Source of the DNA: Ignavibacteriales bacterium
GTDB lineage: Bacteria; Bacteroidota; Ignavibacteria; UBA10030; SZUA-254
Assembly (NCBI GenBank): GCA_016214905.1
Contig: JACRMQ010000007.1
Location: 1,191,695 to 1,255,694 of the forward strand
DNA length: 64,000 nucleotides
Direction: 5' to 3'
In this document: piece by piece, positions 1 to 64,000 of the stretch
Position numbering within the stretch: the stretch's first letter is position 1
How the letters are laid out: each line of letters starts with the position of its first letter
Program-made: the position numbers and the translations under genes
The notes under the pieces: model-generated
Told to the model about the DNA's origin: nothing
Databases searched by the model: none
What the model saw: the letters and a program-made list of their open reading frames with translations, nothing else

Positions 1-185
1 ACATAATATTCATTGTACAGCGGGAGTTGAATAGTCACTACCGGGAATTCCGTCAGATCGCTAACCGGTTCATGTTTTTTATTCCGATGTTTCAGATAAT
101 AATAGATCATAACGAATCCGCTCGATCCGAATACGAACAATATTGTTAACGATATGAAATAAGAGTAAATAATATAATCTTGCAT
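1..185 (-). CDS. Glycosyltransferase family 2, N-terminal fragment (runs off the left edge)
   Basis: Only the first 61 codons lie in the window. The ATG is at 185. The peptide starts with a hydrophobic segment (residues about 6-28, ending GFVMIYYYLKH), then a basic stretch, then PVVTIQLPLYNEYY. The VTIQLPLYNE string is the usual start of the nucleotide-sugar binding half of membrane-anchored, cellulose-synthase-like GT2 enzymes. The acceptor and the catalytic DxD are outside the window, so the sugar transferred is unknown. It lies 50 bp downstream of lptE on the same strand and could be the last gene of the miaB-lptE run. Family assignment is fairly safe; function is not. Confidence 0.72.
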   Translation of the reverse strand, partial: MQDYIIYSYFISLTILFVFGSSGFVMIYYYLKHRNKKHEPVSDLTEFPVVTIQLPLYNEYY

Positions 186-235
186 TTAAACGATAACCTC
201 AATTATTAATTTAATTTTGTATAACACTTTAATTG

Positions 236-730
236 TTACCATCCCGACACCGTATTTAACAGAATATCTTCGGTCAGCTTATCGATTGCTTCATCGATGG
301 CTTTATTTCTCAGGGCCGGATCAGCACTGAGTTCATATTCGCTCCAACTGCTTAGTTGTTTATCATAGAGCTTCTTTTTTAATTTCAGATCTTGGAAGGT
401 CACTTTAACATTAATAGTCAACCTTGTTTTCGAAACAATTTCACCTTTTGTTACTACCTGCGGTTGAGAATTCATTGAAGTAATGATTCCCTCAATAATA
501 GAATCTGAATTAGTTTTATCAGCAATCTGAAAACTGTTGTCTTGCCGAAATTTTTCAATCAACTTATTCGTCAATTTTTCGCGTAAACCCGGTTCACCGG
601 ATCCGCTCTGATCGTCGAAGAGAGGAAGCGCGATAGTTTGCAAGTGCGGAGGCACTGAAGCGCCGGTAAAAGAATAGCAACCGGTGAATATAAATATCGG
701 TATAACGATTATAAAAAACAGAAAACGCAT
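236..730 (-). CDS. lptE: LptE-family LPS assembly lipoprotein
   Basis: 164 aa. A lipoprotein signal peptide ends in the lipobox FTGC with the lipidated cysteine at residue 18. The mature part begins YSFTGASVPPHLQTIALP, the opening of LptE-like proteins in this phylum. By family, LptE sits in the outer membrane plugging the LptD barrel during LPS insertion. The ATG (728-730) is separated by one base from the stop of the upstream sigma-54 activator gene (stop 732-734), so the two are almost certainly translationally coupled. No lptD is in view. LptE is poorly conserved in sequence; the call rests on the lipobox, length and N-terminal motif. Confidence 0.8.
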   Translation of the reverse strand: MRFLFFIIVIPIFIFTGCYSFTGASVPPHLQTIALPLFDDQSGSGEPGLREKLTNKLIEKFRQDNSFQIADKTNSDSIIEGIITSMNSQPQVVTKGEIVSKTRLTINVKVTFQDLKLKKKLYDKQLSSWSEYELSADPALRNKAIDEAIDKLTEDILLNTVSGW

Positions 731-731
731 A

Positions 732-1859
732 TCACATGTCGAGATTGTATTCTTTAATTTTCCGGTACAAAGTTCGTTCGCTAATGCTGAGTGCGCGTGA
801 TGCCATGCGTCTGTTGCCTTTAAATCTTTCGAGCGCGCTTATGATTGCCCGCTTTTCAACTAACGGTACCGGCTCTACCGTTGAATTCTCATCAATCCCT
901 GACGTATCGAATGACGCTTCAACATAATGCGGTTCCACACGTGAGCCGTTCTGGTTCAACAGCAGGTGCTTCATTTCATTGATATCGGCTTTCATTTCAA
1001 GAAGTGCGCGCAATATTAACTCACGCTCCGCCTGATCGGGACTCTTGTGCGTGTAGACCGGCAAATTTCTACCGTTACTTTCAAATGAATTTTTTATGAA
1101 ATTTTTAAGATCATTAACGTCAATCAGTTTTCCACCTTTAATCACGATTAAACTTTCTATAATATTTCTCAATTCCCTGACATTGCCGGGCCAGTGATAA
1201 TTTTTCATCAGCACCATTGCTTCGGGAGAAAATCCTTCGAAATTAATTTTATTCTTTTCGCTTATCTGCCGGGCAAATTCGGTTGCGAAATCAGGAATGT
1301 CATCCCGACGCTCACGCAGAGGTGGAATTTTGATGTTAATAGATCGGAGACGAAAATATAAATCGGGGCGGAATCTGGCGTTACTGACTTCCGACTCCAG
1401 ATCTTTGTTTGTAGCGGCAATGATCCTAACATCCACTTTGCGTGTTGTTGATGATCCTACGCGCATATATTCACGGCTCTCAAGAATGCGTAAAAATTTT
1501 ACCTGTGTCGCAATTGGAAGTTCACCAATCTCATCGAGGAATAATGTGCTGCCATCCGCTAACTCGAAATAACCTTTTCTCGAATCGCTCGCTCCTGTGA
1601 AAGCGCCACGTTCATGTCCGAATAATTCACTTTCTATTATTCCTTCCGGTATCGCTCCGGCATTAACGGAGATCATCGGCTTGGAACTGCGTTTACTCAT
1701 CTCGTGAATGAGTTTCGCTATAACTTCTTTGCCTACACCACTCTCACCCGTGATCAGCACCGTTATATCGGTTGGGGCGACTTGTTTGACGACGCTGAGA
1801 ATTTCTTTCATCTCAACGGAGTTGCCAATTACACTATTTTCGTTTTTAGCACCGTCCAC
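732..1859 (-). CDS. Sigma-54-dependent AAA+ activator without a receiver domain
   Basis: 375 aa with a GTG start at 1859. Almost from the first residue it is an AAA+ bacterial enhancer-binding domain: Walker A GESGVGKE (38-45), the sigma-54-contacting GAFTGA loop (85-90), Walker B TLFLDE (105-110), and sensor residues around the RRDDIPD segment. The C-terminus carries a Fis-type helix-turn-helix (about 335-375, RRMASRALSISERTLYRKI). There is no N-terminal receiver, PAS or GAF domain, so activity is either constitutive or set by expression or a partner. It lies between the SPOR protein (3 bp gap) and lptE (1 bp gap) in one operon, which suggests a link to envelope stress or biogenesis (inference). 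Targets are unknown. Confidence 0.9.
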   Translation of the reverse strand: MDGAKNENSVIGNSVEMKEILSVVKQVAPTDITVLITGESGVGKEVIAKLIHEMSKRSSKPMISVNAGAIPEGIIESELFGHERGAFTGASDSRKGYFELADGSTLFLDEIGELPIATQVKFLRILESREYMRVGSSTTRKVDVRIIAATNKDLESEVSNARFRPDLYFRLRSINIKIPPLRERRDDIPDFATEFARQISEKNKINFEGFSPEAMVLMKNYHWPGNVRELRNIIESLIVIKGGKLIDVNDLKNFIKNSFESNGRNLPVYTHKSPDQAERELILRALLEMKADINEMKHLLLNQNGSRVEPHYVEASFDTSGIDENSTVEPVPLVEKRAIISALERFKGNRRMASRALSISERTLYRKIKEYNLDM

Positions 1860-1862
1860 TGA

Positions 1863-2699
1863 TTAATATCTCTCTACGATCATCGATTCGATTTTATATT
1901 TCGATTTTATTTCTTTTACAATTTCTCTTGCTTCTTCCATCGTTCTATAACTTCCAACCCAAACAAGGAATAAATTCTTACCGTTACGGACTTTATTTAC
2001 AACTTCAACAGAATATCCAAGGTCGTCAAAAAACTTTCTTTGCTTATTGGCGTTTGCATTCGTAGAGTATGCTCCTGCTTGTACGGTAAATTCACTTTTT
2101 TGAACTATACTTCTTTCTTCCGTTTTGATTTCCGGTTCTTTGATTGCCACATCTTCTTGTTTTATTTTCGTGGGAGGTTCTTCTTCTTTCGTGACCACTT
2201 CGATTGTGTCACTTGACCCCGCGGGGGGTGGTGCGATTTCCTTATTAGGTAGATTAACTTTTTTTTCTTCGATGATAGGAATATTTTCATCGGGTTTACC
2301 GGTTACATATTGAGAATTGGGATATTCTTTTTTCAACTGCTGTAATTTTAACTCGGCAGTGCGGTATAATCCGAGTGAATAATAATATTGATATGTTCTG
2401 TAAAGCGCGTCGTCAGCCCATTCACTTTTCGGGAAGTTGTCAATTACTCCTTGATAAAATTTAACAGCTTCTATACCATCTGTTGCTAACCGTCCCTGAA
2501 GATAAAGTGCGGCGGCATTGTTCGGATATCTTGCTACGAGATTCGGTAGGTCTTTACGAACTTCGGCAGACAAACCTTTATCGATCTTTTCCAATGCCGA
2601 ATTTAATTCCGCGTCATCGCTTTGAGCGATCAGCCCTGTGGGTATTAGAATCGTTAATAGAATCACCAGACGCAATGTTTGTTGAATCAAATTAATCAT
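1863..2699 (-). CDS. Periplasmic TPR-like protein with C-terminal SPOR domain
   Basis: 278 aa. An N-terminal hydrophobic segment (about residues 8-25, ending GLIAQ) looks like a cleavable signal peptide. Residues about 30-135 contain helical TPR-like repeats (YLQGRLATDG, DALYRTYQYYYSLGLYRTAELKLQQL). A Pro/Glu/Lys-rich linker follows, then a SPOR domain from about residue 202 (EFTVQAGAYSTN ... FLVWVGSYRTMEEA). SPOR domains bind denuded glycan strands of septal peptidoglycan, so a role at division sites or in wall maintenance is likely. The ATG overlaps the miaB stop in an ATGA arrangement (2696-2699), which indicates coupled translation. The overall plan recalls YbgF/CpoB-type proteins but carries SPOR in addition. 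Confidence 0.85.
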   Translation of the reverse strand: MINLIQQTLRLVILLTILIPTGLIAQSDDAELNSALEKIDKGLSAEVRKDLPNLVARYPNNAAALYLQGRLATDGIEAVKFYQGVIDNFPKSEWADDALYRTYQYYYSLGLYRTAELKLQQLKKEYPNSQYVTGKPDENIPIIEEKKVNLPNKEIAPPPAGSSDTIEVVTKEEEPPTKIKQEDVAIKEPEIKTEERSIVQKSEFTVQAGAYSTNANANKQRKFFDDLGYSVEVVNKVRNGKNLFLVWVGSYRTMEEAREIVKEIKSKYKIESMIVERY

Positions 2700-4045
2700 A
2701 TTGTAGCTCCCAAATGATTATGATGAATTGTTCCGAATAGTGTTGCTGAGTTTGATCGGTTAATTTTCACTTTAACGTATTCACCCGGAACATGATTTTC
2801 TTTTGGGAAAATAACCATCTTATTACCATCGGTTCTTCCCTGTAATTCGGAGGAGGATTTTTTACTGTTTCCCTCAATTAAAACGTCTAAAACCTTACCG
2901 ATTGTAGTTTGATTTCGCTCGGCAGAAATTTTATTCTGAAATGTAACTATCTCGTCGATTCTGCGCGATTTAATTTCTTCCGTAATATCATCTTCCATCT
3001 TCCATGCAGGTGTATTTTCGCGGGCAGAATATTTGAACATATATGCGCCGTCGTATTGAATCTCTTCGAGCATTCGCATTGTCATTTTATGGTCGTTTTC
3101 GGTTTCAGTCGGGAAGCCGCTTATGATATCGGTTGTCAGGCAAACTTCAGGCATTGCGGTTTTTATTTTTAAGATGAGTTGGCGGTAATGGTTTGATGTA
3201 TACTCTCTTTTCATCAAATCAAGAATTCTGTCTGAGCCGGACTGAACGGGCAAATGAATATATTTGCAGATATTTTCATTCCCGGCTATTGTGTGAATAA
3301 GTTTATCAGACATATCTTGCGGATGTGAAGTCATAAATCGAATTCGAATCGTTCTATCAACTTCCGCGACTGCTTTCATGAGGTCTGCAAAATCTTTTCC
3401 ATCATGATTGTATGAATTTACATTCTGACCTAAAAGCGTAACATCTTTAAAGCCGCGTTTAGCAAGTTCTTCAACCTCATTGATGATATTAAAATAATTT
3501 CTGCTTCGTTCTCTGCCGCGAGTGAATGGCACAACGCAAAACGAACAAAATTTATTACAACCGCGCATTACCGAAATCCACGCGCTTATTCCATTTGTTC
3601 TTAGCGGAGTAATATCGTCGTATGTTTCTACACGCGATAATTGTACTGCAATACCTTTTTCACCCTGCCACGCCTGATTCAGAAGTGAAGGGAGTTTGCG
3701 GTATTCATCCGGACCAACAATCACATCAACAATTTGTCCGACACCTTTAGCTTCTTCAGTATTCAATTTAGAACGAAGTCGCTCTGCCATACATCCTAAA
3801 ACACCGACAAGCACTTCAGGTTTCTTAGCTTTTGCTGCTTTAAACTCGCCTAGGCGTCCGTATACTCTTTGCTCCGCATTTTCACGAACGCTGCAAGTGT
3901 TCACCATGACCACGTCGGCATCTTCCATCTTTTCAGTCAAGCTGAAGTTGTTGTCATCGAGCATGCCGAGTACCAACTCGGAGTCTGCCAGATTCATCTG
4001 ACAGCCGTATGTTTCTAAATAAATTTTTTTTGGTTTGTTTTGCAA
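2696..4045 (-). CDS. miaB: tRNA-2-methylthio-N6-dimethylallyladenosine synthase MiaB
   Basis: 449 aa. A radical-SAM methylthiotransferase that adds the 2-methylthio group to i6A37 of tRNAs reading UNN codons. The UPF0004 domain has the three auxiliary-cluster cysteines C15 (TYGCQMN), C51 (NTCSVRE) and C85 (GCMAE). The radical-SAM cysteines are C163, C167 and C170 (RGCNKFCSFC). The C-terminal 65 or so residues are a TRAM domain. The reading frame offers only a TTG start at 4045. It cannot begin later, because KIYLETYGCQMN starts at residue 7. It is the first gene of the operon with the SPOR gene. The partner MiaA is not in the window. Confidence 0.97.
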   Translation of the reverse strand: MQNKPKKIYLETYGCQMNLADSELVLGMLDDNNFSLTEKMEDADVVMVNTCSVRENAEQRVYGRLGEFKAAKAKKPEVLVGVLGCMAERLRSKLNTEEAKGVGQIVDVIVGPDEYRKLPSLLNQAWQGEKGIAVQLSRVETYDDITPLRTNGISAWISVMRGCNKFCSFCVVPFTRGRERSRNYFNIINEVEELAKRGFKDVTLLGQNVNSYNHDGKDFADLMKAVAEVDRTIRIRFMTSHPQDMSDKLIHTIAGNENICKYIHLPVQSGSDRILDLMKREYTSNHYRQLILKIKTAMPEVCLTTDIISGFPTETENDHKMTMRMLEEIQYDGAYMFKYSARENTPAWKMEDDITEEIKSRRIDEIVTFQNKISAERNQTTIGKVLDVLIEGNSKKSSSELQGRTDGNKMVIFPKENHVPGEYVKVKINRSNSATLFGTIHHNHLGATI

Positions 4046-4489
4046 AAGCTTTTTGTCAATGTTTTTATGATGAATCCATCAATATTATCGAATATTAGTC
4101 TAAATTGATGGGAAAGCTGGGTTTTATTGATTGTAAATTTACTGAAATTATGGCAGACAATCAAGAGTTGAGTGTCATATTAATGGAATTTAATATCGTC
4201 TGACATAAAGTCAGTTTGGTGATTCGCACTCCCCAAAATTTTAAAATCGATGTTTTAAATTCGTATTTCGGATTTGTTTAGAGTTTCGATATTCGTAATA
4301 AAGATTTTGATATGTAATTGTAGGAATGTGCAATTATAGTAGTATTTGAATAAATCGGGTGGAGAATTTTCACCGAAATAGGAAATTTCTATCTTTGCTT
4401 TTTCGATAAAAATAAACGAAATTTCATAAGCATAAAAAATATATTATCCACCTTTATTATTCCAACCATAAAACTTTAGAAATATTATT
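4046..4489. other. Intergenic region between divergent miaB and pta
   Basis: 444 bp between two divergently transcribed genes, AT-rich, with no convincing gene. It must hold the promoters for both directions. A good plus-strand promoter candidate for pta is listed separately. No hairpin strong enough for a riboswitch was noticed and no tRNA-like signature is present. Confidence 0.6.
4367..4397 (+). promoter_or_regulatory. Candidate promoter of pta
   Basis: TATCTTTG at 4390-4397 is an exact match to the Bacteroidota -7 element TAnnTTTG. The -35/-33 region is TTTTCA at 4367-4372, 17 bp from TATCTT (19 bp counted from TTTT). The expected transcript would start near 4404 and give a leader of about 85 nt. 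Confidence 0.45.
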
Positions 4490-5473
4490 ATGATACCAAA
4501 TCAATTAATGACATCAATTAAAGAGCAAGCAAAGAAAAATAGAAAATCAGTTGTATTTCCCGATGCCACTGATGAACGAGTGATAAAAGCGGCCCGAATA
4601 TTAGCGGATGAATCTTTAGCCAATCCTATTTTGATTGGGAATGAAGATGAAATTCGCGCAAAGGCATCATCACTTCAAATTAATACCGGAGGAATCAGAA
4701 TCATCGATCCGACGAGATCAGAAAAGTTGAGCGATTTCTCTTATATCTTTTTTCACCTCCGCAAACACAAAGGAATCACTATCGAAGAAGCACAGAAAAC
4801 AATGAAGCATCCGCTCTTCTTCGGTGCGATGATGGTGCGCGAAGGGATGGCAAACGGAAGCGTTGCGGGTTCAATATCAACCACCGGCGATGTTTTGCGC
4901 GCAGCTATTCAAGTTATCGGATTGAAGGAGGGAATCAGCATCGTTTCCAGTTTCTTTGTCATGGTTTTTCCGCATCAGGTATTTTCATTTGCCGATTCGG
5001 CAGTTGTGCCGGACCCGACTTTTGAACAGCTTGCCGATATCGCAATAGCAACAGCCGAGAATCATAAAAAGATTACAGGCGAAGAACCGCGTGTCGCAAT
5101 GCTTTCATTCTCAACTAAGGGTAGTGCGACTCATCCTTTAATAGATAAAGTTGTACAGGCGACCGCACTTGTAAAACAAAAAGCACCGGGCTTAATCGTG
5201 GATGGCGAATTACAGCTTGATGCCGCTATTGTACCCAAGGTCGCAAAATCGAAAGCACCGGGAAGTCCGATTGAAGGCAACGCCAACGTGTTAATCTTCC
5301 CCGATTTGAACGCGGGAAACATCGGTTACAAAATGGCACAGCGGCTCGGCGGCGCCGAGGCAATCGGTCCGATCGTTCAGGGCTTGAGCAAGCCGGCTTT
5401 TGATCTTTCGCGCGGTTGCAGTGTTGAAGATATTGTGAACACCACTGCAATTAACTGCGTACTTGCGGTGTAG
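4490..5473 (+). CDS. pta: Phosphate acetyltransferase
   Basis: 327 aa, the length of the short single-domain phosphotransacetylases (PTA_PTB family). It interconverts acetyl-CoA plus phosphate with acetyl phosphate plus CoA, the first step of acetate formation or the second of acetate activation. Landmarks are [18 protein letters not shown] near the N-terminus, the [17 protein letters not shown] stretch, the SFSTKGSA motif, and [23 protein letters not shown] near the C-terminus. It lacks the N-terminal DRTGG/P-loop extension of the long enterobacterial enzyme. No acetate kinase gene is adjacent. A phosphate butyryltransferase is possible, but the motifs favour acetyl. Confidence 0.93.
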
Positions 5474-5484
5474 TTTGAAAGTCG

Positions 5485-6666
5485 ATGGCTGAACCTGCAA
5501 CACTTTTGCAACCCCAAAATCAGCGGTCAGGTGAACGATATGTTTTTATCGATCTTTACCGTAGCGCTGTAATTTTACTGATGTTGGAAGGACATGTTTT
5601 AAGAGCATTTCTTCCGGCATCGTTGCAACGTGAGCCGTTATTCCAACTGCATGAGTTCTTTCACGGACTTAGCGCGCCGGCGTTCCTGTTTGGCGCGGGT
5701 TTGACTTTCGTTATCTCAACACGCAAGCGATGGGAAGCTTATCACCATTGGGATCCGCCGCTTGCTAAAAGATTGCGGCGTTTTTTGCTCGTCATCCTGC
5801 TTGGTCTTGCACTTCATCTCCCGTATTTTTCATTCCGCAAAGTTATGCTGGAGCTTTCTTCACCCGAAGTTCTGCAATTATTTCAATTCGATGTTTTACA
5901 TTGTATTGGCATCGGACTTCTATCGCTTCACGGACTTATCTTTTTTTTCAAACATGAATCGCGGTTTTACTCGCTTGTTATCACGACAATTTTTGTGGTT
6001 TGCTTTACAACTCCGTTCGTCTGGGATTTAGATTTTCTAAAATATATTCCCACAGCGTTCGCCCAGATGTTCAACGGTAATCATGGCTCGCCGTTTCCGC
6101 TTTTTCCGTATGTTGGGTTTTTGTATGCTGGAGTTATTGTTTCGTGGGAGTTCCTTGTGGCGGTTGAGCATAAGCGCGAAGCAAAATTTATGTACTGGCT
6201 TGCAGTGCTCGGTATGATATTTATTATCGCGGGATTTTTGTTTGATATGGTGCCTTGGCACCTCTACGCCACATATAATTATTGGTTCACAAGTCCAAAT
6301 TATTTCCTTATCCGTCTCGGTTCTCTTATGGCAATTATCACGGGTTTCTGGTATCTCTCACGCGCAATCAAACAGCCGAAAAAGATATTCACCGTTCTCG
6401 GTATCGAGTCGTTGTTTGTTTATGTTTTGCATTTGCTTGTACTCTACGGTTCTTCCATGAACCCGCGGTTGAACATGCAGGTTGTTTTTGGTTTGAACCG
6501 CTCGTTTGTTGAAACTGTTGGGTTGTTTGCAGGACTTTTCTTTCTGATGCTTTCCTCAGCGTTGCTATGGAATTACCTCAAGCGGAAGCATTTCCCAACT
6601 TACAGATGGATACAGATTATGATAGGTGGAGTGTTCTTGTATTTTTTATTTACGAGGGATTTTTAA
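5485..6666 (+). CDS. Multi-pass membrane protein, heparan-alpha-glucosaminide N-acetyltransferase-like (DUF1624)
   Basis: 393 aa with about ten predicted membrane helices. The N-terminal RYVFIDLYRSAVILLMLEGH fits the opening of the DUF1624/HGSNAT-like catalytic domain, which moves acyl groups from cytoplasmic acyl-CoA across the membrane. A histidine (LEGH) and the FHGLSAPAFLFGAGL segment are the recognisable conserved points. The C-terminal helices resemble the acyltransferase-3 fold (FTVLGIESLFVYVLHLLVLY). It begins 11 bp after pta, so the two are probably co-transcribed. That would place acetyl-CoA chemistry next to a transmembrane acylation enzyme, but the substrate is unknown. Confidence 0.7.
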   Translation: MAEPATLLQPQNQRSGERYVFIDLYRSAVILLMLEGHVLRAFLPASLQREPLFQLHEFFHGLSAPAFLFGAGLTFVISTRKRWEAYHHWDPPLAKRLRRFLLVILLGLALHLPYFSFRKVMLELSSPEVLQLFQFDVLHCIGIGLLSLHGLIFFFKHESRFYSLVITTIFVVCFTTPFVWDLDFLKYIPTAFAQMFNGNHGSPFPLFPYVGFLYAGVIVSWEFLVAVEHKREAKFMYWLAVLGMIFIIAGFLFDMVPWHLYATYNYWFTSPNYFLIRLGSLMAIITGFWYLSRAIKQPKKIFTVLGIESLFVYVLHLLVLYGSSMNPRLNMQVVFGLNRSFVETVGLFAGLFFLMLSSALLWNYLKRKHFPTYRWIQIMIGGVFLYFLFTRDF

Positions 6667-6691
6667 GAGAGACATAGTCATGGTGTTAGAC

Positions 6692-6715
6692 GAAGTTGCA
6701 CCGAGTGTGCAATTC
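6692..6715. terminator. Candidate bidirectional terminator between convergent genes
   Basis: The inverted repeat TTGCAC (6696-6701) / GTGCAA (6707-6712) has a 5-nt loop. It is extended by GAA/TTC at the outside with a single-base bulge. It sits in the 62-bp gap where the acyltransferase-like gene and the 111-aa orphan converge. It has no good T-run on either side, so termination efficiency is doubtful. Confidence 0.4.
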
Positions 6716-6728
6716 AACTCTTATTCTT

Positions 6729-7064
6729 TCAACCAGCACCAGATTCTTTTTTAACTGCAGGTTCGATCTGCTCAAACGAATAATTAAACCCGCTTGAGCG
6801 TTCATAATAAAGAATATGGTCAAATATCGAAACTGCTTTTATTATTAGTTGATCCGCATAGTCTTTAGGAAACCGTTGGGGGAAATCTTGCTCTAAAAAG
6901 TACCTTAGGCGAGCTCCGTTCCAATGCTTTTTCCCTCCACGTTTGACACACACCTTTATGAAGTCATAGAACTTATCGATATCGGGCACACCAAGTGGGG
7001 TATCGCTCGTGACCCATCTATCATAATACTTCTTTAGATGCGGTGACATTTTATATTTTTTCAT
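6729..7064 (-). CDS. Hypothetical protein, 111 aa, family not recognised
   Basis: A basic, aromatic-rich cytoplasmic protein with no signal peptide or membrane helix. Visible features are a KKYYDRWV motif near the start, a positively charged middle (CVKRGGKKHWNGARLRYFLEQDF), and a C-terminal helix-like segment. The ATG at 7064 is taken as the start; a second in-frame ATG lies five codons in. The composition could suit nucleic-acid binding, but that is only inference. It sits alone in an accessory-looking patch, and a repeat shared with the neighbouring orphan gene lies just upstream of it (7097-7155). Confidence 0.55.
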   Translation of the reverse strand: MKKYKMSPHLKKYYDRWVTSDTPLGVPDIDKFYDFIKVCVKRGGKKHWNGARLRYFLEQDFPQRFPKDYADQLIIKAVSIFDHILYYERSSGFNYSFEQIEPAVKKESGAG

Positions 7065-7096
7065 ATAATCGGCAAGTTGTGATTGCAGCTATCATA

Positions 7097-7155
7097 ATAA
7101 ATCAATTCATCGTTCGTGAGTTATTCCTGCATCTTATCATCCCAAAATCTGTTTT
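7097..7155. repeat. Direct repeat, copy A (59 bp)
   Basis: Matches copy B at 7991-8046 in the same orientation with 3 substitutions and 3 gap bases over about 56 aligned positions. In one minus-strand frame both copies read NRFW...MQ(E/G), a stop, then LT(N/S)DELIY. The length difference is a multiple of three, which hints that the unit was once coding sequence. Confidence 0.8.
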
Positions 7156-7189
7156 TGAGTCATTGAATTCCAATTCTTATCATCATGAA

Positions 7190-7798
7190 TTAATCTCGGA
7201 TCTCTTTAACAACATAGTCCATGCCCGATGTAACATAATATCGTCGAACTGGGATGGTGATATTTCCTCTGTCAGTATAAACTTCAATTGCAACATCCTT
7301 GTTATCGAAAATTTTAAGTGATAGCGTGTCAATGTTTGTATACCTCTGCAAGAACGTAGAGTAGTAACATTTCTCCATTGATATTCGGACTGTAGCCTGA
7401 TTGTAAATCCAATACCCGTTAGATTGTTCCAACCGAAGATCAGATGGAAAATCGTAGGAAAAGCCAGATCTCCTGAATCCTAAGGAGTATCCAGTCGAAA
7501 CTTGAAAAATTCGAACTGAATCAACATGCAATGATTTGGTAACATTATTTGTGACCAATACATACAACAACATACGCGCCATTTTGTTAGTAGGTGTACT
7601 GTCTGCAGTCCCTGGAATGATAAAATCATGATCATCAAGTGTCAGAAGTGCTGGACGATAACTGACTTCCCAGTCTCTACTGGTAAGAAAAGCTATCATC
7701 TCTCTTGGGGAATACGTATGGTAAACAAACATTCCAATCGTAGCGAGAAAAACCACAAATAGTGCTGCAATATAAATAATTGTAATTAAACGTTTCAT
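7190..7798 (-). CDS. Hypothetical membrane-anchored protein, 202 aa, family not recognised
   Basis: One N-terminal hydrophobic helix (residues about 3-27, KRLITIIYIAALFVVFLATIGMF) is followed by about 170 residues with alternating hydrophobic residues, which suggests an all-beta extracytoplasmic domain. Cysteine is nearly absent (one) and no catalytic motif is visible. The protein is either anchored in the inner membrane or released by signal cleavage. It lies between two copies of a 56-59 bp direct repeat and next to palindromic elements, so it may be a recent arrival. No function can be proposed. Confidence 0.55.
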   Translation of the reverse strand: MKRLITIIYIAALFVVFLATIGMFVYHTYSPREMIAFLTSRDWEVSYRPALLTLDDHDFIIPGTADSTPTNKMARMLLYVLVTNNVTKSLHVDSVRIFQVSTGYSLGFRRSGFSYDFPSDLRLEQSNGYWIYNQATVRISMEKCYYSTFLQRYTNIDTLSLKIFDNKDVAIEVYTDRGNITIPVRRYYVTSGMDYVVKEIRD

Positions 7799-7990
7799 TC
7801 AGAATCCATTCAATGAATTACCAAAGTAACAGACTTTTAAACTGCATCTATTGTCTTTAGAAACGACATATGTCGTGTTTACATTTTTTAGTTTCAGTTT
7901 ATGTATGCAATTTCGGTATTTCATTCTGTATTTTTAATTCGTCTTTCATCGAAAAGCATTTCACACTAACTCACATAGCCATTCTTCGTC

Positions 7991-8046
7991 ATAAATCAAT
8001 TCATCACTCGTGAGTTATCCCTGCATTATCACCCAAAATCTGTTTT
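7991..8046. repeat. Direct repeat, copy B (56 bp)
   Basis: Same orientation as copy A at 7097-7155. Together the two bracket about 835 bp holding the 202-aa orphan gene. Copy B lies about 190 bp upstream of that gene's ATG, and copy A about 30 bp upstream of the 111-aa gene's ATG, so both precede minus-strand starts. Confidence 0.8.
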
Positions 8047-8083
8047 GCAATGTAAAAATTAATCTACAATTTGTCAAGATGTA

Positions 8084-8131
8084 ACCACCCCTCAATCCCC
8101 TCCTTCGTAAGGAGGGGACGAAAGGGGTGGT
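8084..8131. repeat. Nested palindrome, REP/MITE-like hairpin
   Basis: Outer arms ACCACCCCT (8084-8092) and AGGGGTGGT (8123-8131) enclose inner arms CCCCTCCTT (8097-8105) and AAGGAGGGG (8109-8117) with a 3-nt loop. All 18 base pairs are perfect, and the arms are very GC-rich in an AT-rich setting. The shape resembles the dispersed REP-like palindromes common in intergenic DNA of this group. The number of genome copies cannot be seen here. Confidence 0.75.
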
Positions 8132-8200
8132 CAATATTATTTTTAAAAAATGCCTCCGCAATCATACTGCTGTCAAACAGCCATTATTAAATTCGGCTTT

Positions 8201-8243
8201 GTGATTCCATTATAACATCGGCAAGAACAAGAAATGGAATCAC
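8201..8243. repeat. Inverted repeat, 11-bp perfect arms
   Basis: GTGATTCCATT (8201-8211) is repeated in inverted orientation as AATGGAATCAC (8233-8243) with a 21-nt spacer. It is not followed by a T-run, so it does not look like an intrinsic terminator. Confidence 0.6.
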
Positions 8244-8299
8244 CTTAATTGTTGACTGCTTTCCCCTGCCACTGTTTATGATTGCGGATGTTCTCTTTG

Positions 8300-8325
8300 T
8301 TACTTTCTCTTCAAAGAGAAAGTAA
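8300..8325. repeat. Inverted repeat, 12-bp perfect arms with 2-nt loop
   Basis: TTACTTTCTCTT (8300-8311) pairs with AAGAGAAAGTAA (8314-8325). It lies about 30 bp beyond the anmK stop codon and could end the anmK transcript, but lacks a clean T-run. It may equally be another dispersed palindrome. Confidence 0.6.
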
Positions 8326-8356
8326 AATATTCCCTCGCAATAGGATAGAAAATGTA

Positions 8357-9535
8357 TTACGGTAATGCAATCGTCCCTAACAGCGTTCTCTTCTTTGCAC
8401 CTGTTACAGATGGCATGTTAGTTGGATTTCCTGAAATCAATTCGTTCGCCAGCATTGCAAAGCATACAGCTTCTTTAGCATCTGATGGGATAATATTTTC
8501 TACCGTCCCAACTTTAATGTTTCCGAAATATCGTTTGAGTGCATCCATCATATATTTATTATGAACACCGCCGCCGCTTACAAGCAATTCATCAATCTTT
8601 GTTTTTGGTTGGACGAATTCTAAATAATTTAAATAAATACTCAACGCGGTGAACTCGGTAACGGTTGCAATAATATCTTGTTTCGGCGCTGATTTGTGTT
8701 TATTTAAAATCGCATCAATAATATTTTTGCCGAACAACTCCCGCCCAGTCGATTTTGGCGGTGGCATCCGAAGATACGGATGCGTAATCAATTGTTGAAG
8801 CAGGAGGGGGGTTAATTTTCCCGATGATGCCACTTCTCCATTTTTATCGAACGCCTGATTGTAAAGTTTCTTTATCAATCCGTCCACGATCATATTCCCC
8901 GGACCTGTATCGAAAGCAGTAACCTGATTGATATTACAATTTTTTGGAAGAACGGTTATATTTGCAATGCCGCCGATATTCAATAATGCACGGTTTATCT
9001 TTTTAGATCTGAACATAATGAAATCAAAATAAGGAACAAGCGGCGCACCCGTACCACCAACCGCAACATCACCCATTCTAAAATCACCAACTGTAACAAT
9101 GCCTGTGAGTTTGGCGATGGCAGATGGATTTCCGATTTGCATCGTCGAACGAATATTTTTACCAAATAATTGTATGGGATTTGGAAGATGATGGATTGTT
9201 TGTCCGTGTGAACCGATGAGGTCAATTTTATTCATAGGAATTTCGGATTTGCGGGATAATTTCTTAACTGCATCCGCGAAGAACTCGGCTATCAGCATAT
9301 CTAACCTTGCCATCTCGTCTAACTTTGCGGTGCGCTCATCGGAGTTTTTCAATAAGACTTCTTTGTATCCTTTTGGATAGGGCACGGTGATAAACTTAAT
9401 CAAGCGGAGGTGAGAATTTTCTCCCGATCCGCTAACCTCAACAAGCGCGGCATCTATGCCGTCGGCAGATGTTCCGGACATTAATCCGACAACAATTTTC
9501 TTCTTTTTATTAAATAGTTTTATTAATACTTCCAT
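8357..9535 (-). CDS. anmK: Anhydro-N-acetylmuramic acid kinase
   Basis: 392 aa, usual length for the family. AnmK phosphorylates and opens 1,6-anhydro-MurNAc from recycled peptidoglycan to give MurNAc-6-phosphate. Signatures are the N-terminal VGLMSGTSADGIDAAL (ATP/sugar binding), DLIGSHGQTIHHLP, the GDFRMGDVAVGGTGAPLVP loop, NIGGIANIT, FDTGPGNM and the C-terminal LLVSGGGVHNKYMM. It is divergent from nfo across a 62-bp gap that must hold both promoters. MurNAc-6-P etherase (MurQ) is not nearby, so the recycling route continues elsewhere. Confidence 0.96.
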   Translation of the reverse strand: MEVLIKLFNKKKKIVVGLMSGTSADGIDAALVEVSGSGENSHLRLIKFITVPYPKGYKEVLLKNSDERTAKLDEMARLDMLIAEFFADAVKKLSRKSEIPMNKIDLIGSHGQTIHHLPNPIQLFGKNIRSTMQIGNPSAIAKLTGIVTVGDFRMGDVAVGGTGAPLVPYFDFIMFRSKKINRALLNIGGIANITVLPKNCNINQVTAFDTGPGNMIVDGLIKKLYNQAFDKNGEVASSGKLTPLLLQQLITHPYLRMPPPKSTGRELFGKNIIDAILNKHKSAPKQDIIATVTEFTALSIYLNYLEFVQPKTKIDELLVSGGGVHNKYMMDALKRYFGNIKVGTVENIIPSDAKEAVCFAMLANELISGNPTNMPSVTGAKKRTLLGTIALP

Positions 9536-9597
9536 TGTTGCACTTAATTCTAAAGTTTATAATATTAACTATACCAACAACAAATGACAATTAACCA

Positions 9598-10500
9598 ATG
9601 ACTAAAACCAATATCTCAAATCGCAAAACAAAAATCCAGAATGACGACCTTCTCATAGGTGCGCACGAATCGATTGCGGGCGGAATATACAAAGCATTCG
9701 AATTAGCAGAGAGTATCGGTTGCCGCACGCTTCAGGTTTTTACCAAAAGCAGCAATCAATGGGCTGCAAAACCGCTCACCGAAGAAGATATCGAAAACTA
9801 CAAAACAGTTTCATCGAAATCAAATATCAAACATGTGGTTGCACACGATTCATATCTTATCAATCTGTGTGCGGCAAATCCGGAAATTTTGAAGAAATCA
9901 CGTGAAGCATTTTTGGATGAACTTAAACGTTGCGAAGCACTGGGTATCAAGTACTTGAATTTTCATCCCGGGGCGCATATGGCAGTAGGGGAGAGGGAAG
10001 GGATTAAAAAAATAATTGAATCTCTTAATTTGGCACACAGCAAAACAAAAGGATTCAAGGTGTTGAGTGTTCTTGAAACAACAGCCGGACAAGGTTCTTC
10101 ACTCGGATATCGCTTCGAGCAATTGAAAGAAATTATAGAAGGAGTAGATGAACCAAAGAGGATGGGGGTTTGTATTGATACATGTCATATTTTTGCGGCA
10201 GGTTATGATATAAGCACGGATGACGGTTACGAAAAAGTGATGAAAAAATTCGATGATGTGGTTGGATTCGATCGGCTTGTTGCGTTTCATGTGAACGATT
10301 CGAAAAAGGGATTGGGATCGAAAGTCGACAGGCACGAGCATATTGGCAAAGGGATGATCGGAAAGAACGGATTCAAATGCCTGATGCAGGATGCGCGATT
10401 GGCGGCAATTCCAAAAATTCTTGAAACACCGAAAGGTGAAGATTTGAAAGAAGACAAAATGAATTTGTCTGTTTTGCGAAAGCTAGCGGCTGGGAAATAA
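9598..10500 (+). CDS. nfo: Endonuclease IV (AP endonuclease)
   Basis: 300 aa. A zinc-dependent AP endonuclease/3'-repair phosphodiesterase of base excision repair. Metal-ligand motifs of the TIM-barrel family are all present: GAHESIAGG, VVAHDSYLIN, LNFHPGAH, VLETTAGQGSSLGYRFEQL, CIDTCHIFAAGYD, FHVNDSKKGLGSKVDRHEHIGKG and the C-terminal ILETPKG. An N-terminal extension of about 18 residues precedes the conserved core, so the true start may be downstream, but no better in-frame ATG is visible. It is followed after 7 bp by amrS, so the two are likely in one operon. Confidence 0.96.
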   Translation: MTKTNISNRKTKIQNDDLLIGAHESIAGGIYKAFELAESIGCRTLQVFTKSSNQWAAKPLTEEDIENYKTVSSKSNIKHVVAHDSYLINLCAANPEILKKSREAFLDELKRCEALGIKYLNFHPGAHMAVGEREGIKKIIESLNLAHSKTKGFKVLSVLETTAGQGSSLGYRFEQLKEIIEGVDEPKRMGVCIDTCHIFAAGYDISTDDGYEKVMKKFDDVVGFDRLVAFHVNDSKKGLGSKVDRHEHIGKGMIGKNGFKCLMQDARLAAIPKILETPKGEDLKEDKMNLSVLRKLAAGK

Positions 10501-10507
10501 TTCTGCT

Positions 10508-11572
10508 ATGTCAGAATCAGATCAAATAGAATTAAAGGAAATACTTTCTAAGCACACTAAGGTCGGTGAATTGTTTCGTGATACCGATGACGGACGGATT
10601 GAATGCTACGCATGCGGCCATCGATGCAAAATTGGCGAAGGCAAAGAGGGTATTTGTAAGATTCGCTTCAATCGCAATGGTAAATTATTTGTGCCGTGGG
10701 GATATGTTAGTTCTCTCGCTCTCGACCCGATAGAGAAGAAACCGTTCTTTCACGCAATGCCAGGTTCGACAGCGATGAGTCTCGGAATGCTTGGTTGCGA
10801 TTTCCATTGTTCGTTCTGCCAGAACTGGATAACATCTCAAACGCTCAGAGATCCGCATTCCATTTCATCCATCGAAATAATATCTCCTGAAGAAATAATT
10901 GCTCTTGCTAAAAAACATGGTGCGCAGGTTGTTACCAGCACATACAACGAGCCGTTAATTACAAGCGAATGGGCAGTTGAAGTATTTAAATTAGCAAAGA
11001 AATACAATCTCGTTACTTCATATGTTTCGAATGGCAACGGCACTCCGGAAGTAGTGGAGTATCTGAGTCCGTGGCTTGATCTTTTTAAAATTGATCTTAA
11101 AGGATTTAACGATAAAAGATACCGTGAACTTGGCGGTGTGCTTAATAATGTTTTAGATACAATCAAACTGGCGTACAAGAAAAAATTCTGGATCGAGATC
11201 GTTACACTGGTTGTACCCGGTTTTAATGATACAGATGCCGAATTAAAAGATATAGCTGAATTTATAAAATCGGTTTCGCCGGATATTCCGTGGCATGTCA
11301 CAGCTTTTCATGGTGATTATAAAATGGATAATGTAAGATATACACCTGTCGAAAAAATTATTCGTGCAGTCGAGATCGGATATACGGCGGGACTTCATTA
11401 CGTGTACGCAGGAAATATACTGGGTGGTGTAAGAAACTACGAGAACACGCATTGTTATATATGCGGGGAGTGTTTAATTGAGCGTAAAGGTTTTCATGTA
11501 ATAAAAAACAGAATAAAGGAGGGAGGATGTTCCAAGTGCGGAAGATTAATCCCTGGCTTCTGGAAAAAATAA
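10508..11572 (+). CDS. amrS: AmmeMemoRadiSam-system radical SAM enzyme
   Basis: 354 aa. The radical-SAM cluster cysteines are C97, C101 and C104 (GCDFHCSFC). N-terminal cysteines C33, C36, C40 and C50 (CYACGHRC ... GIC) and a C-terminal cysteine group (CYICGECL ... CSKCG) could hold metal. This is the pyruvate-formate-lyase-activating-enzyme-like family named after its association with AMMECR1 and Memo proteins; the reaction has not been settled to my knowledge. Neither partner gene is adjacent here. It follows nfo by 7 bp and precedes a DUF309 protein by 63 bp. Confidence 0.88.
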   Translation: MSESDQIELKEILSKHTKVGELFRDTDDGRIECYACGHRCKIGEGKEGICKIRFNRNGKLFVPWGYVSSLALDPIEKKPFFHAMPGSTAMSLGMLGCDFHCSFCQNWITSQTLRDPHSISSIEIISPEEIIALAKKHGAQVVTSTYNEPLITSEWAVEVFKLAKKYNLVTSYVSNGNGTPEVVEYLSPWLDLFKIDLKGFNDKRYRELGGVLNNVLDTIKLAYKKKFWIEIVTLVVPGFNDTDAELKDIAEFIKSVSPDIPWHVTAFHGDYKMDNVRYTPVEKIIRAVEIGYTAGLHYVYAGNILGGVRNYENTHCYICGECLIERKGFHVIKNRIKEGGCSKCGRLIPGFWKK

Positions 11573-11635
11573 TTTTTAAATAATTGCATGTGCGAATTCT
11601 TTTTCTTATTTTGACAAAGGTAAGAATATTATTCT

Positions 11636-12472
11636 ATGAAAAAGAAAAACAACGAAAATAACGAGAAGAAAAATACCGATTATTCTTTCTCAGCGGAAGA
11701 CTGGGAAGAATTCGAGCGCGGAATAACTTATTTCAACACGGGTCAGTATCAACATGCGTACGAAGCATGGGAACTGATATGGGAACATTCTGCTAAAATC
11801 GAACGGAAGTTTTTGAAAGGTTTGATGGAAATTTCATCAAGCTGCCAGAAAGCTTTATATCGGAATGATTATGAGGGTGCACAAGATAGTTTTGAGAAAG
11901 CCAAGGAAAAATTAAACGATTCGGAATTTCTTCCTGAGTATTTAAGCGTACCTGTTCAACCATTAATTGAATTTCTGGATTATAGTGAAAAAGTTTTCAG
12001 TCGAAAACGAATCAATGGTTCTGTAGAGGTTTGGCGTAATCAAATCCCCAAAATTTATTTTCATAAACCATCCAATCCCGACTTATTGGTTGAACTTTGT
12101 GAAATAACCAGGTCCGACCTTTTTAAAAAAGGAGTTAAGTATTATAATCAGGGTTATTTCTGGGAAGCGCACGAAATATGGGAAGAGCTTTGGCGCGAGC
12201 AGGTTGGCGAAGGCAAAAGATTCATCGAAGGTTTTGTGCAATTAGCCGAAGCATATCATTTTGTAAAAGGGGGTAAATTCAGTTCGGCAGTCTATCTGTT
12301 TGAGAAATCACTTTCAGGGTTACGGGGATTTGAAAGAATTGAATGTTTAATATCTATTACATCATCATTAAACGACGCAACTGAGTTACTCCAAGCAATA
12401 CGGTTTTTACCCGCACAACAAAATACATCTTTCAAATTTCCAAAGAAACCGCAAATCGAAATCATTAATTGA
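11636..12472 (+). CDS. Tandem DUF309 protein
   Basis: 278 aa made of two DUF309-like helical domains. The first (about 25-110) has GITYFNTGQYQHAYEAWELIWEH. The second (about 180-262) has GVKYYNQGYFWEAHEIWEELW. Both keep the (H/Y)EAWE..W signature of the fold, which contains buried His/Glu residues that could bind metal. Single-domain DUF309 proteins are common; a fused duplicate is less so. The N-terminus is Lys/Asn-rich and probably disordered. Function is unknown. The gene converges with the coiled-coil operon, whose last stop is only 25 bp away. Confidence 0.75.
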   Translation: MKKKNNENNEKKNTDYSFSAEDWEEFERGITYFNTGQYQHAYEAWELIWEHSAKIERKFLKGLMEISSSCQKALYRNDYEGAQDSFEKAKEKLNDSEFLPEYLSVPVQPLIEFLDYSEKVFSRKRINGSVEVWRNQIPKIYFHKPSNPDLLVELCEITRSDLFKKGVKYYNQGYFWEAHEIWEELWREQVGEGKRFIEGFVQLAEAYHFVKGGKFSSAVYLFEKSLSGLRGFERIECLISITSSLNDATELLQAIRFLPAQQNTSFKFPKKPQIEIIN

Positions 12473-12497
12473 TGCGATTAAGTCTTTTCTAACCGAT

Positions 12498-13814
12498 TCA
12501 ATAACCTAATTTTTTCCGTATTTGTTGTTCTATCATTAGATGATCATCGGCTGAAATAGGTAACTCATTCCGCAACATTTCGAGGTGTTTGACTTCAACC
12601 GGCGATAATGTTCCATCTTGCCATGCCGCGAGCATGGCATCCGTGTATACCTCGGTTTTCGCTTCTTCAGTTATCGTTCGTATGTCATCTTGAGAAATAG
12701 AAAGAGCGGAGGCAAGTTCATAGATTAATGTATGCAACTCCTCTGTCGGAATACCATCCTTCCACGCAATCATCACCCCTTTTTTAAAAAGATTGATATT
12801 AATGGAATGAGGGAGGGAGCTCATCTCGGTCAGGCGTTTTGAGTCATCAGCTTGCTTCAGATCCTGGACTAATTGTTCGAGTTGGGCGGCTTCGGCATTT
12901 TCAGGATCGAGTAAAAATATTTTCTGTATTTCGAATAAAGCAGCTTCGGTATTTTGCAGCGCTACCTTATCTTTTGCGCTGGTTAAATATTCTACGATTT
13001 TTTGTTGAACAGCTTCCATGCGTCCTTCTTCGCGAGCCGCAAGTATCATTTGTTCTTCACGTTTCCTGATTCTTTCGGTTTCGAGTCGTTTACGCAATTC
13101 CTCTTCAATTCGTCTCTTTGCTTCTTCTTCGGCACGACGTCGTTCTTCAAGTTCGCGCTGTCTTCGTTCTTCCTCCACTCTTCTACGTTCCTGCTCTTCA
13201 ATCTCTTCTCTTCTTTTTCTTTCCTCTTCCTCGGCTCTGCGGCGGATTTCTTCCTCCGCTTTGAGTCGGGCTAATTCTTCTTTCTTTTTTATCTCTTCTT
13301 GGAGCCGTTGTCGTTCTTCTTCGATCCGCTTCCGGGTTTCCTCTTCAAGCCGTTTCCGTTCATCTCCTAATTTTTTCTTCGTTTCGTTTTCGCGTTTTCT
13401 GCGCTCCTCATCAGATTGCCTGTGCGCGTCTTCTTCCTGCAAACGCCGCATTTCAACTTCTTGAGCTCTTCGTCTTAACTCAGCATCGGCAATTTGTTGT
13501 TCCGTTTCCTGCCGTCTCTGTTCCTCTTCAAGCCGTTGTTTATCGGCGTGAATTTTCTGTTTCAGTTGTCCGCCGGTTTTTTTCTTTGTCTCTTCCTCGT
13601 CGAATGATTCACCCAGATGTTCCAATTGGGTGATTATACGGTCTTTGTAGGCGCGGGCATAAAAATTTCCGGGATCGATTTCAAGAGCTTGTTCAATTTC
13701 CTGCAGCGCTCCACGGTAATCCTGAGATTTAAGTAATTTGTCTGCATTTTTTAACAAATCACTCGCAAGTTGTTTTTTTGCGCCCTCGTTTTTCGTATTA
13801 TCTTTTTTGCTCAA
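12498..13814 (-). CDS. Charged coiled-coil protein with TPR-like modules and a C-terminal helical repeat
   Basis: 438 aa, predicted cytoplasmic. Order of parts: a TPR-like module at about 17-60 (ADKLLKSQDYRGALQEIEQALEIDPGN); a long Arg/Glu-rich helix at about 85-275, with i/i+4 charge patterns typical of coiled coils or single alpha-helices; a second module at about 278-318 (FLLDPENAEAAQLE); and two copies of a helical unit at about 343-387 and 390-435 (AWKDGIPTEELHTL / AWQDGTLSPVEVKHL) that recalls TerB-like domains. The start is a TTG at 13814 with a good AGGAA upstream. It is the second gene after the 817-aa protein (34-bp gap), with which it shares the module and coil design. Function unknown. 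Confidence 0.75.
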   Translation of the reverse strand: MSKKDNTKNEGAKKQLASDLLKNADKLLKSQDYRGALQEIEQALEIDPGNFYARAYKDRIITQLEHLGESFDEEETKKKTGGQLKQKIHADKQRLEEEQRRQETEQQIADAELRRRAQEVEMRRLQEEDAHRQSDEERRKRENETKKKLGDERKRLEEETRKRIEEERQRLQEEIKKKEELARLKAEEEIRRRAEEEERKRREEIEEQERRRVEEERRQRELEERRRAEEEAKRRIEEELRKRLETERIRKREEQMILAAREEGRMEAVQQKIVEYLTSAKDKVALQNTEAALFEIQKIFLLDPENAEAAQLEQLVQDLKQADDSKRLTEMSSLPHSININLFKKGVMIAWKDGIPTEELHTLIYELASALSISQDDIRTITEEAKTEVYTDAMLAAWQDGTLSPVEVKHLEMLRNELPISADDHLMIEQQIRKKLGY

Positions 13815-13848
13815 AGCTGTTCCTGTAATTAAATCTTATGTTAATATT

Positions 13849-16302
13849 TTATCTTGACCGTTCCTGAATTGCCGTTTTATAATCCGGTTTCTCCAACATA
13901 TTGAAGAAATCGGCATTGACTAATTCATTAAATTTATAATTCAAAGCTATTGCTTCGCGCAAGAAGCGGGCTGCCTGATTTTTCTTCTTCTCATCGTACT
14001 TCTTTTCTTTCTGAAAATACATCTGTAGAGAATACATCTGGGCGATTTTATATCTCACTTCTGCATTGTCCGGACTTAATGCCATTGCTCGGTCGGCAAT
14101 GGCTACCGCTTCGGGAAATTTACCTAATCGGGTTTCTGCCAATGCCAAGTATGCTACAGGGCGAGCATCATTGGGTGATTTCCGAATATGGTCTTGCAAT
14201 AATATTTCGAGCTTTTTTAAATATTTGTCAGAATCAAGATGACCCATTATCTGCTTTAAGCGTGAATAATTATATAATGTATGATAGTCGTCTTGATTCA
14301 TCAGAATTATTTTATCACATGCTGCAAGGACGCGCTGGCTCTGCGAAAGGCGCAGATCCGGATCAACAAGTATCGCATCCGAGGCCGGTCCGGCGATATA
14401 TGCCAAAGAATCAGGAGAAAATCGAATTGCGCGTTCATGATAAAACATACTCGAACCGGTTTTGCCGAGTAATTGATATGCATTCGCGTATGTTTCCAAT
14501 AACTCAGGATTGCAGGCATCTGTTTGATAAGCGCGGTTAAAGGCATCGAGTCCTTCTTGAGTTTTACCTACCTTGAAAAGTAGTTTACCTTTTTCAGACC
14601 ATGCTACGCTGTTGTGCGGTGATAATACCAACGCAGTATCAAAATATATAAGAGCCCGGTTATAATTTTTATCGAATGCAAGAACTTTACCGAGTGAAAT
14701 ATATCCTTTATCCAATGCTGGATTAGTTCGGATTGCTGCATCAGCAAGATTTTTCGCAGTATAAATTATCGTATCACCTGAAATAGCACCAATTTCAAGT
14801 TGAGAGACTAAAATATCAGCAGCAAGCGCCAACCCTTCGGCAAATTTCGGATCACTCTGAATAGCTTGAAGTATAAGTTCGTAAGCGTTTTTTAAGCTTT
14901 CGGGAGTTTTTCGATGAAGCAATTCACGACAGCGTAAATAAAATAAATAGGAATCTGCATTCTTACTCGAAACCGAGAGTTTTAAATAATTATTATCTGT
15001 TTGAACAGAAAGTTTTAAAACCTCACTTAATTGTTTGGTAATTTCACCGGGCAACAGAGCCAAATCAACCGAAGGTGCGGGAAGTTTAGTAGACCAAATC
15101 AGTTTTCCGAGCGAATCAGACAATTGAAGCTCAAGTAAAAAATTCGAACCGGTTCTGCGGATATTTCCTTTCAAGAGATAAGTGAAACCGAGTCGATAGA
15201 CTTCTCGATCGGGTAAAGAGGTTTTTTGCACGATCTGATATGCAGATGAAAAATTCATGACGGGTGCAGCGGAGTAAGAAGCAAATTTATCCGTGACTTC
15301 TTCAGCCAGGGCAGTTCCTAAAACATTTTCTTCAAGTGTATTAGATTCATTCACCCATGGCATAACTCCAACCCGGACAGGCAATGTAAAAACATATTTC
15401 TTCATCTGGATCAATACAAGAATCGTTACCAGGGCGAGTATTGCCAGAATGCCCGCGATGAATTTAATCGGGTTGCGTTTTTTTAATACCGGTTTGGCTG
15501 GTTCCGAAATTTTACGTTCGCGTCCCACACGCTTTTGTTTTTCTTCAATGACTTCGGGGGCAATTGCGGTTTCATCACGTCTGGACCCTCTGATTTTCGC
15601 TTCCAATTCCAGGGCTTCAGGATTGGTTGGATCGTTCACCAGCGCTTTTGCTACTTCAACAAGGGCAAGTTCCGAATCCCCTGCCGCAAGGTATTCGTTC
15701 GCGTTTGCGATCAAAGTACGAACACGCGAGTTTTTCTCGGCATCTTTTAATCTCTTCTCTTCCTCTCTCTGTTTCGCGAGAAACTCGCGTTGTCGATTTT
15801 CTTCTTCAAGCCGTTTCTGGTCTTCCAACTCGCGCCGCTGTTTTTCTTCATTGCGGATTCTGGTTTCTTCCTCTAAACGCAATCGTTCTTCCTCTGCGCG
15901 CTGGTGCTCTAGGAGTTCTTTCTCCCGCTGCGCCTCTTCTTCTAATTGTTTTTGAATTAGCGCTTGACGTTTACGTTCTTCATCTTCAATTCTTCGTCGC
16001 TCTTCTTCTTCACGATTTATTCGAATTTCAATTTTGTTGCGGAGTTCTTTCTGGAGCTTGGCAAAATATTCGTTTGCCAAAGTGTTGATTTTATTCTCTT
16101 CAGCATCACGCGCGGAGATGACTTTCTGAAGTTTAATTTTATAATCTTGATCTTCACGTGTTTTGCGAATGTTAAAAACATCTTTGGCTCTCTCTGTGAT
16201 CTCATCATCGAGACGTTTTGATGCTTCTGTGAAGGAATCGGCTTTCGCCTTTAAAATCCTCTCCTCTAAATCCTTCGGTATATTATCGTTGAAATCGCTC
16301 AC
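13849..16302 (-). CDS. Membrane protein: cytoplasmic coiled coil, one TM helix, TolB-like domain and TPR repeats
   Basis: 817 aa with a GTG start at 16302 preceded by AAAGGG. Residues about 60-195 are a charged coiled coil. About 196-238 is a TPR-like module (EYLAAGDSELALVEVAKALVNDPTNPEA) matching those in the downstream gene. One transmembrane helix lies at about 281-300. A TolB-N/FlgO-like domain follows at about 308-425 (VGVMPWVNESN ... GFTYLLKGNIRRTG ... LIWSTKLPAP), then TPR repeats to the end. With the positive residues (KKRNP) before the helix, the coil should be inside and the TolB-like/TPR part outside. The TolB-like plus TPR layout is known from signalling proteins of the adenylate-cyclase/kinase type, but here there is no catalytic domain. 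Confidence 0.78.
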   Translation of the reverse strand: MSDFNDNIPKDLEERILKAKADSFTEASKRLDDEITERAKDVFNIRKTREDQDYKIKLQKVISARDAEENKINTLANEYFAKLQKELRNKIEIRINREEEERRRIEDEERKRQALIQKQLEEEAQREKELLEHQRAEEERLRLEEETRIRNEEKQRRELEDQKRLEEENRQREFLAKQREEEKRLKDAEKNSRVRTLIANANEYLAAGDSELALVEVAKALVNDPTNPEALELEAKIRGSRRDETAIAPEVIEEKQKRVGRERKISEPAKPVLKKRNPIKFIAGILAILALVTILVLIQMKKYVFTLPVRVGVMPWVNESNTLEENVLGTALAEEVTDKFASYSAAPVMNFSSAYQIVQKTSLPDREVYRLGFTYLLKGNIRRTGSNFLLELQLSDSLGKLIWSTKLPAPSVDLALLPGEITKQLSEVLKLSVQTDNNYLKLSVSSKNADSYLFYLRCRELLHRKTPESLKNAYELILQAIQSDPKFAEGLALAADILVSQLEIGAISGDTIIYTAKNLADAAIRTNPALDKGYISLGKVLAFDKNYNRALIYFDTALVLSPHNSVAWSEKGKLLFKVGKTQEGLDAFNRAYQTDACNPELLETYANAYQLLGKTGSSMFYHERAIRFSPDSLAYIAGPASDAILVDPDLRLSQSQRVLAACDKIILMNQDDYHTLYNYSRLKQIMGHLDSDKYLKKLEILLQDHIRKSPNDARPVAYLALAETRLGKFPEAVAIADRAMALSPDNAEVRYKIAQMYSLQMYFQKEKKYDEKKKNQAARFLREAIALNYKFNELVNADFFNMLEKPDYKTAIQERSR

Positions 16303-16337
16303 TAAAACCCTTTCATATAGACAACCTAAACTGGCAA

Positions 16338-16366
16338 AATATATAGAAATGTTTGAGGAATGTCAA
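16338..16366 (-). promoter_or_regulatory. Promoter of the coiled-coil operon
   Basis: On the minus strand a consensus -35 TTGACA (16366-16361) is followed after exactly 17 bp by TATATT (16343-16338), the best sigma-70-type promoter seen in the window. The transcript would start near 16331 with a leader of about 30 nt to the GTG. Confidence 0.6.
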
Positions 16367-16489
16367 CCCTTATTCAAATTTTATCACGTGTTCCGCTGAT
16401 ATTCCCCAAAATCCTTATAAATATTTGGAAATACGCATTATTTTCAGTTCCTTCAGAAGGAAAAATTATTATGAAATGGAGTAATTAGC

Positions 16490-16900
16490 ATGAAAAAGGG
16501 AAAAATGTTAAAAGGTCTAGACCGGCGGTATGATGTGGATAAGGATGAATCTATCGATGTGAAATCACTCGAAACCATTCGTTATGAATACCCGGGCAAA
16601 GATATACTTGTCAATATCGACACAGATGAATTTACCGCGGTATGTCCATATTCCGGTTTACCCGATTTCGCGAATATAAAAATTGATTATATCCCTAAAA
16701 AAGAAATTATTGAATTACGGTCATTCAAATATTATCTGCTTTCCTTCCGAAATGTTGGAATGTATCAGGAACATGTCGTGAATAGAATTTTGAAGGACTT
16801 AGTTAGATGTTGTAAACCGAAATGGATGAGGGTGATTGCAGATTATAAAGTCCGCGGCGGAGTTCACACGATTGCCACAGTTGAATGGGGGAAGAAATAA
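16490..16900 (+). CDS. queF: NADPH-dependent 7-cyano-7-deazaguanine reductase QueF (short type)
   Basis: 136 aa, the single-domain type. It reduces preQ0 to preQ1 in queuosine biosynthesis. The catalytic cysteine is C52 in AVCPYSGLPDF, with the general-acid aspartate at D59. The NADPH-binding stretch is IELRSFKYYLLSFRNVGMYQEH, and the end of the fold is VRGGVHTIATVEW. A GGAG ribosome site lies 8 nt upstream of the ATG at 16490. It stands alone; no queC, queD, queE or tgt is in view. Confidence 0.95.
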   Translation: MKKGKMLKGLDRRYDVDKDESIDVKSLETIRYEYPGKDILVNIDTDEFTAVCPYSGLPDFANIKIDYIPKKEIIELRSFKYYLLSFRNVGMYQEHVVNRILKDLVRCCKPKWMRVIADYKVRGGVHTIATVEWGKK

Positions 16901-16907
16901 ATTTATA

Positions 16908-16926
16908 GGCATAATTGCACTATGCC
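16908..16926. terminator. Weak hairpin between convergent queF and dedA
   Basis: GGCATA (16908-16913) pairs with TATGCC (16921-16926) around a 7-nt loop, 7 bp after the queF stop. There is no T-run directly after it, so the call as a terminator is tentative. Confidence 0.3.
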
Positions 16927-16959
16927 CGAAACATTAATTTCTAAAGAGTGATTGTGGGA

Positions 16960-17601
16960 TTATTTTTTTTTGAGTTTATGTCTTAGAAATTCGACTACTG
17001 GGGGGATGGTTGAGATAACGATGATTGCGAAGATTACTAATGTGAAATTGTTTTTTACTGCAGGGATGTTCGCGAAGTAATAACCGGCAAAAACAAAACT
17101 TGCTACCCACACAATTCCACCGATAATGTTATAGCTGATGAAGTGGATGTAAGTCATTTTTCCGATGCCGGCAACGAAAGGTGCGAATGTACGAATAATC
17201 GGAATGAACCGCGCGAAAATTATAGTCTTTCCTCCGTGTTTCTCATAAAATTTGTGTGTCCGGTTCAGATATTCTTTATTCAAAAAGCGGACATTCTCTT
17301 TGTGGAATATTTTCGGACCCACAACTGCTCCAATCCAATAGTTTACGGTATCTCCGAGGAAGGCGGCAATCGAAAGCAACACGAAAAGCCAGAGCGGATT
17401 CAATGCACCTGCTGCCGCAAATGTACCGGCGGCAAATAATAGTGAATCACCGGGTAAAAAAGGAGTTACAACAAGACCCGTTTCACAAAATATTATTAAG
17501 AATAATATCGCGTATGTCCAATTCCCATATAATAAAATAAGTTGATTCAGATGTACATCTATATGGAGAATAAAATCGATTAAACTGTTAATGAGTTCCA
17601 A
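16960..17601 (-). CDS. DedA-family membrane protein
   Basis: 213 aa. A DedA/VTT-domain inner-membrane protein; some members flip phospholipid carriers such as undecaprenyl phosphate, but the substrate here is unknown. Conserved points are VVTPFLPGDSLLFAAGTFAA, AAFLGDTVNYWIG and the amphipathic FARFIPIIRTFAPFVAGIGKM region with its key arginines. A C-terminal helix ends in a Lys-rich tail. The only suitable start is a TTG at 17601 with AAAGGA 8 nt upstream. It is downstream of rnr on the same strand with a 53-bp gap. Confidence 0.9.
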   Translation of the reverse strand: MELINSLIDFILHIDVHLNQLILLYGNWTYAILFLIIFCETGLVVTPFLPGDSLLFAAGTFAAAGALNPLWLFVLLSIAAFLGDTVNYWIGAVVGPKIFHKENVRFLNKEYLNRTHKFYEKHGGKTIIFARFIPIIRTFAPFVAGIGKMTYIHFISYNIIGGIVWVASFVFAGYYFANIPAVKNNFTLVIFAIIVISTIPPVVEFLRHKLKKK

Positions 17602-17654
17602 AATAATATCCTTTAATGAATTGATTTGATGTGAATAGGATCGTTAAAAATAAA

Positions 17655-19796
17655 TTATTCGACAAGTGAAAAATCAATTTCTCTCTCTTCGGTGTCAACC
17701 CGCACTACCTGTATCTCGATTTTATCTCCCAGACGGTAACGCTTCTTAGATTTGCGCCCTGTGAGTGAATATTGTTTTTCGTTGTACACATAATAATCAC
17801 CTTCCATGTCTCGTACATGAATCAAACCCTCAACGAGAAGGTCGGTAATTTCAACAAAGAGTCCGAAGTTTGTTACCCCTGATATAATCGCATGAAATGT
17901 ATCGCCGACATGACGTTTCATATATTCAACCTGCATAACTTTAACCGACGCGCGTTCAGCTTCCATCGCCACTCTTTCCATCTCGGAAGATTGATCGCAT
18001 ATTTCCGGAAGGAGAGAAATCAATTCTTCTCGGCGTTTATGCGGCATTTTGTTCTCATATTCGTGCAGAAGTCGATGGACAATCAGATCGGGGTAACGCC
18101 GGATCGGGGAAGTAAAGTGAGTGTAATACTTAAATCCTAACCCGAAGTGTCCCAAATTTTTATCGGTATAGATCGCTTTTGCCATTGAACGGATTGCAAC
18201 CTCGTTGATGACATTTTCTTCCTCTGTTCCTTTAACATCTTTTAAAAGCTTTTGAAGTGCTTTGCTTGTCACTCCGCCTGCGATGTTAAGGGAATAACCG
18301 AGGTGCTCTACGAACGAAGCAAGATCGGCAAGTTTATCCGGCGGTGGAATATCGTGAACACGGTAGACAAACGGGCGGATATTTTCAACCTTTTTATTTA
18401 ATCCGATATGCTTTGCAACAGATTGATTTGCAAGGAGCATAAATTCTTCAACCAGTCGGTGAGCATCTAACCGTTCTTTTTTCAAAATCTCAGATGGTTT
18501 GCCATTTTCATCGAAACGGAATTTTGTTTCAACCGATTCGAAATCGATGCTTCCTTCTTTCATTCTTTTCTTCAACAATGCCTGGCTCAGCTTGTGCATT
18601 TCAGAAATTATCGATGCGAAATCACCGCTGCCTGTTTCGATTATTTTTTGAACTTCTTCATAAGTGAATCGTCTTTTGCTGTGGATAATGCTCTTGACAA
18701 TTTGGTATTCTTTGATGACATATTTCGTGGAAATTATCATGAAAACTGAATATGTCAACCGATCAACTTTCGGTCTCAAACTGCATAAATTGTTTGAGAG
18801 TTTTTCCGGCAGCATCGGTATAACTTCGTCCGCAAGGTATACACTTGTTCCGCGATTCAGCGCCTCGCGATCGAGGAGCGAACCTTCCGTAACATAGTGA
18901 CTGACATCGGCGATATGAACCCCAAGTTTGAAATTGCCATCGGGTAATTTTTCTAAAGAGACAGCATCATCAAAATCTTTCGCGTCCTCGGGATCGATCG
19001 TAAAACAAATAGATTTTCGTAAATCGAGCCGTCGCGCAATTTCTGATTTTGGTATCGTTTCGGATATATTTTCTGATTCGGAGAGAATTTCGGGTGGAAA
19101 TTTTAGAGGCAACCGAAATTCACGTGCGATTCCAGACATCTCTGCACGCAACTCACCCGATTTACCAAGTACCTCCAGCACACTTCCTTCAGGATTGAGG
19201 TTTCGCGATTCCCATGATTCAATTTGGGCAACAACTTTATTCCCGGGCCTGGCGCCATGCGTTTTACCTTGCGGTATATAAATATCTCTGCCGATTTTTG
19301 AATTATCAGGAACAACATAATTAAAATTTTTACCTTTTTGGAATATACCGACAATCGGTTTACTTGTTCGCTCGATTATAGCGACAATTTCGCCTTCCAT
19401 TAACTGATCCGTTTTTTTTGATTTTCCATGCTGGGCGAACAATGCAACGCTAACCGTGTCGCCATCGAGCGCGGTGTTCATGAAACGTTGCTCAACGGTA
19501 ACTTTTCCTTCATTCGGCGGAAGCAGTTCAACAATTCCTGTCCTTTGCCGTGTTGTTTTAAGAATACCGGCTAATCTGTTTGAAATAGGTGCAGAGGCGT
19601 ATCCGTAGCGCTTCTTATTTCCACGTAAAATCAATTTTGCCTGATACAATTCATTCAATGCCTGTTGAAATTTTCGGAGTTCGGATTGTTCTTTAATGGC
19701 GAGCCGATGCGCGATGACGCGCGGTTTAAATTGTTCCCTCGGATATCTTGTTAAGAAGCGGATTATTTTTTCTTTTATTTCTTCTAATTGATCCAT
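17655..19796 (-). CDS. rnr: Ribonuclease R
   Basis: 713 aa. A processive 3'-5' exoribonuclease of the RNase II/R family that degrades structured RNA. An N-terminal winged-helix-like region (about 1-70) and cold-shock domains precede the RNB catalytic core. The core carries the metal-binding aspartates in TIDPEDAKDFDDAVSLE and the GVHIADVSHYV, RGTSVYLADEVIPMLP and HFTSPIRRYPDLIVHRLLH motifs. A single S1 domain follows (ISGVTNFGLFVEI). It stops soon after S1, without the long Lys-rich tail of the enterobacterial enzyme. It lies 9 bp after tamB and is likely co-transcribed. Confidence 0.96.
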   Translation of the reverse strand: MDQLEEIKEKIIRFLTRYPREQFKPRVIAHRLAIKEQSELRKFQQALNELYQAKLILRGNKKRYGYASAPISNRLAGILKTTRQRTGIVELLPPNEGKVTVEQRFMNTALDGDTVSVALFAQHGKSKKTDQLMEGEIVAIIERTSKPIVGIFQKGKNFNYVVPDNSKIGRDIYIPQGKTHGARPGNKVVAQIESWESRNLNPEGSVLEVLGKSGELRAEMSGIAREFRLPLKFPPEILSESENISETIPKSEIARRLDLRKSICFTIDPEDAKDFDDAVSLEKLPDGNFKLGVHIADVSHYVTEGSLLDREALNRGTSVYLADEVIPMLPEKLSNNLCSLRPKVDRLTYSVFMIISTKYVIKEYQIVKSIIHSKRRFTYEEVQKIIETGSGDFASIISEMHKLSQALLKKRMKEGSIDFESVETKFRFDENGKPSEILKKERLDAHRLVEEFMLLANQSVAKHIGLNKKVENIRPFVYRVHDIPPPDKLADLASFVEHLGYSLNIAGGVTSKALQKLLKDVKGTEEENVINEVAIRSMAKAIYTDKNLGHFGLGFKYYTHFTSPIRRYPDLIVHRLLHEYENKMPHKRREELISLLPEICDQSSEMERVAMEAERASVKVMQVEYMKRHVGDTFHAIISGVTNFGLFVEITDLLVEGLIHVRDMEGDYYVYNEKQYSLTGRKSKKRYRLGDKIEIQVVRVDTEEREIDFSLVE

Positions 19797-19805
19797 ATTA
19801 TTTTT

Positions 19806-22800
19806 TCAAAATGAGAAGCGATAAAATATCCGCGCTTCGTTAGTGAGTTTTTTATCTTCAGGATTATCGCCTTCAACTTTGCGCTGTATTTCGATATAAA
19901 GATTTCTGATTGTTGGAATGTTGAAGAGATCGCCGACATTAAGCTGATAACTTACATTAGTGTTACCGATATCCTGCAAAATCATTCCGCCAACTCGAAG
20001 TGAACCTTTTCCAACGGTTGCAGTTACGTTTATGCTTGTTCCTTCTTGCACACTGCCACCCCGGTATGTAACGTCGGCGCGGCGGATGAATGGGAATTCA
20101 CGTTTCAAGACCTCGGATAGAATACTTGATAAAAGATTTGATGCTACCGAACTCCCGGTCGCCGAGCCGAGACTGGTAAACTCCTGCTGGTCGCGCGATG
20201 TGAGCTCATCTCTAAATTTCCCTGTAATAATAAATGCGAGTGCATTGGATTGTACATCTCCGCCTTTGGCATGTGAGGTGAAATCGACCGGATCTTCTCC
20301 GGGTCTTTTTTGAATTTTCATTGACATAGCAGGCTTTGGTTCCAGGCGCGTACCCGAAATATCTAATGTGACTATAATCTTTTGATCAACCGGTTGTTCG
20401 GTCGTTTTCTGATCGGTTGTCGGTTGAATTGTTTGTTGTTTGTAAGCTTCATAGGTCGCTTGAATATCCAGTTCAGGATTATTCCATTGGCCCACAAATT
20501 TTATTTTCCCCTTTGCATCGAAATGCTTGAAGAAATTATAATACGATCGGGGTGAAACATCTATTTCTCCGTAGATATTAGTCGTCCCTTGTTCATTGAT
20601 TACACTCGCCTTGCCGTCAAGCTCAGCATAAAGTTCTTCACCTGTCGCCGGTGTGAAGATCATCGTTAACGCAGTTGGTCCGCGTGTTTCAACGTTCAAA
20701 TTGTACCGTAATCGATCCAATATGGGAGATTCAACCGTTCGATTTGTTATTTTATCAATACTGTCGGTTTCTGCAAAATAACGTGAGACCGGTACGGTAG
20801 TTGTTGGAACCTTGGTTGTATCATCGATTGATTGGTAACGGAGTGTAAGATTTTGATTGATTGATTCCTGATCTTTTGTTGGAGGAAATGTGAGATTGGC
20901 TTCGCGAACATATAATTTCCCCGTCAAATATGGTCTCTGGAGCGATCCTTTTAAATTGATTCCGCTGCTGTCTGTTTCAGTGAATAGGATTCCGTAAATG
21001 TTGGGTGAAATTTTTCTTGTCGCATCTGTCATCAACAGAAAATCACCTTTTAAAGTGAAGTCGAAATAATTGATATTGAAATTTTTTATCGTGAAATAAC
21101 CGGTTGCCTCAGCAGCTCCGACAAATCCTTTCTCTTTAATATTTGTAACTTTGAAGTTCTTAAGTTTGATTTTATCTGAATCTGCTTCGAGATCGCTGTT
21201 TAGAATATAGCGAAGGTTATTCGGATTAAAAAGGAATCTTGTATCGGTGAATGAGATGTTACCTTTATATTCCGGTTTTTGAGGAGTGCCTTGCAGATCG
21301 ATATCGCATCGGATTTTACCCGTGAGTTCATCAAAATCGTACAGTAGCGGATCTAGAAGAGCGAGATCGAACTGTTCCGCGGTCAATTTTAAGCTCTGAG
21401 GTTTTGCGGGAAATCTCTCTTCCACATTTTTGAATGCGAGATTGCAAGGTAATGTTCCGTTCAATCTTAAATCGGGTGTGTTTGCCGAAGGATTTCTTTT
21501 TATTGATAGATCGATGACTGCATTTTCGTTTTCGTAATCCATAGAAGCATCGATCTTACCGAAAGATGATTTTCGGTATGTTATATCGGTTGTTTTTAAA
21601 TTCGCATGAATGACAGGCGATTCAATTGTTCCGGATAGTGTTATGCCCGCATTCAACATACCGTTAAATCCCTTCCCGGGACGTCTAAGTGATTGATCGG
21701 AAGAAAAAACAGCGATTGATGCAAGATCGAAATTGCTAAGGGTTGCCTGCAAGTTTAAACTGTCGTTCCTATTGACTGATCCATTGAATGACAGCCGTTG
21801 ATTATCCCTGAAAAATTCCGCATGCATTATACGAATTTCGTTGAGATTGAGGCGCAGCTGAACATCCTGGAGATTATTCCACACATAATTACCGTATCCT
21901 AACTTTACCGAGTCGAAATCGATCGCATATGTATTCGGCAGTACTGATATTGCACCTTGCAGCCGGCAATTGTAACTTGAGTCTATTGTTGCCCTGGCAG
22001 AAATCTTAGATTTTACTTTTTGATAATCAAAATCAATCTCGGTGTTTGATATTTTTTTTGTATTGATCCTGCCGGAATCGACAGCTAAACTTAATAAACC
22101 AGAAACATTTTCTAAAATATTAGTTTTTCGCAGCGAATCTATTTGCGCGTTAAGCTTCGTATGATGCAGCAGAACACCGCCCTTCGTTGTTCCTACGAAA
22201 AATTCTTCGAATTCACCCTGAGATGTTATTGCAAGAGTTTGACCATCGCTTCTAATTAATCCTTTTATATTTCCGCGAGCGTCAAAAGGTGTTTCGCTTA
22301 TCAGCGAAGAGATTGGTTCCAGATTTTTTAAATCGATATCATAAGAGAAATTTATCGGTGGATTTTTGCGGATAGATTTATTTTTTCCGGAGTGCTTTGT
22401 GGTAATCGGTTTTGTGGTATCGGTTGAAATATGTTCGCTTACCGATGCGATGAGTGAAATAATATTTTCTGTAACTTCAGTACCCGACTCTAACAGACGA
22501 AAATTACCCTCGATGTTCGCATCCGCGATTTGTGATTTTATCATCAACTTACGTGCAAGAGTGTCGTTTTGATTCAACGAAAATGAGATTTCATCTGAAC
22601 TCAATTCGTGATTTCTAAATGTGGATGGAAGCAGAGATAATGCGACATTACATGAAAGATAATCAAAGTTGGTTCCTTTCCCCGTAACTGTCCCTTTAAA
22701 ATTAAAATCGCTCTGATAATTATCGTCTTCGACGAACGGTGCGAGGTTAAACGATGATACCTCCATGGTTCCGTCGTACTCTGGGAAACTTCTTGGAGGA

Positions 22801-24326
22801 AAATCTATGGTTCCTTGTAAAAAAGTTTTTGAGTTTCCGGAACTTATTGTGATATTTCCGTCGATGTTCCTGATCGACCCGATAACTGATATATGAGCGT
22901 TACTTATAGGAATGTTTCGGATTTCGGATGAATCTATGGAAGCTTCGAGTGAGGCGGAGAGTTCTTCAACTTTGAAACCTCTACCGCTGATAGTTCCGTT
23001 GGAATTCAATGCAGTTCTGAAATTCTCTATCTTAAATAGTTTACCGAGATCAATATTGTTTATCTCATAATCAAAATCGTATTCAGGGGGATCGGCATCG
23101 AGATTCATATTACCCTTCACCATTGCACTGTTAACCGAACTTTTGAGAGAAGCCATAGATCTGAAATTAGTCGGTCTGCCGCTATAAGTCAAAGAAATAG
23201 CCAATGGTTCCATCTCTCCGAATTTAGGGATAGGTAAACCGGCCAATAATAATGAAACATCGGGAGGATTAATAACGCTGTTCTTACTTTCGACATCGAG
23301 AAATAATTCTTCCGGTTTGTGTAGATTGCGAATATTCCCTGATAACGTTATTTCGCTGAGCAAAGTTTTTAAATGAACTTCGGAAAGATTCAAATCACCG
23401 AATTCACCGTTGGCAACCAGATCGGCTGATGTTGAGCCATCCAAAAAATTTACTTGGGGAAGAAAACTCCTCAATTCTACGAGAGAAATATTGTCGGCGT
23501 GGAAATCAAGTTTTGTGGAGTCATGCTCGAGGTCTGCCAGTTCAAGATTTTCGAAGAGATTGATTTTTTTCATTTCGGCAGTGAATCCGAAATTTGATTT
23601 TCCGGTCTCTATCTTTACCTTTTCAGCTTTAACGCCTTTATCGGATGCGACGAATTTGCCGCTGAAATTTTTTAACTCGAAATCGGACTCAGGCGAATAC
23701 CAATTTAATTGTAGAATCCGTACCTCGTAATAATTTTGTTTGATTGTTGCATTCATAACTAAACTGAGTTCGCGCAATGAAAAACTATGGTACTCGAAAT
23801 ATGCTAGCGGCATATCCCAGTGGTCAGGTGAGACAAGGGAGGCAGAATCTAAAAGCTGTACTACTGAATTGTTTATTCTGATTGTATCGATCTGAATAGT
23901 CCATGTGAGCGGAGTGGATGATGTATCTTCGCTCGGTTTAATCAATGAGCTGATATTCCAGTAGCCATTCACGGGTCGGAAAAAACGGATAACCGGATTA
24001 TCGATGCGGATACTTTCAATTTTTATTTTCTTTTCAAAAATCGATAGAAGATGATATCGTAAAGAGATTTTATCCGTTCTCAGGACAGTGCCTGATTGAT
24101 CATCAATGGCGAGCGAATCAATGGAGAATCCTGTTAAAAAATTTCCTTCGATAGTTCCTAAGTGTAAAGTACCGTTAATATTCGTCGATATTGTTGATGC
24201 GAGAGTTGTTCTTAATCTGTTCTTAAAAAATGGTGTTTGAGTAAAAATGGCAAGAAGTCCAATTATAATTAATATAATCAGCGATGAGATCCCGATCCAT
24301 TTCAATATCCGTTTAAAAAGCTTCAT
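19806..24326 (-). CDS. tamB: TamB-like translocation and assembly module protein (AsmA-like, DUF490)
   Basis: 1506 aa. One N-terminal membrane anchor (about 10-28, WIGISSLIILIIIGLLAIF) is followed by a very long repetitive beta-rich region (LDLSGT/ITLSGNI-type strands), then the conserved C-terminal DUF490/TamB domain, including EELTSRDQ-like and GSVQEGTSINVTATVGKGSLRVGG segments. TamB-family proteins bridge the periplasm as a hydrophobic groove for lipid transport or help insert outer-membrane proteins. No TamA/BamA gene is adjacent. It is followed by rnr (9 bp) and preceded by the heptose genes (9-bp gap), consistent with one envelope-centred operon. Confidence 0.9.
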   Translation of the reverse strand: MKLFKRILKWIGISSLIILIIIGLLAIFTQTPFFKNRLRTTLASTISTNINGTLHLGTIEGNFLTGFSIDSLAIDDQSGTVLRTDKISLRYHLLSIFEKKIKIESIRIDNPVIRFFRPVNGYWNISSLIKPSEDTSSTPLTWTIQIDTIRINNSVVQLLDSASLVSPDHWDMPLAYFEYHSFSLRELSLVMNATIKQNYYEVRILQLNWYSPESDFELKNFSGKFVASDKGVKAEKVKIETGKSNFGFTAEMKKINLFENLELADLEHDSTKLDFHADNISLVELRSFLPQVNFLDGSTSADLVANGEFGDLNLSEVHLKTLLSEITLSGNIRNLHKPEELFLDVESKNSVINPPDVSLLLAGLPIPKFGEMEPLAISLTYSGRPTNFRSMASLKSSVNSAMVKGNMNLDADPPEYDFDYEINNIDLGKLFKIENFRTALNSNGTISGRGFKVEELSASLEASIDSSEIRNIPISNAHISVIGSIRNIDGNITISSGNSKTFLQGTIDFPPRSFPEYDGTMEVSSFNLAPFVEDDNYQSDFNFKGTVTGKGTNFDYLSCNVALSLLPSTFRNHELSSDEISFSLNQNDTLARKLMIKSQIADANIEGNFRLLESGTEVTENIISLIASVSEHISTDTTKPITTKHSGKNKSIRKNPPINFSYDIDLKNLEPISSLISETPFDARGNIKGLIRSDGQTLAITSQGEFEEFFVGTTKGGVLLHHTKLNAQIDSLRKTNILENVSGLLSLAVDSGRINTKKISNTEIDFDYQKVKSKISARATIDSSYNCRLQGAISVLPNTYAIDFDSVKLGYGNYVWNNLQDVQLRLNLNEIRIMHAEFFRDNQRLSFNGSVNRNDSLNLQATLSNFDLASIAVFSSDQSLRRPGKGFNGMLNAGITLSGTIESPVIHANLKTTDITYRKSSFGKIDASMDYENENAVIDLSIKRNPSANTPDLRLNGTLPCNLAFKNVEERFPAKPQSLKLTAEQFDLALLDPLLYDFDELTGKIRCDIDLQGTPQKPEYKGNISFTDTRFLFNPNNLRYILNSDLEADSDKIKLKNFKVTNIKEKGFVGAAEATGYFTIKNFNINYFDFTLKGDFLLMTDATRKISPNIYGILFTETDSSGINLKGSLQRPYLTGKLYVREANLTFPPTKDQESINQNLTLRYQSIDDTTKVPTTTVPVSRYFAETDSIDKITNRTVESPILDRLRYNLNVETRGPTALTMIFTPATGEELYAELDGKASVINEQGTTNIYGEIDVSPRSYYNFFKHFDAKGKIKFVGQWNNPELDIQATYEAYKQQTIQPTTDQKTTEQPVDQKIIVTLDISGTRLEPKPAMSMKIQKRPGEDPVDFTSHAKGGDVQSNALAFIITGKFRDELTSRDQQEFTSLGSATGSSVASNLLSSILSEVLKREFPFIRRADVTYRGGSVQEGTSINVTATVGKGSLRVGGMILQDIGNTNVSYQLNVGDLFNIPTIRNLYIEIQRKVEGDNPEDKKLTNEARIFYRFSF

Positions 24327-24335
24327 CTGAATAAT

Positions 24336-24818
24336 TTACTTCGATCCGAATCGTTTTAATATCATTTCTATGATGGATGTTGTCGATCTATCCGGGATAA
24401 ATTCAATTGCCATTACTCTGCCGCCGGCTTTTTCAACTACATCCTTACCAACTATCGCATCAACACTCCAGTCTGCACCTTTAACGAGAACATCAGGGAC
24501 GATTGCAGAGATTAAATTGAGCGGTGTATCTTCATCAAACAAACAAACGTAATCGACGGGTGATAGATTTGCAAGAACGAAAGAACGATCATTCTCGCCA
24601 ACGATTGGTCGTTTATCTCCTTTAATTCTGCGAACAGATGAATCAGAATTTAAACCGACGATAAGAACATCTCCCAACGCTTTGGCTTTGATAAGATATT
24701 CAATATGTCCGCGGTGAATAATATCGAATACACCGTTTGTAAAAACGACTTTTTTATTTTCCTTTCGCAGTGAGTCGCGTTCCGACATTAATTCATGTAA
24801 GCTTAAAACTTTTCCCAT
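24336..24818 (-). CDS. rfaE2: D-glycero-beta-D-manno-heptose 1-phosphate adenylyltransferase
   Basis: 160 aa. A cytidylyltransferase-fold enzyme that adenylates heptose-1-phosphate in ADP-heptose synthesis for the LPS inner core. Signatures are KVVFTNGVFDIIHRGHIEYLIKAKALG (nucleotide-binding HxGH as HRGH), VGLNSDSSVRRIKGDKRPI and LVKGADW. In many bacteria this domain is fused to the kinase as HldE; here it is a separate gene, 4 bp after the kinase. The phosphatase GmhB and isomerase GmhA are not in the window. Confidence 0.95.
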   Translation of the reverse strand: MGKVLSLHELMSERDSLRKENKKVVFTNGVFDIIHRGHIEYLIKAKALGDVLIVGLNSDSSVRRIKGDKRPIVGENDRSFVLANLSPVDYVCLFDEDTPLNLISAIVPDVLVKGADWSVDAIVGKDVVEKAGGRVMAIEFIPDRSTTSIIEMILKRFGSK

Positions 24819-24822
24819 ATGC

Positions 24823-25839
24823 TTATTTGGAATTCATTGATTGATGATCGTTATCGCGCAAGATAGTTTTTTTTAATTCGTCGAGATTAATCGGAACGAT
24901 TCCTGCGTACCCACAAACAATTCCGCCAGCAAAGTTCGCTAGAGTGGCGGCTTCTTTTATTGTTGAATCGCCGGCAAGTGCCATAGTCAACGTGGAGATA
25001 ACGGTGTCTCCCGCGCCCGAAACATCAGATACGGTGAGTGCCTTAGTGGGCATATGAGAAATCTTTCCGTCAGATTCGAACAGCGACATGCCATGCTCGC
25101 CTCGTGTTAGTAAAACATTCTTAACATGGAGTTTCTCAATCAACGTTTTACCCGCAATCAGAATATCTTCATCTGTTTTTAACCGGATCCCCATTGCTTC
25201 TTCAGCTTCTTTACGGTTCGGTTTAATCACTGTAACATTTTTGTATTCAAAAAAATTATTGAACTTCGGATCAACAGCAATAATTTTCTGATTCGCGTTC
25301 GCGATGCCTATGACTTCGGAGATCAAATTCTTTACTACTACACCTTTGTTGTAATCTTCGATAATGATACCGTCTATCGATTTTATATTATTTCGGATAT
25401 GATCAAGTAATATTTTCTGAATCTCAACAGATATATCCGATTTCTGTTCGCGGTCGATGCGGACCACATGCTGATTGTTCGCGATAACTCTTGTCTTCAC
25501 AGTTGTCGGACGGGTACTGTCTGTCGCGATACCGTTGGTTTTGAAGCTACCCTCCCGCAGCAATTCCAATAATTGTTTGCCGCTATTATCGTCACCGATG
25601 ACGCCTGTAAGAATCGGTTCGCCGCCAAGCGATTTAATATTCATGGCAACATTTGCTGCTCCGCCAAGCCGAATTTGCTCCTGCTCCATATCAACTATAG
25701 GCACCGGTGCTTCGGGAGAAATTCTCGAAACATTTCCCCAGATGTATCGGTCTAACATCAAATCTCCGACCACGGCAATCCGCTTCCCAAGCATCCCGCT
25801 GAATATTTCATTCAAACGTTTCTCAGATATTGTAACCAA
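24823..25839 (-). CDS. rfaE1: D-glycero-beta-D-manno-heptose-7-phosphate kinase
   Basis: About 338 aa. A PfkB/ribokinase-fold enzyme that phosphorylates heptose-7-phosphate at C1. Signatures are RIAVVGDLMLDRYIWG, IRLGGAANVAMNIKSLGG, VIGDD and the catalytic anion-hole/base motif SDVSGAGDTVIS. The start is chosen at a TTG (25839), because AAAGGAG lies 7 nt upstream. An earlier in-frame TTG at 25845 would leave only one base of spacing. It is first in a run with rfaE2, tamB, rnr and dedA, so LPS core synthesis and outer-membrane assembly may be co-regulated. Confidence 0.95.
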   Translation of the reverse strand: MVTISEKRLNEIFSGMLGKRIAVVGDLMLDRYIWGNVSRISPEAPVPIVDMEQEQIRLGGAANVAMNIKSLGGEPILTGVIGDDNSGKQLLELLREGSFKTNGIATDSTRPTTVKTRVIANNQHVVRIDREQKSDISVEIQKILLDHIRNNIKSIDGIIIEDYNKGVVVKNLISEVIGIANANQKIIAVDPKFNNFFEYKNVTVIKPNRKEAEEAMGIRLKTDEDILIAGKTLIEKLHVKNVLLTRGEHGMSLFESDGKISHMPTKALTVSDVSGAGDTVISTLTMALAGDSTIKEAATLANFAGGIVCGYAGIVPINLDELKKTILRDNDHQSMNSK

Positions 25840-25877
25840 CCGCAAACTCCTTTAAATATATACTGTTATGTTTGATA

Positions 25878-25909
25878 GAAATATACTTACATACCGTGTG
25901 AGAAGCAAG
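25878..25909 (-). promoter_or_regulatory. Candidate promoter of the rfaE1-rfaE2-tamB-rnr-dedA run
   Basis: Minus strand: TTGCTT (25908-25903), 17-bp spacer, TATATT (25885-25880), also readable as the Bacteroidota pattern CTTG-N20-TATATTTC. The start point would be near 25871, about 30 nt before the rfaE1 start. Confidence 0.45.
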
Positions 25910-25984
25910 AAAGTGAAGAAGAATTAATGGAATAATGGAGTGATATTGACGATTAATCTTACATTCGAATGATTATTTTAAAAC

Positions 25985-26015
25985 TTTGTTTATTCTGACG
26001 CATTTTCTATATTTG
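25985..26015 (+). promoter_or_regulatory. Candidate promoter of the SpoU methyltransferase gene
   Basis: TTTG (25985-25988), 19 bp, then TATATTTG (26008-26015), an exact match to the Bacteroidota TTTG/TAnnTTTG promoter. The expected start is about 26020-26023, practically at the ATG (26023). Confidence 0.55.
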
Positions 26016-26022
26016 CTACATT

Positions 26023-26826
26023 ATGAAAACCTATAAAAATATATCACACTCTTTACTAAAATCATATTCCAAACTTACTCAAAGAAAATATCGCCAGAAT
26101 GACAGGAAATTTTTGGTGGAAGGTGTTCATCTTGTTGAAGAGGTGTTGAACTCGGATTGGGAAGTGGAAGCGATAATAATTAACAGTAAAGGGTTTGTTA
26201 AGGAAGTTGGAAAGTTCGGGACTTGGGAAGTTGGAAATGCTGTACCGATGTACGAATGTTCCGAGAAAGATTTCAAAAAATTATCCGATACGGTTACATC
26301 GCAGGGGATAGTGGCGGTTGTGAAGATGGAGGAATTCCCCGCAAAGAATTTATGGAATCAATTGCCGCGACGTTCGGTAATTGTCGCAATGGATGAAATT
26401 ACCGATCCGGGAAATGCGGGCACAATTTTGCGCACGTGCGATTGGTTCGGCGTGGACGCGGCACTGGTCGGTAACAACTCGGTTGATCTCTTCAATCCTA
26501 AAGTTCTCAGAGCAACGATGGGTGCGGTGTTTCATTTCCCTATACTGACAGATATAAATTTGGATTCGATGTTATCGCAGAGTAAAGAACATAAATTTAA
26601 AATCATAACCACAGTCCTCGATTCGGGAAACGTGCTAAACCGATTTTCATTCCCTGATCGATCAATAATAGTTTTAGGTAATGAAGCGCGAGGAGTATCT
26701 GAATCAATAAAAAATCTTTCTGATGAATTAATAACAATTCCAAAGTACGGTAAAGCTGAATCGCTTAACGTGGCGATATCGTGCGGGATTATTTTGAACG
26801 CAGTAAGGTTGGGTGCTGGTCAGTAG
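26023..26826 (+). CDS. SpoU/TrmH-family RNA 2'-O-methyltransferase
   Basis: 267 aa. An N-terminal substrate-binding domain (KYRQNDRKFLVEGVHLVEEVL) precedes a SPOUT catalytic domain with the three family motifs: ITDPGNAGTILRTCDWFGV, IIVLGNEARGVSE and IPKYGKAESLNVAISCGIIL. SPOUT proteins bind SAM in a trefoil knot and methylate ribose in rRNA or tRNA; the target nucleotide cannot be read from sequence. Residues 62-72 are unusually Gly/Glu-rich (EVGKFGTWEVG). It stands just ahead of the nuo genes but is separated from them by a low-complexity tract and its own promoter. Confidence 0.9.
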   Translation: MKTYKNISHSLLKSYSKLTQRKYRQNDRKFLVEGVHLVEEVLNSDWEVEAIIINSKGFVKEVGKFGTWEVGNAVPMYECSEKDFKKLSDTVTSQGIVAVVKMEEFPAKNLWNQLPRRSVIVAMDEITDPGNAGTILRTCDWFGVDAALVGNNSVDLFNPKVLRATMGAVFHFPILTDINLDSMLSQSKEHKFKIITTVLDSGNVLNRFSFPDRSIIVLGNEARGVSESIKNLSDELITIPKYGKAESLNVAISCGIILNAVRLGAGQ

Positions 26827-26866
26827 TGAGTAGATAGTGGTTAGTAGTCGGTGGTTAGTGGTTGTT
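26822..26866. repeat. Low-complexity GTTAGTGG-type intergenic tract
   Basis: Degenerate short repeats of AGTGGTTAGTAG type directly after the methyltransferase stop. The pattern is similar in style to the tract at 58986-59040. Confidence 0.6.
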
Positions 26867-26875
26867 TATTTTATG

Positions 26876-26907
26876 TTTGCATCTCATCGGCTTTTTTCCT
26901 ACATTTT
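26876..26907 (+). promoter_or_regulatory. Candidate promoter of the nuo operon
   Basis: TTGCAT (26877-26882), 17 bp, TACATT (26900-26905). Read the other way it is TTTG-N20-TACATTTT, one mismatch from the Bacteroidota -7 box. The leader to nuoA would be about 30 nt. Confidence 0.4.
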
Positions 26908-26943
26908 CAATAATAATCAATCAATATTCATCATAATTTTCAG

Positions 26944-27300
26944 ATGTTAGCGGATTATATTCCAATCGGTATAATGATTATTTTCGGTGTCGGCTTCGCG
27001 ATAGTTCTGACTAAAGCGAGCGAATGGTTTGGTCCGAAAAATCCGAACGAAGTTAAGCAATCGATCTACGAAAGCGGCATGGAGCCGGTTAAATCGGCGC
27101 GCGAGAGAATTTCAATAAAATATTATATGGTGGCGATGCTTTTCATTCTGTTCGATATCGAAGTCGTTTTCATGTATCCGTGGGCGGTAAATTTTCGATC
27201 ACTCGGAATGTTCGGCTTCGTTGAGATGGTAATATTCATCGCGGTCTTGATGGCAGGATTTTTATATCTCTGGAAGAAAGGCGCTTTCGAATGGGACTAG
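26944..27300 (+). CDS. nuoA: NADH-quinone oxidoreductase subunit A
   Basis: 118 aa with three membrane helices. The small membrane subunit of complex I that forms part of the quinone-channel junction. The family signature is the acidic helix [19 protein letters not shown], plus the loop [20 protein letters not shown]. Its stop overlaps the start of nuoB by 10 bp, so the two are tightly coupled. Confidence 0.97.
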
Positions 27301-27821
27301 TGAAGACCGACGAACCATTCATCACCACAAAGATCGATCAATTCATTGGATGGGCGCAAAAAAATTCTCTATGGCCCATGCCGATGGGAATTTCTTGCTG
27401 CGCGATCGAAATGATGTCTTTCGCCGGTCCGCGTTATGATTGCGCGCGTTTTGGTTCAGAGGCATTCCGGTTTTCTCCCCGCCAAAGCGATCTCATGCTG
27501 GTTGCGGGAACGGTAACATACAAGATGTCGCATGTTGTGCGAAAAATTTACGATCAAATGCCCGATCCGAAATGGGTAATCGCGATGGGCGCATGTACCT
27601 CGACGGGCGGAATGTATCGTTCTTACTCGGTTGTGCAGGGAATTGATCTTTTCATTCCGGTTGATGTCTATATTGCCGGATGCCCGCCGCGTCCGGATAA
27701 CTTAATAAACGGTTTGATTGAAATACAGAAAAAAATTGCCGCGGGACAAAAGCCGGGGCAATCTGAAAAAATTTACATCCAAGAATCACCACGGAAATAT
27801 GAAAGAAAAATTACTCAATAA
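27291..27821 (+). CDS. nuoB: NADH-quinone oxidoreductase subunit B
   Basis: 176 aa. Carries the terminal [4Fe-4S] cluster N2 that reduces quinone. Ligands are C36 and C37 (SCCAIEMM), C102 (GACTSTGG) and C131 ([11 protein letters not shown]). It has a Lys/Arg-rich C-terminal tail of about 25 residues. It overlaps nuoA by 10 bp and nuoC by 23 bp. Confidence 0.97.
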
Positions 27822-28281
27822 ACTGAACGCATTATTTAAAGAAGCGATCGAATCGGTTGAAGAGTTCCGGGGTGAACTGACTCTCATAATTAAAAGGGAG
27901 TATTTATTGCAAACCGCACAAGTTTTACACGATGACCCGGAATTAAAATTCGATTCGTTGCGCGATGTTTGCGGTGCCGAAAGGTTTTTACCCGGCGATA
28001 GATTCGAGGTCATTTACAATCTCTACTCGATTCAAAATAAATTCCGTTTGCGGTTAAAAGTACATCTTCCCGAAAATGATCTTCATATTCCAACCGTATC
28101 ATCGATCTGGACTGCGGCGAATTTTGCCGAGCGCGAAACTTATGATATGTACGGAATCGTTTTCGATGGGCATCCTGATATGCGAAGAATTTATATGCCG
28201 GAAGAATTTGAATATCATCCGCTCCGAAAAGATTTTCCTCTGATGGGTATTCCCGGTTCACTTCCTCTGCCACGAAAATAA
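27799..28281 (+). CDS. nuoC: NADH-quinone oxidoreductase subunit C
   Basis: 160 aa from the ATG at 27799. An upstream in-frame ATG at 27718 would add 27 basic residues unlike the family and lies deep inside nuoB, so it was not used. Signature segments are [13 protein letters not shown] and the C-terminal [38 protein letters not shown] (given in parts: [29 protein letters not shown]). It is a separate polypeptide, not a NuoCD fusion. Peripheral arm subunit docking NuoD. Confidence 0.96.
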
Positions 28282-28293
28282 ATTTTCCCGATC

Positions 28294-29550
28294 ATGTCAT
28301 TCGAACAAAATCAACACGAAGCGCGACAAAAAATTCTCAAAGCATTAGAGAACCAGCATACAACTGTGATGTTCAGCGATTCTCTTGAGAATGAGATGAT
28401 ATTGAATATGGGTCCACAGCATCCCGCTACACACGGAGTGCTTCGTTTACTACTGCGCTTAGACGGAGAAACGATTGTTGCTGCAGTTCCCGATCTCGGA
28501 TACCTTCATCGTGGTTACGAAAAGCTTGCAGAGAATATGAATTATCACGAATTCATTCCTCACACAGATCGTCTCGACTATTTATCCCCGTTAGCGAACA
28601 ATGTTGCGTACGTTCTTGCGGTAGAAAAACTCGCCGGTATTGAAGTGCCTCAGCGCGCTCAATATCTTCGCGTTATATGTGCAGAACTTGCCCGGCTCGC
28701 ATCGCATCTTGTATGGATCGGAACGATGGCGATGGATGTTGGTGCCGTTACAGTTTTATTATGGGGATTTCGCGAGCGGGAGAAGATTCAGGACATTTGG
28801 GATTTGCTGACTGGTGTGAGGTTTACAACGAGTTTCACGAGAGTCGGCGGCATGGCGCAAGATATTTCTGGTGAAGCTATCGCTGCAATTAAGAAATTTT
28901 TAGACGAGCTACCCGCGTCGCTAGATGAGTGCGAGAATGTTTTAGCGCGCAACAGAATTTTCATCGATCGTTGTGAAGGAATCGGTTACGTTTCAAAAGA
29001 AGATTCTATTGCGATAGGTCTCACAGGTCCGTTGCTTCGCGCAGTCGGCGTTGATCATGATCTAAGAAGAGATGTGCCGTATTTAGTGTATGATAAATTA
29101 GATTTTCATGTTCCTGTTTATCAGGATGGTGACGTGCTTGCCCGATTCTATGTCCGCATAACGGAAATGAGAGAAAGTATAAAAATTCTTTGGCAGGCAT
29201 TAGATAAAATGCCGGCAGGTCCAATCCATGCCAACAAGCCAAAGCAGGTACTTCCGCGTAAAGAAAAAGTTTACGGTAAAATGGAAGAACTGATACACGA
29301 TTTCATGTTGATAAATTTTGGAATTAATCCTCCCATTGGCGAAGTGTATCATGCAATCGAGGCATCGAAAGGTGAATTAGGATTTTATATACAAAGCAAG
29401 GGAGATGGTTATCCCTGGCGGTTGAAAATTCGGTCTCCGTCATTCTGTAACATCCAATCGTTACCGATGATGCTTCAGGGTGGATTAATTTCGGATGTGG
29501 TTGCGGTTATCGGCAGTCTCGACCCGGTAATGGGCGAGGCGGATAAATAA
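28294..29550 (+). CDS. nuoD: NADH-quinone oxidoreductase subunit D
   Basis: 418 aa. The 49-kDa-type subunit that lines the quinone pocket. Key motifs are NMGPQHPATHGVLRL (quinone-binding histidine and nearby residues), DLGYLHRGYEK, GFREREKI and the C-terminal DPVMGEADK. An N-terminal extension of about 30 residues precedes the conserved part. It begins 12 bp after nuoC. Confidence 0.97.
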   Translation: MSFEQNQHEARQKILKALENQHTTVMFSDSLENEMILNMGPQHPATHGVLRLLLRLDGETIVAAVPDLGYLHRGYEKLAENMNYHEFIPHTDRLDYLSPLANNVAYVLAVEKLAGIEVPQRAQYLRVICAELARLASHLVWIGTMAMDVGAVTVLLWGFREREKIQDIWDLLTGVRFTTSFTRVGGMAQDISGEAIAAIKKFLDELPASLDECENVLARNRIFIDRCEGIGYVSKEDSIAIGLTGPLLRAVGVDHDLRRDVPYLVYDKLDFHVPVYQDGDVLARFYVRITEMRESIKILWQALDKMPAGPIHANKPKQVLPRKEKVYGKMEELIHDFMLINFGINPPIGEVYHAIEASKGELGFYIQSKGDGYPWRLKIRSPSFCNIQSLPMMLQGGLISDVVAVIGSLDPVMGEADK

Positions 29551-29581
29551 TAATTCAAAATGCAAAAGTAAAAAGTCAAAA

Positions 29582-30046
29582 ATGTTGACGCAGGAAAATA
29601 AAAATAAGATAGACGCTCTAAGAAAACAATTCCCCGATACAAAATCGCTGACTATTCCCGCGCTTCATATCGCGCAAGAGCAGTACGGCTGGGTGTCGGA
29701 AGAGGCGATGAAAGATATTGCACTGTTGCTCAATCTACCCGAAAGCCATATCATCGGTGTTGCAACATTTTATACCATGTTCAACAAGAAACCGGTAGGG
29801 AAGTATCATATTCAGGTTTGCACGAACGTTTCGTGCCAACTCCTTGGATCTGAAAAAATATCCCGATACATTTGTAATAAATTAAATATCAAAGTTGGTG
29901 AAACTACATCCGATAAGAAATTCACCATTTCCGAAGTTGAATGTCTAGGTTCATGCGGCACAGCACCAATGATGCAGGTGAACGACGATTATCATGAAAA
30001 TCTCACGCCTGAAAAAATTGATAAGATTCTTCAAGAATTGAAATAA
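29582..30046 (+). CDS. nuoE: NADH-quinone oxidoreductase subunit E
   Basis: 154 aa. Thioredoxin-like [2Fe-2S] (N1a) subunit. Ligands are C80 and C85 (QVCTNVSCQLLG) and C121 and C125 (ECLGSCGTAP). It is separated from nuoD by 31 bp of AT-rich sequence and followed after 3 bp by nuoF. Confidence 0.96.
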   Translation: MLTQENKNKIDALRKQFPDTKSLTIPALHIAQEQYGWVSEEAMKDIALLLNLPESHIIGVATFYTMFNKKPVGKYHIQVCTNVSCQLLGSEKISRYICNKLNIKVGETTSDKKFTISEVECLGSCGTAPMMQVNDDYHENLTPEKIDKILQELK

Positions 30047-30049
30047 AAT

Positions 30050-31348
30050 ATGTCGGAATTTTCAGAAAAAATATTACTGCCGGATATTCCAAATCTCCAT
30101 CGGATCGAAGTTTACGAACAGAACGGCGGATACCGCGCGATCAGAAAAGCTTTAGAGATGACGACCGATGCCGTGATCGATGAAGTCAAAAAATCGAATC
30201 TGAAAGGTCGTGGCGGTGCGGGATTCCCAACAGGTTTAAAATGGACATTCATGCCGAAGCAATCCGCGAAACCGAAATATCTCTGCGCTAACGGAGATGA
30301 AGGTGAACCCGGTACATTCAAAGACAGGCAGATATTCGAGTTAAATCCGCATCTTTTTATCGAAGGATCTTTGATCGCCGCTTACGCGATGGGAATTACA
30401 GCCGTTTACGTTTACATTCGCGGTGAGTATGTAAAATGGATTAAGATACTCCAGCAATCAATAGACGAAGCATATTCAAAAAATTATATCGGGAAAAATA
30501 TTCTCGGCACACAATTCTCAACAGATATTTACATCGTCCGCGGTGCAGGTGCTTATATTTGCGGCGAAGAATCTTCGCTGATGAACTCTATCGAAGGTGA
30601 GCGCGGTTATCCGCGTGTTAAACCACCATTCCCGGCACAGGTCGGGTTGTGGGGATGTCCGACTACCATCAATAATATTGAAACGATTGCGAACATACCT
30701 CACATTATAAACCGCGGGGCGGAATGGTATTCGCGAATCGGCGCACCAAAACATCCGGGTACACTTTTATTCGGTGTAAGCGGACATGTAAACAAACCGG
30801 GCGTTTACGAATTACCAACCGGAACATTGCTCACAGATATCATCTTCAAACATGCAGGCGGAGTTAAAGATGGTAAAAAGATTAAGGCGGTTATTCCCGG
30901 CGGTTCATCGACAAAATGGATCTTAGGCGAAGAACTTGAGGGAGTTAAGATGGATGCAGAGTCTTTGAAAGCTTACGATACGTCCATCGGTACAGGCGGA
31001 GTGATAGTGATGGATGAAGATACGGATGTAATAAAAGTTCTTGCGCGGTTGACACATTTTTACCATCACGAATCGTGCGGACAATGCACGCCTTGCCGCG
31101 AAGGATGCGGATGGATGGAAAAAATTCTAAAGCGCTTCATCGCTGGCGAAGCGCAGATAGAAGATATCGATCTTCTTTTGAATGTTGCGAACAACATCGA
31201 AGGAAATACCGTCTGCGCCTTAGGCGATGCCGCCGCCTGGCCCGTTCAAAGTGTTATTAAAAAGTTCAGGGGAGAGTTCGAGAATCGGGTAATAAAAACA
31301 CCTGCTGAAAAAAAGTACATCAAACCACCACATCTGGTTTCGGCTTAG
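30050..31348 (+). CDS. nuoF: NADH-quinone oxidoreductase subunit F
   Basis: 432 aa. The NADH- and FMN-binding subunit. GRGGAGFPTGLKW (53-65) binds the nucleotide, NGDEGEPGTFKDR is the FMN region, and the N3 [4Fe-4S] ligands are C343, C346, C349 and C389 (SCGQCTPCREG ... NTVCALGDA). It is the last nuo gene here: nuoG and the membrane subunits do not follow, and a phosphatase gene converges 46 bp later. The rest of complex I must be encoded elsewhere. Confidence 0.97.
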   Translation: MSEFSEKILLPDIPNLHRIEVYEQNGGYRAIRKALEMTTDAVIDEVKKSNLKGRGGAGFPTGLKWTFMPKQSAKPKYLCANGDEGEPGTFKDRQIFELNPHLFIEGSLIAAYAMGITAVYVYIRGEYVKWIKILQQSIDEAYSKNYIGKNILGTQFSTDIYIVRGAGAYICGEESSLMNSIEGERGYPRVKPPFPAQVGLWGCPTTINNIETIANIPHIINRGAEWYSRIGAPKHPGTLLFGVSGHVNKPGVYELPTGTLLTDIIFKHAGGVKDGKKIKAVIPGGSSTKWILGEELEGVKMDAESLKAYDTSIGTGGVIVMDEDTDVIKVLARLTHFYHHESCGQCTPCREGCGWMEKILKRFIAGEAQIEDIDLLLNVANNIEGNTVCALGDAAAWPVQSVIKKFRGEFENRVIKTPAEKKYIKPPHLVSA

Positions 31349-31394
31349 TAGCAAACCGATAGCAACTAACGATTCGCAACTCGCCAATCACCAA

Positions 31395-32342
31395 TCAATT
31401 CTTCGGCTTCAGCGGATCCGAGTGTGTTGAATCTACCGGTGGCGCAGTTGGAATCATCTTATCATCGGGCGTAGTAATTTCTGATAATTTTGTATTGTAC
31501 AAAGTGTAACTGTCCACAAGTGAATCATTCCGTGTGTAGAATTGAAATGTAATACTATCTTTTGATGCTTTAACCAATTGTGCGCCGTAATCATCGCAGT
31601 ATCTAACCTGGCTTCCCTCAATCGGATTAGCGAATGTATAAAGACTTCGACCGCCCGATCCATTCACAAGATATAATAAACTATCTATCATTAATCGTTC
31701 GTACAAATGCTCATGACCTGCTAAAACCGCGTCGGCACCCCATTCTTTGTATTGCCACTGGGCAGGAGGGAAGTTGCCGTGGTCTTTTCCCGAACTATAA
31801 GGTGCATGATGGAAGTAAACAATTTTCCATACTGATGTTGAACCGTTCATACGTTCGTTCAACCATTGTGCTTGTTTAGATGTATCGGTGTTACCATCAG
31901 GTTCATGCTGATCACTATCGAGCGCGAAAAAATGTACCGGTCCTTTAACGAAATCATAATATCTTTCATTGCCGGGTAGAGTAAAATATTTTAAGTATGG
32001 AACCGCGCCCGCTACTCGCCAATCGTGATTACCTAAAGTTGGAAAAAATCTATTTATCGTATCTCCCTTACCAAACTTACCGAAGTAAGGAGAAATAAAC
32101 TCGCTGTAATATTGTCCGATATTTATATCGATAGTAGAATCTTCACCGTAATCATAATTGTCATCACCTGTAGTGATAACGAAATCCGGCTTCCAGCTTT
32201 TCACAAGGTTTGCAACATCTTCGGCTTCCTTACTTTCCCATCCGAAATCTCCGATGACGGCAAATCTGATTAGGTCTTGACCGATAGTTTGAAATGAAAA
32301 TGCCGATAGTAAAATCGATAATGCCAAAAATTTTGATCTCAT
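31395..32342 (-). CDS. Secreted metallophosphoesterase, purple-acid-phosphatase-like
   Basis: 315 aa. A signal peptide (about 1-21) is followed by the calcineurin-like fold. Metal ligands can be placed at D32 (IGDFGW), D60 (TTGDDNYDY), N105 and H106 (LGNHDW), H178/H179 (YFHHAPYSSG) and H210 and H212 (AGHEHLYER). The tyrosine in GDDNY supports a tartrate-resistant acid phosphatase type centre. It probably releases phosphate from organic esters in the periplasm or outside. It converges with nuoF and lies 30 bp after the DUF1684 gene. Confidence 0.88.
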   Translation of the reverse strand: MRSKFLALSILLSAFSFQTIGQDLIRFAVIGDFGWESKEAEDVANLVKSWKPDFVITTGDDNYDYGEDSTIDINIGQYYSEFISPYFGKFGKGDTINRFFPTLGNHDWRVAGAVPYLKYFTLPGNERYYDFVKGPVHFFALDSDQHEPDGNTDTSKQAQWLNERMNGSTSVWKIVYFHHAPYSSGKDHGNFPPAQWQYKEWGADAVLAGHEHLYERLMIDSLLYLVNGSGGRSLYTFANPIEGSQVRYCDDYGAQLVKASKDSITFQFYTRNDSLVDSYTLYNTKLSEITTPDDKMIPTAPPVDSTHSDPLKPKN

Positions 32343-32372
32343 AAAATTCTTTATAATGATAAATTAATAAAA

Positions 32373-33296
32373 TTAATGATGACCTCCGCCTTGATAATTT
32401 TTCTCACCGGCTTCGATTCGAATAGGAAGATAATTTTGTTTCGGCGGCAGCGGACACGTTGCAAATTCCGTGAATGCGCATGGCGGGTTGTATGCTTTGT
32501 TGAAATCCAATACAACATTATTCGCGGAATCAGGTAAATCAGCGTAAAGGAATCGACCCATTCCGTATGTCTCTTTGCCCGCGGTTTCATCATGGAATAT
32601 AATGAAAAATTCTTTCCCTTCTTTTAGAGCATCAAGCCGGAGTTGGTTGCCATCGATATCGAAAACAATCGCTCCCGGGCAAGTGTCGTTATTGACCTGA
32701 TTAAGAACATTAACTATCGGGATAATTCTGGGCGGATCGTAAGGTTCGAATTTCGCTTCAAGTCTCCACTTAAGTTCTATCGGGAAGGACGATAATCCTT
32801 TAAAATATTTTCGTGAAGGATTTTCGTTGTCTTTCACTCGAACACCAAATCTATCGCCTCTTTTGATTACGTGGAAATTGAGGGAACCAAGTTTCATAAT
32901 TGTTGGTGTTGCTTTACCCGATTCGTCCGATTGAATTTTCATTTCGCTGACGGCGGAATCGTCGCATATGATTGAAACACCTTTAGCGCATTTGAAACGA
33001 AGTTGCCCTTTCTCGAGGAAAATAGAGCCAGCATGAGCGGGTGATCTTTCCGGTGGAAAGATTATAACATTGGATGAATCCGTACCGAATTTATTTTCAC
33101 CTTCATTCAGCCAGAATAATCCGCATAAGGTTAGCCATCCATTTTCTTTTTTCAATCCTTCTGTGCGCTTTATTTGCCAATCTGTAATTTCTTTTTGGTA
33201 CGAAGCGTAATCGATCGATGGTTTTTGCTTGCATCCTGCGATGATAAGTGTTGAAATAAAAAATGCGGTAATAAAAATTCTATTAACAGGGGGCAT
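32373..33296 (-). CDS. DUF1684 lipoprotein
   Basis: About 307 aa from the ATG at 33296, giving a standard lipoprotein signal with lipobox LIIAGC and lipidated C22. An upstream in-frame TTG (33308) is less likely. The body matches DUF1684: WQIKRTEGLKKENGWLTLCGLFWLNEG near the N-terminus (given in part), GKETYGMGRFLYADLP, DFNKAYNPPCAFTEFATCPLPP at the C-terminal end (given in part). The biochemical function of DUF1684 is not established to my knowledge. It ends in Gly-Gly-His-His. It is in a row with the phosphatase and the GH13 enzyme. Confidence 0.85.
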   Translation of the reverse strand: MPPVNRIFITAFFISTLIIAGCKQKPSIDYASYQKEITDWQIKRTEGLKKENGWLTLCGLFWLNEGENKFGTDSSNVIIFPPERSPAHAGSIFLEKGQLRFKCAKGVSIICDDSAVSEMKIQSDESGKATPTIMKLGSLNFHVIKRGDRFGVRVKDNENPSRKYFKGLSSFPIELKWRLEAKFEPYDPPRIIPIVNVLNQVNNDTCPGAIVFDIDGNQLRLDALKEGKEFFIIFHDETAGKETYGMGRFLYADLPDSANNVVLDFNKAYNPPCAFTEFATCPLPPKQNYLPIRIEAGEKNYQGGGHH

Positions 33297-33324
33297 AATA
33301 ATTCTCAAGCAAATTCTAATTTAT

Positions 33325-34737
33325 TCACTTCTCACTCACTAAATAAATCTGATAACCAAATGGTTGAATCGAGGGATTGAAAATCTTTCCTTTTTCAACC
33401 TGTATGGAATTGTGAGTAAAATAATCTTTCAACATTATTTTGGATGCTTCACCGATTGATTTGTCGAACGCGAGCTTTATCTTGGGTGTTCGTAAGGCAT
33501 CTGAAAAATTTAATATGACTAAGATTTTATCTTTTCCTTCAATCCTAAGAAATGCGAAGATATTTGTATCATCACTTGTTGATGCTTTTATAAATTCACC
33601 GTGCGAAATTGCCTTATGCACTTTCCTCAATTTAAAAAGAGAGCGATATAAAGTATCCATCTCTCGCGATCTGTTCCAGTCGATATCAACTTTTTCAAAG
33701 AGTCCAAGTTTTTGATCATTAGCAACTTCTTCGCCATTATAGATTAGTGGTATTCCAGGGATCGTGTTGATTATTACTGCCGATAGCTTCAATCCTACCT
33801 TACCGAATTTTAGAATTGCGGGTTCATCCCAGGCGTTTTTATCGTGATTAGTGTTGAAACGCAGGCGAAGTGAGTTGATCGGGAATTCTGATTTTTCTTT
33901 TTGAAAAAGAGTATCTAAGAATTTTGCCGATCGTTCGTTCTTCAGCAATGGTTCCAGCGCATCGTAAATATTCCAGGAGTAAGTAATATCAAAAGCGTTC
34001 AAGTGATGTTCAGGCAGTGATCCTTCAGACAGCATCATGATCGGTTTTATCTTATTCAGTTTGTTCCGGGCTTCTTCCCAAAAATCGAGGGGTACCAACT
34101 CGGAAACGTCGCATCTGAATCCGTCTATGCCGATATCTTTCACCCACCATTCCATCATATCCAGCATATACTTTCGCAGTCCGGGTTTTGAATAATCGAG
34201 GTCTGCAACATCGGTCCAATCGTCATTCGGAGATATAATATTTCCGAGTGAATTTTTTGAAAACCATTCAGGATGTTGTTGAATTAATTTACTGTCCCAT
34301 GATGTGTGATTGATTACGAGGTCGAGTATAAGTTTTATTTTGTTTTTATGAGCAGTGGTTAGGAGCTTCTGAAAGTCGAGCATTGAGCCGAATTCAGGAT
34401 TCGTATCGTAATAATCCCGAATAGAATAAGGGCTTCCCAATTTTCCTTTCCGGTTTTTTATCCCGATCGGATGTATGGGCATCAACCAAATAACGTTGAC
34501 GCCCATTTCCTTTAATTCCGGGATTCTCTTTTCCAGCCCTGCGAATGTACCCTCGGGAGAAAACGAACGAAGATAGACTGAATAAATTATTGTCTCTTTC
34601 ACCCAGTCGGCACTCTTTACCGCATTTTTATGTGCGGTCGACTGTCCGTTCTTTTCTCCTGAAATTTCTCTGCTGACAAAATATGCAGAGGAAGAAAAAA
34701 ATAAAAGGACAATGAAGAGAATACGGGTTCTCATCAT
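33325..34737 (-). CDS. Exported alpha-amylase-family glycoside hydrolase (GH13)
   Basis: 470 aa. Signal peptide about 1-22, then a GH13 (beta/alpha)8 barrel. All three catalytic acids are present: nucleophile D210 (GIDGFRCDVSEL), acid/base E238 (MMLSEGS) and transition-state stabiliser D299 (FNTNHDKNAW). The first conserved region is LDLVINHTSWDS. A C-terminal all-beta domain ends the protein. The exact specificity (maltodextrin, trehalose-related or cyclomaltodextrin) cannot be read from motifs. It starts ATG-ATG at 34737/34734 after AAGGTGA. It lies between an FKBP isomerase and a DUF1684 lipoprotein on the same strand. Confidence 0.9.
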   Translation of the reverse strand: MMRTRILFIVLLFFSSSAYFVSREISGEKNGQSTAHKNAVKSADWVKETIIYSVYLRSFSPEGTFAGLEKRIPELKEMGVNVIWLMPIHPIGIKNRKGKLGSPYSIRDYYDTNPEFGSMLDFQKLLTTAHKNKIKLILDLVINHTSWDSKLIQQHPEWFSKNSLGNIISPNDDWTDVADLDYSKPGLRKYMLDMMEWWVKDIGIDGFRCDVSELVPLDFWEEARNKLNKIKPIMMLSEGSLPEHHLNAFDITYSWNIYDALEPLLKNERSAKFLDTLFQKEKSEFPINSLRLRFNTNHDKNAWDEPAILKFGKVGLKLSAVIINTIPGIPLIYNGEEVANDQKLGLFEKVDIDWNRSREMDTLYRSLFKLRKVHKAISHGEFIKASTSDDTNIFAFLRIEGKDKILVILNFSDALRTPKIKLAFDKSIGEASKIMLKDYFTHNSIQVEKGKIFNPSIQPFGYQIYLVSEK

Positions 34738-34751
34738 TCACCTTTTTGGAT

Positions 34752-35447
34752 TTATTTTCCTTTAGCTGAAATCAACTCAACTTCGAAGACCAAAGTTGAA
34801 TTCGGGCCGATCAGATTTCCGGCGCCGCGTTCACCGTATGCTAATTCAGATGGAATATAAAATGTAAATTTCGATCCAACCGGCATTAGTCCAACACCTT
34901 CTGTCCAACCTTTTATTACCTGATTTAACGGGAATGTTGTTGGTTCTCCGCGTTTGATCGAGCTGTCGAATTCTGTTCCGTTAATAAGTGTGCCGCGATA
35001 ATGCACTGTAACAGTATCGGTTGCGGCAGGTTTTTTACCAGTTCCCATTTTTTCAACTTTATACTGCAAACCGCTTGCGGTTACCTGAACTCCTGCTTTT
35101 TTCTTATTTTCTTCAAGGAATGCCGCTCCTTCAGTTTTATTTTTCTCTCCTTGTGCTTTCATAGTTTCCTCTTGTTTTGCCATCATTCTTTTTTGAAAAT
35201 CCATCATACATGCTTGCGATTCTTCATCGGTCATCAGCTTTTTGCTGCTGTCGAGGACATCTTTTATTCCCTGGGCGACGATAGTGGGGGATACCACGAT
35301 TGATTGTGATTTTAAATTTTGCCCTATGCTCATTCCTATACTGTAACTGACGCTGTCTTGCTGTGTCTTCAGTTCAACTTTATTCTGCGTGTTACTCTGG
35401 CAGGCAACAATACCTATTGAAAGCGCGATGAACAGAATATACTTCAT
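34752..35447 (-). CDS. FKBP-type peptidyl-prolyl isomerase lipoprotein
   Basis: 231 aa. Lipobox GIVAC with lipidated C16. An FKBP_N helical dimerisation region occupies about 30-115 (YSIGMSIGQNLK ... FLEENKKKAGV). The FKBP catalytic domain covers about 120-230, with VTVHYRGTLINGTEFDSS, FPLNQVIKGWTEG and IPSELAYGERGAG. By analogy to Mip/FkpA it folds or chaperones exported proteins at the envelope. It is the first gene of the minus-strand group with GH13, DUF1684 and the phosphatase (14-bp gap to GH13). Confidence 0.95.
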   Translation of the reverse strand: MKYILFIALSIGIVACQSNTQNKVELKTQQDSVSYSIGMSIGQNLKSQSIVVSPTIVAQGIKDVLDSSKKLMTDEESQACMMDFQKRMMAKQEETMKAQGEKNKTEGAAFLEENKKKAGVQVTASGLQYKVEKMGTGKKPAATDTVTVHYRGTLINGTEFDSSIKRGEPTTFPLNQVIKGWTEGVGLMPVGSKFTFYIPSELAYGERGAGNLIGPNSTLVFEVELISAKGK

Positions 35448-35476
35448 TAAAAAATCCTTTCGAAAATATTGATAAA

Positions 35477-35507
35477 TATGGCAGTAAGTGTGTATTCTTT
35501 AAATTTG
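35477..35507 (+). promoter_or_regulatory. Candidate promoter of the lipoprotein/propeller gene pair
   Basis: TAAATTTG at 35500-35507 exactly fits TAnnTTTG, with TATG at 35477-35480 (TTTG-like) 19 bp upstream. The leader to the ATG at 35604 would be about 90 nt. Confidence 0.35.
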
Positions 35508-35603
35508 CCTCAGTAATGATACGATTTTCAACACGATTATCCAAATAATGATTTTAAATAGATGTGGCTTGATTTTATCTCTGAATCTCACCATATTATA
35601 TAT

Positions 35604-36062
35604 ATGAAAGTACTCATCATCTCTTCTTTAATCATAGTTACTATTTTTTCCGGATGTTGTTCTTCCGGGAAAACATCTTGCGACACCAAGGACACAGCAG
35701 ATTCGCTGTCTAAACCGAGGATGAATACTCCGGTGAATGTCGCACACATCGCAGCTAATTCCTCGAATATTCAGATCAAGATTGATTCTGTCCAAAAAAT
35801 TGACAACTATGATTTTAAGTTGTTTGGAAAAGTAATATCAGAACAGAACAACGTTTCTGAAAACCCAACACCGGATATCGGCATAAATATCGAGCTTATT
35901 CCTGATTTCTTTAAGAACGAAGAGAATATCATCGATTATTCTCATGAACGGAATAAGCGCATCATGAAATTGAGTGCGGCTCGGATAGGAGATGTCTATT
36001 CAATTGTTATTTCGAGAGATAATAACGGAACAATCCATCTCATCGATTTAATCGAACAATAA
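35604..36062 (+). CDS. Small hypothetical lipoprotein, 152 aa
   Basis: The ATG at 35604 is preferred to one 14 codons upstream, because it gives a clean lipoprotein signal (MKVLIISSLIIVTIFSGC, lipidated C18). The mature protein has a Ser/Thr/Asp-rich linker, then a compact domain (residues about 50-150) with beta-strand character and a short charged helix (YSHERNKRIMKLS). No family recognised. It is followed after 20 bp by the propeller gene, so both may be expressed together. Confidence 0.6.
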   Translation: MKVLIISSLIIVTIFSGCCSSGKTSCDTKDTADSLSKPRMNTPVNVAHIAANSSNIQIKIDSVQKIDNYDFKLFGKVISEQNNVSENPTPDIGINIELIPDFFKNEENIIDYSHERNKRIMKLSAARIGDVYSIVISRDNNGTIHLIDLIEQ

Positions 36063-36082
36063 CATTTATTTTAAGGATGAAA

Positions 36083-38701
36083 ATGAAAACGATTCACTAT
36101 TCAATCATAATGTTTATCACACTGTTTTTGGTAACTTTTTTTGTTACCCGATTCGATGATGTTCAAAAAACAACGGTGGCCGGCAAAACGGGTGTAGAAT
36201 CAATACCATCAAATCTTAAGTCAACCGGCGCGATGGAGGCGATGAAATGGTATAATGATCAACGAGCGTACCCGACAGGGAAAATTCCTTACGGCTGGCG
36301 CGAAAAGGCAGAAGACCATATCAAGAAATTTAATTTATCAAAATCCGGTTCTGTCAACGCGGTAACCTGGACATCGGTTGGACCATCCAATGTGGGTGGA
36401 AGGGTCCGCTCAATAGCTGTCGATCCTGCGAATTCAAATATTATCTACGCCGGATCTGTTAGCGGGGGAATTTGGAAGAGCACCAATGGCGGTTCGGGTT
36501 GGGCTCCCATCTCAGATTTTGTCTCGAACATGGTAATAGGTTGCATTACTATCGATCCCTTAAATTCAAATATTATTTATGCAGGTACCGGCGAGGGATA
36601 TTTTAATTATGATGCACTTCGGGGGATTGGTGTGTTGAAATCAACAGATGCAGGTGCAACATGGACTGTCTTGAATAATTTTGTCGGTGCAGGCGCTAAT
36701 TATTATTACTATTTCATCAATAAAATTGTCATACGTCCAGATAATCCTAACATTCTGTTTGCTGCAGTAACGAATAATTCGGAAGGTATTTGGAAATCAA
36801 CAGATGCAGGTGCAAGCTGGTCGAAAATTACAACCCCGAGCACGTCGAAATTCTGTACCGATCTTGTTCTCGATCCTAATAATTCAAACACCATGTACGC
36901 CGCGTTTGGATTATTCAGTTCTGATGGCGTCTATAAAACAACCAACGGCGGAACAAGCTGGACTAAATTAGCAACCGGTTTTCCCGCGACTACGTTGAAG
37001 TATACCCGGATCAGTTTGTCTATATCTAAAACAAATCCTGCAGTACTATTCGCAAGTGTCGCCGATTCGAATTATTACACTCATGGTATTTATAAACTTA
37101 ATACCTCCGGTACATCGTGGGTTACTCTTACAACACCATATGATTATACTGTTAATGTAAGCGGAACACACCTCGGAGGTCAGGGTTGGTACAACAATGT
37201 TATCACGGCTCATCCCACGGATACGAATACGGTTTATGTGGGAGGAATTAACTTATTCCGGACGACTAACGGAGGTTCCTTATGGAATAGATTAAGCGAT
37301 GGTTACAGTGCACCGTATGTACATGTAGATCAACATGCGATAACGATTGATCCAAATAATTATTCAACCGTTTATTTCGGTTGCGATGGCGGAGTTTTTA
37401 AATCTACGACAGGCGGTAATTCATTCAACGATATGAATTCCGGTTTTAGCACAATACAATTTTATAGCGGGGCTGTGCATCCTACAATCGCCGCGTACTT
37501 CGGCGGTACCCAGGATAACGGAACATTAAAAACTACAACACCAACGACTTGGCAATCGGCGTTCGGAGGTGATGGCGGTGATGTGTGGATTAATTATAAT
37601 TCTCCGAATATCATCTTTACCGAATATGTAAATTTAACAATCTTTAAGTCTACTGATGGGGGAAGCAGTTGGAATAAGGCGATGAATGGAATTCCAACCG
37701 GACCTAATTATTATGATGGTACCACAGATCGTGTAGATTTTATCGCACCTTACACGATGGATCCGGGGAATCCTTCAAACTTAGTTGCAGGAACTTATAA
37801 AATTTACCGAACAACAAATAGCGGCACTCTTTGGACGAGTATCAGCGGTGACCTTACGGGGGATGGAGCCGGAAGTACAGGAGCAATCATCACTGCTATA
37901 GGAATTGCAAAAAGCTCGAGTGTCACCATTTATGTTGGTACCGGCGGGAGCGGAACAAGTACAGCAAAAGTTTGGGTAACCACCAATACGGGAACGAACT
38001 GGACAAATGTTACGGTAGCTCCGATCCCTAATCGCCGTGTAACAGCTATCGCAGTTGATCCGAATAATCGAGATAGCGCGTATGTATGTTTCTCTGGCTA
38101 CGGTACAGGGCATTTATATTTTACTGCAAACCGCGGTACATCTTGGAGTAATAAAAGTGGAAATTTACCCGACATACCGGTAAATGCAATAATAATCGAT
38201 CCGGTGAATGTGAGCCACCTTTTCCTCGGAACGGATCTTGGAGTATATGAATCGAACGATGGTGGTACAACATGGACGCAGCAAAACAGTGGTATGGCAA
38301 ATGTCTCGGTTGCAGATCTGGATTTGAACAATAACGGATATTTATTTGCAGCGACTCATGGAAGAGGAATGTTCAAAACTGTAAATGCAGTGGGGATTAA
38401 AGATGAGAACATAACGACGCCAACAGCTTTTAATCTGGAGCAAAATTTTCCAAATCCGTTTAATCCTTCAACTTTGATATCGTTCAGCATTGCCGAACCA
38501 AGTTACGTTGCGCTGAAGATCTTTGATATGTCGGGCCGCGAAGTGGTCGTAATCGAAGATGGTGAATTACACCAAGGAAGATATGAGAGGAAATTTGACG
38601 GATCAACGATAGCGTCTGGTGTGTATTTCTATAATTTGAAAGTTTCGGGGAAGAACGGCAATCACTTCTCCCAAACAAAAAAAATGATATTAGTTAAATA
38701 G
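36083..38701 (+). CDS. Secreted Asp-box beta-propeller protein with T9SS C-terminal sorting domain
   Basis: 872 aa from ATG 36083 (AAGG 6 nt upstream; an ATG two codons earlier is possible). N-terminal signal anchor about 8-23. About eleven Asp-box/BNR repeats of the S-x-D/N-x-G-x-T/S-W type run from about 130 to 770 (KSTDAGATW, KTTNGGTSW, KSTDGGSSW, ESNDGGTTW), as in VPS10/sialidase-like propellers. The C-terminal 90 residues begin with NFPNPFNPST and end KKMILVK, the type IX secretion sorting domain. The protein is therefore exported across the outer membrane and probably surface-attached. The sialidase catalytic residues are not evident, so a binding or unknown hydrolytic role is more likely. 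Confidence 0.88.
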   Translation: MKTIHYSIIMFITLFLVTFFVTRFDDVQKTTVAGKTGVESIPSNLKSTGAMEAMKWYNDQRAYPTGKIPYGWREKAEDHIKKFNLSKSGSVNAVTWTSVGPSNVGGRVRSIAVDPANSNIIYAGSVSGGIWKSTNGGSGWAPISDFVSNMVIGCITIDPLNSNIIYAGTGEGYFNYDALRGIGVLKSTDAGATWTVLNNFVGAGANYYYYFINKIVIRPDNPNILFAAVTNNSEGIWKSTDAGASWSKITTPSTSKFCTDLVLDPNNSNTMYAAFGLFSSDGVYKTTNGGTSWTKLATGFPATTLKYTRISLSISKTNPAVLFASVADSNYYTHGIYKLNTSGTSWVTLTTPYDYTVNVSGTHLGGQGWYNNVITAHPTDTNTVYVGGINLFRTTNGGSLWNRLSDGYSAPYVHVDQHAITIDPNNYSTVYFGCDGGVFKSTTGGNSFNDMNSGFSTIQFYSGAVHPTIAAYFGGTQDNGTLKTTTPTTWQSAFGGDGGDVWINYNSPNIIFTEYVNLTIFKSTDGGSSWNKAMNGIPTGPNYYDGTTDRVDFIAPYTMDPGNPSNLVAGTYKIYRTTNSGTLWTSISGDLTGDGAGSTGAIITAIGIAKSSSVTIYVGTGGSGTSTAKVWVTTNTGTNWTNVTVAPIPNRRVTAIAVDPNNRDSAYVCFSGYGTGHLYFTANRGTSWSNKSGNLPDIPVNAIIIDPVNVSHLFLGTDLGVYESNDGGTTWTQQNSGMANVSVADLDLNNNGYLFAATHGRGMFKTVNAVGIKDENITTPTAFNLEQNFPNPFNPSTLISFSIAEPSYVALKIFDMSGREVVVIEDGELHQGRYERKFDGSTIASGVYFYNLKVSGKNGNHFSQTKKMILVK
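36637..36659. repeat. Intragenic direct repeat, copy 1 (23 bp)
   Basis: Identical to 36793-36815 in the same reading frame; encodes KSTDAGA of two adjacent Asp-box repeats. Confidence 0.8.
36793..36815. repeat. Intragenic direct repeat, copy 2 (23 bp)
   Basis: Second copy of the sequence at 36637-36659. Base-level identity suggests recent repeat duplication or gene conversion. Confidence 0.8.
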
Positions 38702-38751
38702 AATTAAAATTTACATCATTGGGAAATTGTGATTAGGTTGGGAGACGATCT

Positions 38752-38771
38752 GGAGGGTATTTATACCCTCC
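38752..38771. repeat. Perfect hairpin (9-bp stem, 2-nt loop)
   Basis: GGAGGGTAT (38752-38760) pairs with ATACCCTCC (38763-38771). It stands 12 bp before the terminator at 38784-38813 in the gap between convergent genes, and probably helps to end transcription of the propeller gene. Confidence 0.6.
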
Positions 38772-38783
38772 TTGAAATTAAAG

Positions 38784-38813
38784 ATAAGCCCTATCACCTT
38801 TGGTAGGGCTTAT
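38784..38813. terminator. Bidirectional intrinsic terminator
   Basis: ATAAGCCCTA (38784-38793) pairs with TAGGGCTTAT (38804-38813), a 10-bp stem with a 10-nt loop. The plus side is followed by TTATT. On the minus side the stem starts 3 bp after the aroK stop, so it serves both converging genes. Confidence 0.75.
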
Positions 38814-38816
38814 TTA

Positions 38817-39377
38817 TTAAGGGGAAATCAATGGTTTTAATGCCCTAACGATCCTGTCTACAGTTAATCCTATTTTTTCATTTTTTATCTCTACGATCAG
38901 ATCAGCCTGATGATAATTACTCTCTCGATCGTGTAAGAGCGAATAAATGCGATTTCTCAGTTCATCACCGGATAATTTCTCACCGTTAATGCTCCTAAGC
39001 AACGGTCTGTCTAACTTGTTTTTTAAACGCTTGATCAATAACTCCGGATCGATTTTTAGATATAACAATATTCCATATTTACTGACTATCGTCATATTAT
39101 CATCATCTTGTAATGTCCCGCCACCCAACGAGATCACCTGTCTGGAATTCAATGAAAGTTCGGAAAGAATAATATTCTCGATTTTTCGAAAATACTTTTC
39201 ACCTCTTTCCGTGAAAATATAAGTGATCGATTTGCCTTCCTTTTCTTCTATCTCCCTGTCAAGATCTGTATATCTGTAACCGATCGTGTTTGCAATGATG
39301 GGTCCCAGCGTACTTTTGCCGCTACCCATAAATCCGGTCAGGAAAATATTATTTTTTGGAAATATTTCTGTTACCAT
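38817..39377 (-). CDS. aroK: Shikimate kinase
   Basis: 186 aa. Phosphorylates shikimate at O3 in the chorismate pathway. P-loop GFMGSGKST (15-23), shikimate-binding DLDREIEEKEG and FRKIENIIL, the GGGT loop (SLGGGTL), and the lid-region LDRPLLR. Its ATG overlaps the stop of the upstream beta-barrel gene by 7 bp. No other aro gene is in the window. Confidence 0.94.
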   Translation of the reverse strand: MVTEIFPKNNIFLTGFMGSGKSTLGPIIANTIGYRYTDLDREIEEKEGKSITYIFTERGEKYFRKIENIILSELSLNSRQVISLGGGTLQDDDNMTIVSKYGILLYLKIDPELLIKRLKNKLDRPLLRSINGEKLSGDELRNRIYSLLHDRESNYHQADLIVEIKNEKIGLTVDRIVRALKPLISP

Positions 39378-40066
39378 TTAATAACGATTCCTAAAGAGAG
39401 TAACAGACCGTCTATGCTTACCCGCGAGTCACTGGACTCAATAGAAAATGGAAGCGTTGAGTTATTAGCTAATTCGATTTTGTCACTTTCTGAAGAGAAT
39501 TGTACCTCTCTAAATTTAATTTCTGTACGTGCAGAGAATATCGATGTTAATTTATATTCACAACCTGTCAGGATGTGAATGCCCGCGCCCGGAGAAAAAT
39601 GGTTTATATGATTTTCGATTCCGTCTATTGATAAATCACGTCCTCCAAAATATAATCCAATTCCCCCGCCGATATAAAATGTAAGCGATTGTATTCCGAT
39701 CGGTAATTTGAAATACGAAGATGCTTCAATAGGAATGGCATAATATCCATCGACTATTTTTCCCTGGTTCGATGGGTCTAATAGATTTATTTTATTTGTA
39801 TGAGCTGAAAGATATTCAATGGAGAAGCCTAGTTCTGTTTGACCATCAGAGAGGGGAAATCGGTAATCGATTCCAAATCCCCAAATTTCATCGATAGAAA
39901 AATATTGATTTCGGATTGCAGGATCGGAATCTTTGGAATGATGATAAATTTTTGATGTGGTTGTTAACGATCCGGAGAGTGTCACGCTTTGCTGCCGGTT
40001 TTGAGCCGGCAGCATTTCGGAAAAAAGGAGGAGGAGTGGCAATATCGTGCCGCTAATTAAGCGCAC
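39371..40066 (-). CDS. Outer-membrane beta-barrel-like hypothetical protein, 231 aa
   Basis: GTG start at 40066 with AAAGGG upstream. A signal peptide (about 1-21, ending LPAQ) is followed by alternating polar/hydrophobic strands rich in Gly and aromatic residues (GFGIDYRFPLSDGQTELGFSIEYL, FYIGGGIGLYFGG; each in part) and a terminal hydrophobic strand ending in IVIKW, the pattern of small outer-membrane barrels. Specific family not recognised. It sits between the PpiD-like chaperone gene (27-bp gap) and aroK (7-bp overlap). Confidence 0.65.
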   Translation of the reverse strand: MRLISGTILPLLLLFSEMLPAQNRQQSVTLSGSLTTTSKIYHHSKDSDPAIRNQYFSIDEIWGFGIDYRFPLSDGQTELGFSIEYLSAHTNKINLLDPSNQGKIVDGYYAIPIEASSYFKLPIGIQSLTFYIGGGIGLYFGGRDLSIDGIENHINHFSPGAGIHILTGCEYKLTSIFSARTEIKFREVQFSSESDKIELANNSTLPFSIESSDSRVSIDGLLLSLGIVIKW

Positions 40067-40093
40067 GAGCTATCCCTTTCTGTTCAATAAGAT

Positions 40094-42199
40094 CTATCTG
40101 TAAAATTTATCTCGGTTGTCAACAATATCCGCATTCTTCTTGAGCTGTTCAATCCACTGACTGAAGAAGCGATTTCGCCTTTCGCTGAGCAATTGATTCC
40201 GTAACATAGGACGTTGAGAAGTGTAGACTGTTGAATCGAATGCCGACTTATTAATTAATTTTATCAAATAAACGCCTCGTTGACTTTCAATTGGCTGAGA
40301 AAGATCGCCTGTATTTAATTGACTGATCCCACCAAAGAATCCAAGATCACGGCCGATTCCGGGGATATAACCCGATAAAGAAAACGAGGTTAGATGCTGT
40401 ACATTAATTTTCGGATTCATTTGAGATAATTTTTGAAGACTATCCGTTTGCGATATAGATTTACGGGTTTCTGCAGCTATCAATTTTACTTTTTCTAATT
40501 TCTTATCTCGTTTGAGCCGACTTTCAACAACCGTTTTAACTTCATCAAATGGGCGAATGCCGGCCTCTTTCACTTCTGTTATTTTGAAAACGCCGTATCC
40601 ATTCGTAACTGAAAAGAGCGGACTCACCGTTCCAACCTTGTTTGAGAAAGCAAATTTGTTAACAGTGCTGTTCATTCCGATTCCCGAAATTCCACCGTCT
40701 TTCTGAAACGAAGAAGTTTCCAATACATTCAATTTGCTCTGTTGAGCCTCCTTCTCAAAATCACCTTCCTGAGCAAGGTAGGCAAAGTCTTGAGCCTGCT
40801 GAGAAATATTCGTGCGAGTTCTGGAACTGATCCGGATCTGCATATGGATATCCGAAAACTTTACCTCACGATTGTCCCGTGCGTGAACTTTAATGATATG
40901 ATACCCGAAATCCGATTTAATGGGAGCGAGTAACTCACCAACTTTCGCTTTGAAGGCGGCTGTTTCGAATTGTTTAACCATTTTACCTTTGCTGAACCAA
41001 CCTACGTCGCCACCCCGACTGCCAGAACCCGGATCTTGGGAATTATCTTTCGCAATCTGGGCGAAATTTTTTCCATTCTTTATGTCATTGAAAAGATTTT
41101 TTGCTTTTGCGAATGCGGCAGCGCTGTCATTATTTTCAATTTTTATCAAGATATGGCTTGCATGTATAAATTCATTCTTGCCGGGCTGGAAGGCAGTTAC
41201 TTTCATCAGATGAAAACCGTCAAAATCTTTAACGGGACCAACAATATCTCCAACCTTGGCTTGAAATAAAGCATTTTCTTTTTCAGCACTCATCTGTCCA
41301 TGTGCGACAAACGATTCGGTTACATTTGTTTCGTTGTACATATTTTTCAGAGTATCAAAATCAACTCCGGCTTGCGCACGTTTTATGATGTCTTGCAGTT
41401 CAGCTATAACATCGTTCGTGTCGGTCGTTGAAGGTACTTCATTGAATATTACATATTTCAATTTCCTGGTGGCTTCAACTTTATAATCTTCAGAATGCTC
41501 ATTGAAATAATTGCGGAGATCGTCATCTGATACTGAAATTTCGTTATCAGGTATGAGTGTATTCGGATCGAAGAATGCGTAATCGGCATCGTACTTTATA
41601 TTCTGATCAGAAAATTTTTGATAAACATCATTTTCAGATACATTAACACTTGCGGTAATTATACTTTGGAGTTTTTCACGCTGACGCTGTCTGCGTAGAA
41701 GCTCTTCTATCTGTATCATGATACCTTTATTTTTCGGATCCATTATAGTAGCATCATATGCCTGTCTGTTGAATTGACCCGTTGAATCTGTAAATTGTCT
41801 TGTTAAAAATTCAGGTGGTTGTTCACCTTTTACCCAGTCAACGATCTCCTGGTCGGTGATTTTGATCCCTAATTTAGCGATCTGTTCATCGTATAAGGTT
41901 TCTTCTACCAATTGCTGCCAAATTTGATCACGGATCGATTGTTGCTGGTTTTCATCGGGTTCTGTTCCGGTTTGGGCTTTTTGATTGTCAACGGCTTTCC
42001 GAAACATCTCGGCAAATTCTTTTGATGTGATAGCACGTTCGTTAATTTTGCCAATCTCTTGTGATTCTATTTGCATCCGGGATTGTTTTCGTCCGGTTAT
42101 ATCCATTCCCCAATCGAGAACGATGTAAATAACGAAAACTCCGGCGAATATTGAGAAAAATGTCGCTAATCTCTCACGTATTTGTGTCATTAAAGGCAT
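40094..42199 (-). CDS. PpiD/SurA-type membrane-anchored peptidyl-prolyl isomerase
   Basis: 701 aa. N-terminal transmembrane anchor at about 13-31. A SurA_N-like chaperone region covers about 50-240 (QLVEETLYDEQIAKLGIKITDQEI, in part). A degenerate parvulin-like unit lies at about 245-337 and a clearer parvulin domain at about 344-440 (ASHILIKIE, SQDPGSGSRGGDVGWFSKGKMV, FGYHIIKV). Another helical/PPIase-like segment follows to the end. PpiD-type proteins assist newly exported proteins leaving the Sec channel. The 260-bp upstream leader carries a strong terminator and a candidate structured RNA (42302-42425), which could attenuate this gene. Confidence 0.9.
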   Translation of the reverse strand: MPLMTQIRERLATFFSIFAGVFVIYIVLDWGMDITGRKQSRMQIESQEIGKINERAITSKEFAEMFRKAVDNQKAQTGTEPDENQQQSIRDQIWQQLVEETLYDEQIAKLGIKITDQEIVDWVKGEQPPEFLTRQFTDSTGQFNRQAYDATIMDPKNKGIMIQIEELLRRQRQREKLQSIITASVNVSENDVYQKFSDQNIKYDADYAFFDPNTLIPDNEISVSDDDLRNYFNEHSEDYKVEATRKLKYVIFNEVPSTTDTNDVIAELQDIIKRAQAGVDFDTLKNMYNETNVTESFVAHGQMSAEKENALFQAKVGDIVGPVKDFDGFHLMKVTAFQPGKNEFIHASHILIKIENNDSAAAFAKAKNLFNDIKNGKNFAQIAKDNSQDPGSGSRGGDVGWFSKGKMVKQFETAAFKAKVGELLAPIKSDFGYHIIKVHARDNREVKFSDIHMQIRISSRTRTNISQQAQDFAYLAQEGDFEKEAQQSKLNVLETSSFQKDGGISGIGMNSTVNKFAFSNKVGTVSPLFSVTNGYGVFKITEVKEAGIRPFDEVKTVVESRLKRDKKLEKVKLIAAETRKSISQTDSLQKLSQMNPKINVQHLTSFSLSGYIPGIGRDLGFFGGISQLNTGDLSQPIESQRGVYLIKLINKSAFDSTVYTSQRPMLRNQLLSERRNRFFSQWIEQLKKNADIVDNRDKFYR

Positions 42200-42301
42200 G
42201 TGTAGGTTATCCTTTGAAAAAATGTTCAGGAAATTAAAAATACTTCAAAATATACGAGAAAAATGCAAGATAAGCAATGGAAAAATTGGATTAAATAAAA
42301 A

Positions 42302-42330
42302 AGCCGCTCTAGGGGGTACCTAAAGCGGCT
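42302..42330 (-). terminator. Strong intrinsic terminator upstream of the PpiD-like gene
   Basis: Minus strand: AGCCGCT (42330-42324) pairs with AGCGGCT (42308-42302), with a second inner stem TAGG/CCTA. It is directly followed by six Ts (42302-42297) and an AT-rich tail. It is oriented to end a transcript coming from 42425 or from the flavoprotein gene, about 100 nt before the PpiD-like ATG. Confidence 0.8.
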
Positions 42331-42425
42331 AAACGTTCATCCTTCTACATATCCACCGTATCGTTACGTATTCCACATCCAATCGGAAGGATGCCGTTCA
42401 TATTACGTAACATCGTCCGGATAAA
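42302..42425 (-). ncRNA. Candidate structured small RNA or leader attenuator
   Basis: Between the flavoprotein stop (42460) and the PpiD-like start (42199) lies about 120 nt ending in a strong terminator. Read on the minus strand, GTTACGTA (42411-42404) can pair with TACGTAAC (42370-42363), and CATCCTTC (42393-42386) can pair with GAAGGATG (42345-42338). The two 8-bp helices interleave, so they either form an H-type pseudoknot or exclude each other. GGATA/TATCC (42350-42354 and 42419-42423) could extend the first. No known riboswitch class was recognised. It could be an independent sRNA, a 3'-UTR element, or a switch controlling the PpiD-like gene. Confidence 0.4.
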
Positions 42426-42459
42426 TGAAAGTTCCCTAATTTAGAAAAATATTTTTCCC

Positions 42460-43611
42460 CTAAAGCCAACGCCAAAGCCAATATTTTTCCAATACTACCT
42501 TACTCCAGTGCAATGTAACATTCGGGTCTGTCCAGGATAGTACAGATTTTTCAGTGTTTATTAAGTTTCCATGTAAGTATGATGCCTTGCCATTTCCGGT
42601 TTCAAGGAAAAAAAATCCATAACCGGAAAATTCTTTCCTATCAGAATTTTCCTGCAGCTCTTGAGCAATATTAAATGCTACAACTTCGGCTTGATTGTTG
42701 GCAAATATCCCTGCCTTCGGAAGAATGTGACCATTCTCCATCTTTATATTAATGCAATCGCCAATAGCATAGATGTTGTTGAAGTCGGTTTGCATAGTTC
42801 GCTTGTTCACTTTGATCCAGCCCGATGCATCCAACATATTTGATAATCGAAGAGCATCAGGCGGTTTCATAGGGGGAACTATGATCGATATATCTGGTTC
42901 GGATGATTTCGTTTGTAAGGTGATTCGAGATATTGGATCATCAGGATTTTTGTCAAGTTGGGTATTGGGTAAAAAATTTATATGCTGATCAACCAGAAGT
43001 TTTCGCATCTGAATGTTGATTTCTGATGGAGCGAATGGAAGCGGTTCTTGGTTAGGTGAATTCAATATGATCTCGATATTACCGATTCCTCTTTTCTGAT
43101 AAAATGACGAGAGCAGAAAAGCGGCATCGAATGGAGCAAACGGATATTTAACCTCATTACTTAATTGAGATATTTCAATCTTACCGCCCGGAAATATCGG
43201 GATAATCTTGCTTAACTCAACAGCTCCTTCGAATGTGTAAAATGTATTTACGCGGTTGCCGACTGCAAACTCTGCCGGTAACTCGTTATCAGCTCCAAGT
43301 GCGATCACCAGATAATCAAAATGAAAATTTCCCCGGTCTGTCACAACGATTTTATCATTCTTATCAATCGATATTACCTCTGCTTGTTGAAATTCTATTC
43401 CGTGTTTTTCTAGGGAAGTAAATGGTTTTGTGATTGCTGCCGGAGTGCGCCATCCGATCACAATCCAGAGGAATGATGGTTGGAAAGCATGATAAGAATG
43501 TCTGTCGATAACGATAATTTTGTGTTGGCTGCCAATGTGTTTTCTCAGGTCTCGTGCTGTAACAATACCACCCATTCCACCGCCAATAATGATAATCGTT
43601 TTTTGTTCCAT
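42460..43611 (-). CDS. SQR-like FAD-dependent oxidoreductase lacking the SQR cysteines
   Basis: About 383 aa from ATG 43611 (MEQKTIIIIGGGMGG); an earlier in-frame start at 43650 adds 13 unlikely residues. Rossmann FAD motif GGGMGG (10-15), RHSYHAFQPSFLWIVIGWR as in sulfide:quinone reductases, LVIALGAD, and the second FAD motif IYAIGDCINI. The segment that in SQR carries a catalytic cysteine (C-P-x-x-P-Y-E type) reads KYPFAPFDAAF here. The only cysteine in the protein is in GDC. It is therefore a member of the SQR/NDH-2 flavoprotein superfamily with an unknown donor, more likely an NDH-like or new activity than sulfide oxidation. Confidence 0.78.
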   Translation of the reverse strand: MEQKTIIIIGGGMGGIVTARDLRKHIGSQHKIIVIDRHSYHAFQPSFLWIVIGWRTPAAITKPFTSLEKHGIEFQQAEVISIDKNDKIVVTDRGNFHFDYLVIALGADNELPAEFAVGNRVNTFYTFEGAVELSKIIPIFPGGKIEISQLSNEVKYPFAPFDAAFLLSSFYQKRGIGNIEIILNSPNQEPLPFAPSEINIQMRKLLVDQHINFLPNTQLDKNPDDPISRITLQTKSSEPDISIIVPPMKPPDALRLSNMLDASGWIKVNKRTMQTDFNNIYAIGDCINIKMENGHILPKAGIFANNQAEVVAFNIAQELQENSDRKEFSGYGFFFLETGNGKASYLHGNLINTEKSVLSWTDPNVTLHWSKVVLEKYWLWRWL

Positions 43612-43778
43612 AATTGAATCTACAAAAATATCGGTAAAAAATCGAATCATAAAAACTGATCAGATTTTACATTTCTTCACGGAAAACTTATAAAATGTGT
43701 AAAGTTGCATTTTAAACAATACTTTCGTAAGATTCAGAATTCAAATAAAGAAATCAAAATTCAAACAGTGAGGAATAT

Positions 43779-44129
43779 ATGGTAATCAAAGAAAAAATGG
43801 AAAACGATATCGCGATACTCAATTTAAAAGGCGATCTTCTGGGTGAACCGGATACAACCACCCTGAGAGATAAAATTCATAGTCTCGTGGGTGATGAGGT
43901 AAAAAAAGTTGTTATCGATCTGGGAGGAGTGAATTACATGAACAGCAGCGGACTGGGTACGCTGATTTCAACTCTGACAACAATGCGTAATGCCGAAGGT
44001 GAATTGAAATTAGCGAGAGTTGGAAAAAAAGTTCAGAATCTTTTCATCATCACTCAATTGGTGAAAGTTTTTGATACTTACGAAACTGTTGACCGCGCAA
44101 CCGCGAGTTTCAGCGGTAAGAAGAAATAA
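43779..44129 (+). CDS. STAS-domain anti-sigma factor antagonist
   Basis: 116 aa, a single STAS domain of the SpoIIAA/RsbV type. The phosphorylation loop reads NYMNSSGLGTLIS, with S57 the likely phospho-acceptor. Such proteins release a sigma factor or other target by binding an anti-sigma kinase when unphosphorylated. No cognate kinase or phosphatase gene is adjacent, so the partner is elsewhere. A GAGG ribosome site precedes the ATG. Followed 15 bp later by the PEBP gene. Confidence 0.92.
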   Translation: MVIKEKMENDIAILNLKGDLLGEPDTTTLRDKIHSLVGDEVKKVVIDLGGVNYMNSSGLGTLISTLTTMRNAEGELKLARVGKKVQNLFIITQLVKVFDTYETVDRATASFSGKKK

Positions 44130-44144
44130 TAGCTGGCTCAGAAT

Positions 44145-44615
44145 ATGAATCTTAAATCATCGGCATTTGAAGATGACGAGCCGATACCAACGAAGTATGC
44201 TCATTCGGGTGTTGCCGGGGGGAGGAACATCTCAATTCCGCTTGAATGGGAGAATCCACCGGAGGGAACAAAATCGTTCGCACTCTCGATTATCGATCCG
44301 CATCCGGTAGCCCGGAATTGGATCCATTGGCTTGCAGTCAATATCCCGGTCGGCATTAGCGTGCTTGCCGAAGATGTTTCGGGAAAGAAAATGCCCTCCG
44401 GTTCAAAAGAGCTTTACAATTCTTATGGTGAATTAGGTTATGGTGGACCGCAACCCCCCAAAGGTTCCGGACCTCATCCGTATGTCATCACGCTTTACGC
44501 GCTTGATGTGGAAAAAATAGATCTTACTGCTAACTCAAGTTTAACTGCTTTCGAAAAAACAATCGATGGTAAAGTAATTACATCATCGAGTATCACAGGA
44601 ATATTTGAACGATAA
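44145..44615 (+). CDS. YbhB/YbcL-family PEBP protein
   Basis: 156 aa. Phosphatidylethanolamine-binding-protein fold of the bacterial YbhB type: PTKYAHSGVAGGRNISIPLEW, the anion-pocket motif DPHPVARNWIHWLAVNIP (DP..P...W.HW), GYGGPQPPKGSGPHPYVITLYALD. The function of the bacterial family is unsettled. No signal peptide, so it is cytoplasmic. Probably co-transcribed with the STAS gene. Confidence 0.93.
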   Translation: MNLKSSAFEDDEPIPTKYAHSGVAGGRNISIPLEWENPPEGTKSFALSIIDPHPVARNWIHWLAVNIPVGISVLAEDVSGKKMPSGSKELYNSYGELGYGGPQPPKGSGPHPYVITLYALDVEKIDLTANSSLTAFEKTIDGKVITSSSITGIFER

Positions 44616-44970
44616 CATAGTTTAACGTGTTGGAGATTCTTGAAACCAATTCATTGACGAGAGATCACTCCAACCATTCAGATTGAAAATCCTTCCAAAA
44701 AGATCCCAGAGATTAAAGGTGAAGAAAGTATTACGGATTATATAATCTCCTGCTCGTAAAATATATTATTGAAACACCCGGTGATGTTTTCAAAAAGGGA
44801 AAGGAAATTTGGCTCTATCGCGAAGTTTTTGTATTTTAGGATTGAATGATTCTCCATTTTATCCATATAACTATTACGCAACTGTAGTCCATCCTTTGCA
44901 ATTCGGGGCATGATGGATGTCCCGCTCTTGAATCCGATAATAATTCAATAAAAATTCCAAACAAACATTA
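44616..44970. other. Gap between the PEBP gene and prfC
   Basis: 355 bp. Contains a 12-bp perfect palindrome GATTATATAATC (44736-44747) that could be an operator, and an open frame ending at 44839 whose 38 residues look protein-like (ETPGDVFKKGKEIWLYREV) but have no start codon or ribosome site. It may be a gene remnant. No strong promoter for prfC was singled out. Confidence 0.45.
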
Positions 44971-46614
44971 ATGAAACATACCGAACTTACCCGACGCCGC
45001 ACTTTTGGCATTATCAGTCACCCGGATGCAGGGAAAACCACACTTACAGAGAAACTGCTCTTATTTGGAGGTGCAATCCATACTGCGGGTGCTGTAAAAA
45101 GCAATAAGATCAGAAAGACAGCAACATCCGACTTCATGGAAATTGAGAAACAACGTGGAATTTCGGTCGCAACCTCAGTAATGGGGTTCGAACACAGAGA
45201 TTATAAGATTAATATTTTGGATACACCGGGTCATAAAGATTTTGCGGAAGATACGTATAGAACTCTCACGGCTGTCGACAGCGTAATCCTTGTTATAGAT
45301 TGTGTGAAGGGTGTGGAAGAACAGACCAGGAAGCTTATGGACGTGTGCCGCATGCGAAGCACACCGGTTATCGTGTTCGTCAATAAATTAGACAGAGAAG
45401 GGCGAGATCCGTTCGCGCTTTTAGATGAACTTGAACGGGAGCTCGGCATTCATAGTCGGCCACTAACTTGGCCCATCGGTATCGGCACCCGCTTTCAAGG
45501 TGTATACAATTTATTCGAGAAGCAACTGGAATTATTCTCACCCAATAAAACCAACATTTCAGATGATATTATCGCTCTTGATGATCTTGCAAGTCCGTTG
45601 GTTGATAAATATATCGGTGCCGATTCAGCCGCAAAACTTCGTGACGATATTGGAATCATTGAAGGAGTTTACGAACCGTTCGATGAAGAACATTACCGCG
45701 ATGCTTACCTTGCGCCGGTTTTTTTCGGTAGTGCCATAAATAATTTTGGCGTGAAAGAATTGTTAGATACTTTTGTCACAATCGCGCCATCTCCCCAATC
45801 TAGAGAGACGAATGTCAGAAAAGTCGATCCCGCGGAAGATGCATTCAGCGGATTCATTTTCAAAATTCACGCGAACCTCGATCCTAACCACCGTGATCGA
45901 ATCGCATTCTGTCGCGTTTGTTCCGGAAGGTTTGAACGGAATAAATTTTATTATCACACACGGCTCGATAAAGAACTACGCTTCACCAGTCCTACGAGCT
46001 TTATGGCGAACGAAAAGAGCGTTATAGAAGAAGCGTGGCCCGGAGATGTTATCGGATTGTATGACACTGGAAATTTCAAAATTGGTGATACACTGACAGA
46101 AGGTGAACAGTTCAGCTACAAAGGTATTCCAAGATTTTCGCCGGAGGTATTCAGACAGATTTTCAATAAAAATCCATTCAAAGCAAAACAATTGAACAGG
46201 GGAATTCGGCAGCTTTCCGACGAAGGTGTCGCTCAATTATTTCTTCGCCAGCAAGGGAATATCAAGATTGTTGGCACGGTCGGTGAGATGCAATTTGAAG
46301 TTATAAAATTCAGATTGCTGCATGAGTACAGCGCGGAGTGCGATTTTCACCCGTTAAATATTTATAAAGCTTTCTGGTTCACTTCTGCTGACGACAATCA
46401 GCTCGAGCGTTTTCACTTATTGCAGAAGCAGCATATCGCGTTTGATAAAGATGAACATCCTGTGTTTCTTGCGGAAGGAACTTGGTCGCTTAAATCTGCG
46501 CAGGAGATGTTTCCTGAAATCGAGTTTCACCTAACGTCAGAGTTGAAGACCGATGCAGACGCGGTTCTGAGTATCGGACAATGGGAAAAAAGAAGTAATC
46601 TTCATCATCACTAA
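44971..46614 (+). CDS. prfC: Peptide chain release factor 3
   Basis: 547 aa. A translational GTPase that removes RF1/RF2 from the ribosome after peptide release. G1 [13 protein letters not shown] (15-27), RF3-specific [15 protein letters not shown]3 [16 protein letters not shown]4 [10 protein letters not shown]. The later domains include the [23 protein letters not shown] and [13 protein letters not shown] segments of RF3 (given whole only in part). Length is slightly above the Escherichia coli protein. It stands alone and converges with the DUF5916 gene. Confidence 0.97.
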
Positions 46615-46683
46615 AACATTGATCAATGATGACGACAGGAGTCAATCTTTATGTCGTGATCAGAATCAGATATTTCTTATAGT

Positions 46684-49350
46684 CTATGGATGCCACCAGT
46701 AAGCAATTTTAAGTAAAAACACATCTTCATGATTTGGTGCTTTTACAAGATTTCCGAAATCACGTCCAAGTTTAAAATCTCCCGCATTGCCGGAATGATC
46801 TCCACTTCTTGTCCAAACCAGGAATGCTGTTGAGCCGGGTAAAAATTCCCATCGTAACACCACGTTAAAACGAATATATTTGTCATTGAAGTTTGGATTA
46901 CTGAAATTGAAATTACGTTCACCCGTTCCATCGGGATCAACCGTGTAACTATCTGTGCTATCGACATATGATATTGTGGAACCGTTTCCACCATACCGGT
47001 TGAATGTGAACGTTCCTGCTTTGGCTAATTCTTTGAAATCATAATATTTACCGACTGAAATAAGCGGTTGCAAATAAATCTGCAAACTTAGCTTTGGTGT
47101 AAATGTCCAGTCAACTCTTATGCTTGCAGATATTTCGTGCTGATCGAGACGGCTGAACAGATATCGCTTACCGTATGTGTGAATCGCATTCGAGTCGATG
47201 ACCGGATTCGAATCAGGTATCCATTGCGCTGTTGTCAATCCGCGACTAAATTCAGGGCTGAATCTAAAATTTATACCTGGTGTTGGTTTCCATTCAATTC
47301 CGGGTTCAATTTCTATATACGAACCACCTGATTCACTACGCGATGCACCAAGCTCTAATTCATAAATGATTGGATTTCGGGAATCGGTTGAACCGAATAA
47401 ACCGGCATTATAGGAACGAGTATTTTTCATCATTGGTCCGCCACGAGTCGAGAAGAGATCGTATGTGGGGTTAGTTAATGAAAATTGACCGCCGAAATTC
47501 CAATAATTCATAAGATGCGCGTTCCAGAATAGAAAATATCCTTCACCAAATTTATTCCCATCGAAATCGAAATTTCTAAATGTCGCAATTTGGAAGTTTT
47601 TACTTCTGAAAATACCATCGGGTTCCAGCCACCGATATCCTAAAACTATATGTCCATTAAATGTGTTTGCGCGCGACTGAAATCCGAGATCATTAACTTC
47701 GAATCCGGGTGTTATAAATCCGAATGCAGTATTAAAAATTACGTTTCCTTTTTCTTTGTTTAGTGCTAACCTGCCTGCATAACCGCTTAAACTCGTTTTC
47801 GAAGAATCAACAGTTACATAATTTTGATCGGGACGTTGGAAATAATGTAGATATGAGCGTTGTAAATCAATCATTCGTTGGGTAGATCCCTCAACTAAAC
47901 TAGACGCGAGCCATCCGGCTGCAACATATTCTCGGTCTGAATCGAGATTTGTCCATCCATCTAAACCAACCACATACGAACGCTGATTGTATTGATCGAC
48001 TAAATATGGTTTATTCAGATCGCGAAAGACAGCAGTACCCATCATTCCTAAAGCTTGACGCCCTTGGTTAAACTCACGCTGACTTCTGATAATATTGTAT
48101 GATGTTAACGGTTCAACTACATCTTCAAAATTATTACCGGTTCCATCATCTATCTTGGCGTATTCACGTTGGGTCAATGCGCTAACGGTTGCCAACGACC
48201 ATCCTTCGACAATTTTTCCTGTAAGTTTTGCAGCTCCAAGAATTGTTGTCGCATCCGGAAAATCTTGAAAACCATCATGTTGAACATCACCCCGTGGTTG
48301 TCTGCCTATTCTGCGACTGTAAAAAAAGTCCGGGCTTCCCCAGTTGAATCCGTAGTTATTATTCGCCCCGCCGTAACCAAAGTTGAAATAGTTAGAACCC
48401 TCCACAAAGAAAGGTCGCTTCTCATCAAAGAATGTTTCAAACTGACTCAGATTGACTACAGCCGGATCGACTTCCACCTGTCCAAAGTCGGGATTTATAG
48501 TTGCGTTTAATGTTAGATTGCTTCCAAGACCTATTTTAATATCAGCTCCGGCATTTCCCAAGAAATTTTTTCCGTCATTGAACGGGTCACCTTTTTCAAA
48601 TTGATTTGTTAATTTTAAACTCGAGACAACATACGGAAGAATTTCAATCCTCGCAGGAGGGTGTATATTTTTTATTCCTGTCAGATCGGCAAAATGAGAA
48701 ACGAAACCGCTTTCTTTTTTAGGAATCATTACATACCATAACTCTTCTTTCGTGCGCTCTATAGCGCGTGCAATGTTGACTCCCCAAATATATTCGTTCT
48801 GTTCGGTGAATCGCAGTTGAGAATATGGTATTCGGAATTCAGCAGTCCAACCTTTATCGTCTATCGTGGTTGCTGCATCCCATACGCCATCCCACGATTT
48901 ATCGTCCCATGAATCGTTGTACAAAATTCCATCCAGGATTGATCCGCTCGGATAAACGCCGAAAAAAAATCCGGTTCTCCTATCGTGATACGAATCGAAT
49001 GCGATCGCGAACCAATCCGAATTCAGTTCAGCATCTCGCCTTCCGATTCTGCTTACAATCGAATCGGGATGATCATCAGACAATCTGGCGCCGACATAAA
49101 TTGCTTCATCGTCGTACGCAATCCAGACTTCAGAACTCTGACTTGGTTTTGCTCCCTCGATAGGTTCTCGCTGAGTGAATTCGGTTATACCGGTTCGCTG
49201 CCAATCATTCTCCGAGAGTATTCCATCAATTTTGATTTGATCGATTATTCGATGGGTTTCATGGATTGGTCTTGAATCCAGAGAGTCGAGGTTGAAAGCC
49301 AAAAGGGTGATAGGGAAAATAAGGAGAAAAAATATTGTCAGAAATTTCAT
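46684..49350 (-). CDS. DUF5916 outer-membrane protein with CBM9-like N-terminal domain
   Basis: 888 aa. Signal peptide about 1-18. Residues about 30-230 form a CBM9-like carbohydrate-binding fold (IKIDGILSENDWQRTG, SSEVWIAYDDEAIYVGARL; each in part). The remainder is DUF5916, with the conserved FFDEKRPFFVEGSNYF and PDFFYSRRIGR motifs, followed by strands consistent with an outer-membrane barrel that ends in YWWHP. Proteins of this type are frequent in Bacteroidota and are assumed to act on or bind glycans or peptides at the surface; the activity is not known to me. A single gene, convergent with prfC. Confidence 0.85.
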   Translation of the reverse strand: MKFLTIFFLLIFPITLLAFNLDSLDSRPIHETHRIIDQIKIDGILSENDWQRTGITEFTQREPIEGAKPSQSSEVWIAYDDEAIYVGARLSDDHPDSIVSRIGRRDAELNSDWFAIAFDSYHDRRTGFFFGVYPSGSILDGILYNDSWDDKSWDGVWDAATTIDDKGWTAEFRIPYSQLRFTEQNEYIWGVNIARAIERTKEELWYVMIPKKESGFVSHFADLTGIKNIHPPARIEILPYVVSSLKLTNQFEKGDPFNDGKNFLGNAGADIKIGLGSNLTLNATINPDFGQVEVDPAVVNLSQFETFFDEKRPFFVEGSNYFNFGYGGANNNYGFNWGSPDFFYSRRIGRQPRGDVQHDGFQDFPDATTILGAAKLTGKIVEGWSLATVSALTQREYAKIDDGTGNNFEDVVEPLTSYNIIRSQREFNQGRQALGMMGTAVFRDLNKPYLVDQYNQRSYVVGLDGWTNLDSDREYVAAGWLASSLVEGSTQRMIDLQRSYLHYFQRPDQNYVTVDSSKTSLSGYAGRLALNKEKGNVIFNTAFGFITPGFEVNDLGFQSRANTFNGHIVLGYRWLEPDGIFRSKNFQIATFRNFDFDGNKFGEGYFLFWNAHLMNYWNFGGQFSLTNPTYDLFSTRGGPMMKNTRSYNAGLFGSTDSRNPIIYELELGASRSESGGSYIEIEPGIEWKPTPGINFRFSPEFSRGLTTAQWIPDSNPVIDSNAIHTYGKRYLFSRLDQHEISASIRVDWTFTPKLSLQIYLQPLISVGKYYDFKELAKAGTFTFNRYGGNGSTISYVDSTDSYTVDPDGTGERNFNFSNPNFNDKYIRFNVVLRWEFLPGSTAFLVWTRSGDHSGNAGDFKLGRDFGNLVKAPNHEDVFLLKIAYWWHP

Positions 49351-49564
49351 GTGAACGGCACTTATAATATATTTTGATCAGGTTCAAGTAAATTAACGAT
49401 ATATTCTTCGAAATGTTTCGATTTCATTGATGTCTAGATCATTATGACGAGCAGTAATGATTAAAGTTTACAAACTTGCATTTTTCAATTTTTTTTTTGA
49501 TATTTTTCATCCATATAATGGAAAATCAAAACACTTTTCTTCACAATCATCGTTTAGAAGCGCG

Positions 49565-50518
49565 ATGTCAATTCAAGTAAATAATTTAATTAAATTGTAT
49601 GGAGATGCAAAAGCGGTTTCAGACATCTCCTTTGAAGTCCATTCAGGTGAAATTTTAGGATTCCTTGGACCTAATGGCGCGGGTAAAACAACTACCATGC
49701 GCATAATTACCTGTTATCTTTCACCGAACGCCGGTTCAATCAAAGTGGAGGGGCACGATATCCAAACCGATTCACTTGCCGTAAGGAAATTAGTCGGATA
49801 TCTACCTGAACAAAATCCTCTCTACCACGATATGAATGTGCTTGAATATTTAGAATACACGGCACAGTTGCAAGGTGTTGGGAAGTCTTATGTTTCTCAA
49901 CGAATGAGAGACATGGTGGAAGCGTGCGGTTTGGGTGAAATGAAACATAAAGATATCGGTCAGTTATCGAAAGGATACAGGCAGCGTGTGGGTTTGGCGG
50001 CGGCAATGATTCACGACCCGAAGGTATTGATCCTAGATGAACCAACCAGCGGTCTCGATCCGAATCAAATAGTTGAGATTAGAAGTTTGATAAGGGAACT
50101 TGGCAAACAAAAGACCGTTATTCTTTCAACGCATATTTTACCCGAAGTTCAAGCCACATGTAATCGTGTTGTAATTATCAACCGTGGTAAAATAGTTGCT
50201 GACGGACCGATTGCTGATTTGCAGCGAAGTCTGCACGGAGGGGAAAAAGTTGTGCTCGAAATTGAATTCCCCGATGGACAATCGTTCGAGATGGTCTCTT
50301 TGCAATTTAAAACCATCCCGGCAATTGAAACCGTCTCTCTTATCGAAGAGAGAGACAATGTGAAACGGTTCAGCGTTGAAACTTCGACTGCGATCGATAT
50401 CCGCAAAGAACTTTTTCAAATGTGCGTGCAAAAAAATTGGGGACTGCTTGAACTGCACCGTGCCCAAACAAGTCTTGAAGATATTTTCCGGCAACTAACA
50501 TCGGACGTGACAAAATGA
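49565..50518 (+). CDS. gldA: Gld-type ABC transporter ATP-binding protein
   Basis: About 317 aa from ATG 49565 (MSIQVNNLIKLYG). The frame is open 36 codons upstream but that stretch is Phe-rich and unlike the family. Walker A GPNGAGKTT (35-43), Q-loop YLPEQNPL, signature LSKGYRQRVGLA, Walker B VLILDEPTSGLDP and the H-loop STHIL are intact. The C-terminal about 95 residues are the usual DUF4162-like tail. The following genes encode GldF-like permease and GldG-like proteins, so this is the motor of a GldAFG-type exporter. The gldA symbol is by similarity; gliding is not implied. The last four bases overlap the permease ATG. Confidence 0.85.
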   Translation: MSIQVNNLIKLYGDAKAVSDISFEVHSGEILGFLGPNGAGKTTTMRIITCYLSPNAGSIKVEGHDIQTDSLAVRKLVGYLPEQNPLYHDMNVLEYLEYTAQLQGVGKSYVSQRMRDMVEACGLGEMKHKDIGQLSKGYRQRVGLAAAMIHDPKVLILDEPTSGLDPNQIVEIRSLIRELGKQKTVILSTHILPEVQATCNRVVIINRGKIVADGPIADLQRSLHGGEKVVLEIEFPDGQSFEMVSLQFKTIPAIETVSLIEERDNVKRFSVETSTAIDIRKELFQMCVQKNWGLLELHRAQTSLEDIFRQLTSDVTK

Positions 50519-51231
50519 ACTTTCAAAATATAAAAAATATATATTTAAAGGAACTGCGCTCCTTCTTCAATTCACCCGTCGCATATATAATCATCGTTGT
50601 TTACCTCACGATCCTGGGATGGTTTTTCGTGAGTAATCTTTTTTTGAATAATATGTCGACACTCAGAACTGTCTTCGAAATGACACCGTTCCTATTATTG
50701 TTTTTTGCTCCAGCCATGACCATGCGCTCGATATCCGAGGAGAAAAAATCGGGCACGCTCGAGCTTTTATTCACTAAACCGATAAAAGAGTACGAAATTG
50801 TTGCCGGTAAATTTCTTGCGGCATGGGCGCTATACTTCTTTACACTGATGCCCACGCTTTTATATTATATCACAATAACATCGATCGGAGATTTAGATAC
50901 CGGAGCGGTTATCGGAGGATATTTAGGATTGATGCTGGTTGGTGCGGTATTTCTTGCCATCAGTATTTTCGGTTCCTCGCTCACGGAAAATCAAGTCGTT
51001 GCGTTCATTGTAAGTCTGTTCATAGTGTTCGGACTTTTTATGCTGGATAAAGTTTTATTTTATTTGCCAACAACGATCGCGATGGTATTAGAATATATAA
51101 GTATCGATTATCATTTCTCTAATATAGCCCGGGGTGTTATTGATACTCGTGATCTGTTATACTATCTCTCAATGATCGGATTCTCGTTGTATCTGGCAAC
51201 AGTTGTGTTGCAGAAACGCAGATGGGCATAA
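50515..51231 (+). CDS. gldF: ABC-2 type permease, GldF-like
   Basis: 238 aa with six membrane helices. The opening YLKELRSFFNSPVAYIIIVVYL (in part) and the RSISEEKKSGTLELLFTKPIKEYEIVAGKF loop (given as SEEKKSGTLELL) are characteristic of GldF/ABC-2 permeases. It overlaps the ATPase gene by 4 bp (ATGA) and is followed by the GldG-like gene 16 bp later. The substrate of the family is unknown. Confidence 0.88.
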   Translation: MNFQNIKNIYLKELRSFFNSPVAYIIIVVYLTILGWFFVSNLFLNNMSTLRTVFEMTPFLLLFFAPAMTMRSISEEKKSGTLELLFTKPIKEYEIVAGKFLAAWALYFFTLMPTLLYYITITSIGDLDTGAVIGGYLGLMLVGAVFLAISIFGSSLTENQVVAFIVSLFIVFGLFMLDKVLFYLPTTIAMVLEYISIDYHFSNIARGVIDTRDLLYYLSMIGFSLYLATVVLQKRRWA

Positions 51232-51247
51232 GGGATTGGAGAATAAT

Positions 51248-52831
51248 ATGAGCAAAAGAAACGTAATCTTCCGTCTGATACTCCTTCTAGGAATCATTGT
51301 TTTAATTAATATAGTCGGCTTGCGGTTTTTTAGACGACTCGACATGACCAACTTGAATATCTACACACTTTCACCGGCAAGCAAGGAATTGGTTAAAACT
51401 CTTGACGATAAATTTTTGGTGAAAGCTTACTTCACATCCGACTTACCTCCTGATTACCAGAACAACCGCCGTGACCTGCGAGATCTTTTGGATGAATACC
51501 GCGCTTATGCCGGCGGAAATTTTCAATATGAATTCATCGATCCGGGTAAAAAAGAAGAATTAGAACAAGAAGCACAACGATATGGAATTCCACCCGTTCA
51601 AGTACAAGTGCTGAAAGAAGATAAACTTCAAATTGAAAAAGCGTATATGGGAATGGTTTTCTTATACGGTGATAAACAGGAACGAGTGCCGGTCATCCAA
51701 TCTACGCTTAACATGGAATATGAGATAAGTTCGGCGGTTAAAAAGATGACATCGAAAGAATTGAAGAAGATAGGTTTCTTGTCCGGACAGGGGGAACCCG
51801 ATTTACCCAAGATGAGCCGACTCCAAGAAATTCTGGCAAAACAATATGAGGTTACAACCGTCGATTTAAGTAACGGTAAACCAATACCGAGTGACATTGC
51901 GGCGTTGGTGATGATTGCTCCTACGCAACCGTTTAAAGGTTGGGAAAAATTTCTTATCGATCAATATTTAATGAAGGGTGGTAAGATAGCATTCTTCCTG
52001 AATAAAGTGAATGCTTCTCTTCAAACTCAATATGGACAACCGCTCAATCTCAATCTCGATGACATGCTCGAATCGTACGGAGTGCGCATCAACACCGATC
52101 TTGTACGTGATATAAGTTGCGCGTATGTAACAGTTCAGCAGCAGGCAGGTTATATGGTGATTCAAAACCAGGTACCGTTCTATTATTTACCGCGTGCCGC
52201 TGAATTCGAAAAATCAAGTCCGATAGTAAAAGATTTAAGTTCGGTCGTGTTTTATTTTGCAAGCTCAATCGATACAAGCATGATACGTTCAAAAGGGCTC
52301 GTGCCACAAGTTCTGGTCAGAACATCCAATAAAAGCGGCAGACAGGAAAATGTTTTCGTTATAAGCCCAACTATGCAAGCGACAAAAGAAATGTTCTCGG
52401 AAAAAGGGATACCGCTCGCAGTTACAGTGGAAGGATCGTTCGCGAGCGCTTATGGCAACAAACCGATCGGGGTCGATTCAAGTTTCCACGGTTCGCTTGA
52501 TTCAACAAACCGGCTGGTAACGAGTAAGTTATCGAAGATTATTGTTGTGGGCGATGGTGAGTTTGTTCAAGATCAATTCTCCGGTGGAAATAAAGATAAT
52601 TTTCTGCTTGTAGGTAATATGATCGATTGGCTGGCTGACGACATCGGCCTTGCTGCCATCCGCTCGCGTGAAAGCGGTATGAAACCGTTGGATGAGGTCA
52701 GCGAAGGAACGAAATCGTGGATCAAAGGCATCAATCTCGCTGTTCCTCCATTTTTAATTATCGTCATCGGAGTTGTCCGGTGGCGGATGCGCATTGCAAC
52801 ACGGAAAAAATTAGAAGCACGCGGTTTGTGA
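51248..52831 (+). CDS. gldG: GldG-like ABC transporter auxiliary protein
   Basis: About 527 aa from ATG 51248. An upstream in-frame start would run back into gldF. N-terminal membrane helix (about 6-25), then a large extracytoplasmic domain of the ABC-type uncharacterised/GldG family (YTLSPASKELVKTLDDKFLVKAYFTSDLP, in part; FLSGQGEPDL). A C-terminal membrane helix (about 497-513) is followed by a basic tail. The two-helix topology leaves the middle domain in the periplasm, where it could gate or receive substrate from GldA/F. Confidence 0.86.
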   Translation: MSKRNVIFRLILLLGIIVLINIVGLRFFRRLDMTNLNIYTLSPASKELVKTLDDKFLVKAYFTSDLPPDYQNNRRDLRDLLDEYRAYAGGNFQYEFIDPGKKEELEQEAQRYGIPPVQVQVLKEDKLQIEKAYMGMVFLYGDKQERVPVIQSTLNMEYEISSAVKKMTSKELKKIGFLSGQGEPDLPKMSRLQEILAKQYEVTTVDLSNGKPIPSDIAALVMIAPTQPFKGWEKFLIDQYLMKGGKIAFFLNKVNASLQTQYGQPLNLNLDDMLESYGVRINTDLVRDISCAYVTVQQQAGYMVIQNQVPFYYLPRAAEFEKSSPIVKDLSSVVFYFASSIDTSMIRSKGLVPQVLVRTSNKSGRQENVFVISPTMQATKEMFSEKGIPLAVTVEGSFASAYGNKPIGVDSSFHGSLDSTNRLVTSKLSKIIVVGDGEFVQDQFSGGNKDNFLLVGNMIDWLADDIGLAAIRSRESGMKPLDEVSEGTKSWIKGINLAVPPFLIIVIGVVRWRMRIATRKKLEARGL

Positions 52832-52853
52832 TTATTTTAAATGGGAAATCTCG

Positions 52854-54233
52854 ATGAATAAAACAACTCAAATTCTGATCGCAGTACTTGTAATTCTTGT
52901 TGTCATAGTGATTTTGATTTTGCCATCGTCAGGCGAACGTGAAGTAAGTTATGACCTTCCACTCGCTGCGGTAAAGATCGATTCGGGAGCTGTGGTTAAA
53001 ATCGAAATTGTTCAACCTAAAAGCAGTATCATGTTGGAGAATATCGGTGGAAAATGGGAAGTTACCTCGCCGATTCATGCCACAGCCGATCCGGTTGCCA
53101 TTGCGCAATTATTGAACGGTTTCTCACAATTTAAGATTGGCAGTCTGATTTCATCCAATCCTGAAAAGCAAAAATTATTTCAAGTCGATTCTTCCGGAAC
53201 GCGATTGACATTCACCAATCGTAATGCAAAAACAACTAGTTTGATTATCGGGAAAATGGGTCCTTCATTTTCAGAATTATATTTCCGTCTTCCCGATTCA
53301 AAAGAAGTTTATCTCGGTGAAGGTGTGGACACATGGAACGTCAACAAGAGCGTGAAAGACTGGCGCGATAAATCAATATATCGAACCATGACTGAATCGA
53401 TAAAAGAAATAACAATTACAACTGCCGCAAAAGAATTTCTTTTCAACCGTGAATCTGACGGTTGGCATATCGGTGATAGGGTTATCGATAATAATGAGTT
53501 GAATCCGCTTCTGAACACGCTTTCAAATTTGCGTGCCGACGATTTCGTCGACACAGTTACCGATATAAACTCGAAACCGATCATTGTTTCTGTTAACGGC
53601 GCGGATAAAATATCGCTTTCATTTTATCCTGTATTACCTGACTCCGGAAAATATTTCGTGCGCTCTGCGAGATCTCCTCAATTGTTCATTGTAAACAAAT
53701 GGATAGTTCAGCAGATATTACAACCGACTGTCAAGCCGATTGCGGGCGTAAAACCATCACTTGAAACAGAAATCGCGGTTGACAAGACACCGATTAAGAA
53801 AGAAGAAGTGAAGTCTGCGGAAGTATCAAATCCTGTGATTGAAAAACCAAAACCTGTTCTAGCACCGGCAAAACAAAATATTGAAGCGTCGAAAGAAACA
53901 CCCAAACAAGTTGAAAAGCAAATAGCTCCGGTTACAAAAGAGAAGGAATCAAAACCAATAGTTGAACCGAAGAAAGAAACTCCAAAGGCGCAAGTTGCTG
54001 CACCTAAGCAAGAACTGGAATTAAAAAAACAATTCGAGCAACCAAAAACTCAGCAACCGCCAGAATCGGATGAAGAAGGGGAGTTGATTGTTCATACAGT
54101 GGCTAAAGGCGAGTCGATGACGACGATCGCGAAGAAATACAGCGTTACACCTGAAAAAATTATCAAATGGAATCTTCTGAAATCAATAGCGGTAAAACCC
54201 GGTCAAGAATTATATATTTATGTGAAGAAGTAA
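52854..54233 (+). CDS. DUF4340 protein fused to a C-terminal LysM domain
   Basis: 459 aa. N-terminal membrane anchor about 5-24 (QILIAVLVILVVIVILIL). DUF4340 region about 35-290, with repeated beta units (KIDSGAVVKIEIVQP, GKWEVTSPIHATADP). A Lys/Pro/Glu-rich flexible linker about 300-408. A LysM domain about 414-458 (HTVAKGESMTTIAKKYSV ... VKPGQELYIYV). DUF4340 proteins commonly accompany GldG-type ABC genes; the added LysM should bind peptidoglycan and fix the complex to the wall. It is the last gene of the cluster, 22 bp after the GldG-like gene and ahead of a terminator. Confidence 0.88.
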   Translation: MNKTTQILIAVLVILVVIVILILPSSGEREVSYDLPLAAVKIDSGAVVKIEIVQPKSSIMLENIGGKWEVTSPIHATADPVAIAQLLNGFSQFKIGSLISSNPEKQKLFQVDSSGTRLTFTNRNAKTTSLIIGKMGPSFSELYFRLPDSKEVYLGEGVDTWNVNKSVKDWRDKSIYRTMTESIKEITITTAAKEFLFNRESDGWHIGDRVIDNNELNPLLNTLSNLRADDFVDTVTDINSKPIIVSVNGADKISLSFYPVLPDSGKYFVRSARSPQLFIVNKWIVQQILQPTVKPIAGVKPSLETEIAVDKTPIKKEEVKSAEVSNPVIEKPKPVLAPAKQNIEASKETPKQVEKQIAPVTKEKESKPIVEPKKETPKAQVAAPKQELELKKQFEQPKTQQPPESDEEGELIVHTVAKGESMTTIAKKYSVTPEKIIKWNLLKSIAVKPGQELYIYVKK

Positions 54234-54261
54234 AAGAAAGATCGAAATAGTTTAATAAATT

Positions 54262-54283
54262 ATGGGCAAATATGTTTGCCCAT
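54262..54283. terminator. Intrinsic terminator of the Gld-type cluster
   Basis: ATGGGCAAA (54262-54270) pairs with TTTGCCCAT (54275-54283) around a 4-nt loop and is followed by TTTTATTT. The stop of the converging minus-strand gene is 3 bp away, so the hairpin can serve both sides. Confidence 0.85.
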
Positions 54284-54285
54284 TT

Positions 54286-55893
54286 TTATTTCTGGGAGAT
54301 TAAATGCACTTTCCATTGATTCTGTTCGATAATACTGTCGACTTCAGCATGAGGAGTCAGATATAACGCGAGAAATTTATAAATTGAATCTATTGGAATT
54401 TCAACCACCTTTGTTTGCGTAATCCTGTCATTCGGATTTGAAGGAAGCGACGGGAGATAACATCCTGCATCTTCGCATTGCTTCAAGATTTTTGGATGCG
54501 CGATCACGAGATTCACACCACGATTGACAAGGTAATTAAACGTCGACATCCGTTGATGCCCCGGAGTGATTCCCGTTACTGCCCCTTCTCTTGCGATATA
54601 TCGGTCGTTCAGTCCGTACATATCAATCGATCGGAGTTCTGAAAAATATGGTATGGCACCTGCTGCTGTGACTCCGATAGTCATGTTTTTTACATGGTTG
54701 AAATATTGATGTAATGATTTCCCGATCCCCGACCAATTTTCATCTTCAGCGAAAAGATGATTGTGAAGATTGTGTATCGGCTCGATACGTTCATCTTTAT
54801 CAAGCGCGAATGTTAAAGCATGGTGAACCGATCCGGAAAGAATGAGAAAGGTCAACACCCACTGGTAAATCCGATTTTTGATAAAGTAAAAGATCACCCA
54901 ACCAAAAAGAATAAAAATGAAAGGCATAATAGGAACAAAAAATCTGAATTCCATAAAATCCCCGCCGATTTTAATCACGTACGCGAGCCATAAACCGATC
55001 AGCGAGCAGAGAAGGATTATGTGTGAAATTTTATTTTTGAATATCGATTTCACTGCAAAAATCGAAATGATTGAAATAGGAAACAACAAATAACTGAAGA
55101 TAAATGTCGATACATATTTCAATCCTTTGAGCGGGGAAGTGATTGCAGAAGCTTTGACGTAAAAGGTGTTCGGTAAAATATTGCCGTAGTATGATAGCTT
55201 CCATAACAACCACGATCCCACTATGATCATAATCGGTGCCGTAAGAAATAGTGAATACCTGATTTTTATTCGGGCAGGAAAATTAAGCGAGAATATTTTA
55301 TTCCCGATAAATATCGTCAATAACAAAATAACTATTCCCGAATCGAGACGGGTTAGAATGGCGAGTGCAAATAATATTGAAGTAACGAACAGATATTTAT
55401 GTTCAAAATTGGAGCCGATTGTTATTTTCAGTGTAAAATAAAAACCAAGAATTAACAGAGCAGTTTGCATTTGTGTTTCAAGCCCGCCTGTTGCATATGA
55501 TAAAAATGTGTAATTCAAACCGAGTAAGAGCATAACTATGAATGACATCTCTTTTGTTTCGAAAAGCAGACGAGAAGTTTTGTAAGTTGTTATTATTGAA
55601 ATTGTGAAAAATATTAATCCCAACAGATACGCACAAGTGATCGGGTTAATGCCGGAAATTATTCCTCCACTAATCAAGATTGTCCATAGAAAGTTTGTAT
55701 ATCCCTCAACCCGCTCGTTTGAATTCCAGACAAGACCTTCACCATTGATGAAATTTTGAGCGTACCTGAAAGATATGAATGCGTCATCTTGAATGAACCG
55801 TTGCGACCATGCGAACGCAACCAGCAGGACGATCGTAAAAATGAAGATAACTGAATAATATTTTTGATAAAAAGCAAACAAACTTCCGAGCAT
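54286..55893 (-). CDS. Polytopic GT-C-like membrane glycosyltransferase
   Basis: About 535 aa from ATG 55893. The frame extends 25 codons further up but that part is basic and unlike a signal. About 10-12 membrane helices. The first periplasmic loop has QDDAFISFRYAQNFINGEGLVWN (in part) followed by VEGYTNFLWT. This pattern is common to a widespread GT-C family related to lipid-linked-sugar transferases (GT39 or arabinofuranosyltransferase-like); the DD would be the catalytic/metal acid pair. The last 130 residues are soluble (SIDMYGLNDRYIAREGAVTG, in part). Donor and acceptor are unknown. Stand-alone. Confidence 0.7.
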   Translation of the reverse strand: MLGSLFAFYQKYYSVIFIFTIVLLVAFAWSQRFIQDDAFISFRYAQNFINGEGLVWNSNERVEGYTNFLWTILISGGIISGINPITCAYLLGLIFFTISIITTYKTSRLLFETKEMSFIVMLLLGLNYTFLSYATGGLETQMQTALLILGFYFTLKITIGSNFEHKYLFVTSILFALAILTRLDSGIVILLLTIFIGNKIFSLNFPARIKIRYSLFLTAPIMIIVGSWLLWKLSYYGNILPNTFYVKASAITSPLKGLKYVSTFIFSYLLFPISIISIFAVKSIFKNKISHIILLCSLIGLWLAYVIKIGGDFMEFRFFVPIMPFIFILFGWVIFYFIKNRIYQWVLTFLILSGSVHHALTFALDKDERIEPIHNLHNHLFAEDENWSGIGKSLHQYFNHVKNMTIGVTAAGAIPYFSELRSIDMYGLNDRYIAREGAVTGITPGHQRMSTFNYLVNRGVNLVIAHPKILKQCEDAGCYLPSLPSNPNDRITQTKVVEIPIDSIYKFLALYLTPHAEVDSIIEQNQWKVHLISQK

Positions 55894-56182
55894 TTTAAGC
55901 TTACCTCTGGATAATGAGAAGTGCTTCCGCCAACATCGTCCGACAATAACAAATATTACTCCCGGCATCCTAAACTCAACTTATAATTAATGATGTTACG
56001 GAAAATTTAAATCAAGGTCAAGCGATGAATAAAAATAATATAATTATTCATCTAATTACGTAATTTTTCAAAGCGTGAAGTTTGATAAATACTTGCTTTT
56101 AACAGCGAAAAGGTTAAATTTTGATATCCGGTAAAACTGATTTCATCAAATTAAAGTAATATAAATCCGATAGGGTAATTTA

Positions 56183-58984
56183 TTGGAGAGATCCAAATCG
56201 AAAAGAAAAAATGGCATCCTAATACGCGGTGCCAGGGTCCATAATCTCAAAAATATTTCGCTCGAGATTCCGAGGAATAAATTTGTGGTAATCACAGGTG
56301 TAAGCGGTTCAGGGAAATCGAGCCTCGCCTTCGATACTATTTATGCGGAGGGACAGCGCAGGTTTGTTGAATCGCTATCATCTTATGCCCGACAATTTTT
56401 GGAAAGGATGGACAAACCTGATGTCGATTTCATCCAGGGTATCAGTCCTGCAATCGCAATCGAACAAAAAACATCTACCCGTAATCCACGTTCGACCGTT
56501 GGCACTACCACCGAAATTTATGATTACCTTCGTTTACTATTCGCCCGAATCGGGAAAACGGTATGTCCGAAATGCGGAAAATTTGTGCAGAAAGATTCAG
56601 TAAGTAGCATTTTGGAAAAACTTAAATCGATTAGCGTCGGGCAGGAAGATATTAAATTATATATTTTATTTCCAATTCATCACCATAAAGATGCTACCCC
56701 TAAACGAGAGTTCGATAATCTTAAACGACAAGGATTTTTCAGGTTCCTTTATAAAAATGAAATTATTGATTTGAATGAAAAACCGATTCCTCCAAGAGCA
56801 AAACTTAACGAAGTGTTGACCCTGGTGGATCGGTTGATTTATCGTCGGGATAAAATTGATAATCGAATTGCCGATTCGATAGAAACGGCATTCACGCACG
56901 GCTCCGGATACGCTGTGATAAAATTAGTCTCAAGCGGTGAAGAGTTTCGCTTCAACCAGCATTTCGAGTGTTCATCGTGCGGTATTCGGTTCGAAGAGCC
57001 GGATCCGCGACTTTTCTCTTTCAATAATCCATTCGGTGCCTGTACTAAGTGCGAGGGTTTCGGCCGCGCTGTTGGTGTTGATATGGACCTCGTTGTTCCG
57101 AATAAAGATTTATCCATTCGCGATGGCGCAATTCAAATTTGGAATACACCTAAATGGCATTCGTGGCTGGGTGCGCTTCTCAGGATTGCTTACGACGAAA
57201 AAATTCGCGTGAATATTCCGTATCGCGATTTGACCGACAGGGAAATAAGCATAATTGAAAATGGCACCGGCTATTATAAGGGAATCCGAGATTTTTTCAA
57301 GATGGTTGAACGGAAAAGTTATAAAATTTATTATCGGGTTTTACTGAGCCGTTACCGTGGATACACCGATTGCGATCTGTGCGGCGGGTCGAGGTTGAGG
57401 CCCGAAGCGCTCAACATCAAAATCGACGGTAACACCATTCATGATGTGGTGCGGATGACGATTAATGAATCCCGGGAATTATTCCGGAATCTAAAATTAT
57501 CCGATTATGATTTTGAAATAGGGAGAAGAATTTTAGATGAACTCAAGAAACGGTTGGGATATCTTGTTAACGTAGGAATCGGTTATCTTACTCTTGATCG
57601 GCTTTCTTCCACTTTATCGGGAGGGGAATCGCAGCGGATAAATCTATCGACCGCTCTCGGTTCATCTCTGATCGGCTCGCTCTATGTTTTGGATGAACCA
57701 AGTATCGGATTGCATCCTCGCGATAATGAGAAACTCATAAGTATTTTGAAATCGTTACGCGATGTTGGTAATACGGTGATCGTTGTTGAACATGATGCCG
57801 ACATGATGAAATCTGCCGATGAAATTGTTGACATGGGTCCGCGGGCGGGTGAATTCGGCGGTGAAATTGTTTTTCAGGGCGATTATAAAAAATTGTTGAA
57901 GAATAAAAATTCACTTACAGGCAAATATTTATCCGGGGAGTTAGAAATTCCTGTTCCGTCAAAACGACGCAAACCGAAGCAAAAGAAAATCATAATTAAA
58001 GACGCATCCGAACATAATCTCAATGGTATCGATGTTGAAATTCCATTAAATCTATTCGTTGCTGTAACAGGTGTGAGCGGTTCCGGCAAAAGTACACTCA
58101 TTCACGAGATACTTTATGCCGGACTGAAAAGAATCAAGGGAGATTTTTCGGAAAAAGTTGGACATCACAAAACAATCATTGGTGCGGAAGCGGTTGAGGG
58201 CGTGGAATTGGTCGATCAATCTCCAATAGGCAAAACGCCTCGCTCCAATCCTACTACCTACATAAAAGTATTCGATTTAATTCGTGATTTATTCGCATCA
58301 ACACAATCGGCGAAGGTGCACGGATTCGCTCCCGGACATTTCTCTTTCAACGTTCCCGGGGGCAGATGCGAAACGTGCAAAGGAAGCGGCACACAAACAA
58401 TCGAGATGCAGTTCCTTGCCGATCTCGAGTTGACTTGCGAGGTATGCAAAGGAAAAAGATTTAAGAAAGAGATCTTGGAGATACGTTTCCACGATAAGAA
58501 TATCGATGATGTTTTGAATATGACAGTGACAGAAGCAATCCACTTTTTCGGATCGCACGCGGTTGGAAAACGTGTGGCAAAACGACTTCAGGTGTTAGAT
58601 GATGTTGGACTTGGCTACATTCGGCTTGGGCAATCGGCAACAACTCTTTCGGGTGGTGAAGCGCAGCGAATCAAGCTCGCATCGCATCTCGGCAATCAAG
58701 ATGAACAAAAACATACACTTTTTATTTTCGACGAACCTACAACCGGACTTCATTTAGATGACATAGCAAAGCTGCTTAAATGTTTCGACGCTCTGATTGA
58801 AAATGGTAACTCGGTTCTTATCATCGAGCATAACATGGATGTAATCAAATGTGCCGATTGGATTATCGATCTCGGTCCCGATGCGGGTGATGAAGGAGGA
58901 AGAATTGTCGCGGTTGGAACACCTGAAGAAATTGCGGAATGTAAGAGATCGTATACGGGAGAGTTTTTGAAGAAATATATTTAA
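56183..58984 (+). CDS. uvrA: Excinuclease ABC subunit A
   Basis: 933 aa. Damage-recognition ATPase of nucleotide excision repair. Two ABC modules: Walker [13 protein letters not shown] near residue 40 and [12 protein letters not shown] near 635; signatures [11 protein letters not shown] and [11 protein letters not shown]; zinc-binding cysteines CPKC, CSSC...CTKC and CETC...CEVC. The start must be the TTG at 56183: a stop lies four codons upstream in frame, and no in-frame ATG precedes the conserved [12 protein letters not shown]. The GGG at 56173-56175 lies 7 nt upstream as a possible ribosome site. uvrB and uvrC are not in the window. Confidence 0.97.
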
Positions 58985-58985
58985 T

Positions 58986-59040
58986 AGTTATGAGTTATGA
59001 GTTATGAGTTGTGAGTTGTGAGTTGTGAGTTATTAGTTAG
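58986..59040. repeat. Heptamer tandem repeat (AGTTATG/AGTTGTG)
   Basis: About seven degenerate copies of a 7-bp unit (AGTTATG then AGTTGTG) directly after the uvrA stop. The unit and copy number look like replication-slippage DNA. Confidence 0.75.
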
Positions 59041-59055
59041 ATAGTTTTAATAACG

Positions 59056-59112
59056 AACATCGAATATCCATTATCCAACATCTAACATCCAACATCTCAT
59101 ATCCCACATCTG
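59056..59112. repeat. Degenerate AACATCC/AACATCT repeat tract
   Basis: About seven imperfect copies of a 7-9 bp unit (ACATC plus spacer) in the same convergent gap, running up to the stop of the beta-barrel gene. Confidence 0.65.
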
Positions 59113-59116
59113 CTTC

Positions 59117-59740
59117 TCACCACGCGCTTCCAAAACTGAGCGATATATAAACTCCGCCGAATTCTTTCATCTGCTTATTCCACATACTCTGTAAACCGGA
59201 ACGGTAGGGGATAATGTAATAACGAATGTTCAATCCCAACAATGTAGAGCGCTCAGAGCCGAAGTACGCGCCGAATCCGATATATCCGCCGGCGGTATAT
59301 TTAGGACTGCCGCTGCTGAGGTCTGTGAAAAAATCGTGTTGGTAGGGAAACATATAAATCATAGTTGGTCCAACCGCTCCGTTGATGTACGGACGGAAAT
59401 TATCCACGATATCATCTTCGAACAAACGGTACTGGGCACCGATGAATAAAGGCAGTACGAGAAACCGGTTTGTTTTGCCCTGTGTAAATGTTTGACCCGT
59501 GTAGTAATCTACATAATCCACTTCGTTCTCGTCGCTCGCTTCGGAGATTGAAAAATCTATGAAAGCCGAGAGGTTGTTCGAGTATTCATGCCGATAAAAT
59601 GTTCCGAAGCCGAGTCCGCCTGTGGAGACAAGTATATCGATCCCCATCGCGTGTTTTCGCAATGTTGTGTCTTGGGCGTTAAGCGGTATTGTTATCAGTA
59701 TTGCGGCGCTTAGGAAAAATATTTTCAAATTCTTAATCAT
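59117..59740 (-). CDS. Outer-membrane beta-barrel-like hypothetical protein, 207 aa
   Basis: Signal peptide about 1-22 (IPLNAQ cleavage). The mature part is Gly/Tyr/Phe-rich with alternating strands (GGLGFGTFYRHEYSNNL, LFIGAQYRLFEDD, GGYIGFGAYFG) and ends in VYISLSFGSAW, in line with OmpW/OmpA-like eight-stranded barrels. Family not pinned down. It is 28 bp downstream of rlmI on the same strand and may share its transcript. Confidence 0.7.
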   Translation of the reverse strand: MIKNLKIFFLSAAILITIPLNAQDTTLRKHAMGIDILVSTGGLGFGTFYRHEYSNNLSAFIDFSISEASDENEVDYVDYYTGQTFTQGKTNRFLVLPLFIGAQYRLFEDDIVDNFRPYINGAVGPTMIYMFPYQHDFFTDLSSGSPKYTAGGYIGFGAYFGSERSTLLGLNIRYYIIPYRSGLQSMWNKQMKEFGGVYISLSFGSAW

Positions 59741-59768
59741 ATCGATAGCTATTCAATAATAATAACAA

Positions 59769-60938
59769 TTATTCCACAAAAAATATTCCGAACTTGAGGT
59801 ACTTTGTTTCGGGCATAGCGATAAGAACCGGATGATCAGGCGCGGCGCCATGCCACTCCAATAATGAAATACGTCGTCCAAGTTCACGCGCGCTATCATT
59901 TATTATCTCTAAAAAAGTTTCTTCGGTGATGTTGTACGAACACGAAGCAGTTGCCAGTATACCACCGGGTTTTAATATTTTCATCGCGTTGGTGTGGATT
60001 TCTTTGTAACCGCGTCTTGCTTTCCTTACGGTCTTTTTACTCTTGGCGAAAGATGGAGGATCGAGATTAATAACATCGAATTGCTTTTTATCTTTTACAG
60101 CTTGATCTAAATATACAAAGGCATCGCCGGTTTGAAAGCGGACAATCTTATCGAGGTTGTTCAATGCCGCATTATTTTTTGCCCGCTGAATAACCGATTC
60201 CGAAATATCGATACCAAGCACACTCTTAGCTCCAGCGTATCCTGCATGCAGCGTGAATCCGCCCTCGTTGCAGAAACAATCGAGCACGTCTGCTTCTTTA
60301 ACATAACGGCGGAAGGCAGTGCGGTTTTCACGCTGGTCAAGAAAGAATCCGGTCTTTTGCCCTTCCAATAAATCTAGTGTGTATTTAACCTTGTACTCAG
60401 AAATTGTAACAGGTTCAACAGCACCGCGGAGAATTCCTTTCCTTTGTTCCAAACCTTCAATAAGGCGGATAGGAGCTTCGTTCCGCTCAACGATCCCTTT
60501 CGGTTTGAATAAAGAATCGAGAACGTCGCAGATGAGAGTCATCCGTTTATCCATCCCGACAGAAAAAGTTTGGATTGAAAAATAATTGTTGAACCGGTCT
60601 ATTATTAAACCGGGGAGTGAATCTCCTTCACCATGAATCAGACGGTAGGCGTCTGCCTCTTTGTAAATTTTTTGTCGAAGAGAAAACGCCGCTTCTATCC
60701 GCTTTTTAAAAAACTGGAAGTCGATATCTTCTTTTTGATGAGAAAGAAGTCTGACGGCTATAAGTGAGTTCGGATTGAATATCCCGATTCCTAAAAATTT
60801 ATTTTGATGGTTAAGTAATTCAACTATATCGCCTGACTGCGGTTCGCCTTTAATCTCGGCAATTTCGTTGCTGAACGCCCAGAGGTGACCGTTTGTAATG
60901 CGGTGGTCTTCGTTTTTCTTGAGTATAATTGTTTTCAT
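59769..60938 (-). CDS. rlmI: 23S rRNA m5C methyltransferase RlmI-like
   Basis: 389 aa. N-terminal PUA domain (HRITNGHLWAFSNEI, FNPNSLIAVRLLS), EEHEA-like middle segment, then a class I SAM methyltransferase with VLDCFCNEGGFTLHAG, GIDISESVI, the NLDPPSFAKSK catalytic motif IV and ATASCSYNI with the catalytic cysteine of m5C enzymes. E. coli RlmI modifies C1962 of 23S rRNA; the same site is likely here. Divergent from the TonB receptor gene. Confidence 0.92.
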   Translation of the reverse strand: MKTIILKKNEDHRITNGHLWAFSNEIAEIKGEPQSGDIVELLNHQNKFLGIGIFNPNSLIAVRLLSHQKEDIDFQFFKKRIEAAFSLRQKIYKEADAYRLIHGEGDSLPGLIIDRFNNYFSIQTFSVGMDKRMTLICDVLDSLFKPKGIVERNEAPIRLIEGLEQRKGILRGAVEPVTISEYKVKYTLDLLEGQKTGFFLDQRENRTAFRRYVKEADVLDCFCNEGGFTLHAGYAGAKSVLGIDISESVIQRAKNNAALNNLDKIVRFQTGDAFVYLDQAVKDKKQFDVINLDPPSFAKSKKTVRKARRGYKEIHTNAMKILKPGGILATASCSYNITEETFLEIINDSARELGRRISLLEWHGAAPDHPVLIAMPETKYLKFGIFFVE

Positions 60939-61111
60939 GATAAGGTAAGATAAGAAGGGAGAGGGTTATTTCCAATTGGATGGCAAAATAAACGGTAGCG
61001 AAAATTGATATTTATCATTGCAACAATTATATTCTCAAATCGTAATGAGAGTGGTTATCAAAAATGATTAGTTCTAAACGTTCTTGTAGCATAATACATA
61101 AGGATTTTCGT

Positions 61112-63628
61112 ATGAAAAGTTACAACATTTTTCTTACCATTCTATTTACGATCGCGTCTTTTGCTCAACAACATAAAGGGAACATCACGGGAAAAGTTGT
61201 CGATTCAAAAACAATGGAACCCGTTCCATCCGTTCATATAGTAGTTATTGAAAAATCAAATATTGGAACAGCATCCGATCTTGAGGGCATATTTAAAATC
61301 AACGATATCGATGTCGGGACTTATAGTCTTCGAATTTCAGCGGTCGGATACTCAACTCAAGTTATAACGAATATTGTTACAACCACGGGACGGGCGACAC
61401 CGATATTGATAAAGCTCGACGAAACAGTTGTTGAGTTGGGAGAAGTTACAACCAACGCATCTTACTTCAGCCGCGCACAGCAAATGAGTCCGGTAAGTTC
61501 AAACCTCATCGATCGTTCCGACGTGCTTCGTTCGCCCGGCGGTATTCAAGATGTTCAACGTGTTGCACAAAATCTGCCCGGAGTAGCAAGTTCAACCGAT
61601 AACATCAACGAACTAATTGTCCGCGGTGGCGCGCCTTACGAAAATCTCACAATCATGGACAACATGGAAATCCCTTCCATCAATCATTACTCAAATCAAT
61701 TCAACTCTGCCGGACCGATTAACATGGTGAACGCTGACATGATAGAAGATGTAAAATTTTCTTCGGGCGGATTCCCCGCGCAGTACGGTGATAAATCATC
61801 GTCGGTAATGGATCTCACAGTTCGTGAGGGAAACCGAAGTAAAGCTTTCGCCTCAAAGACGTCGATGAATATGGCGGGTGTCGGAACACTCGTCGAAGGT
61901 GGCTTTGCCGATGGAAAGGGTTCATATATTTTATCCGCACGCAACAGTCTTCTGGAAATTATCGACAAGGTCGTTGGTATATCTAAAATCTCACTAACTT
62001 CAATTCCAAAATATTGGGATTTGCAATCCAAATTCACTTACGATCTTTCTCAGTCACATAAACTTATGCTCAATGTTCTTTACGGTGACAGTCGTATCAA
62101 CATAGAAGGTGATCCTGAAGCGAAGGATGAACTCCGCAAGAACACTATTGATTCCTCAAGTGTTGAGGTCGTTTACCCTGCAATAAAACAACATGGCGTT
62201 GGCTTGAGTCTTCGAAGTTTGTTGGGTAAAGATGGATATTCTATCGCAACGATTTACTCTTCTGGAACATCAGTTGATGAAGATGTGCGAGAAGACTTCG
62301 CAGTGCGCACACGGGACTCACAAGGAGAAACTCAATCTCATCAGATTCTGAATACGATACCAACCTTTTCAAACCACGCGGTGGAATCGTTTCTTGGAAC
62401 GAAGTACGAATTATTTTATCAGATTCATCCACTTCATGCGCTTTCTCTCGGCGCGCAATTTCAAACCATAAGCAAGTGGAAGAACGATGTTTGGTTTGCA
62501 GCAGATACATCTCAATTCGATCTTAATAGAGACGGTACGTTTGAACCCAATCTAATTATTGTGCCGGAAGGATTGTACCGCACAAACTATAAATTTGGAG
62601 CAGCAAGCAGATATTATACATATATAAGCGATAGGTTTTCAATCTCGTCTCAACTCGCGTTAACATTCGGTCTTCGATACGATCACTTCACTTACTCAGG
62701 AAGAGGAAACCTTTCCCCGAGGGGAAGTATTTCATATCAAATTGTTCCATCGGCAAGCACTATCACGTTTGCAGCGGGTGAATATTACCAAACCCAGCCG
62801 TTCCCATATTACGGCGATAGGCGACAGTTAAATTACAACAAAAATCTTGAGAACATGAAATCAACTCACTACGTTTTAGGGTACGAACATATTTTCGATC
62901 ACGGTTTGAAGGCGAGTATCGAGACATATTTCAAATCGTACAAGAAAGCAGGAGTATCGGAGGATTTTATCTACTCGGCAATAGATACCTTCTGGTCAGA
63001 TAAAATGCTTGCCATTGGTGAGCGGTATGCATATGGTCTTGAGTTCTTTCTGGAACAAAAACAAGTTGAGGAATATTTCGGAACACTGAGCATCTCACTC
63101 TCCAAAACAAAAATGAAAGACCCAAGAATACCTAAAATTGTTGATTGGTATTCTTCGGAATATGATTACCCGGTAGTCATCACCGCGCTTGCCGGAAAAG
63201 TTGTGAAGGGAGTACGCGATTGGTGTAACAATGCACCATTCTTCATTAAATATCCATCATACATTCTTCCATTGTCAAACGAAATGGAAATAAGTTTCAA
63301 GTACCGATTTCAGTCCGGCAGACCTTACACACCGCTGGAATACATTACATGGAAACAGGATAGAGAAGGTGGAGTTAAGTGGTCAAGGGGTTCATGGATA
63401 TCAACGCCTAATGAAAATTCTGCACGCTACCCAAACTACAGCCGGCTCGATCTTCAATGGCTGAGTAGATTTTATATGACAGGATGGAACATCAATGTTT
63501 ACGTTGCACTCATGAATGTTACCAATACAAAAAATGTTTTCTACGAAAATCATAGAAGCGATGGGACCGTAGAAACAGTGTATCAATTCTCATTCTTTCC
63601 AGTATTGGGTGTAGAAGCGGAATTTTAA
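61112..63628 (+). CDS. TonB-dependent receptor with carboxypeptidase-regulatory-like domain
   Basis: About 838 aa from ATG 61112, which has AAGGA 6 nt upstream; an in-frame ATG at 61064 adds 16 unlikely residues. Signal peptide about 1-18. A carboxypeptidase D regulatory-like domain lies at about 22-105 (GKVVDSKTMEPVPSVHIVV). A plug domain (about 125-240) has VQRVAQNLPGVASS and RGGAPYENLTIMDNMEIP. The rest is the 22-stranded barrel, ending in FFPVLGVEAEF. No SusD partner follows, so it is not a classical SusCD pair; the ligand is unknown. A membrane protein gene starts 24 bp later and may be co-transcribed. Confidence 0.9.
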   Translation: MKSYNIFLTILFTIASFAQQHKGNITGKVVDSKTMEPVPSVHIVVIEKSNIGTASDLEGIFKINDIDVGTYSLRISAVGYSTQVITNIVTTTGRATPILIKLDETVVELGEVTTNASYFSRAQQMSPVSSNLIDRSDVLRSPGGIQDVQRVAQNLPGVASSTDNINELIVRGGAPYENLTIMDNMEIPSINHYSNQFNSAGPINMVNADMIEDVKFSSGGFPAQYGDKSSSVMDLTVREGNRSKAFASKTSMNMAGVGTLVEGGFADGKGSYILSARNSLLEIIDKVVGISKISLTSIPKYWDLQSKFTYDLSQSHKLMLNVLYGDSRINIEGDPEAKDELRKNTIDSSSVEVVYPAIKQHGVGLSLRSLLGKDGYSIATIYSSGTSVDEDVREDFAVRTRDSQGETQSHQILNTIPTFSNHAVESFLGTKYELFYQIHPLHALSLGAQFQTISKWKNDVWFAADTSQFDLNRDGTFEPNLIIVPEGLYRTNYKFGAASRYYTYISDRFSISSQLALTFGLRYDHFTYSGRGNLSPRGSISYQIVPSASTITFAAGEYYQTQPFPYYGDRRQLNYNKNLENMKSTHYVLGYEHIFDHGLKASIETYFKSYKKAGVSEDFIYSAIDTFWSDKMLAIGERYAYGLEFFLEQKQVEEYFGTLSISLSKTKMKDPRIPKIVDWYSSEYDYPVVITALAGKVVKGVRDWCNNAPFFIKYPSYILPLSNEMEISFKYRFQSGRPYTPLEYITWKQDREGGVKWSRGSWISTPNENSARYPNYSRLDLQWLSRFYMTGWNINVYVALMNVTNTKNVFYENHRSDGTVETVYQFSFFPVLGVEAEF

Positions 63629-63652
63629 ATTTAGATGAAGGAGTTACTCAAA

Positions 63653-64000
63653 ATGGAATCCGAAAGTAAACTTAACTTCCGCCGTCTCGCAACTCCGATC
63701 ACTATTTTTGTTGCGTTCTGGACTCTTGGCACCGTCCTGCAAATAATAGGAGGCGGCTGGTTTTACTTTATCAACTTTGGATATATCGGAACTTCGGTCG
63801 GTGTGGGCATGGGACTTTACATGATACTTCCTCCGAAGAAAAAAGAGCGAGGACGAAAGTTGGCACAGCTCCTTGTAGGTATCTATATGCTTGGCTTCCT
63901 TGGATTAATTTTAAAAGAGAATATGCAAATTGAAGGTTTCTTTTTCTACCTTCTCACGGGGTTTATAGCAGGTGCCGTTCTTCATTACCTTGTAGCTAAA
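63653..64000 (+). CDS. Membrane protein, probably 4Fe-4S polyferredoxin type (runs off the right edge)
   Basis: The first 116 codons are present. The ATG at 63653 is chosen because AAGGAG lies 9 nt upstream; an in-frame ATG at 63635 overlaps that site. Three to four membrane helices are visible (TIFVAFWTLGTVLQIIGG, YIGTSVGVGMGLYMILP, LLVGIYMLGFLGLIL, FYLLTGFIAGAVLHYLV). From memory, this N-terminal pattern belongs to NapH/NosR-like membrane proteins whose 4Fe-4S cysteines lie further downstream, outside the window. That assignment cannot be confirmed here. Confidence 0.55.
   Translation, partial: MESESKLNFRRLATPITIFVAFWTLGTVLQIIGGGWFYFINFGYIGTSVGVGMGLYMILPPKKKERGRKLAQLLVGIYMLGFLGLILKENMQIEGFFFYLLTGFIAGAVLHYLVAK

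Follow-up and report, generated by a model that had tools for sequence, protein, structure and literature searches.

The question raised by this locus is whether the 260-bp intergenic gap between two minus-strand genes in the window (the whole stretch of DNA analysed, 64,000 nucleotides) holds a regulatory leader of the downstream gene or an RNA of its own. The downstream gene encodes a PpiD/SurA-like peptidyl-prolyl isomerase (40094-42199, minus strand; PF00639 (PPIC) and PF13623 (SurA_N)), here called ppiD, and the upstream gene encodes a flavoprotein like sulfide:quinone reductase (42460-43650, minus strand; PF07992 (Pyr_redox_2)), which scored 174.8 bits against NF049943, under the cut-off of 525 for that model. 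The original prediction had pointed to two perfect, interleaving 8-bp complementary pairs in the gap, and both are exact: 42338-42345 (CATCCTTC) is the reverse complement of 42386-42393, and 42363-42370 (GTTACGTA) is that of 42404-42411. When 42302-42425 was shuffled 20,000 times with dinucleotides preserved, at least one such pair arose in 6.1% of the shuffles, at least two in 1.6% and two interleaved pairs in 0.025%, and interleaved pairs were present in 4 of 2061 overlapping 124-nt tiles of the whole window. The strand 42296-42425 folds with z = -3.95, terminator counted in. Rfam 15 gave no match at gathering score within the window (at E ≤ 10 just two matches fell in 42200-42500, both far under their gathering scores), and no known class had been recognised in the original prediction; the window contained no tRNA or tmRNA. 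The ATG of a 22-codon frame that crosses the gap is not conserved in G001, the nearest relative. We consider it probable that 42402-42296 of the minus strand is a free-standing, base-pairing small RNA of about 105 nt, driven by an ECF sigma factor and acting as the noncoding arm of a stress regulon.

Members of the family and their promoter boxes

A DNA search of 100 relatives gave only G001 (83% identical) and G002 (a partial match) above chance-like matches, the next being at E 0.004, and further members in G009, G006 and G007 were spotted by eye in the regions upstream of ppiD. A covariance model, R1, built from four genomes (alignment A4) and searched in a sample of 391 genomes of the class, recovered nine members with E values of 2e-5 or lower. 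The tenth, in G007, had an E of 3.8e-4 amid false positives and was accepted for its position ahead of ppiD, its promoter and a perfect helix P1. Model R2, built from all ten members and searched in 98 genomes of the order, returned the same ten, its own training set, with E values of 2e-13 or lower; no other match fell under E = 0.008. The element was found in 10 of 15 genomes of the family (G000, the genome of the window, and G001, G002, G005, G006, G007, G008, G009, G011 and G013), with no R2 match in G003, G004, G010 (61% complete), G012 or G014, and R2 with its filters off reached at best 15.6 bits on eight loci of non-carriers. The R1 and R2 searches used strict filters, with 8 and 33 candidates scored per genome, so that absence outside the family is not proved by them.

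Outside the family, GGTGGA was present in none of 13 inspected R1 matches and in two of seven weak R2 matches, one of which (G048) also had the promoter. This locus (L207; G048:C393:2606-2735, minus strand), from another family of the order, has an R2 E of 0.075, the boxes GGAAC-N17-CGTT and a helix (GGGCUCAUCCGG/CCGGAUCGAGUCCC) around GGUGGAU with a T-run soon after, and is perhaps a distant member in which P1 itself is the terminator. The composite pattern GGAAC-N17/18-YGTT-N36/65-GGTGGAT was matched in 71 of 391 class genomes against 19 for a reversed control; the matches take in 7 of the 10 members and G048, and the excess goes beyond what the members explain. Some of these matches fall inside the coding sequence of a SigH-like ECF factor, and codon usage may be the source of further ones.

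All ten members carry what the comparison indicates is an ECF-type promoter of their own at a fixed distance before the RNA. In the window its -35 box GGAAC lies at 42431-42435 and its -10 box TGTTA at 42408-42412 (core GTT at 42411-42409; both minus strand), giving GGAAC-N18-TGTTA. GGAAC and YGT are each present in 10 of 10 members and GTT in 8 of 10, the exceptions being GTG in G002 and GTA in G011, and GGAAC and YGT are 17 bases apart in seven genomes and 18 in three. With G001 left out as a near-duplicate, pairwise identity was 100% in GGAAC, 77% in the four-base -10 core and 24-25% in the spacer; conserved boxes around a random spacer are the pattern expected of a promoter and not of an RNA. 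SigH/SigE-dependent promoters of Corynebacterium glutamicum are described with the consensus GGAAC-N17-18-cGTT (PMC10012870) and SigH promoters of Mycobacterium tuberculosis with GGAAYR-N17-18-GTT (PMC4803200), and the boxes seen here are like these, in which GGAA and GTT are 19 bp apart, and fit the SigH/SigR-type pattern GGAAY-N17-19-GTT (GTT in 8 of 10 members). Those regulons are actinobacterial, and the reading is carried over to this genome on the strength of box sequence, spacing and the presence of a SigH-like ECF factor. An ECF factor of the SigH/SigE promoter class as the driver has good support.

A model built without the promoter (R3) was run over 87 loci to check that the promoter had not merely been picked by the model. 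Five of the six members unused in its training ranked first, and G007 (33.5 bits) came eighth, not separated from terminator false positives preselected by R1. Among the best 30 of 40 R3 matches, promoter and GGTGGA were both present in 6 of 6 held-out members, and either one in 0 of the 24 others.

Helix P1, loop motif and terminator

Promoters of this class usually initiate about 8 bases beyond the -10 box, which here places the expected transcription start at 42400-42402 (minus strand), where the paired 5' end also begins. From there to 42296 we infer a transcript of about 105 nt (42296-42402, minus strand), the element that R1 and R2 found in 10 of 15 family genomes. The outer part of its helix pairs UGAACG (42400-42395) with CGUUUA (42335-42330), and inside it the 5' strand of P1 (CAUCCUUC, 42386-42393), which contains a UCCU invariant among members, pairs with the 3' strand (GAAGGAUG, 42338-42345), this being the first of the two 8-bp pairs. 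An alignment-free swap test showed stronger hybridisation for P1 strands from one genome (mean -14.8 kcal/mol) than for strands taken from different genomes (-11.3 kcal/mol; permutation p = 0.0001). Alignment A6, which was fitted to the model and hence leans to its structure, had changes on both sides in 16 of 21 pairs (P1 6 of 9, terminator 10 of 12) and 90.8% of cells paired, and none of 500 shuffles reached its pairing by any of five measures. These are the compensatory changes in relatives for which a covariation check had been proposed. In a MAFFT alignment of all ten transcripts (A5) the 3' strand was misaligned and it was left out of the pair counts. Examples of P1 variants are CUCAUCC/GGAUGAG, CUCAUCC/GGGUGAG, CUCACUC/GAGUGAG and CUCGUCC/GGACGAG, and P1 is part of the minimum-energy fold in 10 of 10 members; taken singly, the hairpin parts fold unremarkably (z -0.27 to -2.32).

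The minus-strand stem and T-run of the original prediction correspond to a predicted intrinsic terminator at 42302-42330, with a 12-pair stem (42330-42302) followed by TTTTTATTTA, the U-run extending to 42297; one such structure was found against 0.5 expected in shuffles of a 701-base region. The prediction of a structured, terminator-ended RNA in the gap is upheld by the comparison of relatives. The terminator is conserved and no frame common to the members was seen by eye; the element may be a discrete noncoding unit.

The loop of the hairpin holds GGUGGA (42352-42357, minus strand) in all ten members. It is possible that UCCU(U)CC of P1 (42386-42393) pairs with the loop GGUGGAU to give a transient alternative hairpin. 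By eye, internal helices within P1 with a GUGGA bulge are consistent in several members. At four loci (L124, L126 and L127, inside the RNA, and also L122) GGUGGA occurs in tandem about 14 nt apart, GAGAUGGUGGAUUAG.UACGGUGGAUAGG.

The GGA motifs raise the question of an RNA that sequesters a protein, titrating one of the CsrA/RsmA type: GGUGGA is doubled in G005, G008, G009 and G013, and AGGAUG is present in P1 of several members. AGGAUG is not kept, however, being AGGGUG or AGAGUG elsewhere, and a search for CsrA that was positive in 3 of 14 control genomes gave 0 of 15 in the family, so that a CsrB/RsmZ-like CsrA sponge is ruled out in the family. Sequestration of another RNA-binding protein is possible, and protein titration as a whole we regard as very unlikely. 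A coding function, in which the ECF-driven transcript would mainly encode a tiny peptide, has a precedent in Pos19 of Rhodobacter, described as a coding ECF-dependent small RNA (PMC5036791), and a 7-codon frame ending GAG ATG GTG GAT stop is indeed present in G005, G008, G011 and G013. (This frame overlaps GGUGGA at L123, L124, L126 and L127.) No 7-codon frame was seen in the other six members and the 22-codon frame of G000 is not conserved in G001, making this extremely unlikely; a short ORF was rejected as the common element since its frame is not common to the members.

The second helix and the neighbouring genes

It had been proposed that the interleaved pairs form an H-type pseudoknot or mutually exclusive helices, in the 260-bp leader of the PpiD-like gene. 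The second pair fares differently from the first. Its arm at 42404-42411 overlaps the -10 box and lies upstream of the expected start, 2 of its 8 pairs are mismatched in G001, and the swap test gave a weak signal (p = 0.015 with all ten members, 0.014 without G000 and G001). This weak signal counts against reading 42404-42411 as promoter, and the second helix could matter in a read-through RNA. On the overlap with the -10 box and the mismatches in G001 the pseudoknot or leader switch was rejected, since the second helix would lie only partly in the predicted transcript and is imperfectly conserved; a more general caution is that a promoter box can pass for one arm of a pseudoknot.

A predicted promoter of ppiD itself, TTGCTT-N17-TATATT (42249-42277, minus strand; TATATT at 42254-42249), lies downstream of the terminator. 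In 25 of 29 genomes, that of the window included, TTGCWT-N17-TATATT or a near-match stands 71-124 bases ahead of the first codon of ppiD, compared with 4 of 5800 shuffles; the sample was 30 loci out of the 87 genomes with a match besides G000, with L047 left out as too short. At L061 (G087) the stretch from the ppiD promoter to the start codon contains a perfect inverted repeat of 17 bases (ACGCATTCCGATAGCAT...ATGCTATCGGAATGCGT).

The gene order around the RNA varies. ppiD follows it in six genomes (G000, G001, G002, G006, G007 and G009), and the two may also be adjacent in G005, where the contig stops 93 bases past the RNA and ppiD starts 10 bases from the edge of another contig. The RNA lies about 14 kb from ppiD in G011 and about 8 kb in G008, and no ppiD was found in G013 (79% complete). 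The promoter of ppiD together with the position of the RNA away from ppiD in G008, G011 and G013 points to a free-standing, ECF-driven small RNA, and an RNA contiguous with the ppiD mRNA was rejected on the same two grounds. A 5' leader switch controlling the PpiD-like gene would account for the exact interleaved pairs, rare in shuffles, for the RNA standing directly upstream of ppiD in 6 of 10 genomes and for the weak swap signal of the second helix, but with the ppiD promoter beyond the terminator, the second helix on the -10 box and no ppiD adjoining the RNA in three genomes we consider it highly improbable. The size of the gap as first described stands; its description as the leader of ppiD does not.

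In seven of the ten genomes (G000, G001, G002, G005, G009, G011 and G013) the RNA comes after the flavoprotein gene, and the hairpin could be the end of that gene's mRNA, either as an RNA derived from its 3' UTR or as a plain terminator region; one terminator would end the flavoprotein mRNA as well. Against this, conserved promoter boxes stand between the stop codon and the RNA, and promoter and helix are kept where the gene was not found or lies elsewhere. No flavoprotein homolog was found in G006 or G007 at E 1e-20, and in G008 the only one (29% identity) is on another contig, with the RNA adjoining neither neighbour gene. G006 keeps the RNA and ppiD without the flavoprotein gene, and adjoining them are STAS and PEBP genes, which in the window lie beyond the flavoprotein gene. 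We hold an origin in the flavoprotein mRNA to be unlikely.

Candidate sigma factor and comparison with known systems

G000 has 14 Sigma70_r2 matches, and one of its ECF factors (L154; gene at G000:C7:237388-237963) has TIGR02947 (SigH family) as its best model at 185.7 bits, 55 bits above the next at 130.9, with a score below the NCBIfam cut-off of 251.55 bits for curated membership of the SigH family. Its gene is followed by one for a TlpA/ResA-like thiol oxidoreductase (L154:1444-2719); the sequence immediately after it revealed no anti-sigma gene. Of the ten carriers, nine have a close ortholog (at least 71% identity), the exception being G011, where none was found, and so do 3 of 5 non-carriers (G004, G012 and G014). 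Upstream of 11 of the 12 close orthologs there is no such promoter, and the single match has a shorter spacer. Among 13 ECF genes of G000 inspected upstream, loose promoter matches were found at L151 only; there GGAAT-N17-GTT, a loose SigH-type match, lies 146 bases before another ECF gene.

The strict pattern GGAAC-N17-TGTT was found before msrB in 5 of the 11 genomes with an MsrB match (G000, G001, G006, G008 and G010), each time some 40-65 bases ahead of a potential start codon, and in 22 of 5500 shuffled upstream regions. It accompanies 4 of 6 orthologs of at least 65% identity and 1 of 5 distant ones, so that 6 of 11 msrB genes are without it, and G010 has the msrB promoter and no RNA match. 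In G000, msrB and a thioredoxin-fold protein are behind one GGAAC-N17-TGTTA promoter (L173:1501-2640; G000:C7:280640). Genome-wide, the promoter pattern showed no excess (25 matches against 20 for a reversed control), with just 6 of these 25 placed outside ORFs of at least 70 codons. A promoter common to msrB would point to redox stress. The link to stress that the original prediction drew from the neighbouring folding factor is plausible, but the SigH/SigE-type ECF promoter, common to msrB in these five genomes, would direct it to redox and not envelope stress. The L154 SigH/SigR-like ECF is the likely factor driving the RNA, its identity and its signal being what we infer from promoter class and the msrB gene.

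Taken together, the features suggest a mechanism in which thiol or redox stress would release the SigH/SigR-like ECF sigma factor of this genome, which would most likely transcribe the RNA from GGAAC-N18-TGTTA. The RNA would fold into one long hairpin (P1) with the conserved GGUGGA displayed in the loop, transcription would end at the intrinsic terminator at about 42296, and the RNA would most likely base-pair with mRNAs through the invariant UCCU, the GGUGGA loop or both, since UCCU could pair with ribosome-binding sites of the AGGA type, of which the AAGGAT ahead of ppiD is an example. It is possible, if rather doubtful, that the RNA forms a noncoding arm, specific to this lineage, of a thiol-stress response of the SigH/SigR type in Ignavibacteria-like Bacteroidota and acts without CsrA, with UCCU and the GGUGGA loop (tandem in four members) as alternative pairing surfaces. 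By the titles listed in the literature, no such RNA has been described in Ignavibacteria-like Bacteroidota. The covariance model, the promoter and the candidate sigma factor can now be used with metatranscriptomes.

The promoters of MicA and RybB of enterobacteria have a GGAACTT-type -35 box, similar to the GGAAC found here, but their -10 box is TCnAA compared to YGT(T) here, and their neighbourhood is different too. Both RNAs are described as the noncoding arm of an ECF stress regulon (PMC1804206), the role proposed for the RNA of this study. The FoxJ and FoxI RNAs of Fusobacterium nucleatum are likewise ECF-sigma-dependent small RNAs in an intergenic gap, and FoxJ too was once regarded as the 5' UTR of the gene downstream of it and is reported to have its own start site and a putative Rho-independent terminator (PMC11005410). 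They differ from the present RNA in sequence, sigma factor and host phylum, and in having a cytosine-stretch seed and tested targets (PMC11005410); by analogy with FoxJ, base-pairing with mRNAs is likely here. Pos19 of Rhodobacter sphaeroides resembles the proposed RNA in being an ECF-regulated RNA of the oxidative-stress response, but it is 219 nt long, has a translated 150-nt sORF and depends on the sigma factor RpoE (PMC5036791). Given the good comparative support for promoter, helix and terminator, the element very probably represents a new family of a known kind, the ECF-dependent small RNA. Small RNAs under ECF control are known from Proteobacteria and Fusobacteriota (PMC11005410), and a comparatively supported family with a SigH/SigE-type promoter in uncultured Bacteroidota relatives suggests a wider origin or spread of the noncoding arm of ECF stress responses.
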